A stretch of 37,804 bases of DNA. Origin: Synergistaceae bacterium. GTDB lineage: Bacteria > Synergistota > Synergistia > Synergistales > Synergistaceae. The position numbers and the translations under genes were made by a program. This document shows, piece by piece, positions 1 through 37,804 of this stretch (positions within the stretch are counted from its first letter, which is position 1; every line of letters begins with the position of its first letter). Under the pieces are notes generated by a model, which did no database searches, had not been told where the DNA came from, and worked only from the letters and a program-made list of their open reading frames with translations. The stretch spans positions 1 to 37,804 of the forward strand of contig JAISYN010000044.1 of assembly GCA_031269915.1 (NCBI GenBank). Reading direction: 5' to 3'.

Positions 1-2334
1 CGAGGCTCCCTTTAACGAGTGAGCCAGAGCCATATACATATCAACGTTCATATCCGCCGCGCACCGCTCTATTTGTTCCGCTTTTTCACCGGCGTCCACG
101 CAAAAAGACGCAAGTATATCCAGATATGCCGCAACCGAGCCCCCGGAGTTGTTCAGGCCAGTCTCCACCGACACGCCCGATATCTCAAAAAGCTCAACGC
201 GATCCGCCGCCGCGGACATGTCATGAGCATCGATTTCCACGCTGAGCAATTTCTCTTTCGGAATCCATTTTTGCAAAATAGAGTCCAATCTTTGGATGTC
301 GATGGGTTTGGATAGAAAATCGTTCATGCCGTTTTTAAAAAATATTTCGCGCTGTCCTGAAATCGCGTTAGCGGTAAGGGCTATGATCGGCAGAGCCTTA
401 TAATACCCGTCATCCGGGTCGATGGCGCGTATGACGGACGCCGCCTCAATGCCGTCCATGCCTGGCATCATGTGATCCATGAAAATGATGTCGTAACGGT
501 TCGCGCGCGCGAGATTGACAGCTTCCGCCCCGCTCAGGCAGGTGTGGACCTCCAGACCATAGAGTGACATCAGTTCCTTGGACACCCGGAGGTTGGTTGA
601 AATATCGTCGACTATCAATACTTTCGCTTCCGGGGCTTTAAAACTCGGGCTGTGCTTTCTGAACGTCGCTACGCCCTCGTCTCTGATGCCGTTCAGAATA
701 TTGGCGACGTTAATGCAGAACAGGGGCTTCGTGACGCTGTCTATATCTTTGCAGGCGGAAATGCTGTTCATCTCGACCGTGCTCACGAGCGCTGTACGCG
801 ACAGGCTTTTCCCCATGCAAATCATGCTATCGGCAATGTATTTTGAAGGGACGAACGCGTAATCATATCCGCCATCCTCCAGTTTTCTCGTGAAGTCCGA
901 CGGGTTTTGAACAGATTCCACAGTTACGCCGAGGTTATCGAGCGCGTAAAAGAGCGAGTCCAGATAAACCGGGCTCTCCTCGAAAATCAACACCCGCCGG
1001 TTCTCGGCGTCCTCCACTGACGCAAGTTTTTTATAACAGTCCGCGGGTAACGTCTGTACTATCGTCGCCGTAAACGTCGAACCGCGCCCGTATTCGCTCT
1101 CCACTGAAACCTCCCCGCCCATCGCGCGGCAGAGACTGCGCGTTATGGCAAGGCCGAGACCCGTCCCTTCCACTTCCCTCATGCCGGTGTTCTCGATCCG
1201 CACAAAGTCTCCGAAAAGCCTGCCGATATCGGCAGGCTTTATGCCGACGCCGCTGTCCCCGACGATAAATTCAAGGCGGATATCTCCGGTTCCCTCTTTT
1301 TCGAATCTGACATCCAATGATATATGCCCCGAATAAGTGTACTTGACAGCGTTAGAGAGAAGATTCAACAGAATCTGTTTCGTATGGAGATCGTCGCCGA
1401 TCAACTGCTCCGGAATATTGCTGTCCACCTTCACTGAAAAAGCGATCGGCTTATTCGACAGCCGAACTCGGGTCAAATTCACGACGTCATATATCAGGGA
1501 CGCGAAATAGTATCTTTCGGATACTATGCGCATCTGTCCGGCCTCGATTTTTGTGAAGTCGAGAACATCGTTGATGATCACGAGCAGGTTGTTTCCGGCC
1601 TGCTGAATGGTGGAAACATATTCGAACATGCCGCGGGGGATATCTTTGTGCGAGATGAGTTCGGACATACCGATGATCGTATTCAGCGGAGTGCGCATCT
1701 CATGACTCATACGCGCAAGAAAGGCCGATTTGGCCTCATTGGCGTAATCGGCCTCCAGTTTGGCATCCATAAGTTCCGTTATATCATGGAAAAACACCAT
1801 AAAACCCATGGGCTCGCCATTTTTGCCCGTCGTTGGAGCAACCTGTATGCTGTAAATATTCTCGACGCCGTCACGGTTAAAATCCACGGTTTCGGTAAAT
1901 TTAACGACGCGGTTTTCTTCGTATAGGCTGGGGATAACCGTTCCCATCATCTCCGCAAATTCATGTTTCGTATATAAGGCGAACAACTCGCTGTAGTGCA
2001 GCCCGCGAATCATACCGACAGCCGGGATATTGCATCCGAGCAAAAACGAGTCGGTGCAGTATGATATCCGGCCCTCTCTGTCGAACATCAAGATGATGTT
2101 CGGGGAATTTTGCATAATCAGGTCGATAAAGTGCCCGAGTTCAGAGTACTTGACCGCCACGGCGCGGTTTAAATTGGCGGAGGCCTCCGACATTTTCCGA
2201 TTGCGTTCCAACTTTATCCGCAGGAGTTCCAATTCGCGCTCCTTGCGCCTATATTTCATGCGAAGTTGTTCATATTCGCCGCGCAGCGCTTCAAATTCCG
2301 AGCTTTTCCGCCCGTCCAGGCGTTCCTGAAACAT
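1..2334 (-). CDS. Hybrid sensor histidine kinase (coiled coil - PAS - HisKA/HATPase - receiver - start of an HPt-like domain), 3' end beyond the window
   Basis: Translated by hand from the minus strand, ATG at 2334; open to position 1 so missing from the ORF track. Motifs: FLARMSHEMRTPLNTIIGMSEL (H box), LLNLLSNAVKYT (N box), GDSGVGI and GTGLGLAIT (G boxes), receiver VLIVDDISTN...DIIFMDHMMPGMDGIEA...ALTANA...LSKPID, then MALAHSLKGAS typical of HPt. Confidence 0.93.
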   Translation of the reverse strand, partial: MFQERLDGRKSSEFEALRGEYEQLRMKYRRKERELELLRIKLERNRKMSEASANLNRAVAVKYSELGHFIDLIMQNSPNIILMFDREGRISYCTDSFLLGCNIPAVGMIRGLHYSELFALYTKHEFAEMMGTVIPSLYEENRVVKFTETVDFNRDGVENIYSIQVAPTTGKNGEPMGFMVFFHDITELMDAKLEADYANEAKSAFLARMSHEMRTPLNTIIGMSELISHKDIPRGMFEYVSTIQQAGNNLLVIINDVLDFTKIEAGQMRIVSERYYFASLIYDVVNLTRVRLSNKPIAFSVKVDSNIPEQLIGDDLHTKQILLNLLSNAVKYTYSGHISLDVRFEKEGTGDIRLEFIVGDSGVGIKPADIGRLFGDFVRIENTGMREVEGTGLGLAITRSLCRAMGGEVSVESEYGRGSTFTATIVQTLPADCYKKLASVEDAENRRVLIFEESPVYLDSLFYALDNLGVTVESVQNPSDFTRKLEDGGYDYAFVPSKYIADSMICMGKSLSRTALVSTVEMNSISACKDIDSVTKPLFCINVANILNGIRDEGVATFRKHSPSFKAPEAKVLIVDDISTNLRVSKELMSLYGLEVHTCLSGAEAVNLARANRYDIIFMDHMMPGMDGIEAASVIRAIDPDDGYYKALPIIALTANAISGQREIFFKNGMNDFLSKPIDIQRLDSILQKWIPKEKLLSVEIDAHDMSAAADRVELFEISGVSVETGLNNSGGSVAAYLDILASFCVDAGEKAEQIERCAADMNVDMYMALAHSLKGAS

Positions 2335-2351
2335 AATCAATTCTCACCGCC

Positions 2352-3518
2352 TCAAAAAACGCAGATGGTAAAAGTATTGCTGTGGGCGCGGTTTATCCTC
2401 CTGCCCTCATCATTGTAAACAGGGCATATCTCCCCGCCGGAATAGGCCATCAGGTAAGAAATTTCCCGATCCTTCATCCCGGAGACGACCATCTCCATTT
2501 CGGCGGATTGATCGTACATCAGAGCAAAATAGCGGCCCACACAGGAAAAAATCAGCGCCGTACGATATTGGGCTTCATCGAGAGCATCCTCCAGAGTATT
2601 GGAGGACGTCGCAACTATCTCCTCGGGAGAGAACATACCCACGGCGAGAGTAGAGCCGACAGGGACCTTTCTGGAGCACACGGCGTAACCTTCCGGCGTC
2701 ATGGCGAACATGGAGGCTATTACCGGCTCGGAGGCGCCGTTGTAATCAGCGATGAGAGGAAACGAGTTGATGCCGTCTATGCCGCCGTTTTCGTTTTTGG
2801 CAAGCCCCAACGACATGAGAAATTCTATCATCGATTTGCCGTTGATCGATTGAATCAGGTTGCCGTTCGATGCGGTTACCGTGCCCTCTTCCGGGAATAT
2901 TTTGTCGTCGGAAATGGTTCCCGTATAGAAACGCGGCGCCGCGCCTCCATAGAACAGAAGCAACGCGACTCGGTCGCGCCAGGCTTCGCCGTTAAATATC
3001 ACGTACGACTCATGGTAATCAGCGTTGTGATCCACTGGCAGAGCGCCGAAAATTGGCAGGCCGCCAGTGATCTCGTCCATGCTCTCGACAAAGAAATCAC
3101 TGCCGGCGTTAAAAAGAAGCGGAAAGAAGCTGAATATCAATGACGGGCGATCGTTCCGGCTCCGCGCCGCTTCGTCATAAAAACGCCTCAACACGGAAGT
3201 ATCCTTTCCCAGCACCGGCTCGGAGAATCCTGTAACGAATTCCGTCTCATCGCTCGTGAGCACCATGACGCACAGCATCGTTTCGCCGCATTGCCCCGCG
3301 CTTGCGCAGGCAATGGTGGTGACCCCGAGTACATCGAATGGAAGCGCGTCGCATATGGCCCTCACGACGCCTGTCTTGATGAAATCGGCAAAACACGACA
3401 TAATCCCCACCGTGTTCTTCAGAAGTCTGCCTTTGTAATCAAGCCGCTCAACGAGTTCTTTTACCGCAAGTTCCGTGTCGTCTATCTCGGCTGTACACGC
3501 TGAAAAAGATTTAATCAT
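2352..3518 (-). CDS. FIST N/C domain sensory protein
   Basis: ORF 388 aa; FIST-like pattern (DVLGVTTIACASAGQCGE, GGLPIFGALPVDHN, AVGMFSPEEIVATSS, SCVGRYFAL...E). Confidence 0.8.
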   Translation of the reverse strand: MIKSFSACTAEIDDTELAVKELVERLDYKGRLLKNTVGIMSCFADFIKTGVVRAICDALPFDVLGVTTIACASAGQCGETMLCVMVLTSDETEFVTGFSEPVLGKDTSVLRRFYDEAARSRNDRPSLIFSFFPLLFNAGSDFFVESMDEITGGLPIFGALPVDHNADYHESYVIFNGEAWRDRVALLLFYGGAAPRFYTGTISDDKIFPEEGTVTASNGNLIQSINGKSMIEFLMSLGLAKNENGGIDGINSFPLIADYNGASEPVIASMFAMTPEGYAVCSRKVPVGSTLAVGMFSPEEIVATSSNTLEDALDEAQYRTALIFSCVGRYFALMYDQSAEMEMVVSGMKDREISYLMAYSGGEICPVYNDEGRRINRAHSNTFTICVF

Positions 3519-3530
3519 GACTTACCTCCA

Positions 3531-4958
3531 TTATGAAAGTGCCGCCGCCCGACTGTACATATCCATGTATTCCTGCGCCGCCGCCGCCCAGCCGTTGTCG
3601 CAGCGCATCGCGCGCAAAACCATACAAGCCCAGCCGTCCCCGCCGCCATAATACAGGTTCCTGGCGCGCAGACAGGCCGAAAGCATATCCCTGGAATCAT
3701 ACGCGGCAAATGTAAAACCGTTGCCGCGGCCATCCGAATTTTCACGGACGGTGTCGCGAAGCCCTCCTGTTTCACGAACGACAGGCACGGTTCCATAGCG
3801 GAGCGCGGCCATCTGCCCAAAACCGCAGGGTTCAGTTCTGCTCGGCATCAGAAAAATATCGCTTCCGGCATATATAATGCGCGCCAGCGCTTCCGAATCG
3901 CCAATGTGGGCGCCGGCCTCCCCGCGCCGGCGGATGGCGAGTTCCGTAAAAAATTTTTCATATTTCCCGTCGCCCGAACCTACGATCGCAAGCTGGACCC
4001 CGAGGTCGATCATCTCGTCCGCGACCGGCATTATGAGGTCGAGGCCCTTGTCCTCAGTAAAATCCGAGACCATGCCAATGACCGGCGAGGGGCCTTCCTC
4101 AAGGCCAAATTCCTCCCGCAGGGCCTTTTTACAGGCGGATTTCCCCTCAGATATGTTATTTACGCAGTAATTGGCAGGGATATACGGGTCTGTCAAGGGG
4201 TTATAATCGCTGATGTCGATTCCGCCGAGTATCCCATGGATTTTGTGTTGTTTTTTTTGAAGAAAGTCGTCCAGACCGCAACCGTATGCCGGGTCCAGCA
4301 GCTCTCCCGCGTAGGACGGCGAAAGCGTGCTGACGAGATCGCTCGCCTCTATCGCGCCTTTCGTGAGATTCACAACGCCGCCGTATTCCAGCACATGCAT
4401 GTCCTCCCTGCCAATGCCGAAAGTCCCTTCGAGTATATTGGTGGGCGCCGTATATTGCCGCTTGATGTCGTGGATGGTAAATATCGCCTTCAATCGGGCA
4501 AACTTCCCGATATTCCGGTAAAACAGGTTTAGATATATCGGAACGAGCGCCGTTTGCCAGCCGTTGCAATGAAGAATATCCGGACCGAGCCTAGTATGGA
4601 AAAGCATTTCGAGAATGGCGCGGGAAAAAAAAGCGAATCGCTCGCCGTCGTCATAAAACCCGTAAAGCCCAAGCCGCTTGAAGTAGTATTCATTGTCAAG
4701 AAAATACCACGTCATGTCCCGCCAATTCAATTCGAACAAACCGCAGTATTGATTGCGCCAGCCCACAGGAACGGTAAAACTGGTGATATATTTCAGTTTT
4801 CCGCGCCATTCGGCGCTTAAATCCCCATATAACGGCAAAACCGCGCTGACCGCCGCGCCGCGCCGGTGCAACGCGGCCGGCAGCCCTCCTGTCATAACGC
4901 CGTCGCTGTCCGAAACAAAGAAAGGATGCGCCTCACTTGCCGCAAACAGGATTTGCAT
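3531..4958 (-). CDS. Glycogen/starch synthase-like glycosyltransferase (GT5 fold), divergent active site
   Basis: ORF 475 aa; MQILFAASEAHPFF, GLYGFYDDGERFAFFSRA, HCNGWQTALVPIYL, FLMPSRTEPCGFGQMAALRYGTVPVVRETGGLRDTV. Homology clear; see finding on missing residues. Confidence 0.85.
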   Translation of the reverse strand: MQILFAASEAHPFFVSDSDGVMTGGLPAALHRRGAAVSAVLPLYGDLSAEWRGKLKYITSFTVPVGWRNQYCGLFELNWRDMTWYFLDNEYYFKRLGLYGFYDDGERFAFFSRAILEMLFHTRLGPDILHCNGWQTALVPIYLNLFYRNIGKFARLKAIFTIHDIKRQYTAPTNILEGTFGIGREDMHVLEYGGVVNLTKGAIEASDLVSTLSPSYAGELLDPAYGCGLDDFLQKKQHKIHGILGGIDISDYNPLTDPYIPANYCVNNISEGKSACKKALREEFGLEEGPSPVIGMVSDFTEDKGLDLIMPVADEMIDLGVQLAIVGSGDGKYEKFFTELAIRRRGEAGAHIGDSEALARIIYAGSDIFLMPSRTEPCGFGQMAALRYGTVPVVRETGGLRDTVRENSDGRGNGFTFAAYDSRDMLSACLRARNLYYGGGDGWACMVLRAMRCDNGWAAAAQEYMDMYSRAAALS

Positions 4959-5019
4959 GGGAGGTCTCCTTCCATGACTTCATCTTGCCGCGTTCAGGGG
5001 AACGGCGTCCGCCCGGCCG

Positions 5020-6084
5020 TCATTCCGAACATGGGAATCTGGCGGACGCGGCCTCAAACACTTCTTCGAGGGCTGGATCAAAGTGGCTGCCGAAAGAGTC
5101 ATGAATAATCCGCGCGGCCTGTTCTCTGGGAAACGCTTTCTTATACGGACGTTCGGATATCAGCGCGTCGTACACATCGGCAATAGCCATCAAACGTCCC
5201 TGCAAGGGGATATCCTCTCCGGAAAGGCTGTAAGGATAGCCGGAACCGTCCCATTTTTCATGATGCGTGCCCGCCATGATTTTCGCGTGCGTTAAAAACG
5301 CGCTTTCTCTGGTGTTTTGTTGTATCCTGTCGATTATCTTTTCGCCGAACGCGGCGTGTTTCTTCATTTCATCAAATTCTTCCCTGGTAAGTTTGTCGGG
5401 TTTCAGAAGAATGTTGTCATGGATGGATATCTTACCGACATCATGGAGCTGGGACGACTGAAGGAAGAGTTCGATGTCCCATGACCGCAGTTCGTCGAGG
5501 TAGACGCCGATCCTGAACATTTCCTCCGTCAGGATGCGCAGGGTCTGCGCGGTACGGGTGACATGCATGCCCGTAACGTCATCCCGGCGCTCCACCAGTT
5601 CGCTCACCGTCGAAAGGATAGCTCCCTGCAGTTCGACGATCTCGCTCATTTTCGCCTCCACCAGCTTTTCGAGGTTGGCGTTGATATATTTCAATTCATT
5701 CTTCTGCGATTCGATGAGCATGTGTATTTTGACCCGCTTCAGCAGCAACTGCGGGGTGAAGGGTTTGATGATATAATCCACGGCGCCGAGGGAAAGGCCC
5801 TCCAATTCGCTCACCGCGTCCGCTTTTGACGTGAGGAATATGACGGGTATGTCGTTCGTCCTTCCGTCGGCCTTCAGCTCTATTATCGCTTCGTACCCCC
5901 CGATTTCCGGCATGAGTACGTCGAGCAGAATCAGATCGGGAAGGATATTCTTGAGGATCAGGTGCATTTTAGCCACGCTTGGAACGGTGAAAACATCAAA
6001 CACACTTATTAAGGCATTCCTGGCCATTTTCAGGTTGACGGGGTTGTCATCCACGATAAGCACTTTTTTCCTGTCGTCAGACAT
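5020..6084 (-). CDS. Response regulator with HD-GYP output domain (putative c-di-GMP phosphodiesterase)
   Basis: Receiver VLIVDDNPVNLKMA...LILLDVLMPEIGGYE...PVIFLTSK...IIKPF; QLHDVGKISI, THHEKWDGSGYP, RLMAIADVYDALISERPYKKAF. Confidence 0.93.
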   Translation of the reverse strand: MSDDRKKVLIVDDNPVNLKMARNALISVFDVFTVPSVAKMHLILKNILPDLILLDVLMPEIGGYEAIIELKADGRTNDIPVIFLTSKADAVSELEGLSLGAVDYIIKPFTPQLLLKRVKIHMLIESQKNELKYINANLEKLVEAKMSEIVELQGAILSTVSELVERRDDVTGMHVTRTAQTLRILTEEMFRIGVYLDELRSWDIELFLQSSQLHDVGKISIHDNILLKPDKLTREEFDEMKKHAAFGEKIIDRIQQNTRESAFLTHAKIMAGTHHEKWDGSGYPYSLSGEDIPLQGRLMAIADVYDALISERPYKKAFPREQAARIIHDSFGSHFDPALEEVFEAASARFPCSE

Positions 6085-6168
6085 AGGGCAACACCTGCCA
6101 TATCCTACTTATTTGGTATTTATCTCTTTCAGTTCGTTATCGTGCAAATAACTGTTACGATGATTGAG

Positions 6169-6177
6169 ATTATATCA
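6169..6177 (-). promoter_or_regulatory. Candidate extended -10 promoter element for the HD-GYP operon
   Basis: Minus strand reads TGATATAAT (TG-N-TATAAT), about 85 nt upstream of the 6084 start. Confidence 0.4.
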
Positions 6178-6498
6178 CTTAGTAACCTGCAATAGAGCAG
6201 GTATTTCATGGTTATTTAAGAGACAGGGCGGAGGGCTGGCATTCCAGCACTCCGCGGGTGATAGGGTTTATGAAAGGATTGTTCTATCAGGTATTATCCA
6301 TTTTAGCCTGTTTATCGCTTATTTCATCCGTATGATTGCCTGCGGCGGGACACGGGAAAATACCTTTTCTGAGGCTCACGCTAAAACCAAGGGAAACTTA
6401 TGGAATTAAACTCATAGGTTATTCTCACTTGAAAACGCACAACCGCAGCAAATGTCATACTCATCGTTGAATTTTTGATTTTTTTTTGTACAAATTTC

Positions 6499-6527
6499 TT
6501 GACAAGATTGCCGCATAGTGATTATAT
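6499..6527 (+). promoter_or_regulatory. Candidate sigma70-type promoter for the pil operon
   Basis: TTGACA (6499-6504), 17-nt spacer, TTATAT (6522-6527), about 50 nt upstream of the ATG at 6578; SD-like GGAGGA at 6563. Confidence 0.5.
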
Positions 6528-6577
6528 CCTTGTATAATTAAAGTAACGATGGCACTGCGATCGGAGGAATCGCCAAA

Positions 6578-7540
6578 ATGGCCTTGTTTGGTGGGAAAAG
6601 CGGGAAAACCCGCGGCGGCCTTTTTATTTTCGGAGGCATGATGCAGTATGTGGTGCTTTCCAGACAGGGAGGAAAGACTTATAGGCTGGAGGAGTGCATT
6701 GACGCGCCGTACGACGTCGGTGTTTCGGGTGGTGATATATTAGCGAATCAGGATGTCATAGAGCAAAACCTGAAAAATCTTAAAAAACAAGTGGGACGCC
6801 ACTGGGCTGACAAGGTATACGCGGGCATCCAATCCAAGGACGTGCTGTTGCGCACCGTAGAATTGCCGATAATGGAGCTTGCCGACATTAAAGAGTCGTT
6901 TCGCTTTGAATTCGACAAGTTTTTCCCCATTCCGGTCGAAGATGCCGTCTATGACGTGGCTCTTGTGGACAGACCGGGCGGGGACGACGCGGTGTCGGAG
7001 GCTACCGTCCAGTGTATCGCGGCGGCAGTGCGCGTGACAGCCGTCGAAAACCTTATGCTCGCGGCTGATAAGGTCGGGCTGAAGTTAAGCGGCATCGAAC
7101 CTTCTCCCGTGGCGCTGCTGAGATGTCTGATGGGTCCGGCTTATCAGACCGGTTTTAACGTCTATGCTCTGGCAGGATTGGTCAGCAGTGTTATAATAGC
7201 TTCATACAGGGATAACGGCATCGTTTACAGGAACACGTCGCACGCGTTTGCCGCGGACGACCCCTCTGGGAGGAATGTGGTCAATTTCACGCGGGATCTT
7301 CAGTCCACGATAAAATTCGCCACAACCCAGATGCGTGGATTTGTGGCCGATAAAGTGTATATAGGCGGTTACGGGCTGTCAAATTCTCATTCTCTGAAAA
7401 GCAGCGTCGAGGATATGGTCAATTCGCCGGTAGAAACCGTCAATCCTTGGGAATTATGGACCATAGGAAATCAACCAAAGCAAACCTACGGCTGGGAAGT
7501 CACGCTGGGGTTAGCTCTGAGACCTGCGGAGGTGAAATAG
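6578..7540 (+). CDS. pilM: PilM-like type IV pilus assembly protein
   Basis: First gene of pilM-N-O-P-Q order; VELPIMELADIKESFRFEFDKFFPIPVEDAVYDV matches the PilM/GspL family pattern. Confidence 0.75.
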   Translation: MALFGGKSGKTRGGLFIFGGMMQYVVLSRQGGKTYRLEECIDAPYDVGVSGGDILANQDVIEQNLKNLKKQVGRHWADKVYAGIQSKDVLLRTVELPIMELADIKESFRFEFDKFFPIPVEDAVYDVALVDRPGGDDAVSEATVQCIAAAVRVTAVENLMLAADKVGLKLSGIEPSPVALLRCLMGPAYQTGFNVYALAGLVSSVIIASYRDNGIVYRNTSHAFAADDPSGRNVVNFTRDLQSTIKFATTQMRGFVADKVYIGGYGLSNSHSLKSSVEDMVNSPVETVNPWELWTIGNQPKQTYGWEVTLGLALRPAEVK

Positions 7541-7543
7541 CGT

Positions 7544-8164
7544 ATGCAGGTTTTATTCGATCTCAGACCTCCTCATATTGTACAGCTCCAATCCCAGAGA
7601 GTGGATATTACGAGGGTTTTGAGCGTTTTATTTTTTGTGATTTTTATATTGATATCGGTTTATAACATCGGCAACATTGCCTACAACTTTCTGGAGGTTC
7701 GGAAGAGTCTTGCCGACGCGACGGGGGAACAGCGATCCGTACAGGATGCAGGCGCGGCGTTCACTATGGAAATAAACAGGCTGCGAGCCATTAAAAATAA
7801 GATCACGGTTTACCTCGAATTCACCAGGGAAGAACTGCCCGCCGTCGAATTCATGAAGGCGTTGGAGGATGCGCTGCCGCCGCAAGGGCTTAAAATTTCG
7901 CAACTGGAAGTACGGCCAAATAACGTGCTGATGATCGGATCCGCCCTCTCCGACAATGAAATAACGATGTTCGCCGCAAATCTGGAGAGACTCAACTATA
8001 TAGTGACGAGGGTCGACTCTCCCGTGACGACGAAATCAACGCTGGGGTCAAAGCAGATATCCGATTTCAGGCTGGCGTGCACGATCAAAAAGGTTCTCGA
8101 TATAGCGAAGAACGATCCGAATCAGCAGGTCTTCATTCCGATTGAAGGGGGTAACGGACAGTGA
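7544..8164 (+). CDS. pilN: PilN-like inner-membrane assembly protein
   Basis: Short cytoplasmic N-terminus, one TM helix, coiled coil, ferredoxin-like periplasmic segment; position after pilM. Confidence 0.72.
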   Translation: MQVLFDLRPPHIVQLQSQRVDITRVLSVLFFVIFILISVYNIGNIAYNFLEVRKSLADATGEQRSVQDAGAAFTMEINRLRAIKNKITVYLEFTREELPAVEFMKALEDALPPQGLKISQLEVRPNNVLMIGSALSDNEITMFAANLERLNYIVTRVDSPVTTKSTLGSKQISDFRLACTIKKVLDIAKNDPNQQVFIPIEGGNGQ

Positions 8165-8676
8165 CGGCGGAAAAACAGCACAAGATGTACGGGGTACTGA
8201 TGGTCGCCGTGGTGATTCTTCTGCTCGCCGCTCAGTACATATTGCAACGCACGCTGCAGCAGGCAAGCGAAGAACTAATTTCGATTAAGACATCCCTCTC
8301 GTCCGAACAGAGTATGCTCAGTTCGCAGCGTTCGCTGTCGGAAAGATTAAAATCCTTCGAAGTTCTGGCGTCCGGCTATGGCGGTTCAGAACGCCTGTTC
8401 CCCGAGAACCCGCGCGAACTCTTCGCGGCAGTTGGCGGCGTACTGCAGGACTATTCCGTCGAATTCACCCAGAGCAGCTCGAATTTGACGGTAAAACCGG
8501 GTGAAAATTTCACGCTCGCCATCTCTTTCAACGGTCAGTATTACAACGTCATGAAAGCCCTCGCGGCGATCAGGGAGAACAACTACATCATGCGGATAAA
8601 TGAACTGCGGCTCAACGCCGAAAGCAGCGGGGCCGTCAGGGGATCGATGAACATCGTGAGTACGGCGCGGAGCTAG
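8161..8676 (+). CDS. pilO: PilO-like inner-membrane assembly protein
   Basis: GTG start overlapping the pilN stop (GTGA); N-terminal TM helix, coiled coil, then PilO-like domain; synteny. Confidence 0.7.
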   Translation: MTAEKQHKMYGVLMVAVVILLLAAQYILQRTLQQASEELISIKTSLSSEQSMLSSQRSLSERLKSFEVLASGYGGSERLFPENPRELFAAVGGVLQDYSVEFTQSSSNLTVKPGENFTLAISFNGQYYNVMKALAAIRENNYIMRINELRLNAESSGAVRGSMNIVSTARS

Positions 8677-8689
8677 AGGAGGTCTTTCC

Positions 8690-9313
8690 ATGGCTGAGAA
8701 AAGACCGACAGGGGCTTTATCCAAAACGAAACAGAAGATGGGAGGAGAACAGAACACCAAAAAACTCCTCCGCGTCGCTGTTATGCTTTTATGCTGCGCC
8801 GGAAGCGGTTATTTCTTCTGGACGACGGCGCAGTTACTTCAGACCAACGAAATGAATCTTGCCAACGCAGCGATACCCAAACCTCCCGATCCCGCACTCG
8901 AAACGGAAAAGAACGAAGTAGCCGCGGTGGAAGACGGACTGACAAATCTCTCGAAATCTTCCTCCCAGGTTATGCGAATGGCGCTGCTGGCGGAGGTGCA
9001 GCGGAACATTCCTCTTGATTTACCCGTGAGTCTGACTCCCGCGGTCGTTCAGACACCGACAGGGGAAGAAGTGATAGCAGTGGAACCGGATCCTCCCCTT
9101 CTGATGGTCTCGGCCGTGATGATTACGGACGGCGGGCAGGTATCGGTCATCGACGACGGAAACGCGAGGGTGATCAGAAACGGAGCGAAGCTTTTCGACG
9201 ATCAATCGGGAACGGTTCAAGAAATAAAGAGGGAAGGCGTGATTTTCAGATGGAAAGGGAAACGGTATTTAGTCAGAGTCGGAGACTCCGTGCCAGAAAG
9301 GTTAAAACGATGA
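8690..9313 (+). CDS. PilP/GspC-like pilus assembly protein
   Basis: SD GGAGG, N-terminal TM anchor, Pro-rich linker, C-terminal beta-rich HR-like domain (VSAVMITDGGQVSVIDDGNARVIRNGAKLFDDQSGTVQEIKREGVIFRWKGKRYLVRVGD). Confidence 0.6.
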   Translation: MAEKRPTGALSKTKQKMGGEQNTKKLLRVAVMLLCCAGSGYFFWTTAQLLQTNEMNLANAAIPKPPDPALETEKNEVAAVEDGLTNLSKSSSQVMRMALLAEVQRNIPLDLPVSLTPAVVQTPTGEEVIAVEPDPPLLMVSAVMITDGGQVSVIDDGNARVIRNGAKLFDDQSGTVQEIKREGVIFRWKGKRYLVRVGDSVPERLKR

Positions 9314-11187
9314 CAAGGATGGCTAAATTCACGAGATTTTTCCCATTCGCGGCGCTTTTATTGTGCGGCGCTCTTTTCATTATATCTCCCATTAGAGTTG
9401 AAGCCGCCGCAAGAAGGGATATTCCCCCGGGGCTCTCGATGAAGGCTCCGGAAAACATAAAACCTGTGCTCGCCGCCATGAACGTTTCCCAAGGCGGCGA
9501 CAGCACATTGATTTTAAGACTGCGCGGATTTGATATACCCCTGCCGCGCGCGGCTTCGGCCCCCGGAGAGAGTAAACTGGTGCTTCACTTCGACGGTGCG
9601 AGGTTTCCGGATTCCACGGATTCAAGGGACTGGTGGAACGGTTATGACTGGGAGATCTTCAAAATAGATTCATCGGTCACCAATTCGTGGTGGAAACAAT
9701 ACGACCTTCCTCTCCTGTCCCGCGTCAACGCTGAACCGGTGGACGAGGACAGCCTCAGGCTCACTCTCGTAACCACAAAACCGCTGGCCATCGAACGGAT
9801 TGACGGAATCGCAGGCGCCGATGAAATAAGAGTGATATTGAATGTATACGAACCCGAAAAAGCTCCGCCTCCGGAACCCAAGCCGGTTGTGTACGCCAAG
9901 GGAGACCCTATGGGCATTAAGGCGCCCGTGACTATAGAACTGGTCGACGCCAGCGTAAAGGCTGTCTTCAGAATGCTCGCCGATATGCAAAACCTGAACC
10001 TCATACTGGACCCTTCAGTAGTCGACCAGACGGTGACTTTCTCTTTCAAGGGAGTTCCCTATAACGAGGCTTTCGCTTATCTGCTCCGCATGTGCGAACT
10101 CTCGTACTCGGTCAGCGGCGGCATGTTGGTGGTCAGCAAGCCTGAGAGTCTGGGGCGCACGATGGGGACGGAATTTGTGCGGGCGTATAACCTCTCCTAT
10201 GCGGTCGGAGAGAGCGGGGGTATCGACGATAATCTGACGGCCGCTCTCACCGGGCTTATTTCTCTTTCCAAACCGCCGGTAATAGACTCCCGCACCCGTC
10301 AGATTTATGTGACCGCGACAGAAGAGCAGCACAAAGAGATTGCGGCGATTCTTCGAAAACTGGACCATCCCGGACGCCAGATCATGCTGGAGGCCCGCAT
10401 TTTCGAGGTTTCAGACAATGGCACGCAGGAACTGGAAGCTCTCGTTACGGCGATTTACAACCACTGGGTATCGAGTTTCACCAGTTCGGGGTTGAACGCC
10501 GGATATAATTACGTCAACAGCACCATTGAAGACGCCAATGACGATTGGTCTCTGCCTGTAGGCGGATCAGTGGGAGGCTCGCCGGTCTTGGAACAGTTCC
10601 CATTTGAAGGCGCTAAACTGCTCAGCACGGGATTGCGCGCGCTCGAAACCAAAGGCAAGGGCAAAAATCTGGCGAATCCGTCTTTGATAACCATCGACGG
10701 GAAAACCGCCACAGTCTCGATGACGCAGAACGTAAAATACGCGTCCGGCGTGGACTCGAACGGAAACGTCACATTCAGCGACGTGCAGAGCGGCCCGAGG
10801 CTCTCCTTTCTGCCGGTGATAGGACGGAACGGCGTCGTTACGATAAATGTACAGATAGAAACCGGCGAAATCCTGGGCTGGAGACAAGCGGGCATGGGGG
10901 CGCAAGCTCCCGAAACTTCATCGCGCAGAGTGGAGACGATAGTCAGGGTGCGCAACGGAGAACCGTTCGTGGTCGGCGGGCTTTATCAAGACAACAAGAT
11001 AAGTTCGCGCAACAGGATTCCGGTTCTGGGCTATATACCTCTGCTGGGCGATCTGTTCACGACGAGGTCCGACACACACCGCAAAACGGAGGTTGCCATG
11101 ATTGTGATTCCCTATATCCTGGACGTCCCGGAGAGCGATATAGAGACCTTCGATCTTCAAAATAACCCTCTCTCATTGAAGAAGTAA
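9310..11187 (+). CDS. pilQ: PilQ/GspD-type secretin
   Basis: ATGA overlap with the upstream stop gives ATG at 9310, followed by a signal peptide; secretin/TonB short N-terminal domain (IELVDASVKAVFRMLADMQNLNLILDPSV), secretin core (GRQIMLEARIFEVSDNG, VRVRNGEPFVVGGLYQDNKISSRNRIPVLGYIPLLGDLF). Confidence 0.92.
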   Translation: MTRMAKFTRFFPFAALLLCGALFIISPIRVEAAARRDIPPGLSMKAPENIKPVLAAMNVSQGGDSTLILRLRGFDIPLPRAASAPGESKLVLHFDGARFPDSTDSRDWWNGYDWEIFKIDSSVTNSWWKQYDLPLLSRVNAEPVDEDSLRLTLVTTKPLAIERIDGIAGADEIRVILNVYEPEKAPPPEPKPVVYAKGDPMGIKAPVTIELVDASVKAVFRMLADMQNLNLILDPSVVDQTVTFSFKGVPYNEAFAYLLRMCELSYSVSGGMLVVSKPESLGRTMGTEFVRAYNLSYAVGESGGIDDNLTAALTGLISLSKPPVIDSRTRQIYVTATEEQHKEIAAILRKLDHPGRQIMLEARIFEVSDNGTQELEALVTAIYNHWVSSFTSSGLNAGYNYVNSTIEDANDDWSLPVGGSVGGSPVLEQFPFEGAKLLSTGLRALETKGKGKNLANPSLITIDGKTATVSMTQNVKYASGVDSNGNVTFSDVQSGPRLSFLPVIGRNGVVTINVQIETGEILGWRQAGMGAQAPETSSRRVETIVRVRNGEPFVVGGLYQDNKISSRNRIPVLGYIPLLGDLFTTRSDTHRKTEVAMIVIPYILDVPESDIETFDLQNNPLSLKK

Positions 11188-11194
11188 CGGGTTC

Positions 11195-11238
11195 CGCCCT
11201 ACAAAAAGCCGTGAGAATAACCGGCTTTTTGTAGGGCG
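11195..11238. terminator. Bidirectional intrinsic terminator between convergent operons
   Basis: Perfect 17-bp inverted repeat CGCCCTACAAAAAGCCG / CGGCTTTTTGTAGGGCG with a 10-nt loop, 7 nt after the pilQ stop and 5 nt before the regulator stop. Confidence 0.85.
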
Positions 11239-11243
11239 TCAGA

Positions 11244-11969
11244 TTACGGTAACGGGTCTGATCTTGAAAAGCGGTATCCCGCCCCGTGTACCGTAATGAT
11301 TATTCGAGGTTTCGAGGGTTCCGTCTCTATTTTATGCCGCAGCCGGGCTACGTGCTGATCAACGGATCTGGTGGTGATGTCGCAGTCGGGCTCTATCCCC
11401 CACACCGCGTCGAGCAATGCTTCGCGTGAAATAACTTTATCCGGGTTTCGCGCAAAATACCTCAGCATTTCGGTCTCTTTGGGAGTGAGCGGGACCTCTT
11501 CGTCCTCTTTCCTTTTTACCATCATTCTCCCGAAATCTATGACCGCATCTCCTATCATCAATTCGGTTTCCTCGATATCCGAAGACGACATTTTTTTGCG
11601 TATGGCCGCGCGGCGAAGCGCGGAACGTATCCGGGCCGTCAGTTCCGCTATTCCGAAAGGTTTTACGATATAATCGTCCGCTCCCAATTCAAGCCCTACG
11701 ACCTTATCCACTTCCTCCCCTTTCGCTGTGAGCATCAAAATAGGCGTTATTTCGTCGGAGCGCCTTATCTCCCTGCATACATCGTAACCGTTCATCAGGG
11801 GCATCATGACATCCATCAGGATTAGATCAGGACGTGATTTTTTATAAAGTTCAATCGCGGCGGCCCCATTCGCGGCTTCCAATACACCGTACCCCTCCAA
11901 TTTCAGCAAATCCGACACTCCAGCGAGTATCGCGGGATCGTCCTCGGCAATCAGTATTTTTTCGTTCAC
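11244..11969 (-). CDS. OmpR/PhoB-type response regulator
   Basis: Receiver KILIAEDDPAIL...LILMDVMMPLMNGYDV...LMLTAKG...YIVKPFG plus winged helix (VPLTPKETEMLRYFARNPDKVISREALLDAVWG). Start reassigned from 12128 to GTG at 11969, preceded by GGAGGGG. Confidence 0.92.
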   Translation of the reverse strand: MNEKILIAEDDPAILAGVSDLLKLEGYGVLEAANGAAAIELYKKSRPDLILMDVMMPLMNGYDVCREIRRSDEITPILMLTAKGEEVDKVVGLELGADDYIVKPFGIAELTARIRSALRRAAIRKKMSSSDIEETELMIGDAVIDFGRMMVKRKEDEEVPLTPKETEMLRYFARNPDKVISREALLDAVWGIEPDCDITTRSVDQHVARLRHKIETEPSKPRIIITVHGAGYRFSRSDPLP

Positions 11970-11971
11970 CC

Positions 11972-13981
11972 TTACCCCTCCATATCCCGCAAGCCGCCGC
12001 CAGGGCAGACGGGAAGAAGCAGCGTAAATACGCTTCCTCCCCCCGGCCTCGGAGCGTACATCACATCTCCACCGTGGCGCCTTGCTATATCCCGAGCTAT
12101 GGAAAGCCCAAGACCGCTGCCGCCGCACGGAGCGGACAGAGTATCGTCCCCTCGGACAAACTCTTGAAAAATTTTATCTTTCATCTCAGGTTCGACCCCG
12201 ATACCCCTGTCAGCTATCGATACGAGGGCGCGTCCATTTTCGCAGGAACACCCGACAAATATCTCTCTGGCGTTTCCCGAGTATTTTTCGGCATTTGATA
12301 ACAGATTCATTATGACCTGCTTCAAGCTCTCCCTGTCCCCTTTCACCATCAACGCTCCATCAGCGGAAAACGACACCGTAAAACCCGATCTCGCGAGGTT
12401 AGGTTCCAACTGTGAAAGCGTCGCCCGCGCTACTTCGGTCAAGGAAAACTTCCCGGGTTCATGTCGCTCATTGCCGCTTCCTCTCCTCGAAAACGACAGC
12501 ACGTTATCAACCAGGTGAGAGAGCCTGTCGGCTTCGGACATCATCGTTCGGAGATATTCGCGTTTTCGTTCCTCGTCGTTCTGCTTGCCTGAAAGCAGTA
12601 TTTCCGCATACAGCCTTATCGACGTCAACGGGGTTTTAAGCTCGTGGGAGACGTTCGCTACAAATGTCGTTTTTTGTGACGCCACGCGCATTTCATAGGA
12701 CATCATGCGAATTAATACGATGCTTCCCGTTATCATTACCGAACAGAGAGTGGCCACCTGAACCCATATCACTATGCGGGCGTATCTGGCGGTCGCAGCG
12801 AGCGCTCCTGGATCGGAAAGCCACGCTCCAACCTCCCATCTGGGCAATACGGGAGATATCTCACGCGCGACAAAAGGTCTGCTCCAGTCCGGCCCGACGA
12901 CCGACGCCGCATCCGGCTTCACTATGGGAGAACCGGTCTCGTCCAATACAGTCAATATCCGCGCCTCGGAGAATATATCGGGAATTACCTCGGCAATCCT
13001 GTCTCTGAGGATTTCCATATCGACAGTACATCCGATTATGACGTCCGTCACGGAGTTTTTCGCCCAGAAAAGCACTTCCAATCCTTCGTCCGAAATATAC
13101 GGCAGCAGCCCGCCGCCCGATTCATGGATCAGCTCGGAGAACGAGCGGCTGCGTGACACGGTTTTTGAACGCGTCATGCGGAAATTGGATGTTTCATCCG
13201 CCAGCCCCGGAATCTGTACCCTGGATTTAGATCCGATATCATCTTCCGGCGGCGGAGCGGAAAAAGCATCTTCCGCCATCTCCCCTTCCCGCTCGGGAAA
13301 AGATTTTTTAGCCTGCGGGACTACGTTGCGATGAAGTATCTCGAACCCTTCTTTCGAAACCTGATTGAAAACCTCGTCGCGGACTTCGATATCCGATGCA
13401 ATCCGGCTCTCCATCATCTGGCGGGCAATACCCGCATTTCCCGCGGACAGGGACGAGTCCGCCGCGGGCCCGCCCGCTAGCAGCGGCGCCGTATACGCCG
13501 TTCCTGCCGACTCCGTCCGCGCTTCGGTCCTGTATATCCGCGTTACGAGGTCGTACACCGGTATGCGGCCGCCTCCTGTCAAAAAAAACGCGAATATGTC
13601 CATAAATCGCTGACGTTTTTCACCGCTGTCCGCGGCCGCCGAAAGTTCGCCCTTGTTCAGCGTGAAAGGAACCCCAACCAATGGGTCCGCCTTCGGCCAC
13701 AGTTCCACCGGCAGCGAACTGCCAATTCCCGACTCCAATTCGCGGTGAAACGAGTCCTGCATGTCCCGCATCAGTTGTTCCACTCTACGGGACGCCAAAT
13801 CAACTTCCGCCGCAAGCGCTCCTTCCATGCGTCTCTCCACATAAGCCTGCTCTCTTTCCGCGGCGCGCAGCGCAAGCATACTGAGGGCGATGCCCGGAAC
13901 GAGCACCGCCAGCACAAACACTGATATCAAGGTCCAGGCGAGCGTTTCCCTAGTCGCCTTCATCCTTATCTGACCGCTCAT
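11972..13981 (-). CDS. Sensor histidine kinase with a large extracytoplasmic region
   Basis: TM helix near the N-terminus, about 390-aa sensor region, second TM helix, then FVANVSHELKTPLTSIRLYAEILLSGK, VIMNLLSNAEKYSGN, DRGIGVEPEMKDKIFQEFVRG, GSGLGLSIARDIA. Confidence 0.93.
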   Translation of the reverse strand: MSGQIRMKATRETLAWTLISVFVLAVLVPGIALSMLALRAAEREQAYVERRMEGALAAEVDLASRRVEQLMRDMQDSFHRELESGIGSSLPVELWPKADPLVGVPFTLNKGELSAAADSGEKRQRFMDIFAFFLTGGGRIPVYDLVTRIYRTEARTESAGTAYTAPLLAGGPAADSSLSAGNAGIARQMMESRIASDIEVRDEVFNQVSKEGFEILHRNVVPQAKKSFPEREGEMAEDAFSAPPPEDDIGSKSRVQIPGLADETSNFRMTRSKTVSRSRSFSELIHESGGGLLPYISDEGLEVLFWAKNSVTDVIIGCTVDMEILRDRIAEVIPDIFSEARILTVLDETGSPIVKPDAASVVGPDWSRPFVAREISPVLPRWEVGAWLSDPGALAATARYARIVIWVQVATLCSVMITGSIVLIRMMSYEMRVASQKTTFVANVSHELKTPLTSIRLYAEILLSGKQNDEERKREYLRTMMSEADRLSHLVDNVLSFSRRGSGNERHEPGKFSLTEVARATLSQLEPNLARSGFTVSFSADGALMVKGDRESLKQVIMNLLSNAEKYSGNAREIFVGCSCENGRALVSIADRGIGVEPEMKDKIFQEFVRGDDTLSAPCGGSGLGLSIARDIARRHGGDVMYAPRPGGGSVFTLLLPVCPGGGLRDMEG

Positions 13982-15335
13982 TCACGTCCGACTGCTGATT
14001 TTTCGTCACGTGCGCCTTATTGAGGCTGCTCTTGCGCTGTTCGGCGGACATGGATTCGTTTTCAGTCATGTATTCAGCGAGTTCGTCGAAATCCGATATG
14101 TCGTCCTTCATTTCATCCGAAGCCTTGAGGGGTGCTGGAAGCGGAACGTCGAATTTCAAATAGTCCGCCCTCCGGCGCAGAAGATTCGACGCGTCTTCAG
14201 CCCGGCCGTCGTCCGCCAGTCTGACGGCCTCTTCCCTGACCTCGGCATTTCTCGCCATCTCGGCCTGATATGCTATTTCAACATCCCGGTTTTCAGCCAC
14301 TTCGAACGGATCCTCCTCGTATCTTATATCGAGAGGGGATTCGAGCGTTACTGACGAGCCGCTCACAGCGTCGATGTACTCCACTCTCACCATACCGGCG
14401 CGCAGCGCCGTTCCGTTCCGCCCCTCCGGGACTTCCAGCTCGAAGAGAGCGTATTTTTCCGCCCCGTACAAGTTGCCGATATCGGTCTCCATGACATTGT
14501 CTTTTACCGAACCTTTACGCCCCAGCGTCCGAATTGGCTTGGTTCCTCCATCGCAGAAAAGCGTCGCCTTTACGCGGCGTCCGGAGAGAGCCACCGCGTC
14601 TTTCATATCGCGCAGGAATATCTCGGAGAGCGCGGCGGAATTTTTCGCAAAATACGCGTTGCCTCCGCTTTGAGACGCGAGTGCGGTCATTGCGTCCTCG
14701 TCGTAATCAAGCCCAAGCCCGATAGTCGTGATGGTCATATCCCGGCGGGCGAGACGGCGGGCAAGATCGGTCAGTTCCTCCACAGACGACGGGCCGACGT
14801 TGGCCAGTCCGTCGGAAAGAAGGATGACGCGCGGGACATAGCCTTTTTCAACGAATCGCGCTATTTCGTCCGCCCCTCTTCCGACCCCGTCGTAAAGCGC
14901 CGTATTACCCCCAGCGCCAATACGCGATATTTTCCGTTCAAAGCGCGTGTAATCCCCAGCCGGCCCGGCCGGAACCAGCACGGACGATTCGTCGTCGTAA
15001 ACTATCACAGCCGCCATGTCATGGCTGTCAAGCACGCGGAGGGCTTCGAGCGCCCCGCGTTTCGCGTTTTCCATCTTTTTATCCGAGCCCATAGAACCAG
15101 ATTTGTCTATCACGAGCGCAGCGGCGAGTGAAGCGCGCCGCTCCGGTACCGGCGCCGCGGGATATACCAGGGCCCGTACCGTCACTCTTCTTGAACCTCC
15201 GGCTCCGACGACCGGAGCGTCCGCTCCGACCTTCAGTACGACGGAACGTATCTCTTCCGCATCCGCGGTTTCGGGAAAAACCAGCATCGCGAACGCCAAT
15301 ACCAATAATCTCAATTTACGCGACATTAAAGTCAC
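13950..15335 (-). CDS. Exported von Willebrand factor type A domain protein
   Basis: Signal peptide (MSRKLRLLVLAFAMLVFPETADAEE); complete MIDAS: DKSGSM, GGNTALYDG, LLSDGLANVG; charged C-terminus. Confidence 0.88.
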   Translation of the reverse strand: MTLMSRKLRLLVLAFAMLVFPETADAEEIRSVVLKVGADAPVVGAGGSRRVTVRALVYPAAPVPERRASLAAALVIDKSGSMGSDKKMENAKRGALEALRVLDSHDMAAVIVYDDESSVLVPAGPAGDYTRFERKISRIGAGGNTALYDGVGRGADEIARFVEKGYVPRVILLSDGLANVGPSSVEELTDLARRLARRDMTITTIGLGLDYDEDAMTALASQSGGNAYFAKNSAALSEIFLRDMKDAVALSGRRVKATLFCDGGTKPIRTLGRKGSVKDNVMETDIGNLYGAEKYALFELEVPEGRNGTALRAGMVRVEYIDAVSGSSVTLESPLDIRYEEDPFEVAENRDVEIAYQAEMARNAEVREEAVRLADDGRAEDASNLLRRRADYLKFDVPLPAPLKASDEMKDDISDFDELAEYMTENESMSAEQRKSSLNKAHVTKNQQSDVNERSDKDEGD

Positions 15336-15500
15336 CTCCTGAAACTATGATACAAAATGGCGGCGAACAGTTGTCACATTTGAGTCATAATTTTGTAACG
15401 CGATTGTAAAACCGTAGCAGGCCCGGACTCTCTTCATTTCAATCGCGGATGAACGCTTCGCGCCGGGCGCGGCATTACGTCGCGCGATTTTTATTCTAAA

Positions 15501-16304
15501 TTACTTCGTGATATTCAATGATTTGTCGAGCTTTTTATCGAGTTCCCCGGAACGCATCTCGACGAGCAGGTCATAATCAGTCATGTCCATGCTTATCGGA
15601 GTGACCGACACATAACCGTCGTTCACCGCCGTTACGTCGGTCCCTTCGCAGCGTTCGTCGGATATTTCGCCCACTATCCAGTAGCTGTCGTTCCCGTGAG
15701 GATCTTTCATGCATTTTACCTTGTCGATATACTCGCGTTTTCCGCGTTGGGTGAGTTTGAAGCCTTTTATATCTTTGACGAGCACGTTTGGCACGTTAAT
15801 GTTGAGCAGCGCGCCGGCCGGCAGCGGATTTTTTTCGACGTGCTCCAGTACTGCCGTGGCGGCCAGAGCAGCGGTCATGTTATGTTTGAAACTGTCGCCT
15901 GGCCTGCTGCAGAGGGATACCGCTACCGACTGACGTTTCAGGATTACGCCTTCCATTGCCGCGCATACCGTGCCGGAGTAAGTCACGTCATCGCTCATAT
16001 TCGGCCCTTGATTGATGCCGGAAACGACGCAGTCCGCCGATGGGAACAACATACTCAACCCGACGGTTACGCAGTCGGTTGGAGTTCCGTCACAACAGTA
16101 GGCTGTAGCTCCGGCGGAAAACATTCCAGGATCGAGCGTTCGCACATGTATGGGGCGATCGACCGTTATAGCGTGTCCCATTCCGCTCCGCTCACGGTCG
16201 GGAGCGACGACGGCCGCAAGCCAGCCTTTGTCGGCCAGAATACGTGAGATAATCTGTATGCCTTGGGATATTACCCCATCATCATTGGTAAGCAATATTT
16301 TCAT
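15501..16304 (-). CDS. surE: 5'/3'-nucleotidase SurE
   Basis: MKILLTNDDGVISQGI, APDRERSGMGHAITVDRPIHV, CDGTPTDCVTVGL, VSGINQGPNMSDDVTYSGTVCAAMEG. Confidence 0.95.
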   Translation of the reverse strand: MKILLTNDDGVISQGIQIISRILADKGWLAAVVAPDRERSGMGHAITVDRPIHVRTLDPGMFSAGATAYCCDGTPTDCVTVGLSMLFPSADCVVSGINQGPNMSDDVTYSGTVCAAMEGVILKRQSVAVSLCSRPGDSFKHNMTAALAATAVLEHVEKNPLPAGALLNINVPNVLVKDIKGFKLTQRGKREYIDKVKCMKDPHGNDSYWIVGEISDERCEGTDVTAVNDGYVSVTPISMDMTDYDLLVEMRSGELDKKLDKSLNITK

Positions 16305-16310
16305 TTAACA

Positions 16311-16979
16311 TCATACTCCTCCGACCAAACCGATTATTTTGAAAAGGAAAAACACCGCCATACCGAAAAACGGTTCCATTATCCTCCCCATGATCCCGCT
16401 CAAAGCGAGCGCCAGTATGATGATCATCCCGTATCTTTCGAGAAAGAAAAAAGCGCGCAGTCCCGAGGCGGGCACAAAGACCGACAATACCCTGGAACCG
16501 TCGAGCGGAGGGATCGGTATCAGGTTGAATATCCCCAGCCCCACATTTATCATCAGCATATTCATCATCACCATTTGAAACGGCGTCATTACCATTATTC
16601 TATTGCCTGCACTCAGAAGAACGCTGGGGAAAAATCTCGCCAGCAGACCATAAAATATCGCTATTACCAGCGCGCTCAGGAAATTGCCGGCCGCGCCCGC
16701 CAGGCTCACCAATACGATATCCCGCTTTGGGTTTTTGAAGTTCCGAGAGTTTATCTGCACGGGTTTCGCCCAACCGAAGCGGAAAAATATCAGCATCAGC
16801 GTTCCCACAGGATCGAGGTGAGCGAGAGGATTCAACGAAAGCCGCCCCTGCCTCGCCGCGGTGTAATCGCCAAGCTTGTACGCAGCCATTCCGTGACAGA
16901 ATTCATGAAAAGATAAGGCCCACAGCAGACCGGGAAGCCGAAGCAGCATCTCGACAATATCGGCGCTTCCATATCTCAA
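16311..16979 (-). CDS. Site-2 protease-like membrane metallopeptidase (M50)
   Basis: HEFCHGMAAYKLGD (HEXXH), GAAGNFLSALVIA, NLIPIPPLDGSRVL. Start reassigned from 17129 to a probable TTG at 16979 preceded by AAAGGAGA, reducing overlap with the upstream gene. Confidence 0.85.
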   Translation of the reverse strand: MRYGSADIVEMLLRLPGLLWALSFHEFCHGMAAYKLGDYTAARQGRLSLNPLAHLDPVGTLMLIFFRFGWAKPVQINSRNFKNPKRDIVLVSLAGAAGNFLSALVIAIFYGLLARFFPSVLLSAGNRIMVMTPFQMVMMNMLMINVGLGIFNLIPIPPLDGSRVLSVFVPASGLRAFFFLERYGMIIILALALSGIMGRIMEPFFGMAVFFLFKIIGLVGGV

Positions 16980-17010
16980 AGCTCTGTCTCCTTTCCATCG
17001 CGGCAATTGT

Positions 17011-17904
17011 TCATTCGCAGTTTTCGACAACCCACTTGAGCGTCTGGAAATTCGAACGCATGACTTCGTTTGCGAACACGACGGGCACTTCGTAAGAATG
17101 GTTCTGCCTGACGCACTCCATGGCGTCACGCAGATTCCGCCCCGTGGTACAGCAACTGAGACGCCACTCGTGCGTGTCGTTTATCCTGCCTTTCCATCGA
17201 TACATGCTTTCCACCTCAGTTATGTTCGTTCCGGCGACAAGGCGCCTGTCCAGGAGAATGGAGGCTATGCGCCGGGATTCCGGGCGGTCTTTGCAAAAGA
17301 CGCTGAGTTCGTGTACAGTGGACATCTTAAGCATGAGTTCCCCAATCTCGCGCGCCCTCGTTTCCCACGCTTCCAGACTGCCTATATTGCACAGAACTAT
17401 GTCGGACATTGCTTGTTTTTTGGGCGAACCCATCAGAAAACGCTCGCGAATAGCGATTTCTTCTTCTCGCCAGCCTCTCGACGCGCTTCTTTCCATCCTC
17501 AGATCGTCTGTGGAAGTCACGCATACCACACAGTCCACCAGGTCGAACCATCCCGTTTCGTAAAGCAGCGGGCACTCGACTACTATCCATCCGCCGATGT
17601 TGCGCACATCTCTTGAGACCTCCACCATAGCGGGCGGATGAATGAGATTCGCGCTGAAACGATATTCTTCGAAATCTTTGTAGACTTTTTCGGCGATTTT
17701 TTTAAAAACGGGGACTCCGTTCTCGTACACGCCCGCCCCCCAACGGCGTTCGGCCGCTTCCCTTATTTCAGGACACGACCAGTATTTTTTCGCAAGAGTA
17801 TCGAGTTCAAAGACGTTTGCCCCCATTTCCCCCCATATCCTGGTCAAAGCGCTCTTACCAGCGCCAATTTCGCCTGTTACCGCCACGGAAAACATCATAA
17901 TCAC
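17011..17904 (-). CDS. coaE: Dephospho-CoA kinase fused to a CutA-like domain (CoaE::CutA1)
   Basis: N-terminal CoaE: VAVTGEIGAGKSALTRIWGEMGANVFELDTLAKKYW, NLIHPPAMVEV, VECPLLYETGWFDLVDCVVCV, SDIVLCNIGSLEAWE. C-terminal CutA: MSTVHELSVFCKDRPESRRIASILLDRRLVAGTNITEVESMYRWKGRI...CCTTGRNLRDAMECVRQNHSYEVPVVFANEV. Confidence 0.9.
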   Translation of the reverse strand: MIMMFSVAVTGEIGAGKSALTRIWGEMGANVFELDTLAKKYWSCPEIREAAERRWGAGVYENGVPVFKKIAEKVYKDFEEYRFSANLIHPPAMVEVSRDVRNIGGWIVVECPLLYETGWFDLVDCVVCVTSTDDLRMERSASRGWREEEIAIRERFLMGSPKKQAMSDIVLCNIGSLEAWETRAREIGELMLKMSTVHELSVFCKDRPESRRIASILLDRRLVAGTNITEVESMYRWKGRINDTHEWRLSCCTTGRNLRDAMECVRQNHSYEVPVVFANEVMRSNFQTLKWVVENCE

Positions 17905-19834
17905 CTCCTCTTGGCCTGTCGTCGATCGTTACAGTGTCCGGCAGCTCGCGCACAAACCGCGAAAATCGCGACATCATCTCCTTGCCGAAGAGCCTCCGCC
18001 TTATGGCCCCGGACATGAAAAGCCTCTCTCGCGCTCTCGTCATTCCGACATAACAGAGCCTTCGTTCCTCTTCAATGGAGTTGCCCGCATTCAGCGCTTT
18101 GGCGGACGGGAATATATCCTCCTCCATTCCCGCTATGAAAACGACGGGAAATTCAAGTCCCTTCGCGGCATGCAACGTCAGCAGGTTCACATGGGAACCG
18201 TAACCGTCGAAAGCATCCTGATCGGTATAAATAGCCACCTCGGACAAAGTTTCGGCGATACTGCCGGACGGCGCTATCGAAGCGATTTCCTGTACGTTCT
18301 CGATGCGATCTTCCCAATCGTCGGGAAACGCTTCCCTCAGATACAAGTCGTACCCGCAATTATATAATATATAATTTACCGCGCCCGCAAGGCTGTCTTC
18401 ACCGATTATACCGGACATCATACCGGAGAGTTCCGATACCCCGGACGAGGCGCGTCCTTTCAGCGGAGGATTTTTCCCCAATTCGCTCCACGCGTGCGGC
18501 GAATCTCCAACTTCCCGAAGGCGCGCCGCCAAATCGGCTACGGCCTTTTTCCCCAATCCCCTGGCAGGTATGTTCGCTACGCGTTCGAGCGAAGTTTCAT
18601 CCCTCGGGTTGACGGCGAGGCGCATCATCGCCAGCACGTCTTTTATCTCTTTGCGCTCGTAGAACGACGTGCCCCGGACTATCCTGTAAGGTATGCCCCG
18701 TTCCAGCAGAGACTGTTCGTAACCTCGCGACAGCGCGTTCATTCTGTAGAGTATGCAGATATCTTTGTAGTCGTAGCTTTTCGCGCCGGAACCCGAGACT
18801 AACCGCTCTATTTCGTCCGCGATAAATTCGGATTCGCCGATGTCGTTTTTGAATCTCGCCACCTTGACCGGCGCGCCGTCGCCCGAGGAGGTCCAGAGGT
18901 TTTTTTCGCGCCTCCCGGAGTTGTTCCTTATGACGTAATTGGCGGCGGTGAGTATGCTTCCGGTCGATCTGTAGTTCTGTTCGAGGATGAAAACGCGCGC
19001 GCCCGCGAAATCGCTCTCGAAATTCATTATCAGATTTATATCGGCGCCGCGCCAGCCATATATCGACTGATCGGGGTCGCCGACGGCCATGACTCGCCCC
19101 GAATGCCCTGAGAGTAATTTCAGCAGACGGTACTGCGGCGTGTTCACGTCCTGATACTCGTCGACCAAAATCCACTCCAGCCGGTTTTGCGTATCTTTCA
19201 ATATCGTTTCGCGGGTCGTCAGTATATGCAGAGGCAGGATCATCAGATCGTCGAAATCTATAGCTCCCTGAGATTTCAGGTTATCCCGGTATTTCCTGTA
19301 GACCCGCAGCGGTTCACCGTCCAGGTCAGGTTCGAGCGTGAGCGGATCGCAGCCGGCGTACGCCGCCGATATATCTTCCAGCAGCTCAACGTGAGTTTTG
19401 ATGTCCCCCCCGATTTCCCTGACGGTTTTTTTTGCCAAATTCCGGCAGTCCCCCCTATCGAACACAACAAAGTTCGGCGGAAAACCGAGGGCTTTCATCG
19501 ACTCCCTATTGTATTGAAGAAAACGCAATCCCCACGAGTGGAACGTCGAGACCGACATGCCGTGAAGATCGTCCCCCGCCATCCCCTTGACACGATCGAG
19601 CATTTCGCGGGCCGCCTTGTTGGTGAATGTCACGGCCAATATCTTCCACGGCGGCACATGCAGTTTCTCTACAAGATACGCTATTTTGGCCGCGAGCACT
19701 CTCGTCTTGCCACTGCCCGCTCCCGCCAGCACCAACTGATGGCCGTCACACCATCTGACGGCTTCCTCCTGAGCAGAGTTTAACTCGTAAGATCGCACGT
19801 TTTTTATTTTGCCGCCGGAACCTGTTCGAGTCAA
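17855..19834 (-). CDS. UvrD/PcrA-type superfamily 1 DNA helicase
   Basis: LVLAGAGSGKTRVLAAKIAYL, WILVDEYQDVNTPQY, AVGDPDQSIYGWRGADI, EQNYRST, LLTLHAAKGLEFPVVFIAGMEEDIFP, ERRLCYVGMTRARERL. Confidence 0.96.
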   Translation of the reverse strand: MTRTGSGGKIKNVRSYELNSAQEEAVRWCDGHQLVLAGAGSGKTRVLAAKIAYLVEKLHVPPWKILAVTFTNKAAREMLDRVKGMAGDDLHGMSVSTFHSWGLRFLQYNRESMKALGFPPNFVVFDRGDCRNLAKKTVREIGGDIKTHVELLEDISAAYAGCDPLTLEPDLDGEPLRVYRKYRDNLKSQGAIDFDDLMILPLHILTTRETILKDTQNRLEWILVDEYQDVNTPQYRLLKLLSGHSGRVMAVGDPDQSIYGWRGADINLIMNFESDFAGARVFILEQNYRSTGSILTAANYVIRNNSGRREKNLWTSSGDGAPVKVARFKNDIGESEFIADEIERLVSGSGAKSYDYKDICILYRMNALSRGYEQSLLERGIPYRIVRGTSFYERKEIKDVLAMMRLAVNPRDETSLERVANIPARGLGKKAVADLAARLREVGDSPHAWSELGKNPPLKGRASSGVSELSGMMSGIIGEDSLAGAVNYILYNCGYDLYLREAFPDDWEDRIENVQEIASIAPSGSIAETLSEVAIYTDQDAFDGYGSHVNLLTLHAAKGLEFPVVFIAGMEEDIFPSAKALNAGNSIEEERRLCYVGMTRARERLFMSGAIRRRLFGKEMMSRFSRFVRELPDTVTIDDRPRGGDYDVFRGGNRRNWRW

Positions 19835-20385
19835 TCTTGCGGTTCCAGCAGACCGTAACCGCCGTCGTTGCGTCTGTACACCACGTTGAAATTGCCGCTG
19901 TCCCCATTGCGGAACAGGAAAAAACTGTGCCCCAGCAGATCCATCTGCCTGGTCGCCTCCGCGGGAAGCATCGTCGCCACCGGAAAACGTTTCACCTTCA
20001 CTATGTCCGTCGGACTCACGTCGTCGTTGTCCCTCTTGTCGCCGAAGATGTCGGACGGCAGGTCGAACGATATATCGATATCCCTGGTTTTCATATGCGT
20101 GCGATCTTTGAGATAATCCTTATGACGTTTCACCTGACGCTCTATATTTTTCAGCGCTTTGTCGAACGCCTTGCGCATGTCGGGCGAGTGATCCTCGCCC
20201 CGCATCACGAGACCGTTCGCCGAAGCCGTTATCTCGACGATATTCATGCCGCGTTTGAAGCTCAATACCACCTGTACATCCGAAATCTTATTGAAGAACT
20301 TCTCGATCTTGGACAGTTTTTCCTCCATGAAATCTTTCTGAGCGTCCGTTGTCTCAACGTTGCGGGTGAAGAAACGAACATCCAT
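19831..20385 (-). CDS. hpf: Long-form ribosome hibernation promoting factor
   Basis: N-terminal S30AE domain (MDVRFFTRNVETTDAQKDFMEEKLSKIEKFF) and C-terminal domain (VKVKRFPVATMLPAEATRQMDLLGHSFFLFRNGDSGNFNVVYRRNDGGYGLLEP). Confidence 0.94.
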   Translation of the reverse strand: MDVRFFTRNVETTDAQKDFMEEKLSKIEKFFNKISDVQVVLSFKRGMNIVEITASANGLVMRGEDHSPDMRKAFDKALKNIERQVKRHKDYLKDRTHMKTRDIDISFDLPSDIFGDKRDNDDVSPTDIVKVKRFPVATMLPAEATRQMDLLGHSFFLFRNGDSGNFNVVYRRNDGGYGLLEPQD

Positions 20386-20551
20386 GGCTATCCCTCCATT
20401 TTTTAGGCGCTCTGCCGCGATACCGCCTGTTTATACCGACTGATTTTAACATTTAGCGCGCGCTCCCGCAATGATGTGCCATTCGCAATTCTGATATCTT
20501 ACAGGCGCTCCCGTATATGGCGCCATTATATACAGGAAATTGTTGATATGG

Positions 20552-20572
20552 TAGACTAAGTTCACGAGTCTA
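20552..20572. repeat. Inverted repeat, candidate operator upstream of the toxin-antitoxin pair
   Basis: TAGACT-N9-AGTCTA, 20 nt upstream of the antitoxin ATG. Confidence 0.4.
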
Positions 20573-20592
20573 GTTTATAGGGGGAATACGCT

Positions 20593-20835
20593 ATGCGCCA
20601 GGTCAACATACACGAGGCAAAAACACATCTTTCCGCTCTGATAGATAGCGCGGTGAAGGGAACGCCATTTATTATCGCCAAATCCGGTAAACCGATGGTG
20701 ACTGTTTTATCTTGCGCGGACGCGCAAAAACCGAAAAAGCGAATCGGCTTTTTAAAGGGCAAAATAACAGTCCCGGATGATTTTGACCGGATGGGCGGAT
20801 CGGAAATTGCCTTGTCTTTTCAGGACATGGAATGA
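20593..20835 (+). CDS. Phd/YefM family antitoxin
   Basis: MRQVNIHEAKTHLSALIDSAVKGTPFIIAKSGKPMVTVL; SD GGGGGA-like; overlaps the toxin gene (ATGA). Confidence 0.9.
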   Translation: MRQVNIHEAKTHLSALIDSAVKGTPFIIAKSGKPMVTVLSCADAQKPKKRIGFLKGKITVPDDFDRMGGSEIALSFQDME

Positions 20836-21218
20836 AGCTGCTAATCGACACGCATCTGCTATTATGGGCGGCAGCCGGTGAATTGCCAGCGGAGGCGGAA
20901 TGGTATATCGCCGACGAATGCAACCTGCTTTTGTTCAGTTCGGCGAGCATATGGGAGGTTGTCATCAAATGTGAACTCAAGCGATCAGATTTCAGCGCGG
21001 ACCCGTATGCTCTCTACAATGGCCTTCTTGAAAACGGCTATGAAGAGCTTCACGTTACCGCAAAACATTCTTTGTCCGTTCATTCTCTTCCGCCGATCCA
21101 CAGAGACCCGTTCGACAGGATATTGGTGGCACAAGCCATCTCGGAGGGAATTTCTCTGCTTACGTCGGATCATATTGCCGCGCAATACCCAGGCCCTGTT
21201 ATTTACGTAAAAAACTAG
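20832..21218 (+). CDS. vapC: PIN-domain toxin (VapC family)
   Basis: MKLLIDTHLLLWAAAGE, SSASIWEVVIKCE, HRDPFDRILVAQAISEGISLLTSD. Confidence 0.92.
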   Translation: MKLLIDTHLLLWAAAGELPAEAEWYIADECNLLLFSSASIWEVVIKCELKRSDFSADPYALYNGLLENGYEELHVTAKHSLSVHSLPPIHRDPFDRILVAQAISEGISLLTSDHIAAQYPGPVIYVKN

Positions 21219-21245
21219 ACAGGTCGCAAGTTGTACAGAGCTTTG

Positions 21246-21329
21246 ATACGGCGGAGGATATCTTTTCGACAACGCGCGCTGACAGCGTGACTGATTTTCA
21301 AGCGCGCAAACCGCGTTGTGCCGCCGTAT
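21246..21329. repeat. Interrupted nested palindrome downstream of vapC
   Basis: ATACGGCGG (21246-21254) pairs with CCGCCGTAT (21321-21329); ACAACGCG (21269-21276) pairs with CGCGTTGT (21312-21319). Confidence 0.7.
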
Positions 21330-21330
21330 G

Positions 21331-21359
21331 TTGCCGGAGATTTGAAACTCGTCTATAAT
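21331..21359 (+). promoter_or_regulatory. Candidate promoter for the aminotransferase
   Basis: TTGCCG (21331-21336), 17-nt spacer, TATAAT (21354-21359). Confidence 0.55.
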
Positions 21360-21392
21360 ACGGCGCGTCGGTTTCAACAATTGATCGGGGAG

Positions 21393-22571
21393 ATGTTGCA
21401 ATTGGAACTTAAATTTTCGAAGCGGTCCCAAAAAATAAAACCGTCCGCGACGCTTGCCGTGGCGGCTCTCGCCAGGGACCTGAAAGCGTCGGGGCGTCCC
21501 GTTCTGTCGTTCTCGGCGGGCGAACCCGACTTTCCCTCGCCCAAGCCCGCCCTTGACGCGGCGAGAGAAGCCATGGACAGGAGCGAGACTCACTACACGG
21601 CGAACTCGGGCATTCCCGAGCTGAAACGCGCCGTGGCGGGATACTATAAAAAGCGTTTCGGCCTGGAATATTCTCCGAGGGAAATAATCATTTCAGGAGG
21701 CGCCAAGCAGATTCTTTACGAAGCGCTTCAAACGCTGGCCGATCCCGCTGATGAGGTGTTGCTCCCGGCTCCGGGATGGGTGAGCTACATTGAGCAGGTG
21801 CAAATGGCGGAGGGCGGCGTGAGCTTGATTGAAACGTCCGACACCGGCTTCGCGCCCGTCAGGGATAGAGTGGAGAGCGCGCTCTCCGACAAGACCGCGG
21901 GCATGATAATCAACACGCCGAACAACCCCACCGGAGCGGTGTACGGCGAGGATACCCTCAAAATGCTCGCGGACGTCGCGCGCGAACACGATCTCTGGAT
22001 AATCTTCGACGAAATTTACGAGCGTCTGGTCTACGGAAACGCCGCTCATAAAAACATACTTCAGATAGCGCCCGACATCCGCGACAGGGTACTGACGGTG
22101 AACGGAGTAAGCAAGGCCTACAGTATGACGGGATGGCGCATAGGCTACGCGCTCGGCCCGAAGGAAATCATATCGAAAATGGACGATATCCAGAGTCACC
22201 TCACCAGCAATCCGTCGTCCATATCGCAGTGGGCTTCTGTCGGCGCGATAGAACAGGCTGAGAGCGACATTGAGCTGCACAGAACCGAATTCGAACGCCG
22301 CAGGGATATCCTGTGCGGCTCGCTGTCCGGCGTGGGCGGAATACGCCTCACGCGCCCGGACGGGGCGTTTTACCTCTTTTTCGATGTGAGAGGGTCCAAA
22401 ATCCCCGACGATATGGAATTCTGCCGCCGCATACTCGAGGAAAAATATGTAGCGCTCGTTCCTGGGACGTCGTTCATGGCGCCCGGATTCATCCGCATGT
22501 CCTACGCGTGCTCGGAGCGGGAACTGCTGGAGGGCGCCTCGCGCATCAAAGAATTTATGCAATCCATCTGA
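21393..22571 (+). CDS. Class I/II PLP-dependent aminotransferase (aspartate aminotransferase-like)
   Basis: SFSAGEPDFPSPKPALDAA, NTPNNPTGAVYGEDTL, FDEIYERLVYG, GVSKAYSMTGWRIGY (PLP lysine). ORF-track start 21318 lies upstream of the likely promoter; ATG 21393 or TTG 21396/21402 more likely. Confidence 0.93.
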   Translation: MLQLELKFSKRSQKIKPSATLAVAALARDLKASGRPVLSFSAGEPDFPSPKPALDAAREAMDRSETHYTANSGIPELKRAVAGYYKKRFGLEYSPREIIISGGAKQILYEALQTLADPADEVLLPAPGWVSYIEQVQMAEGGVSLIETSDTGFAPVRDRVESALSDKTAGMIINTPNNPTGAVYGEDTLKMLADVAREHDLWIIFDEIYERLVYGNAAHKNILQIAPDIRDRVLTVNGVSKAYSMTGWRIGYALGPKEIISKMDDIQSHLTSNPSSISQWASVGAIEQAESDIELHRTEFERRRDILCGSLSGVGGIRLTRPDGAFYLFFDVRGSKIPDDMEFCRRILEEKYVALVPGTSFMAPGFIRMSYACSERELLEGASRIKEFMQSI

Positions 22572-22610
22572 ATCTCAATAAAAAAGTCGGCTATCTGGGA
22601 GGAGTTACCG

Positions 22611-23264
22611 ATGAATAAATTGACAGATCCACTGAAACAGGCCACCGAAGCGCTGGGCAAAAAGATTTGCGCGGCGCTCCTGTCCAACGGTTACAAGAGC
22701 GCTGTATACGTCCGCACCGCCGAAGAAGCCCGCGAGACGGCCTCAGACATGATCCCGGACGGAGTTTCGGTCGGCATACCGGGCACCGTCACGGTGAGGC
22801 AAATCGGCCTTATTGAGAAACTCGAAGCGAAAAATTGCCGGGTCATCCATCACTGGGACCCAGCGCTCACGCGCGAAACGCGCTCACCGCGTCTAGCCGC
22901 CGAAAACTCGTCCGACTGGTTCGTCACTAGCAGTAACGCCGTCACATTCGACGGCAGGATGGTGAACATCGACGGAACCGGCAACAGGGTTGCCGGCATG
23001 GCGTGGGGAACGGGCAAAATTTTGTTCGTCATCGGGATGAACAAGGCATCCCGCGACCTCGAAAGCGCCCTGAAAAGAGTCCGCGACATCGCCACTCCCC
23101 CGAACACCGTCAGGGTCGGAATGACCACGCCATGCGTAACGCTGGGATGCTGCGTCGACTGCAACGCGCCGGAGAGGTCGTGCCGTGCGGTGCTGATACT
23201 GGAGAGAGTCCCGTTCGGCAGGGAATCTCACGTCATTTTGGTGGGAGAATCACTGGGATATTGA
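22611..23264 (+). CDS. LUD-domain (LutC/YkgG, DUF162-type) protein
   Basis: GVSVGIPGTVTVRQIGLIEKLE, TSSNAVTFDGRMVNIDGTGNRVAGMAWG, TPCVTLGCCVDCNAPERSCRAVLIL. Confidence 0.88.
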   Translation: MNKLTDPLKQATEALGKKICAALLSNGYKSAVYVRTAEEARETASDMIPDGVSVGIPGTVTVRQIGLIEKLEAKNCRVIHHWDPALTRETRSPRLAAENSSDWFVTSSNAVTFDGRMVNIDGTGNRVAGMAWGTGKILFVIGMNKASRDLESALKRVRDIATPPNTVRVGMTTPCVTLGCCVDCNAPERSCRAVLILERVPFGRESHVILVGESLGY

Positions 23265-23268
23265 CTGC

Positions 23269-23316
23269 CAGATCGTCCCGCGGTTTCGGACGCGGGTCCG
23301 TCTCGAAAAAACAGAT
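23269..23316. repeat. 48-nt hairpin repeat, copy 1
   Basis: CAGATCGTCCCGCGGTTTCGGACGCGGGTCCGTCTCGAAAAAACAGAT; 39 of 48 positions match 29208-29255 by manual alignment. Confidence 0.6.
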
Positions 23317-23474
23317 ACGCAAAATATTTTTTTATGAGAAGACCAAAAACACATAACCCGTTCGCCCAAGGCATTTAAATACAGAACGTCTTCCGTTGTA
23401 TTCTATGCCTTCAAATAATACAATTAAATAAATTTTCATAACATTCAATCAGGAATCATTAATAGGAGGCTCAC

Positions 23475-24617
23475 GTGATGGGAAAAGCGTTGGTAGTAGG
23501 CTGTGGGTTAGTCGGCAAGACAATAGCGCTTGACTTGATGGACGAGTTTGACGTTACGGTAATGGATCCCAATGAGGAGGCGCTGGATTCGCTGAAAGAA
23601 GGCAAAATTACAAAGCTGAGGCAATCGGCGGTCGACGCCAATGCGCTTGCTGGCGCCGCAAAAGACGCGGACGTCGTTTGCGGCGTGATCCCAAGCCAGC
23701 TCGAAGGCGATGTCCAAAAACAGATAATTGAAATGGGCAAAAATTATGTCAGCCCCTCTGGCTTCCTGCACAGCAAAGGCCTTGACGAGCTGGCGAAAAA
23801 GCATAACTGTACCTGCGTATTTGACATGGGGATCGCTCCCGGCATGTCAAATTACCTCGTCGCAAAAGGCGGCGCGATGCTCGATGAACTGGATTTCGGC
23901 TGCATTTACGTCGGCGGTATCCCGGACAAACTCGATCCTCCCTTCAATTACAGGACGGTATTCTGTCTGGAAGACACTATGAACGAATATGTATTCCCCG
24001 CCAGGTATGTTGAAGGCAATAAAGTAAAAGAAGTGCCGGCGCTGAGCGGGCTTGAGGAAGTTGACATTCCGGGCCTTGGAAAGCTGGAAGCGTTTTTCAC
24101 GGACGGGCTCCGTTCTGCGGCGGACAACGTTAAAGGCAAGTTCGTAGCCGAAAAGACGATGCGCTGGCCTGGCTACGTCGATAAGATCAACACGCTGAAA
24201 GCCGCGGGGTGTTTTGGCAAAACGCCAGTCACTGTAAATGGCAAAGAAGTTGTCCCAATCGACGTCACGACAGAAGTGCTGCGCCCTCTGTGGAAACTGC
24301 GCCCTGAAAAAGGAGACAGGGACCTTACGGTCATGCGGGTCATTGCAAAGGGGCCGAAGGGGGATAAGTATGTCACGTACATGTGGGATTTGGTAGATAA
24401 ATTCGACGAAAAGCAGATGCTGCACTCAATGGCCAGGACAACGGGATATCCTTGCTCCGCGACCGCCAAGGCCATCGCGAAAGGCATTATTACGGAAAAG
24501 GGGTTCCTTGCGCCCGAAGCGCTGGTTCGCAATGATAAATTCCATGAATACCTCATGTCCGAATTGGCAAAACGCAACGTCGTTTTCAAGACAAGCCAGC
24601 TCATACAGGAAAAATAA
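23475..24617 (+). CDS. Saccharopine dehydrogenase-like NAD(P)-dependent oxidoreductase
   Basis: KALVVGCGLVGKTIALDL (Rossmann), FDMGIAPGMSNYLVAKG, KTMRWPGYVDKINTLKAAG. SD AGGAGG; ATG at 23475 or 23478. Confidence 0.85.
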   Translation: MMGKALVVGCGLVGKTIALDLMDEFDVTVMDPNEEALDSLKEGKITKLRQSAVDANALAGAAKDADVVCGVIPSQLEGDVQKQIIEMGKNYVSPSGFLHSKGLDELAKKHNCTCVFDMGIAPGMSNYLVAKGGAMLDELDFGCIYVGGIPDKLDPPFNYRTVFCLEDTMNEYVFPARYVEGNKVKEVPALSGLEEVDIPGLGKLEAFFTDGLRSAADNVKGKFVAEKTMRWPGYVDKINTLKAAGCFGKTPVTVNGKEVVPIDVTTEVLRPLWKLRPEKGDRDLTVMRVIAKGPKGDKYVTYMWDLVDKFDEKQMLHSMARTTGYPCSATAKAIAKGIITEKGFLAPEALVRNDKFHEYLMSELAKRNVVFKTSQLIQEK

Positions 24618-24661
24618 CAGGAGCTGTGGAAAAACAAGTTTTACGTGAAGGATAAATTTCG

Positions 24662-24706
24662 AAAGCTCCTGAGCGCGAATCTGAGAAAATCTCAGGAGCT
24701 TTTTTC
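24662..24706 (+). terminator. Intrinsic terminator
   Basis: AAAGCTCCTGAG / CTCAGGAGCTTT 12-bp stem, 17-nt loop, followed by TTTT. Confidence 0.8.
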
Positions 24707-24866
24707 TTTCAGATTTTGGAGTTAACCCACAAAAAAGCAACAATCGTAACACATATCGAAACATATGCGGAAATGAGCAAGGAATATAGATATCGGTGAT
24801 TAAAACATGTTTTAGCGCGCAGACCCTGCTTATTTTTACTAACTTAAAAATGTGGAGGTGCGGTTT

Positions 24867-26288
24867 ATGATTGCTGAGATATTGGATTACATCGTTGGCA
24901 TTTTATGGGGGCCTACTCTCCTGATAGGCCTAGTTGGGACAGGACTTTATTTCACCATAATCACTGGCTTTTGGCAATTAAGGAATTTGAAACGCGCCTT
25001 CCTTTTTTGCTTGTCCCCGAAAAAAAAGAGCGACGGGAAACAATCGGAGACCACCGTATCTCCTTATCAGGCCGCGGCCGTCGCAATCGGCAGTTCTATC
25101 GGCTCAGGCAATATCGGGGGCGTTGCCGGCGCAATCGCCTTAGGCGGTCCCGGCGCTTTGTTTTGGATGTGGATCACCGCGCTAGTCGGTATGATGACAA
25201 AAATGGTGGAAGTAACGCTTGCCGTCTATTACAGAAAAAAGGAACCGGACGGGAAAAACACAGGCGGGCCTCTTTTTTATATTGAAAAAGGCATTGGGAA
25301 AAAATTCAAATACTGGAAGCCCATAGCGGTTCTGTTTGGCCTTGGACTGTGCATGCAATTAGTCCTGTCGCCGGAGAATTTTTCCGTCGGCGAATCGCTC
25401 CAGGAGCTTACAGGGGTTCGCGCGCTCTATGCCTCGATCGTTTTTGGGATATTGTGTTTCATTGTCGTTTGCGGAGGACTCAAGCGCGTGATTAACTTCG
25501 CGACGTTAATGATGCCGATCATGTCGCTCCTGTACATCATTTTCGGAGCTTATGTGATCCTTCTCAACGTCAGCGAACTGCCAGCGGCATTCGCTCTAAT
25601 CGTCAAGTCAGCTTTTCAGCCTACCGCCGCGGTAGGGGGATTTGCGGGCGCTTCGTTCATGCTAGCGGCCCGAAGCGGCATATCCAGGGGGCTCTTCAGC
25701 AACGAGGCCGGATGGGGCACGAGCCCGATGGTACACGCCACCGCCGATAACAAGCACCCGATCGAACAAGGCATGTGGGGCATAATGGAAGTATTCATCG
25801 ATACGATAGTCGTCTGCTCGATAACTGGGCTTGTCATTATAGTGACGGGCGAATGGTCGTCGGGCGCGGCTGGCGTAACGCTGACAATGAGGGCGTTTTC
25901 ACGCGGTTTGGGGAAGTTCGCGGCCATCTTTGTCGCGGTCAGCGTGTTCCTTTTCTGCTGGACTACGGTAACCGGATGGTTCAGTTATTTCCACTCTGTC
26001 TTTGAATTCGCGTTCGCAGACAATCCGCGCCTGAAAAAAGCGTCGATCGTTTTTTTAAAGTTCTCAGCCCCTGGTTTTGGATTGCTCATGACGTTCCTGA
26101 TCGATGTTTTTAATGTCGATACGGCATATGCGTGGCTGATAGTCGATATATCCTCGGCAATTCCGACCTACGTCAATTTGATTGTATTGATCTGCCTGAC
26201 GAAGGTATTCCTAAGGATTCTGAAGGACTACGAGGGGCCTAAAAAATTGTACGGATTGGCGGAATACGATAAAGTGAAAATGGATTAG
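24867..26288 (+). CDS. Sodium:alanine/glycine symporter (AGCS family)
   Basis: IGSSIGSGNIGGVAGAIALGGPGALFWMWITALVGMMTKMVEVTLAV; SRGLFSNEAGWGTSPMVHATA. Start moved to ATG 24867 after GGAGGTG. Confidence 0.94.
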   Translation: MIAEILDYIVGILWGPTLLIGLVGTGLYFTIITGFWQLRNLKRAFLFCLSPKKKSDGKQSETTVSPYQAAAVAIGSSIGSGNIGGVAGAIALGGPGALFWMWITALVGMMTKMVEVTLAVYYRKKEPDGKNTGGPLFYIEKGIGKKFKYWKPIAVLFGLGLCMQLVLSPENFSVGESLQELTGVRALYASIVFGILCFIVVCGGLKRVINFATLMMPIMSLLYIIFGAYVILLNVSELPAAFALIVKSAFQPTAAVGGFAGASFMLAARSGISRGLFSNEAGWGTSPMVHATADNKHPIEQGMWGIMEVFIDTIVVCSITGLVIIVTGEWSSGAAGVTLTMRAFSRGLGKFAAIFVAVSVFLFCWTTVTGWFSYFHSVFEFAFADNPRLKKASIVFLKFSAPGFGLLMTFLIDVFNVDTAYAWLIVDISSAIPTYVNLIVLICLTKVFLRILKDYEGPKKLYGLAEYDKVKMD

Positions 26289-26314
26289 CGGCATAAACGA
26301 AAAGAGCGCGTTAG

Positions 26315-26349
26315 CGGGCAGGAGTCTATGAACGTAAGACTCCTGCCCG
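26315..26349. repeat. Perfect 13-bp hairpin between symporter and second dehydrogenase
   Basis: CGGGCAGGAGTCT - ATGAACGTA - AGACTCCTGCCCG; no U tract follows. Confidence 0.7.
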
Positions 26350-26381
26350 TTCGGGCGTAATATGATGGGAGGAGATAAGTA

Positions 26382-27623
26382 ATGAAGACAGTTTTGCAGA
26401 TAGGCTATGGAATGCAGGGCAAATCTGTTCTGGCGGACTTGAGAAAAAACATGTCAATTTCTGAGATAATCGTAGTGGATGCAGCGGATTCCATAAAAGA
26501 CCTCAAAAAAAATAGTTTAGCGGATCCACGAATTACGCCAATACAGATGGATATTGTCGCGGATAAGGCGAGCCTCTCCGAGTTGATGCGGCGTTCAGAC
26601 GTCGTCATCGAATTAATGCCGGAAAATTTGACAAAGTATTTACTTCGGATGGCGGTCGAAAACGAAACGAATCTTGTCTCGACAATGTATTTTTACAATG
26701 GCGGGGAACAGGACGAGAAAAAGCGTTTGGCTGAGAAAGAAGAAATTACTTCTTTAGATGCTCAAGCGCGCGCCAAAGGAATTACAGTCATTAAAGAGAT
26801 GGGTATGGAACCTGGTTTAGATTTTATTTTGGCTTATAAAGCTGTGAACGAGCTGAACGAAGTCAGGGCTTTTCATTCTTATGGCGCCGGATTCCCAGAA
26901 CCGCAAGCGGCTGACAACGCGCTCCGTTACAAATTTACATGGTCGATTATTGGTTTGATACATTCATGTTATGCTCCTTGCGTAATTATTGAAAATGGCC
27001 GTCCGGTTACTATCCCTGCCGATTCACTATTTATTCCTTCAAATACTCATCTGTTAAAACTACCGGAATTTGAAGAACCTTTGGAGTGTTCTCCGTGCGG
27101 TGAAAGCGATACGATAGCCAAGCTCTTCGGTTTGGAAAAAGTCAATACAATGGGACGCTATATAACGAGATGGCCAGGGCACAACGCTTTCTGGAACGTT
27201 ATGGCAAAAACGGGTTTCCTTTCCACACAACCAATTAAAATAGGCAACATAGAAATCAGTCCTGATATATTCTGTATCGAACTTTTGTCGCAACAAGAAC
27301 AGTTTTATTATAAAAAAGACGAGAGGGACGTCGCGCTTCTCAGAGTAGATGTCCGGGGATATAAAAATGGAAAACCGCAAAAGGTAGTCATCCAGATTCT
27401 CGACTACAGGGATATTAACACTGGTTTTACCGCCATGCAGCGCACAGTAGGATTCACCGCATCCATAGGGGCTCAATTGATCCTTGATGGAACATTGAGC
27501 GCTAAGAAGGGGATCATAAGTCCTTCAGACGTACCTTTTGACAGGTTTATGGACGAACTTAAAAAACGTGGAATAGTATATACTATGAAACTTGAGGATT
27601 GGGATGGCAACGAACGCCCGTAG
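26382..27623 (+). CDS. Second saccharopine dehydrogenase-like oxidoreductase
   Basis: KTVLQIGYGMQGKSVLADL, VIKEMGMEPGLDFILAYKAVNE, GRYITRWPGHNAFWNVMAKTGFL; SD GGGAGGAGA. Confidence 0.84.
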   Translation: MKTVLQIGYGMQGKSVLADLRKNMSISEIIVVDAADSIKDLKKNSLADPRITPIQMDIVADKASLSELMRRSDVVIELMPENLTKYLLRMAVENETNLVSTMYFYNGGEQDEKKRLAEKEEITSLDAQARAKGITVIKEMGMEPGLDFILAYKAVNELNEVRAFHSYGAGFPEPQAADNALRYKFTWSIIGLIHSCYAPCVIIENGRPVTIPADSLFIPSNTHLLKLPEFEEPLECSPCGESDTIAKLFGLEKVNTMGRYITRWPGHNAFWNVMAKTGFLSTQPIKIGNIEISPDIFCIELLSQQEQFYYKKDERDVALLRVDVRGYKNGKPQKVVIQILDYRDINTGFTAMQRTVGFTASIGAQLILDGTLSAKKGIISPSDVPFDRFMDELKKRGIVYTMKLEDWDGNERP

Positions 27624-27708
27624 GTAACTTCATTCTGCCGCGCAGTGGTCTGGGGCAGCGGGGCTAGCGGCGTGAACGGGGTACTATTCGCGCAGAAAGG
27701 GCGATAAG

Positions 27709-28209
27709 ATGATAAAAATGGTTAAGCTCGAAACAGACGAGATAGATTTTAAAATCGCTTGCATGTTGAAGAAAAACGCAAGGCTTTCCTATAAAGCAAT
27801 CGGCGAAAAAGTATGCCTTTCGGCTTCTTCTGTCTATGAGAGAATCAAAAAGATGGAAGAGAAAGAAGTCATAAAAAATTATGGAACAGATATCAACTGG
27901 GATAAATTTGGTTATGCCATTCACGCGTTTATACTTTTAAAAGAAGATAAAATGTTGGACCAATTGCCGGATTTCCTGATGAAAAGGGACGAGATATTCA
28001 ACTGCTGGATGGTTTCCGGCGAGTATGACTATATGCTTGAGATATACGTGGCAAACAGCAATAAACTCAGAGACCTGTTCGATTATTTGTATTACAAGGT
28101 CGGAAGGACCTGGACATTTCTCGTCATGGATGACTTATTTTACAGCGCGGCTAAAGACGAGGGAAAACCTTCATCCCGTATTGAACCGGCCACGTTTGCC
28201 GATGAATAG
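27709..28209 (+). CDS. Lrp/AsnC family transcriptional regulator
   Basis: ETDEIDFKIACMLKKNARLSYKAIGEKVCLSASSVYERIKKMEEKEVIKNYGTDINWDKFGY plus AsnC ligand domain. Confidence 0.92.
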   Translation: MIKMVKLETDEIDFKIACMLKKNARLSYKAIGEKVCLSASSVYERIKKMEEKEVIKNYGTDINWDKFGYAIHAFILLKEDKMLDQLPDFLMKRDEIFNCWMVSGEYDYMLEIYVANSNKLRDLFDYLYYKVGRTWTFLVMDDLFYSAAKDEGKPSSRIEPATFADE

Positions 28210-29086
28210 GAAAAGACTGTTTGGAAATTTTCTCTTATTAGTAACGTCTTTCATATGGGGCACAAGTTATGTCGCGAACGTTGAAGGCTTGCGAATCATG
28301 TCTCCGTATGCGTTCAGCGCATACCGGTTTTTGCTTTCTTTTTTGTTCATCTTTTTGATTGCCTTTTTCTATACGCTCTTAATAAAAAAACCTTGCGATG
28401 ATGCGACAGCTTGGAAAAAAATTTTAAAAGCGGGCGCCGTATGCGGATTTTTTTTATTTGCGGCTTCCGCGTTTCAACAGGTCGGCTTACAAAATACGCA
28501 GGCAGGGAAGGCGGCATTCATCACGACGCTCTACATTGTGATAGTCCCCGTCTTTTGTATTTTTCAGGGTAAAAAAATACATTGGTCCGCATGGATTGCG
28601 GTATTCTTGGGGATAACAGGGCTTTATCTGCTTTGCGTCACAGAAAAATTTGAGATATCGTTCCCGGATACGCTTGTGCTAATTGGTTCTTTTTTTTGGG
28701 CAGGGCATATTATGTCCTGCGATTATTTCGTGGCGGAAGGCGACCCACTGAAAATATCCGCGGCGCAATTCGGATTTGCGTCGTTATTTTTTATCATAGC
28801 TACGCTCCTGCTGGAGGATCCCCCCGCTTATAACCTCTTGCGGCAAGCATTCCCGTTTGCTTTTTTTGCCGGCTTGGTCGCGAGCGGGATCGGATTTACC
28901 TTGCAAATCATCGCGCAACGTTATACGGCGCCTACCGTGGCAGCGCTGATCCTTGGAATGGAGTCCGTGTTTGCCGCGCTGGCGGGATACTTCTTCCTAT
29001 CCGAAAAACTTTCCACCGGCGAACTGGCAGGCTGCGTATTGATTTTTTGCGCGATCATATCGACGCAAATCTCTCCTTCAAATTAA
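28202..29086 (+). CDS. EamA/DMT superfamily transporter
   Basis: Ten hydrophobic segments, FLLLVTSFIWGTSYVANVEGL, QNTQAGKAAFITTLYIVIVPVF; ATG 28202 overlaps the lrp stop (ORF-track start 28025 lies inside lrp). Confidence 0.92.
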   Translation: MNRKRLFGNFLLLVTSFIWGTSYVANVEGLRIMSPYAFSAYRFLLSFLFIFLIAFFYTLLIKKPCDDATAWKKILKAGAVCGFFLFAASAFQQVGLQNTQAGKAAFITTLYIVIVPVFCIFQGKKIHWSAWIAVFLGITGLYLLCVTEKFEISFPDTLVLIGSFFWAGHIMSCDYFVAEGDPLKISAAQFGFASLFFIIATLLLEDPPAYNLLRQAFPFAFFAGLVASGIGFTLQIIAQRYTAPTVAALILGMESVFAALAGYFFLSEKLSTGELAGCVLIFCAIISTQISPSN

Positions 29087-29207
29087 GGCAGGATTGATTA
29101 AATGACCGAAGCGGCATTTAAGGAAAAGCTGCTTTATAGTTAGAGGCCTGAATGATAAAGATTTAAACCTTTGCGGCATCCAGGCTCGCGTTCATGCCCG
29201 GCGAGCA

Positions 29208-29255
29208 CAGACCGCCCTGCGGTTTCAGCCGCGGGGCGGTCTCAAAAAAACAGGT
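29208..29255. repeat. 48-nt hairpin repeat, copy 2
   Basis: CAGACCGCCCTGCGGTTTCAGCCGCGGGGCGGTCTCAAAAAAACAGGT; stem AGACCGCCCTGCGG / CCGCGGGGCGGTCT with one wobble. Confidence 0.65.
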
Positions 29256-29263
29256 GTCTCAGG

Positions 29264-30253
29264 CTATAATTTCAGCCATTGCCCAACTTTGGCCTCAATC
29301 GCTTTTTTATAGAGCAAGCCGGCGGTCATTACGTCGTGGCTCGCCACGCCCATGAACACGCAGACTCTCAGCCCGTCGGTGACAGGAGGCTTCTTCGAGG
29401 CCGCGATATCGCCCAAATCCGCGTATATGCCGTCTTCGGACGGATAGCCGTTCTGGAAGTAGACGCCGTGTCCCTGGGTCCACAGATACTGTCCTCTGTC
29501 GTCGCAGCAGAAAATCTTTCCGCCCCCCGCTATGTCCTCATGCAGGGTAGCGTCATAGTCTGAAGCTATGCACAAACAGTCGGGCTTCAGCCAGGATTTT
29601 ATCAGGGGGCGCTCCGGTTTTTCCAGTATCGGCGCGTTGGTCGCCACAATGTCGGAGTCGGCGCACGCTTCTTCCATGGTTTTCGAGCGTTCGAACCGCA
29701 GGTCCGGGAAAACGCCGCCCAGTTCAGCCGCGTATTTTTCATACTGCGTATGCAGAGGATCGTATAATTTGACGGACGACAGTCCGGGGAAGAGCGTCTT
29801 TACGCCGCGCAATACTATCCTGCCGATTGTTCCCAATCCTATCACCGATACGACCTTCGGGGCTTCCGCCGAAAAATATTTCGCGCCGAGCGCGGCCGCG
29901 GCTCCGGTTCTCCATGTCGTCATCCAGTTCGCGTCCATGATCGCTTTTATAACTCCGGTGTCGGTATCGTTCAGACAGAACACGCCGTTGTTGTACGGAA
30001 GATTTTTGTCGAGGTTGCCGGGAAATCCCGCAACCCATTTCACTCCCGCCATGTCGACTTCACCGCCGACCCAGCACGGCATCGCGTGGATATAACAGTC
30101 CTTCCTAGGATGAACGCCCGGCTTGGGAGGAAGCTCTACTTTCCCCTCTCCTTTGAGCACAAGACCCTTTTCCACCGCCGCGATGACCTCTTTCATACTG
30201 ACATCCAGCGATTTCACATCTTCCTGCGAGAGATACAGCACATCATAAGCCAT
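29264..30253 (-). CDS. Ornithine cyclodeaminase / mu-crystallin family protein
   Basis: KWVAGFPGNLDKNLPYNNGVFCLNDTDTGVIKAIMDANWMTTWRTGAAAALGAKY, VSVIGLGTIGRIVLRGV. Confidence 0.9.
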   Translation of the reverse strand: MAYDVLYLSQEDVKSLDVSMKEVIAAVEKGLVLKGEGKVELPPKPGVHPRKDCYIHAMPCWVGGEVDMAGVKWVAGFPGNLDKNLPYNNGVFCLNDTDTGVIKAIMDANWMTTWRTGAAAALGAKYFSAEAPKVVSVIGLGTIGRIVLRGVKTLFPGLSSVKLYDPLHTQYEKYAAELGGVFPDLRFERSKTMEEACADSDIVATNAPILEKPERPLIKSWLKPDCLCIASDYDATLHEDIAGGGKIFCCDDRGQYLWTQGHGVYFQNGYPSEDGIYADLGDIAASKKPPVTDGLRVCVFMGVASHDVMTAGLLYKKAIEAKVGQWLKL

Positions 30254-30390
30254 GACAAAACCTCCAAACTGTTTTTTGATTTACCTTGAACGTTATTATC
30301 ATAGCACATTTCGACGACTTGCCGCCGCTGTTTTTTCCGGCCTTCGGATATATCGGAGAGTTTTCCGGGGAAGATACGGTATCAGCGATT

Positions 30391-31353
30391 TTATTGCAAA
30401 ATATAGTACACCACCGCTATACCGCAAAAAAACAGTATCGTCCCCGCAAGGACAAAGACAAATTCGACGGGTATATCTATCGGTCCGCCGCGATCCGCGT
30501 CCTGCTGTTCGCGTGCGCCGACGACAGCCTTTATTTTAACTTTCCCGGATAGTTTCATCACCCCCGTTATTCCGTCCGACAGAGCAAGGCTTATCGTCGC
30601 CGTTCCCAGCTCGTTAATGAGGACGCCCGTTACGGAAGCCGACACCACGCCGTCGAAACCGGGGATATTTTTCGAGAGAAGTTTGAAAAAAACCGAATCA
30701 GCCGGCAATTTCGCCATGACAACCTCGCCCAAATTTATTTCATTCGTCGCGATTCCGCCAACCGGATCGAGTATAGGCTCACATCTTATTATCAGCTCTT
30801 CCTTGCCCTTGGGCTCGCCCGCGTCGTCCGAAGAAACCTCGTGATCGTCCGATTCCGCTGTTTCCGGCGCTTTTCCCTCTGTCGTCAGCACGTCGCCGGC
30901 GGAGACGCGCGCAGTCGATCCCCCGCCTCGCTCGAAAAGCGATATGGCATCGTTCGAAGCGTCGAAAAACTCTATCAGGGATACGGCCTTCAGTTGCAGT
31001 TTATCCATGCAAAACCTGCTTATCGCCTGTTCCGACTGCTTGGTATTGTAGTTTTTCGCGATATTGCTCAATACGGAGCTATGGGCAAGGTATTTGAACA
31101 GTTCGCCTTCGTCACGCGAGAGCGCGGAGTCCCGGGCGGATTCATTTTCCCTGTTTTTGTGGATTAGCAAGAGGTCGCCCCACTCCATGGATTTATACGA
31201 TTCGTCATGAGAAAACATTACGCTGAGATGCTTCAGTTCCCGTCTGGAGACTACGGCCAATATCGTCCCGAAGGTAGGGGTTCCACGCTCGTTCTTAGCG
31301 TCGATATATCCCTTGACGATTATGTACGTTCTCGCTCCGAATTCTGTATCCAT
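30391..31353 (-). CDS. Unassigned protein with a C-terminal TM anchor
   Basis: ORF 320 aa, no N-terminal signal, acidic linker, C-terminal helix VEFVFVLAGTILFFCGIAVVYYILQ; no family recognised. Confidence 0.75.
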   Translation of the reverse strand: MDTEFGARTYIIVKGYIDAKNERGTPTFGTILAVVSRRELKHLSVMFSHDESYKSMEWGDLLLIHKNRENESARDSALSRDEGELFKYLAHSSVLSNIAKNYNTKQSEQAISRFCMDKLQLKAVSLIEFFDASNDAISLFERGGGSTARVSAGDVLTTEGKAPETAESDDHEVSSDDAGEPKGKEELIIRCEPILDPVGGIATNEINLGEVVMAKLPADSVFFKLLSKNIPGFDGVVSASVTGVLINELGTATISLALSDGITGVMKLSGKVKIKAVVGAREQQDADRGGPIDIPVEFVFVLAGTILFFCGIAVVYYILQ

Positions 31354-31449
31354 CGCGTCCCCCTCGTAATCTGATCGTTTATGTTACTACTATACTACAT
31401 TTTTACCCTCAGTGAAATTCTTCAGAAAGCTCAATAAACAAATTAATGA

Positions 31450-31458
31450 TGGTAAAAT
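31450..31458 (+). promoter_or_regulatory. Candidate extended -10 element immediately before the YprB-like gene
   Basis: TGGTAAAAT (TG-N-TAAAAT), ending 9 nt before the A of the ATG at 31467. Confidence 0.4.
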
Positions 31459-31466
31459 GATACCCC

Positions 31467-32687
31467 ATGAAGTTCGACAGATTTTTCGAAAACACCCCGG
31501 CTGTATCGGCCAGAAAAAACGGGGAGCGCAACGGCAGCGACGACATCCGGGGGCTCCCTGATGGGAAATGGATATCAAAGGGGGTATATCTGACAGAGAA
31601 TTTCTACAAAATAGGCGGCAAATACGGCCGCTCGGAATTCGGCGACCCCGAAAGCATGAAAATCATGTCCCTCTTCGGGGCAAATGGCGCGGTGGTTTTC
31701 CTGGACCTCGAAACGACCGGGCTCTCCGGGGGTACGGGAACATACGCTTTCTTGTGCGGACTGGGCGCCACAAGCGGTGATTCCTTCAAAGTGGCGCAAT
31801 ATTTCTTGAGAAGCCCCGCATACGAGGCGCAATGGCTCGAAACCGTGGACGCCGGCATCTCGGGCGCGACGCTAGTGACCTATAACGGAAGCTCTTTCGA
31901 CGTGCCTATGCTACATACCCGCCACGTAATGTCGAGATTGCGGCCCGTCATTGAGCCGTCTTCCCATATCGACCTGCTGCATCTATCCCGCAGGCTGTAC
32001 AGGGGATATCTGGAATCCTGCTCGCTCGGCAACGTGGAACGGCGCGTCCTTGGTATGGAAAGAAGCGGCGAGGACGTACCGGGTTCCATGATACCCTTTC
32101 TGTACCGGCAATATCTTTATACCCGAGACGCGTCCGGGCTGCGTGGGGTTTTTTACCACAACATGCTCGATATAGCGTCGCTGGCGTCTCTGTACTGCCA
32201 CATAGCGCGCGCTCTTGACGGAATATCCGGCGACGGCAGAGAACATCTCAGAGCCGGCGATATCTGTAACGACATGGGACAACGTGAACGCGCCGTATAC
32301 CTCTGGAATAGGGCGCGTTCCGATCCGTCCTCTCGGATTGAGGCCATCACCCGTCTGGCGTATCTGGCAAAAAAAAACAGAGATCACATTTCCGCGAAAA
32401 ATTATTTTATGAACGCGCTGCACGAGTTCGAATCCTCCCCCCGCGGGGAAAATTCGTGTTACGGCAGAATAGCAATCCTCGAAGAGCTGGCGAAACTCGA
32501 AGAACATCGCTTCATGTCCCCCGAGCGGGCGTTGCGCCATGTCCGTTCGGCAATCGAACTCATGAGAAAAGCCCGATTATATCGCGGGAAATACGACGCC
32601 GCGATGAATACGGCAATGGAGCGCAGGCGGATTCGTCTGGAGAAAAAAATTCGGGGGATGGAGAAGATGATATCCGATGAGGATTAA
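31467..32687 (+). CDS. YprB-like RNase H-fold exonuclease domain protein with C-terminal helical repeats
   Basis: VVFLDLETTGLSGGTGTYAFLCGLG, LVTYNGSSFDVPMLHTRHVM, HIDLLHLSRRLYRG, YHNMLDIASLASL. Confidence 0.85.
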   Translation: MKFDRFFENTPAVSARKNGERNGSDDIRGLPDGKWISKGVYLTENFYKIGGKYGRSEFGDPESMKIMSLFGANGAVVFLDLETTGLSGGTGTYAFLCGLGATSGDSFKVAQYFLRSPAYEAQWLETVDAGISGATLVTYNGSSFDVPMLHTRHVMSRLRPVIEPSSHIDLLHLSRRLYRGYLESCSLGNVERRVLGMERSGEDVPGSMIPFLYRQYLYTRDASGLRGVFYHNMLDIASLASLYCHIARALDGISGDGREHLRAGDICNDMGQRERAVYLWNRARSDPSSRIEAITRLAYLAKKNRDHISAKNYFMNALHEFESSPRGENSCYGRIAILEELAKLEEHRFMSPERALRHVRSAIELMRKARLYRGKYDAAMNTAMERRRIRLEKKIRGMEKMISDED

Positions 32688-33855
32688 AAAAATAAAATTT
32701 TCAGACGACGCGAGGTTTATGTTCTCGATCTTCCTGCCTCTTTATATGATTCACTGCATGGAGCAGATATATTTCATATATGGAACTGTGCTGGAGTCAT
32801 ACGGGTTGTCGCCTCAAACGATAGGCAATATCCTCGGCAGCTTCTTCTTCGCTATAATGCTTACACGCCCAGCAGGCGGATGGATGATAGAAAACTTCGG
32901 CATAAAACGTACGCTCACGGCAGGCAGCGTCCTCGGTTTTGTCGGATGCGCCATGCTGTTTTTTACAGGAAGCGTTCCAATGCTGTTCGCGGGCCGGATA
33001 ATATCCGGCGCGTCATTCGGAATTTTCACAATTGGAATCTATTCTTATCAGGGGCTCGTCGCCGCGGAAAAGACCCGCGGTACGCTATTCTCGCTCACAG
33101 GCAGCGGAGGAGCCCTTCCCAGCGCTACCGTCACGCCGCTCGGCGAATGGCTCTTCCTGCACGGACACGCAAATTTATTTCTCGCTCTGGGGCCATTGAT
33201 TTGCGTCGCCTGTTTCCTGCTCGGGAAAAAAATCATCGTGGACGAAACCTCATTCGTCCCAAAGGGAAAAACATGGGGGACATATCGCGGCCTTATATCG
33301 AGCAAGCCGTTTGTGATGCTGGCCATTACGGGAGTCATGATGGCGCTCGTGGACGCGTCTGCCACGTCTATATCGCTTTTCGCCTCGGAACACGGCCTCG
33401 TAACGTCATATTTTCTCGCCAGTTCCTCCATCGCCGCGGTACTAGTCAGGGTCGGAGGGGCCAAAATGATCAACTCGCTGCCAAGACTGGTTTGCGTAGC
33501 CCCGTGCGGGATGCTGATAGGAATCTCCCTGCTCATGATTGCCATTATACCGTCCAACACGTCTTTTATCGTCTGCGGAGCGCTGTTCGGAATAGGAATC
33601 GGGGCGGGGTTTCCAATGATGCTCGCGTCAGCGAGCGATATACTGCCGCCGGAGATGAGACCCAAAGCCACCGCAAGCGTTCTTCTCCTGTACGACGCCG
33701 GATGGACCGTCACTCCGCTGCTCGTTGGCTATCTCACCCCGACGTTCGGCAGGGCCGGAACATTAACGGCATTAGCGGTCGTCACATTCATAGCGCTTGC
33801 CGCGCTTACAATTTTCTATTGGGTTCCAAAACACCTTCGCGCTTCGCCTCGTTGA
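32677..33855 (+). CDS. Major facilitator superfamily transporter
   Basis: About 12 hydrophobic segments; MLTRPAGGWMIENFGIKRTLTAGS; overlaps the previous gene by 11 nt. Confidence 0.9.
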   Translation: MRIKKIKFSDDARFMFSIFLPLYMIHCMEQIYFIYGTVLESYGLSPQTIGNILGSFFFAIMLTRPAGGWMIENFGIKRTLTAGSVLGFVGCAMLFFTGSVPMLFAGRIISGASFGIFTIGIYSYQGLVAAEKTRGTLFSLTGSGGALPSATVTPLGEWLFLHGHANLFLALGPLICVACFLLGKKIIVDETSFVPKGKTWGTYRGLISSKPFVMLAITGVMMALVDASATSISLFASEHGLVTSYFLASSSIAAVLVRVGGAKMINSLPRLVCVAPCGMLIGISLLMIAIIPSNTSFIVCGALFGIGIGAGFPMMLASASDILPPEMRPKATASVLLLYDAGWTVTPLLVGYLTPTFGRAGTLTALAVVTFIALAALTIFYWVPKHLRASPR

Positions 33856-33932
33856 CCGCGGAGTTACGAAAATGCTATTATTAACAAGATATAGCGCGAT
33901 ATTTTCAAAGCACGGCTGAGGAGGACGCCCAA

Positions 33933-35318
33933 ATGCCACAAGTTCCGCCGAACATATTCAGGGAATATGACATAAGAGGGCTGGCAGACGAGGAACTGAC
34001 GGACGAAACGGTCTTTGCCGTCGGCGCGGCTTATGGCGCGTATCTGTCAGATTTGGACGTATTTTCAGTAACCGTCGCGGGAGATGCCCGGCTTTCCACA
34101 CCGCGCATAAAATCCGCGATCATAGAAGGGTTAACAAGCGCCGGTATATCAGTCACGGATATAGGTATGACCGCGACGCCCGTGTTCTACTGGAGTCTTC
34201 ATCATTTTGGCCTTGACGGCGGCGTCATGGTGACGGGCAGCCACAATCCGCCGGAGTTCAACGGACTCAAACTGGCCTATGGCAAAGCCACAATTTGGGG
34301 AGACGAGATACAAAAGATATATAGAATAATCGAGGAAGGGCGCGCTGAAAAACCGAAGGCGCGCGGCGCCGTGAGAAGCGAGGACATTGACGCGCTCTAC
34401 GCCGAAATGCTCCTATCGAAGATATCGCTAGGCCCGAGAAAACTGAAAGTAGCAGTGGATTCCGGCAATGGAACAGGCGGCATATACGCGCCGCGATTCA
34501 TCAGGGCTCTGGGCGCCGAAGTGATAGAGCTGTTCAGCCAGCCGGACGGACGCTTCCCTAATCATCATCCGGATCCGACAAAACGCGAATATCTGCCGGC
34601 ATTGATGGAGGCCGTCGTTCGAAACGGGGCGGATGCCGGAATAGGATTCGACGGAGATTCCGACCGCATAGGCGTGGTCGACGACAAAGGCCGCATGATT
34701 TTCGGCGATCAGTTGATGGCGATATACTGGCGCGAGATATTGCGCGCTCACCCTGGAACCGTCGCGATAATAGAGATAAAAAGCTCAATGATGCTGCCCG
34801 AGGAAATCCGCCGGATGGGCGGCGAGCCCGTATGGTGGAAATCCGGCCATTCGCTGGTCAAGGCCAAAATGAAAGAAGAAAACGCTCTTTTTGCCGGGGA
34901 AGTCTCGGGACACATGTTTTTCGCCGACGAATATTACGGCTTCGACGACGCTTTTTACGCGGCGGGACGTCTGTTGCGCATACTATCGAACTCCGGCAAA
35001 AAACTGTCCGATCTGATAGCGGAGCTGCCGTCATACCCATCGACCGCCGAAACCCGCTTCGCATGCGACGACGAGCTGAAATTCGACATAGTGAAACGGG
35101 TGAGGGAAACCGCGATCAAAAACATGGAAACGATCACCGTCGACGGCGTAAGGATAATCTACGAAGACGGGTGGGGATTGCTCCGCGCCTCGAACACACA
35201 GCCGATACTGGTGTCGCGTTGCGAAGGAACGACGAAGGAAGCTCTCAGAAGAATATCGAATGATATCCAACGGAGAATAAAAGAGGCCGGAGGCCCCGAT
35301 TTCAAATGGGAATATTGA
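33933..35318 (+). CDS. Phosphomannomutase/phosphoglucomutase
   Basis: NIFREYDIRGLADEEL, GGVMVTGSHNPPEFNGLKL (phosphoserine loop), GIGFDGDSDRIGVVDD (metal loop), GEVSGHMFF, GWGLLRASNTQPILVSRCEG. Confidence 0.95.
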   Translation: MPQVPPNIFREYDIRGLADEELTDETVFAVGAAYGAYLSDLDVFSVTVAGDARLSTPRIKSAIIEGLTSAGISVTDIGMTATPVFYWSLHHFGLDGGVMVTGSHNPPEFNGLKLAYGKATIWGDEIQKIYRIIEEGRAEKPKARGAVRSEDIDALYAEMLLSKISLGPRKLKVAVDSGNGTGGIYAPRFIRALGAEVIELFSQPDGRFPNHHPDPTKREYLPALMEAVVRNGADAGIGFDGDSDRIGVVDDKGRMIFGDQLMAIYWREILRAHPGTVAIIEIKSSMMLPEEIRRMGGEPVWWKSGHSLVKAKMKEENALFAGEVSGHMFFADEYYGFDDAFYAAGRLLRILSNSGKKLSDLIAELPSYPSTAETRFACDDELKFDIVKRVRETAIKNMETITVDGVRIIYEDGWGLLRASNTQPILVSRCEGTTKEALRRISNDIQRRIKEAGGPDFKWEY

Positions 35319-35442
35319 AAAATTCGCCAGCCCTAAGTCGGTCTACCGCAAAACAGGCGCGTCGTCCAGCCGCGATGTCGTCAAGTATCAATACTGTGCA
35401 CATTGATTTTTTTGCCACGGAATGGAAGTGACGTTTTAAGGA

Positions 35443-36483
35443 ATGTTCAACAGAATAGAAATTTCAATCGGAAGGGCGTTCTTCTGGCCGACAGCCAATC
35501 TGATTTACTGGGGACTGATATTTCTCGCATGGTGGGATACGAGGTTCAAAGTATTCCTTGGAATATCGATGGTCGAAAAATTCGGCGAACTCCGCGATTT
35601 TTCGGCCGTCATGAAAAATATAAGCGAACTGGAGGGGTGGGCGCATACGGCGATTGCGAAGAGCGGAGCGATGCCCTCTGAATTTATCATGATACCTCTC
35701 GTGACAGCCGTGGTGCTTTTTATAGTGCCGTTTGTCGTGCGGCGCGATTACGGCGCGCCGGTAAGAGGAGCCATAATCCTCCCCGCAATGACGCTGCTCT
35801 GTTATTTTTTCACGTCAATCCTGATCATGATAGTGGTAGCCGCCATGAGCGCCGGAATACACTACCTGATGTTCAGGATTCCCGGCCCGGACATATTCAT
35901 GTTCATGATTCACCCGCTGTACCTCATATACCCTTTTTTCGACAGTCTGCCGGGCTTCACCTCCCAATGCGTTTACCTGATATACACGGCAAGCGTGCTC
36001 TGTACCGAATCGATAGATGAGGATGAGAAATTTGACGACAGGGACGACGAGTTTGACGCTCCAAGCGACGACGACGATTGGGACAAATCGGCGTGCCTGA
36101 TGGAAATGGACAGGCTGACCCGGATATTGAACACGAAATTCGACACTCCTGCATTTATAGAGCGGGTCAGGGCGGATGTGTCCGAATACATAAACAGTCC
36201 GGCTCAGATTCGCAATGAAATGAAACTGGGGCTGCCTCATTACAAAATAATCCTCACCGAAACCAAAAACAGCCTGTTCGCTATCCTTGACGCCGACCCA
36301 AAGACTCCGAAAGCGTCCGACGCCTTCGCATTCGTAATTGATGAAATGGTTCGTATGGAATATATCTCCGCAGAAGACGCCAATATCATGAAAACATTCA
36401 AAACGCGCGGTCCAATCCAGGAGCGGGAAACCGAACAGAATCCCCTGAACAATCCTGGCTTTAACGGCGGAAATGAAAAATAA
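35443..36483 (+). CDS. Unassigned integral membrane protein with acidic linker and cytosolic C-terminal domain
   Basis: ORF 346 aa, several N-terminal hydrophobic segments, then ESIDEDEKFDDRDDEFDAPSDDDDWDK, then a soluble domain; coding consistent with operon position. Confidence 0.7.
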   Translation: MFNRIEISIGRAFFWPTANLIYWGLIFLAWWDTRFKVFLGISMVEKFGELRDFSAVMKNISELEGWAHTAIAKSGAMPSEFIMIPLVTAVVLFIVPFVVRRDYGAPVRGAIILPAMTLLCYFFTSILIMIVVAAMSAGIHYLMFRIPGPDIFMFMIHPLYLIYPFFDSLPGFTSQCVYLIYTASVLCTESIDEDEKFDDRDDEFDAPSDDDDWDKSACLMEMDRLTRILNTKFDTPAFIERVRADVSEYINSPAQIRNEMKLGLPHYKIILTETKNSLFAILDADPKTPKASDAFAFVIDEMVRMEYISAEDANIMKTFKTRGPIQERETEQNPLNNPGFNGGNEK

Positions 36484-36584
36484 CGCCGTAGCCTGAAATG
36501 CGCAATACCCGTCGAACAGAGGCATTGACGCATTTTTCGAGTTCCTGATATTTATTTGAAATTTGAAAGAACTGAAATGTATCG

Positions 36585-36614
36585 TTGCAATTTTTACGAA
36601 CGTGCCCTTATAAT
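36585..36614 (+). promoter_or_regulatory. Candidate promoter
   Basis: TTGCAA (36585-36590), 18-nt spacer, TATAAT (36609-36614). Confidence 0.5.
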
Positions 36615-36831
36615 AACGTATCGAAAAAAATTTCCTGCGGTGTGCGTGTAACGGGAAATGTCTTGAGCCAACGTTCTAACCCCGCGGAGAATTGCTCCGG
36701 ACCGGCGGATGCGGCGGACGTTGCACAAGCTAAGGCTCGGGAATTCTCCATCCTTGATGGAGCGGGTCAAGACAGTCCGTTCACGGCATTGCGGGATATT
36801 TTTTATCAAAACATCGGGAGACGACACAGTT

Positions 36832-37804
36832 ATGACCTTTAAAACCCCTTTCTGGTCTCCGTCGCAGGCGTCGGCTATACTTTTCGACTGGGATGGCGTT
36901 ATAGCCGATACCCGTCTTGACTTTTCAGGAATAAGGGAAAAATATTACGGACACAGGCGGGCAATGCTGCTGGAGGACGCCCATACTCTCGGCCCCGCTC
37001 GAGAAGCCATGATGTCGGAATTGGAAGACATTGAAGTTCGCGGAGCTGAAAGAGCGACATGGATAGTATGCGCTCGCGAAACACTGGAATGGGTGAACCG
37101 GGTTCGAAAACCGTGGGCCATCGTCTCGCGCAATTGCAAAAAATCCATCCTTGCGGCAGCCGAGGTACTGGGAATGAAACTGCCGGCAGTCGTACGTTCG
37201 CGCGATGACGGCGACTGTGTGAAACCGGACCCGCGCGCCTTGATCGAGACGTGCGGGCTGTTGTCAGTCTCACCCGCTCAGACACTCCTTGTCGGGGATT
37301 ATATCTACGACGTGATGGGCGCGCGCCGCGCCGGCATGAGAAGCGCGCTCGTCAGAGACAAAATCGAGCCCGGGTGGACCGAATGGCTGGAGTGTTCTTT
37401 TTCGTCGATGCGCGAATTCCTGGAAAACCTTGAAAACCCGTCGGAATTTATTCCATGGGAGTATAAGGAGACCGCCGAGAAATTCGGAAACGATTTTTTG
37501 CGGAGAGCCCATAGGATATTCATCCCTCTGCCGCAATCGCCCCGTCCAAGCCTGGACGCATGGGTGGCCCGGGCCGCTTCGCTCGGCGCAGGCGGCTTTC
37601 TTGTCAAAGATGAAATATTTTCACCGGATATGTGGAGACGAAATCCGTCTCTCGACATAGCCGGCATGGGTCTTGGATTGGCTGAAACGATCGGGGAGTT
37701 CCTGCGGGAGCGCTGGCCGTTCGCATCGGTCGCTAGGAGCGCTGACAGGACCGTACCGTTTCCCCCGCAGGACGCGGACGGGCTGCCTGAATTTTTGTCA
37801 TCCC
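36832..37804 (+). CDS. HAD superfamily hydrolase with a C-terminal extension, truncated by the window end
   Basis: ILFDWDGVIADTRLDF, WAIVSRNCKKSI, VKPDPRAL, TLLVGDYIYDVMGARRAGM; open to 37804 so missing from the ORF track. Confidence 0.85.
   Translation, partial: MTFKTPFWSPSQASAILFDWDGVIADTRLDFSGIREKYYGHRRAMLLEDAHTLGPAREAMMSELEDIEVRGAERATWIVCARETLEWVNRVRKPWAIVSRNCKKSILAAAEVLGMKLPAVVRSRDDGDCVKPDPRALIETCGLLSVSPAQTLLVGDYIYDVMGARRAGMRSALVRDKIEPGWTEWLECSFSSMREFLENLENPSEFIPWEYKETAEKFGNDFLRRAHRIFIPLPQSPRPSLDAWVARAASLGAGGFLVKDEIFSPDMWRRNPSLDIAGMGLGLAETIGEFLRERWPFASVARSADRTVPFPPQDADGLPEFLSS

Follow-up and report, generated by a model that had tools for sequence, protein, structure and literature searches.

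The 475-residue open reading frame at 3531–4958 on the minus strand of the window (the whole stretch of DNA analyzed, 37,804 nucleotides from a Synergistaceae genome) encodes a candidate pseudoenzyme with the fold of bacterial glycogen synthase (GlgA, family GT5), as judged from reading-frame, profile, alignment, and structure-prediction evidence. Loss of glucose transfer is strongly inferred from the residues that it lacks, and the protein is very probably non-catalytic. On balance, it appears to act as an accessory, probably ligand-binding, part of a pathway running from a hybrid histidine kinase to an HD-GYP response regulator.

The reading frame is free of internal stops, and GT5 N-terminal and GT1 C-terminal domains extend across the full length of its product (Glyco_transf_5, PF08323, E = 9e-60; Glycos_transf_1, PF00534, also matched). 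The match to TIGR02095 gave 449.5 bits against a cut-off of 328.45, a whole-sequence score that is blind to the active site. The best NCBI GlgA equivalog model was NF001898 (502.9 against a cut-off of 603), and the canonical GlgA of the same genome likewise scored below all equivalog cut-offs. An AlphaFold2 model had a mean pLDDT of 92.9, with the former KxGGL loop among its lowest-confidence regions; its top PDB match by Foldseek was E. coli GlgA with ADP and glucose (2qzs) at a TM score of 0.90. The Pfam, TIGR02095, and Foldseek results thus bear out the sequence-only reading of this gene, in which the fold was called clearly GT5. The protein shares with bacterial GlgA (E. coli 2qzs, Agrobacterium 1rzu) its GT-B fold, length, Pfam and TIGR02095 matches, and EPCG motif, but differs in that its donor site is dismantled, it is encoded in a two-component rather than a glg operon, and it is the second GT5 of its genome. 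Annotation as glycogen synthase, to be expected from automated pipelines, is probably wrong.

For comparison of the donor pocket, an alignment of 171 rows was used, made up of the window protein, E. coli GlgA (2qzs), and 169 other GT5 proteins, with E. coli numbering throughout. Relative to E. coli GlgA, the window protein carries K15V, G17D, G18S, L19D, D21V, V22M, D137G, N162D, N246G, R300D, Y355D, and L381F; H161, K305, W138, E377, and the EPCG motif are unchanged. The former KxGGL donor loop (codons 15–24, at 4887–4916 on the minus strand) now reads VSDSDGVMTG, and the former diphosphate-binding strand and loop, SRxxxxKG (codons 296–304, at 4047–4073 on the minus strand), now reads MVSDFTEDK. 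The motif pairings proposed from the sequence alone were all recovered: KTGGL with VSDSD, HDW with NGW, SRLTxQKG (SRLTSQKG in the reference) with SDFTEDKG, whereby the Arg is lost and the Lys kept, and a retained SRxEPCG region. To these the alignment added D21V, N162D, N246G, Y355D, and L381F. The same register was seen in phmmer alignments of the window protein to solved GT5 enzymes. A shifted register returning a Lys and an Arg to the pocket, which would have counted against the sequence-only reading, was looked for and occurred in none of the alignments.

Because R300, K305, G17, G18, H161, N162, N246, and E377 are 100% conserved in 160 other GT5 proteins, the differences of the window protein at such positions are not attributable to chance. 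Lys15 is also absent from 62 of these 160 proteins (Oscillospirales and relatives) and so is not diagnostic alone. The direct ADP-glucose-binding residues listed for AgtGS, from Agrobacterium, are Lys15, Gly18, Asp138, His163, Asn246, Ile297, Arg299, Gly327, Tyr354, and Asn355 (PMC2576272, Table 1). Identity scoring was possible for nine of the ten, of which the window protein keeps three, against nine of nine in the canonical GlgA of its own genome; K15, G18, D137, N246, R300, and Y/F355 have become V, S, G, G, D, and D. For AtSSIV, where Lys39, Gly42, Asp45, Arg332, Lys337, Tyr390, and Leu416 are discussed, the diphosphate surroundings are said to be less flexible than any other part of the site, and the His-Asn motif is called strictly conserved and possibly catalytic (PMC6086201). 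That motif is His-Asp in the window protein, and the Glu of EPCG (Glu377) is present.

It could be argued that the gene encodes a normal ADP-glucose glycogen synthase of low activity that serves as a regulatory isozyme, given that the TIGR02095 score still lies above the cut-off (449.5 against 328) and that Lys15 is evidently dispensable, since sister Oscillospirales GlgAs lacking only this residue sit in glgBCDA operons as the sole GT5. With six of the nine scored contacts changed, R300D among them, the site's least flexible region affected (PMC6086201), and a canonical GlgA elsewhere in the genome, we regard this as very unlikely. The latter protein, whose possible presence the sequence-only reading had marked as worth checking, is encoded on another contig (G000:C312), where it adjoins a glycogen-phosphorylase-like gene; its 492 residues include KQGGLGDV, HDW, GRLVQQKG, and EPCG. 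This copy rules out that the genome is without a canonical GlgA. A GlgC-like gene in the same genome is a contig-end fragment (323 bits).

Full-length copies of the window protein were found in 8 of 188 genomes of the phylum at 53–100% identity, the other GT5 proteins of the phylum reaching at most 38% among the matches listed. Outside the phylum, members occur in a metagenome-assembled genome (MAG) named Accumulibacter (L049), an assignment that may be a binning error, in a Clostridiales Family XIII MAG (L090), and in a further genome of the same order (G524). The clade as treated here comprises the 11 known full-length members; a C-terminal GT5-like fragment at a contig end in G007, followed by a FIST gene and then a kinase, was kept apart. 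Member genomes include MAGs, with contamination values of up to 9%, and ten of the 11 contain a second GT5, the exception being G136 (86% complete). Mis-assembly or a single-genome oddity is ruled out by the ten additional members in other genomes. A search of plasmids returned no close carrier except one Subdoligranulum record at 56%.

In the 160 other GT5 proteins, 53 positions show conservation of 97% or more, and 39 of these are kept by 10 or all 11 members of the clade. Losses are enriched where ligand is bound or catalysis takes place (7 of 9 such positions, compared with 7 of 44 elsewhere; Fisher p = 6e-4, for a site set drawn up after the alignment had been seen). Without preselection of sites, the five largest 9-residue drops in conservation relative to a set of Oscillospirales GlgAs fell at 165–173, 16–24, 296–304, 373–381, and 351–359, all within or beside the active site (permutation p = 5e-5), and this at equal mean identity (0.605 for the signaling clade and 0.606 for the Oscillospirales set). 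An N-domain block at 61–115 is more conserved in the clade than in the Oscillospirales GlgAs (0.82 versus 0.74), as is the segment 177–185 (0.73 versus 0.34). Residues new and common to the clade are N162D (11 of 11), L/M198T (11 of 11), and V22M (10 of 11); at position 162, Asp in every member stands against Asn in all 160 other proteins. The His-Asn motif is His-Asp in nine members and Arg-Asp or Leu-Asp in the remaining two.

Judged from these alignments, erosion of the pocket is graded across the clade and has not settled on a new conserved pocket. The least-changed member, in G047, retains R300, K305, D137, N246, and E377, and the member in G189 (L090) has lost E377, H161, R300, and K305, Glu377 being present in the other ten, the window protein included. 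Position 300 is D, K, S, P, R, or deleted/A, and position 355 is D, K, S, F, P, or T. The member in G188 has V15, D17, G18, and V21, its alignment row being gapped over the first ~20 positions owing to the chosen start codon. Some residual activity is possible in certain members, given the residues kept in G047 and H161, K305, E377, and W138 in the window protein. With intermediate states surviving between a member that has R300, K305, and E377 and one lacking all three, the change from enzyme to regulator would be traceable and testable.

Values of dN/dS were 0.09–0.26 for the GT5-like gene, 0.10–0.22 for the response regulator, 0.24–0.29 for the FIST gene, and 0.08–0.20 for canonical GlgA (dS being saturated in distant pairs). 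By this measure, the GT5-like protein is under purifying selection similar to that on its neighbors and on canonical GlgA. Together with intact reading frames, these values rule out a pseudogene. The idea of a non-functional passenger decaying within a mobile signaling operon is already largely refuted and can be given hardly any weight; several close regulator–kinase pairs do without the gene, which is to that extent dispensable, and its pocket residues drift, but 11 reading frames are intact at dN/dS of 0.09–0.26, overall conservation equals that of working GlgAs, and one N-domain segment exceeds it.

Purifying selection, a strongly conserved fold and acceptor-side domain, and the retention in the window copy of Glu377, His161, Lys305, and Trp138 might also be expected of an active glycosyltransferase that has adopted a new donor (another nucleotide sugar, a sugar phosphate, or a lipid-linked donor) and whose product would be a new or modified glycan, controlled by the operon's signaling genes. 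This is unlikely, because no new consensus has replaced the old pocket (positions 300 and 355 vary); in addition, acidic or non-polar residues stand where diphosphate-facing ones were, the catalytic Glu is also lost in G189, and the operon is without a sugar-nucleotide gene.

The accessory signaling role that we favor draws on the genes around the GT5-like gene. The operon begins with an HD-GYP response regulator at 5020–6084 on the minus strand (Pfam Response_reg and HD_5), in which the receiver (REC) and HD-GYP domains have intact phospho-acceptor Asp, HD, and GYP motifs; 61 nt separate it from the GT5-like gene downstream. Separated by 12 nt from the GT5-like gene, the third gene encodes a FIST-domain protein (FIST N and FIST C by Pfam; 2352–3518, minus strand) and is found at this place only in the window, G045, and G007. 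It is followed by a hybrid histidine kinase at 1–2334 on the minus strand, truncated by the contig end, with intact H-box, ATPase, and REC motifs; its homologue in G045 (L034) has PAS, HisKA, HATPase, REC, and Hpt domains. An HD-GYP regulator lies directly upstream of the GT5-like gene, and in the same direction, in all 11 members, and a hybrid histidine kinase lies downstream in all ten with enough contig, FIST intervening in the window and G045. Intergenic gaps range from -46 to 114 nt, some starts being approximate. Every regulator checked contains the HD motif, and every kinase the H-box; a pattern match found the GYP motif in 10 of 11 regulators. Kinase sensor domains include dCache (G136 and G044) and PAS (G045).

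In gene order and intact signaling motifs the window operon resembles HD-GYP regulator/hybrid kinase pairs generally, but ordinary pairs of the same bacterial family have no GT5-like gene between them. Such related pairs are common in the family, some with regulators 82–83% identical to that of the window, so that the GT5-like gene is not essential to them. As pairs with and without the gene are intermixed on the regulator tree, it would be an optional third part that has been lost or exchanged several times. Separately, it was noted that genomes of this family carry several HD-GYP regulator/hybrid kinase pairs each, mostly without a GT5-like gene (L231, L232, L233, L234–L238, L240).

The claim of an altered donor-diphosphate pocket therefore stands. 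The sequence-only reading had offered a different donor, weak catalysis, or a regulatory role as its outcome, and the last is favored because all 11 relatives lie in a two-component/HD-GYP operon, the pocket is still eroding down to a member without Glu377, and a canonical GlgA is present elsewhere. From genomic context, it is quite likely that the GT5-like protein works with the kinase/HD-GYP pair, either acting on it or being controlled by it. Signal would pass from the hybrid histidine kinase to the HD-GYP regulator, which by its domain is a putative c-di-GMP phosphodiesterase. A glucan as the ligand is a guess that may well be mistaken, whereby the conserved N-terminal half would still bind alpha-glucan or maltodextrin; by a further guess, the pathway would read the carbohydrate reserve and set c-di-GMP. 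More speculative, and somewhat doubtful, is a glycogen synthase turned intracellular alpha-glucan/maltodextrin receptor that couples the reserve to the kinase and c-di-GMP phosphodiesterase, in a cassette spreading among gut bacteria of different phyla. Control of GlgX by c-di-GMP has been reported in Streptomyces (PMC9530166), and a connection leading from the glucan reserve to c-di-GMP would meet it from the opposite direction.

To place the clade, trees of 85 rows and of 38 rows with bootstraps were compared. The 11 members form one clade (support 100/99) nested in the Oscillospirales GlgAs, beside two Ruminococcaceae (OttesenSCG) proteins (support 99/94). These nearest relatives (Ruthenibacterium, Pygmaiobacter, and Ruminococcaceae OttesenSCG) reach 58% identity to the window protein and, like the signaling clade, have lost Lys15 and conserve the N-domain block; unlike the window protein, they retain G17, G18, N162, N246, R300, K305, and E377 and have glycogen-gene neighbors. 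In the two loci checked (L052 and L068), glgB, glgC, and glgD precede the gene, and the Oscillospirales GlgA is the sole GT5 in each of the five genomes tested. On tree evidence, the signaling clade originated from within the Oscillospirales GlgAs of glgBCDA operons, the simplest reading being that a glycogen-operon glgA was transferred into a signaling operon; the clade then apparently moved horizontally into Synergistaceae and other gut bacteria. Between G000 and G003, dS is about 0.5 for the operon and about 2.0, near saturation, for canonical GlgA, which hints at a later transfer of the operon itself.

The Oscillospirales GlgAs are of interest in themselves. In those of Ruthenibacterium, Anaerofilum, Pygmaiobacter, and others, Lys15 of KxGGL is replaced by A, M, V, or T (L052–L075, L083–L086, L127–L130, L132, L172, L173, L178–L200), which contradicts the description of this motif as strictly conserved throughout the glycogen and starch synthases (PMC2576272). 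Since such proteins are encoded in glgBCDA operons, the absence of Lys15 does not by itself prove inactivity.

No earlier description of such a GT5 pseudoenzyme was found in a limited full-text search that covered open-access papers. If the reading is correct, this would be a GT5 pseudoenzyme built into a bacterial signal-transduction pathway. The plant protein STARCH SYNTHASE 5, a non-canonical GT5 homologue that takes part in granule initiation, probably functions without ordinary catalysis; it has degenerated in a different way, and its partners are granule-initiation proteins rather than a two-component system.

Elsewhere in the window, a type IV pilus-like cluster (6578–11187, plus strand) encodes PilM-like and PilN-like proteins, two more small reading frames, and a secretin. 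A single reading frame at 17011–17904 on the minus strand fuses dephospho-CoA kinase (CoaE) and CutA1 domains, and a 128-residue PIN-domain reading frame of toxin-antitoxin type lies at 20832–21218 on the plus strand. At 23475–27623 on the plus strand, a sodium:alanine symporter is flanked by two different saccharopine-dehydrogenase-like reading frames.
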